Source: Chloroflexia bacterium (GTDB lineage Bacteria; Chloroflexota; Chloroflexia; QHBQ01; JADMIH01). Taken from it: a stretch of 6,142 bases of DNA. Every line of letters begins with the position of its first letter. The stretch's first letter is position 1. The translations under genes were made by a program, and so were the position numbers. Below, piece after piece: positions 1 through 6,142 of this stretch. Below the pieces are notes generated by a model. It saw only the letters and a program-made list of their open reading frames with translations. It ran no database searches and was not told where the DNA came from. The DNA lies in the NCBI GenBank assembly GCA_025927935.1, contig JAICKM010000429.1:1-6142 (forward strand), read 5' to 3'.

Positions 1-48
1 CGCTTCCGCGCCCTGGTGGCGCAACTGCTGGAACACGAGGGGCGGTAG
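1..48 (+). CDS. 3' end of an unidentified CDS (partial)
   Basis: An open frame enters from the left edge and reads RFRALVAQLLEHEGR before a TAG at 46-48. It is GC-rich, with G or C in nearly every third position like the later genes, which supports it being a genuine coding tail. Only 15 residues are visible, so no family can be assigned. The DNA after its stop is clearly AT-richer, so this gene probably marks the left edge of the host backbone next to the accessory patch. Confidence 0.45.
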   Translation, partial: RFRALVAQLLEHEGR

Positions 49-98
49 AGATTTGCAGCAGAAGGCCACTGAACTGGAAAGGACTAAGATAACGGGAA

Positions 99-488
99 AT
101 GGAGCCAACGTTGAATAGCTTAGAAGGCAGCCTTTTGACCGCTACTACCTGGACACAAGCAGGCGATCTGATTATTCAAGCGGTAGATGTCAACGAACAT
201 CCAGTTGAGGTTCGGTTTCACAATATCTGCTTTTTCAAGCTAGTCGGGTCTAGGGTGCACGACTGGAACGACAGTAACGAGATCTGGAAGCTACACGAAA
301 TTGCAGACTCACCCCTGTTACGGGAAGTAGTTTCGGAGAATGGCGCTTACTGGCTACAGCAGCAATTTGGTGGCTTCTATAAGCGTGTCACTTCTGTTGA
401 AGATCCACGCCTTCTCCGCCATATCGTCCTGCTTTCCGATTATCTTGATCTTGAGATATTGTGTACCGATTGTCAGATGGCTCTTTGA
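99..488 (+). CDS. hypothetical small protein, possible immunity-type; 3' end lies in an IS end
   Basis: The product is a 129-residue soluble protein that I do not recognise. It has no signal peptide or membrane segment. It is rich in aromatics and acidic residues, with alternating hydrophobic stretches (VEVRFHNICFFKL around 36-48, RHIVLLSDYLDLEILC around 107-122) that suggest a small alpha/beta fold. The pattern, ending in a strand followed by 'YLDLEIL', is like many small proteins found in immunity-gene arrays, but this is only a resemblance. Base composition is AT-richer than the backbone genes. The ATG at 99 is preceded by purine-rich sequence (AAAGGA at 76-81, GGGAA at 94-98). The last codons (GCT CTT TGA) lie inside the left inverted repeat of the ISL3 element that starts at 479, so the natural C-terminus, probably only a few residues longer, has been replaced by IS sequence. 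Confidence 0.6.
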   Translation: MEPTLNSLEGSLLTATTWTQAGDLIIQAVDVNEHPVEVRFHNICFFKLVGSRVHDWNDSNEIWKLHEIADSPLLREVVSENGAYWLQQQFGGFYKRVTSVEDPRLLRHIVLLSDYLDLEILCTDCQMAL

Positions 489-501
489 GGTGGAGTGTGG
501 T
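479..501 (+). repeat. left terminal inverted repeat of the ISL3 element
   Basis: This is a 23-bp repeat beginning GGCTCTTTGAGGTGGAGTG. It is identical to the reverse complement of 1824-1846, and the identity extends to 476 if the outer GAT is counted. It is the transposase-distal end and contains the TGA (486-488) that closes the upstream small gene. Confidence 0.9.
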
Positions 502-504
502 CAG

Positions 505-1686
505 CTAGGTCCCGTCGCACTCCATCAGCACGCGTAGCCGAAAGTGACTATCGTTCGTGAAGCCATAGGCCCGGCGCTTAATCAGCTTAATCTTGTTGTT
601 GCAGCCCTCCACCACTCCGTTGCTGTGGCGCTCCACGAAGTAGTTCAAAATTGGCTCCCACCAGCGCTCCACGAAGGCCGCTAGCTTCGCGAACCCCGCT
701 AGGCCGCACGCCCGCGCCTTTTTCACCCACCACCCCAGCCGGATCGCCGCCGCCTGCCGGCTCGCGGCCTCCTCGTACATCCGCCGCAACCGCTCCTTGA
801 GGTCATAGGCCACTCCCAGCACCGGGTAGAGCTGCCCAGCTGCCCGTACCCACGCTTGATCTTCTGCGGCCAAGTCCACTCCGTTGCGTAGCAGGCGCCC
901 CCGTAACTCTTGCAGTTCCGCCCGTTCCCCCGCCGCGCGGCCCCGCTGTTGGGCGATCCGGGTCTGATTGAGCACGGCGTTGACCTGTTTTTGGACATGG
1001 AATCGATCCCCGGTGCGCCGCGCCTGCGGAAACAGCTCGGCGGCCACGTCGTGGTAGGGTTCCCAGAAGTCGGCCGTCACTTCCGCGACTTGGGCGCGCA
1101 GGTCGTCCGGCCAGTCGGCAAAGTAGGCCCGCACCGTTGCTTTATCACGCGCCGGCAGTTGCTCCAGCACCATCCCGGTCTCGCCGTTCACCACCACCAA
1201 CTTGAAATCGCCCCGGCCTTTGCGGACCGCAATTTCGTCCAGCCCCAGCACGCGCACGGGGGTGGCGGGCGGCCCCACGGGATGCCGGGCCGCCGCGGTG
1301 GCATAGTACAGCCCTTCGACCAATTTGTAGCCCACCCCTTCGCGGCGCGCAACGGCGGCGATACTGGTGTCGCGGCACGCCGCCACGAGCGCGGCCGCAT
1401 AGCGCCGCGTGGTCGTGGCGCGGGGGGCCACAGTGGCCGTCGGTTCTAAAAAGACCGTGCCGCAGGGGCGACAATGTAAGCGCCGCCGGGTGAGGAGCAA
1501 CCAGGTGGGGTGGCCGGCCCAGGCCAAATCGCGGATGCGCCGCCGATGATACTGATGCACGCTCGTGGTCGGCTGGGCACAGATGGGACAGGCCACCGGG
1601 CCGGGGGCGAGCCGACAATGCAGCAGCAGCGTCTGGGTGTGGGCATCACGCTCGATAGCCGTCACTTGTATGCCTGCTAGGTCCAA
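505..1686 (-). CDS. ISL3-family transposase (DDE)
   Basis: This enzyme catalyses cut-and-paste movement of the surrounding IS. From the TTG at 1686 it is 393 residues long. An N-terminal zinc-ribbon-like part has CPIC (33-36) and CRPC (72-75). A helix-turn-helix-like region follows (about 95-130), then the DDE_Tnp_ISL3 catalytic core: D150 in VLGLDEIA, D206 in EVTADFW, the family marker DRFH at 227-230, and E360 in HSNGVVEGCNNKIKLIKRR. All three acidic catalytic residues are present, so it looks functional. The frame stays open upstream to 1794. A strong AAGGAG at 1760-1765 sits 7 nt before an ATC codon at 1752-1750, while TTG 1686 has only a weak ribosome site. The true product may therefore start at 1752 (415 residues), adding an N-terminus whose final FTQVLDLAGIQV looks family-like. 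Transcription from the upstream SUKH gene would run into it. Confidence 0.9.
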   Translation of the reverse strand: MDLAGIQVTAIERDAHTQTLLLHCRLAPGPVACPICAQPTTSVHQYHRRRIRDLAWAGHPTWLLLTRRRLHCRPCGTVFLEPTATVAPRATTTRRYAAALVAACRDTSIAAVARREGVGYKLVEGLYYATAAARHPVGPPATPVRVLGLDEIAVRKGRGDFKLVVVNGETGMVLEQLPARDKATVRAYFADWPDDLRAQVAEVTADFWEPYHDVAAELFPQARRTGDRFHVQKQVNAVLNQTRIAQQRGRAAGERAELQELRGRLLRNGVDLAAEDQAWVRAAGQLYPVLGVAYDLKERLRRMYEEAASRQAAAIRLGWWVKKARACGLAGFAKLAAFVERWWEPILNYFVERHSNGVVEGCNNKIKLIKRRAYGFTNDSHFRLRVLMECDGT

Positions 1687-2164
1687 TACCTGGGTGAAGG
1701 CGGTCGGATCGCCGGGATTGATCCAGGCGGCCGCCTGGGGTATACTTTCGATGTCGGATCTCCTTGGGGTAGGGATTGGTGGTACAATCCGATCTTACCC
1801 AAGTAGGTCCGCCGCTGCAATTCACCACACTCCACCTCAAAGAGCCATCGTTAACAACCGGCATCGGATCTGCTTGCGTGTCAAAGGCGAAAAACTCTCC
1901 ACCACCATTGGATCCAAAGACCAGAAATTCGACTGAGAATTCCGCATAAAGCCTATTTGTATAAATTACGTCCTCCAAATCATATAGCATAATGTAATTG
2001 GGCCCTAGCCATCCTTCCCCTCCATCGGAACGCAGCATAAACTGGACGTAGTCTTCAGGGAACGTCACTCCCAAATCCGTCTGGCCCTTTGCTATTTGCC
2101 CCATCGAAGCGCCCGGCCTCAGCACATCGAGGCAGCGTATAAACTTCCGCAATTTATCGGGCAT
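1646..2164 (-). CDS. SUKH (SMI1/KNR4) family protein, C-terminus replaced by IS sequence
   Basis: Residues 1-106 match the SUKH-1 pattern: an N-terminal helical part, then LGVTFPEDYVQFMLRSDGGE (31-50), a leucine/tyrosine-rich stretch around YDLEDVIYTNRLY (61-73), and LVFGSNGGGEFFAFDT (81-96) followed by PMPVV. SUKH proteins are mainly known as immunity proteins for secreted polymorphic toxins, and some serve other roles. Family members are usually about 140-150 residues, with a last helix ending near a 'F..FL' motif. Here genuine sequence stops at N105/D106, exactly at the IS end (1847). The remaining 66 residues, to the stop at 1646, are a translation of IS DNA in a different frame from the transposase. 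The gene is best read as disrupted, possibly making a nonfunctional chimera. It starts 36 bp after the TPR gene on the same strand, with AAGGG about 11 nt before the ATG. It is AT-richer than the TPR gene. No cognate toxin is visible. Confidence 0.8.
   Translation of the reverse strand: MPDKLRKFIRCLDVLRPGASMGQIAKGQTDLGVTFPEDYVQFMLRSDGGEGWLGPNYIMLYDLEDVIYTNRLYAEFSVEFLVFGSNGGGEFFAFDTQADPMPVVNDGSLRWSVVNCSGGPTWVRSDCTTNPYPKEIRHRKYTPGGRLDQSRRSDRLHPGIGPSRHTSDGYRA
1760..1765 (-). promoter_or_regulatory. Shine-Dalgarno AAGGAG for the transposase, without a standard start codon at the right spacing
   Basis: Read on the - strand, AAGGAG is followed by a 7-nt spacer and then ATC GAA AGT in the transposase frame. 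No ATG, GTG or TTG lies at a suitable distance. Either ATC is used as a rare start, or an ATG was lost and the protein now begins inefficiently at TTG 1686. Confidence 0.5.
1792..1820 (-). promoter_or_regulatory. candidate promoter of the transposase inside the right IS end
   Basis: On the - strand, TTGCAG (1820-1815) and TAAGAT (1797-1792) are separated by exactly 17 bp. The expected start point is 20-30 bp before the AAGGAG ribosome site. It lies just inside the right inverted repeat, a usual position for an IS promoter. The match is good but not perfect, and no experimental support is available. Confidence 0.45.
1824..1846 (-). repeat. right terminal inverted repeat of the ISL3 element
   Basis: This is an exact inverted copy of 479-501 on the transposase-proximal side; including the outer ATC it runs to 1849. 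It is read in frame by the interrupted SUKH gene as DGSLRWSVV, so these residues are IS-derived and not part of the SUKH fold. Confidence 0.9.
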
Positions 2165-2200
2165 TGTCGATCTTACCCTTGAACGGGCATAACAAGCTTA

Positions 2201-3076
2201 TCACCCCCGGCAGGGATCGAACGCCGGGTCCTCCGCCGCGAGGTCGCCAAGATTCGGGTCGAGGGAGATGGCCTCGCCGAGCCATTCGAGCGCCTCCCGG
2301 CAGCGGCCCGCGTGGGCGTAGGCCCAGCCGACGCGGTAGGTCAGTTCGGGGTCGTCGGGCCAAAAGGCCAGGGCGCGCTGGAAGGATTCGACGGCGCCGA
2401 GCGGGTTGCCCGACCGCACGCGGGTGACGCCCAGGTTGTAGAGCGTGTCGGGGCGGCCCGAATCGAGGGCCAGGGCGTGGGTGAAGTCGGCCATGGCGCC
2501 GTTGAGGTCGCCGATGGTGCGGCGGGCCAGGCCGCGATTATTCAGCACGCGCGGCTGGTCGGGTTGCAGCGCGAGCGAGCGGTTGAAGTCGGCCAGGGCG
2601 CCCGGCACGTCTTCGAGCACGGCGCGGGCCAGGCCGCGGTTGTTGAGCGTGGGGATATGGTCGGGGCGCAGATCCAGGGCGCGGGTCAGGTCGGCCAGCG
2701 CGGCAGGCATGTCGCCGATCTCCTGGTAGAACAGGGCGCGGTTGTAGAGCACGTCGGGATCGCGCGGGGCGTGCTGCACGGCATAGGCGAAATCGGCGCC
2801 CGCCTGCTCCACGCGGCCCAACTCGCGCAACACCAGCCCGCGCCGCATGCGTGCGCCCAGATGATCGGGCTGCTGGGCCAGGAGCCCGGTCAGGTCCTGC
2901 AACGCCCCTTCGAGGTTGCCGAGTTCGTGGCGCAAGAAGCCCCGGCCCAGCAGGGCGGCGGGACTCCCCGGCGCCAGTTGCAGGGCGTGGTTAAACTGCT
3001 CCAGCGCGGCGTTCGTATCGCCGTCGCGGACCAGTTGCATCCCGATATTGATATGATCCTGGGCAGTAGGCGCCAT
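2201..3076 (-). CDS. tetratricopeptide repeat (TPR) protein
   Basis: This 291-residue protein is almost entirely TPR. Eight consecutive 34-residue units fill about 6-277, each with the helix-A/helix-B pattern (e.g. LYNRALFYQEIGDMPAALAD at 110-129; units ending ALxLxPDxP), followed by a 14-residue tail, DLAAEDPAFDPCRG. TPR arrays form a superhelical groove for binding other proteins. No enzymatic domain, signal peptide or membrane segment is present, so it is probably a cytoplasmic scaffold or adaptor with an unknown partner. The ATG at 3076 has an excellent GGAGGTG (3087-3081) four bases upstream. It is divergent from the alkyltransferase-like gene and lies upstream of the SUKH gene. The 'DPAFDP' tail is commonly followed in such proteins by roughly ten more residues, so the short end, at the boundary with AT-richer DNA, may have been trimmed. 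Confidence 0.9.
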   Translation of the reverse strand: MAPTAQDHINIGMQLVRDGDTNAALEQFNHALQLAPGSPAALLGRGFLRHELGNLEGALQDLTGLLAQQPDHLGARMRRGLVLRELGRVEQAGADFAYAVQHAPRDPDVLYNRALFYQEIGDMPAALADLTRALDLRPDHIPTLNNRGLARAVLEDVPGALADFNRSLALQPDQPRVLNNRGLARRTIGDLNGAMADFTHALALDSGRPDTLYNLGVTRVRSGNPLGAVESFQRALAFWPDDPELTYRVGWAYAHAGRCREALEWLGEAISLDPNLGDLAAEDPAFDPCRG

Positions 3077-3080
3077 GCGT

Positions 3081-3087
3081 CACCTCC
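3081..3087 (-). promoter_or_regulatory. ribosome binding site GGAGGTG of the TPR gene
   Basis: GGAGGTG on the - strand is followed by ACGC and the ATG at 3076. This fixes the start of the TPR protein and argues for strong translation. Confidence 0.6.
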
Positions 3088-3122
3088 GGGCGCGGGAATC
3101 GAAAACGGCCGGTACACTCCAA

Positions 3123-3151
3123 TTGGACCCCTGGATGGGGTATGCTATAAT
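3123..3151 (+). promoter_or_regulatory. sigma-70-type promoter of the alkyltransferase-like operon
   Basis: TTGGAC (3123-3128) and a perfect TATAAT (3146-3151) are separated by 17 bp, with a TGC just before the -10 (extended -10). Transcription should start near 3158, leaving a leader of about 34 nt with AAAGG (3180-3184) before the ATG at 3192. The -10 lies within a short dyad, GGTAT...ATACC (3140-3155), which could be incidental or a small operator. Confidence 0.75.
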
Positions 3152-3155
3152 ACCA
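3147..3155 (-). promoter_or_regulatory. candidate extended -10 for the divergent TPR gene
   Basis: Read on the - strand, the segment is TGG TATTAT, an extended -10 (TGn plus five of six consensus bases) that almost completely overlaps the + strand TATAAT. No good -35 is found at 16-18 bp; TTGCTA lies 20 bp away. If used, RNA polymerase could not occupy both promoters at once. Confidence 0.3.
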
Positions 3156-3191
3156 CAAGATCCGTACCCTGGTAGCAAGAAAGGCACCGCC

Positions 3192-3773
3192 ATGCAGGCA
3201 CCAGCCATCATTACGCCGCATCTCGGCCCGCCCGCGGAAGTCATCCCCGTCCACTGGGGCCGTCTGGCGACGGCGCTCGGCCCGGTTTATGTCGCCGCCA
3301 CGCCGAACGGCGTGGTCAGCATCGCCTCCAGCGTGGGCACGGATGACCGGTTCGTGGCCGAACTGGACGCCGATCTCGGCCCGCGCGCCCATCTGATCGC
3401 CGGGTCCAGCCCGATCCTCGACGCCGCCCTGGCCGAGTTGGCGGGCTACTTCGCCGGGGAGACGCGCACCTTCGCCATGCCGCTGGATCTGCGACTGGTG
3501 CGCGGAGCGTTCAACCTCCGCGTGCTGGCCGAGTTGCGCACCGTGCCCTGGGGCCACCTGGTCAGCTATAGCGAACTCGCCCGCCGGGTAGGTTCGCCGC
3601 GCGCCGCCCGCGCCGTGGGCAGCGCCTGCGGGCACAACCCGCTGCCGCTGGTCATTCCCTCCCACCGCGTGGTCCACGCCGACGGCACCATCGGCGGCTA
3701 CGGCGCGCCGGGCATCGCCCACAAGCGCGCGCTGCTGGCAATCGAGGGCGTCGTCTTCCCGGTCACACCCTGA
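3192..3773 (+). CDS. Ogt/MGMT-like O6-alkylguanine-DNA alkyltransferase with catalytic Cys replaced by Ser
   Basis: The protein has 193 residues, the full length of an Ogt-type enzyme. Residues about 18-100 form the N-terminal RNase H-like domain, and 105-190 the DNA-binding, catalytic domain. Family features are clear: FNLRVLAELRTVPWGHLVSY (107-126) with Y127 next, the helix-turn-helix and arginine-finger segment SPRAARAVGSA (R140), the asparagine hinge N149 in HNPLPLVI, then the active-site motif, HRVVHADGTIGGYG, and E185. The motif reads I-P-S-H-R (155-159; codons CCC TCC CAC CGC), not the usual PCHR. Normal enzymes accept the alkyl group on that Cys in a suicide reaction. With Ser this transfer should be lost, while base flipping and damage binding may remain, as in alkyltransferase-like (ATL) proteins, which recruit nucleotide excision repair. 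Known ATLs are usually short single-domain proteins, so a full-length version is unusual. C146 cannot obviously substitute. The ATG at 3192 is chosen for its ribosome site and promoter. The gene leads a two-gene operon. Confidence 0.9.
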   Translation: MQAPAIITPHLGPPAEVIPVHWGRLATALGPVYVAATPNGVVSIASSVGTDDRFVAELDADLGPRAHLIAGSSPILDAALAELAGYFAGETRTFAMPLDLRLVRGAFNLRVLAELRTVPWGHLVSYSELARRVGSPRAARAVGSACGHNPLPLVIPSHRVVHADGTIGGYGAPGIAHKRALLAIEGVVFPVTP

Positions 3774-3797
3774 CCGGCGCTCGCCAAAGGATCCGCT

Positions 3798-4529
3798 ATG
3801 ACCCATCCCCTGCGTATCGGCCTGATCGGCGATTATAGCCCGGAGGTCGTGGCCCACGTGGCGATCCCGCGGGCGTTGGCCCTTGCCGCCACGACCGCGG
3901 GCGTGCCGGTGGCGCCGGTCTGGCTGGCGACCGACCGCCTGGAACAGGACGGCGCCGATCTGCTGGCCGCGTGCGACGCGCTCTGGTGCGTGCCGGGCAG
4001 CCCCTACGCCGGCATGGACGGCGCGCTGGCGGCGATCCGCTTCGCGCGGGAGCGCCGGGTGCCGTTCCTGGGCACCTGCGGCGGCTTCCAGCACGCGCTT
4101 ATCGAATACGCCCGCGACGCGCTGGGCCTCACCGCCGCGGACCATGCCGAGTCAAACCCGGCTGCCGCCCTGCCGCTGATCGGGCCGCTGGCCTGTGCGT
4201 TGCGCGGGGTGACGGGCGGCATCACCTTCACGCCGGGGTCGCGCATCGCCGCGATTTACGGCGGCACGGCGGCGGAAGAAGCGTACAATTGCAGCTTCGG
4301 CGTGAACCCGCAATACGCGCATTTGCTGGACGGCACGGATCTGCGCATCACCGGGCGGGACGCGAACGGTGAAGTGCGCGTTGTGGAACTGACCGGCCAC
4401 CCGTTCTTCATCGCCACGCTGTACCAGCCGGAGCGGCGGGCATTGACCGGCGTGGCCCACCCGCTGGTCAATGCCCTGGTGCATGCCGCAGTGGCGCAAT
4501 CCGCACAGGCGGGATCGCCCGTTTCCTAA
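3798..4529 (+). CDS. class I glutamine amidotransferase-like protein related to the CTP synthase C-terminal region
   Basis: The 243-residue product is a single GATase-1-like domain with no synthetase part, resembling the protein group named 'CTP synthase C-terminal region-related (seleno)protein'. It begins with a flavodoxin-like strand, LRIGLIGDYSP (5-15). The oxyanion-strand region VPGSPYAGMDGALAAIR (65-81) follows, then the nucleophile elbow FLGTCGGFQHALIEYA (90-105) with C94 (ordinary TGC codon). Near the end is GHPFFIATLYQPE (200-212). In CTP synthase the equivalent reads F-H-P-E, whose His completes the Cys-His-Glu triad; here it is Gln (Q210), with E212 kept. Normal glutaminase activity is therefore doubtful and the substrate unknown. 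There is no partner synthetase in the window. It starts 24 bp after the alkyltransferase-like gene, with AAAGGA (3786-3791) six bases before the ATG, so the two are very likely cotranscribed. Confidence 0.85.
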   Translation: MTHPLRIGLIGDYSPEVVAHVAIPRALALAATTAGVPVAPVWLATDRLEQDGADLLAACDALWCVPGSPYAGMDGALAAIRFARERRVPFLGTCGGFQHALIEYARDALGLTAADHAESNPAAALPLIGPLACALRGVTGGITFTPGSRIAAIYGGTAAEEAYNCSFGVNPQYAHLLDGTDLRITGRDANGEVRVVELTGHPFFIATLYQPERRALTGVAHPLVNALVHAAVAQSAQAGSPVS

Positions 4530-4573
4530 ACGTGGCTGCGCCGTTTTCGCGGGTGTTGCGATAGTCAGATCAC

Positions 4574-4594
4574 GGGCCGGTTGCAAACCGGCCC
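4574..4594. repeat. perfect 9-bp-stem hairpin, copy 1
   Basis: GGGCCGGTT, loop GCA, AACCGGCCC, then CCTACAG. It lies 44 bp after the amidotransferase-like stop and could stabilise or end the operon mRNA. It lacks a T-run, so it is more likely a REP-type dispersed element than an intrinsic terminator. Confidence 0.8.
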
Positions 4595-4638
4595 CTACAG
4601 CGCCCGATGCTCCGCCCGAGACGTGTCAGGTGGAGCAC

Positions 4639-4659
4639 GGGCCGGTTGCAAACCGGCCC
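4639..4659. repeat. perfect 9-bp-stem hairpin, copy 2
   Basis: This is an exact copy of the hairpin at 4574-4594, offset by 65 bp, with the same CCTACAGCGCC following it. Confidence 0.8.
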
Positions 4660-4688
4660 CTACAGCGCCGGGTGCGCCGCCAGAGACG

Positions 4689-4763
4689 TGTCACTCTGAG
4701 CGCAGCGAAGAGTCTCGTCTCGTTTGCGATAAGACAAGATGCTTCACTGTGCTCAGCATGACA
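4689..4763. repeat. 75-bp imperfect palindrome, MITE/REP-like
   Basis: The 32-bp left arm (4689-4720, beginning TGTCACTCTGAGCGCAGCG) pairs with the right arm (4732-4763, ending GCTCAGCATGACA) with about seven mismatches around an 11-nt loop. Elements of the form 'TCA-TCTGAGCG-AGCGAAGA' facing an inverted copy are scattered in many GC-rich bacterial genomes and look like non-autonomous mobile or REP-like sequences. No target duplication is evident. Confidence 0.7.
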
Positions 4764-4815
4764 TAGGAAGGGGCCGGCGCGGGCAGGGTTGCTATAGCGC
4801 GGCCCGCCTAATGCT

Positions 4816-4821
4816 TATACT
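4816..4821 (+). promoter_or_regulatory. candidate -10 (TATACT) for the transporter gene
   Basis: TATACT at 4816-4821 lies about 50 bp before the ATG, with a TG shortly upstream. The best -35-like hexamer, TTGCTA (4789-4794), is 21 bp away, too far for a classical promoter, so this is a weak call. Confidence 0.25.
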
Positions 4822-4874
4822 GGAGCAGCCACGCATCGGATTCATCGATTTTATCGCAGAGGTATTCGCAGATC

Positions 4875-6142
4875 ATGGCTACCGTTGAAACCAATCCACC
4901 GCCCGTGCACGTCGCCGGGGCGCCGCACCCGCAAACGCATAAGGGCCTGATCATCTTCGCCGTCATGCTGACCACGGCGCTGTCGGCGCTGGACGCCAAT
5001 ATCGTGGGCACGGCCATTCCGAGCATCGTGGGCGCGTTGCGCGGGATCGGCTTGCTGCCCTGGCTGGTCACGGCCTTCATGCTCACCTCGACCGTGAGCG
5101 TGCCGCTGTACGGCAAACTGGCCGACCTCTACGGGCGCAAGCCGGTGCTGCTGGCCGGGGTGACGCTCTTCCTGGCCGGGTCCGCGCTCTGCGGCGTGGC
5201 CGGGTCGATGGAGCAACTGATTGCCTTCCGGGCGTTGCAGGGGCTGGGTGCGGGTAGCGTGGTCCCGGTGACGCTGACGCTCATTGGCGATCTGTTCGAA
5301 ATGGAGGAGCGCGCCCGGCTGCAAGGGCTGTTCAGCGCAGTCTGGGGCGTGTCGAGCGTGCTGGGGCCGCTGGTGGGCGGGTTCATCGTCACGGTGTGGA
5401 GCTGGCCCTGGGTGTTCCTGGTCAATGTGCCGGTGGGCATCCTGGCGATGGGCATCCTGGCGGTCTATCTGCGCGAACCCGTGCGCAGCCGGACCCGGCG
5501 GCCCTCGCTCGACCTGCTGGGCGCGGCGACGCTGACCGGCGGGCTGACCGCCGCCCTGACCGCGCTCAGCCTGGTGAGTAACGGCGCGGGCTGGGGCAGC
5601 CCGTCCGTGCTGGGGCTGCTGGGGCTGGCCCTGGCGCTGCTGGTGGCCTTTGTCGTCGTGGAGCGCCGCGCCGCCGAGCCGCTGATCCCGCTGGACCTGC
5701 TGACCGCGCCGATCACGCGAGTGTCCATCGCCGCGGGGCTGTTCTCGTCGGGGCTGGTCTTCGGCGGCGGGGCCTACCTGCCCATCCTGGTGCAGGGCGT
5801 GTGGCAGGGTTCGCCGCTGGAAGCCGGGCTGGCCCTGGCCCCGCTGTCGATTGGCTGGCCGCTTGCCAGCACGGTGGCCGGGCGGGCCATCCTGCGCTGG
5901 GGCTACCGGCCCGTGGCGCTGGTGGGCGCCGTCTTGATCGCGGTGGGCGGGTTGCTGTTGCTGCCGCTGGGGCCGGGCGGGCCGATCTGGCTCCTGCCGG
6001 CGGCGATGTTTGTGCAGGGCCTGGGCTGCGGCTTCAACTTCACGACCATGCTCATGGCCGTGCAAAACGCGGCGAGCTGGGAGCGCCGGGGCGCGGCGAC
6101 CAGCCTCTACCAGTTCTCACGCAATATCGGCGGCGTGATCGC
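4875..6142 (+). CDS. MFS drug-efflux transporter, DHA2 (EmrB/QacA) family, 3' partial
   Basis: An inner-membrane proton-driven exporter of the 14-helix DHA2 group; 422 complete codons are visible before the window ends with no stop. A hydrophilic N-terminus (1-23) is followed by TM1 with SALDANIVGTAIPSI (37-51), the family's D1 motif. Motif A is GKLADLYGRKPV (80-91), an FRALQGLGAG segment (118-127) carries the conserved Arg of motif B, and motif C is WGVSSVLGPLVGGFIV (157-172), typical of antiporters. Further hydrophobic segments follow throughout. Full-length relatives are about 470-520 residues, so roughly the last two helices are missing. The ATG at 4875 is the only standard start near the beginning of homology; the frame is open upstream to the TAA at 4809-4811, and a weak GAGG is 12 nt upstream. 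It is separated from the upstream operon by the repeat-filled gap and probably has its own promoter. The substrate cannot be predicted. Confidence 0.92.
   Translation, partial: MATVETNPPPVHVAGAPHPQTHKGLIIFAVMLTTALSALDANIVGTAIPSIVGALRGIGLLPWLVTAFMLTSTVSVPLYGKLADLYGRKPVLLAGVTLFLAGSALCGVAGSMEQLIAFRALQGLGAGSVVPVTLTLIGDLFEMEERARLQGLFSAVWGVSSVLGPLVGGFIVTVWSWPWVFLVNVPVGILAMGILAVYLREPVRSRTRRPSLDLLGAATLTGGLTAALTALSLVSNGAGWGSPSVLGLLGLALALLVAFVVVERRAAEPLIPLDLLTAPITRVSIAAGLFSSGLVFGGGAYLPILVQGVWQGSPLEAGLALAPLSIGWPLASTVAGRAILRWGYRPVALVGAVLIAVGGLLLLPLGPGGPIWLLPAAMFVQGLGCGFNFTTMLMAVQNAASWERRGAATSLYQFSRNIGGVI

Follow-up and report, generated by a model that had tools for sequence, protein, structure and literature searches.

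The window, a 6,142-nucleotide stretch of DNA from a Chloroflexia bacterium (contig JAICKM010000429.1), encodes a full-length Ogt/MGMT homologue in which serine stands in place of the catalytic cysteine, raising the question of whether the protein is a damage sensor selected for binding, a repair enzyme whose activity is being lost, or simply the product of a base error.

An intact two-domain Ogt homologue with serine at the acceptor position

The substitution had been claimed in a sequence-only reading of this DNA, and our analysis confirmed it: the motif that is PCHR in Ogt/MGMT proteins (PF01035 with N-terminal domain) reads PSHR here, with Ser157 encoded by TCC at 3660-3662. Of the residues said to be kept, the Arg finger, Asn hinge, Tyr and Glu are all present (R140, N149, Y126 and E185), although the Tyr is residue 126 and not 127 as had been stated. 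The features of the gene are the following:

3124..3151, plus strand: sigma-70-like promoter upstream of ogt (TGGACC, 16 nt, TATAAT with TG; consensus match only, 10/12)
3192..3773, plus strand: full-length Ogt/MGMT homologue, 193 aa, Ser157 replacing the catalytic Cys (sequence, family search, structure model)
3243..3491, plus strand: N-terminal (ribonuclease-like) domain, about residues 18-100 (structure model; below the Pfam PF02870 threshold)
3567..3569, plus strand: Tyr126, counterpart of the conserved active-site Tyr (alignment)
3609..3611, plus strand: Arg140, the Arg finger (alignment)
3636..3638, plus strand: Asn149, the Asn hinge, kept (alignment)
3660..3662, plus strand: Ser157, codon TCC in PSHR; Cys in 117/119 listed motif-covering proteins
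3720..3722, plus strand: His177, the other residue unique to the Ser lineage (clade alignment)
3744..3746, plus strand: Glu185, the conserved Glu (alignment)

A structure model compared with solved Ogt structures predicts the full two-domain Ogt fold, with residues 18-100 aligning to their N-terminal domain, which bears out the further claim that both the fold and the DNA-binding residues are kept; residues for base flipping are likewise retained. The reading frame is intact, and GC3 and codon-position GC are normal. The window protein shares the two-domain fold, Arg finger, Tyr, Asn hinge, Glu and HRV with bacterial Ogt and Ada C-terminal alkyltransferases (PF01035; Mycobacterium OGT, 4bhb; E. 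coli Ada, 1sfe), whereas the acceptor Cys is present in those proteins and is Ser in the window.

Among listed relatives, the serine occurs in one narrow lineage

When 5.8 billion proteins were searched for homologues, 600 matched. The best 120 of these were listed and, with the window protein, made up 121 proteins; two of these (P0019 and P0020) are fragments that stop short of the motif and were left out of the motif count. Among the remaining 119, Ser was observed in two, the window protein and P0002, and Cys in 117. P0002 is a metagenome protein, 98% identical to the window protein, and represents a JGI cluster of 13, while the sister protein P0003 (90% identical to the window protein; Cys) represents a JGI cluster of 17, residue 157 having been read in these representatives alone. 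Where members of the clade around the window protein are named, they are Chloroflexia/Chloroflexota MAGs. A tree built from 40 of the 119 proteins grouped the window protein with P0002 (support 100/97) and placed P0003 as their sister (100/99); the simplest reading is that the Cys was lost once the P0003 branch had separated. Judged from these relatives, the change from Cys to Ser is recent and lineage-restricted. The idea that PSHR might be conserved in a clade did not hold, as no broad Ser clade was found; every listed motif-covering relative except one has PCHR, the pattern that the sequence-only reading had itself named as pointing to an isolated mutation or error.

In a protein search with the motif region (23 matches), P0002 had Ser, P0003 Cys, P0134 Val and the 20 others Cys, a weak survey of Ser elsewhere as just 27 candidates were scored. 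A genome scan with the clade alignment yielded 31 loci, none of them Chloroflexota by its title, of which 28 had Cys, two Val (both Microbacterium), one Tyr (L014) and none Ser. The Tyr case, around 10001-10363 of L014, is an Ogt homologue with PYHR in an Actinomycetota MAG and adds a further Cys-less protein. Seven pattern matches in viral contigs included no relative, and the 407 plasmid records found by tblastn were all below 60% identity.

Along the Ser branch, C157S and Y177H fell at sites conserved in 15/15 other clade members, G166T at a site that is Gly in 14/15, and L103V at one with 13 Leu and 2 Met. The changes L103V, G166T and Y177H might reflect either relaxation or adaptation towards a new role. 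A firm case for relaxed selection along this branch was set aside, since the numbers are too small and the sister branch (P0003) also has two changes at conserved sites (V187I at a 15/15 site; R137S at a 14/15 site).

Predicted function of the serine form

An identical Cys-to-Ser exchange at this motif has been engineered into full-length enzymes, namely human C145S and the archaeal Sulfurisphaera tokodaii OGT C120S (7csm/7e1p); those are laboratory-made, whereas the window holds a natural allele. In a passage of PMC4150771, human C145S is described as having no detectable alkyl transfer while being >95% active in DNA binding, and by their entry titles the C120S structures were solved alone and with O6-methyldeoxyguanosine (7csm, 7e1p, 7dqq). 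By analogy with human C145S, as described in that passage, the earlier expectation that suicide transfer should be lost is supported, and the window protein is probably a transfer-dead Ogt allele that still binds DNA.

We consider it most probable (about 0.7) that this is an ordinary full-length Chloroflexia-type Ogt whose acceptor Cys was recently replaced by Ser, in a lineage that has lost or is losing Ogt activity rather than one in possession of a specialised sensor. A recent change would have swapped the single-use alkyl-acceptor Cys for Ser; the resulting protein would bind DNA and would probably flip O6-alkylguanine into its pocket, yet it would be unable to accept the alkyl group, and direct repair would not follow. 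Some other repair gene may make up for the missing Ogt activity. The intact frame, normal GC3 and promoter-like site count against decay, since they should in time disappear from a gene that decays.

Comparison with ATL proteins

Like the ATLs (Atl1, E. coli ATL/YbaZ and Thermus TTHA1564), the window protein has lost its acceptor Cys in nature while retaining the residues that bind DNA; TTHA1564 has Ala at the acceptor position. When Atl1 (3gx4, 108 residues) was compared with the model, its residues 3-93 aligned to model residues 104-193, the last of these being the final residue of the window protein. TTHA1564 is annotated as an ATL in text from PMC7216122; as a class, ATLs are described in section 3.5 of PMC10779285 as having lost the Cys (mostly to Trp), lacking the N-terminal domain, having lost the Asn hinge and carrying a C-terminal extension. 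The window protein has Ser157 in place of the acceptor Cys, but residues 18-100 match the Ogt N-terminal domain, N149 is present, there is no C-terminal extension loop, and loss of the Cys is not conserved across a clade (Ser in 2/119 listed, in two near-identical sequences; sister Cys). Membership in the ATL family, and with it the suggested role as an ATL-type adaptor, is not supported because the N-terminal domain and Asn hinge are kept and no broad Ser clade was found; the protein may still act as a non-repairing binder.

Selection could nevertheless have favoured a full-length, ATL-like sensor that binds O6-alkylguanine without repairing it and hands the lesion over to excision repair, like Atl1 and E. 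coli ATL (YbaZ). Loss of the transfer Cys with the other conserved residues kept is consistent with such a role, as is the persistence of at least two distinct Ser sequences (P0002 represents a 13-member cluster, with residue 157 read in the representative), and Microbacterium, described below, shows that a two-domain Ogt homologue lacking the Cys can become fixed and persist (115/115 places read). The narrow distribution of Ser argues against the sensor, as do the Asn hinge and N-terminal domain by which the protein differs from the ATLs of PMC10779285 section 3.5. The window neighbours with assigned families (a TPR protein, a CTP-synthase-like glutamine amidotransferase, an MFS transporter, an ISL3 transposase and a SUKH protein) are not repair genes. 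In addition, an inactive binder can be harmful: inactive human C145A enzyme reportedly raised killing and mutation of E. coli by an alkylating agent, going by the title of Edara 1999. On balance the evidence gives no support to a sensor role under selection, which we regard as unlikely. If the Ser form were such a sensor, it would show the origin of ATL proteins from Ogt. Still less likely is a general route by which full-length alkyltransferases lose the Cys, keep the fold and become 'long ATL' sensors, with Microbacterium as the mature case and the Chloroflexia Ser lineage as a very young one in which the hinge is still unchanged.

A Cys-less Ogt homologue in Microbacterium

The motif-region search had returned P0134 (Microbacterium kribbense), a two-domain protein with PVHR. 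We examined 119 Microbacterium genomes, reached through L003 (Microbacterium oryzae), and found a match to the Ogt homologue in all 119; the best place was read in 115 (loci L032, L033, L036-L064 and L105-L188), four genomes with weak matches (G042, G045, G058 and G112; best E 5.9e-14 to 5.2e-11) being left out of the residue counts. The catalytic position was Val in 98 and Ala in 17 of these places and Cys in none, and the hinge position was Thr in 95, Ser in 19, Cys in one and Asn in none, while the Tyr, Arg finger, His, Arg and Glu were present in 115/115. In a profile search, the best 120 of 6,470 proteins gave Val in 101 and Ala in 19 (hinge: Thr 119, Ser 1), and every named source organism among them was Microbacterium. 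Source names among the listed matches label this homologue a cysteine methyltransferase. Most matches (110/115) begin at query residue 8 or earlier; five begin only at residue 52 or later (G005, G023, G093, G094 and G105), so that 'full-length' holds for most copies, not all. A stop lies inside the match in five best places (G005, G027, G044, G063 and G099), suggesting that some copies may be broken.

Cys-containing paralogues also occur in the genus: 16/16 second homologues, from 15 genomes and a chosen part of those listed, were PCHR, as were L034 (G004) and L035 (G003). In a family sample of 150 genomes, 66 matched at 1e-20 and 30 loci were read, of which the two from the genus set (G003 and G038) had Val and the other 28 had Cys. 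Pairwise dN/dS (NG86) across 5,166 Microbacterium pairs with dS of 0.1-1.0 spanned 0.04 to 0.93 with a median of 0.47 (39% above 0.5), and the twelve pairs of lowest dS ranged from 0.04 to 0.42. These values suggest moderate purifying selection, with the reservation that the pairs are not independent.

The Microbacterium PVHR/PAHR proteins resemble the window protein in being natural, two-domain and Cys-less with Arg finger, Tyr, HR and Glu kept; they differ in being nearly genus-wide, with Val or Ala and a Thr, Ser or Cys hinge, where the window has Ser and keeps the Asn hinge. They fit the idea of a full-length ATL far better than the window protein does and are a candidate 'long ATL' class, any such function being putative in both. 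Natural full-length Ogt with Ser or Val was unmentioned in the titles and abstract starts of the open-access PMC matches listed, which is weak evidence of its absence from print.

Next to the Cys-less ogt lies a gene for a helicase of ~1,240 aa with a Vsr-like (MTES_1575) nuclease domain, adjoining it in 31/31 genus loci with flanks (helicase-neighbour loci: L093-L104, L032, L033, L036-L064). This protein partly resembles the anti-phage proteins Hhe/ProA, below NCBIfam cut-offs. The gene was absent from the 1.5-kb flanks of the 28/28 family Cys loci read; it occurs, however, in 118/119 genus genomes and 148/150 family genomes, indicating that it is not a dedicated partner of the Cys-less ogt, and a genus-specific two-gene module was accordingly rejected. 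As exceptions to adjacency, the two genes are non-adjacent in G046, and in G060 and G106 they fall on separate contigs.

Base error and alternative chemistry

That codon 157 was misread in sequencing or assembly, a case which the sequence-only reading had wished to see excluded, is very unlikely. TCC is one base away from a Cys codon, and the window and P0002 might share one sampling effort; yet P0002 carries the same Ser while differing from the window protein at four other residues (39, 51, 80 and 117). In addition, His177 is common to these two only among 18 aligned clade members, P0003 and 15/15 others having Tyr, which indicates a real lineage. Given this second, non-identical sequence, an isolated base error is therefore unlikely.

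That Ser157 itself accepts the alkyl group, or supports other chemistry, is hardly credible: serine is a nucleophile in other enzymes and the active-site His, Arg and Glu remain, but human C145S gave no detectable transfer in the passage cited above, and archaeal OGT Cys120Ser variants have, by their titles, been solved with O6-methyldeoxyguanosine (7e1p, 7dqq).

Other features of the window

An ISL3-family element with 26-bp perfect inverted repeats occupies window positions 476-1849, and its transposase matches its own family over nearly the full length. No target duplication is visible at this element, the flanking 8-mers being different, and a minus-strand SUKH (SMI1/KNR4) gene appears to be truncated at its end by it. 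Directly 3' of ogt, the gene at 3798-4529 encodes a CTP-synthase-C-terminal-like (seleno)protein of the class-I glutamine amidotransferase type (NF004836, 314 bits), with a Cys within a GTCGG motif. In the intergenic stretch before the MFS gene, two 61-nt direct repeats (4568-4693) are 92% alike, and each contains the hairpin-forming sequence GGGCCGGTTGCAAACCGGCCC.
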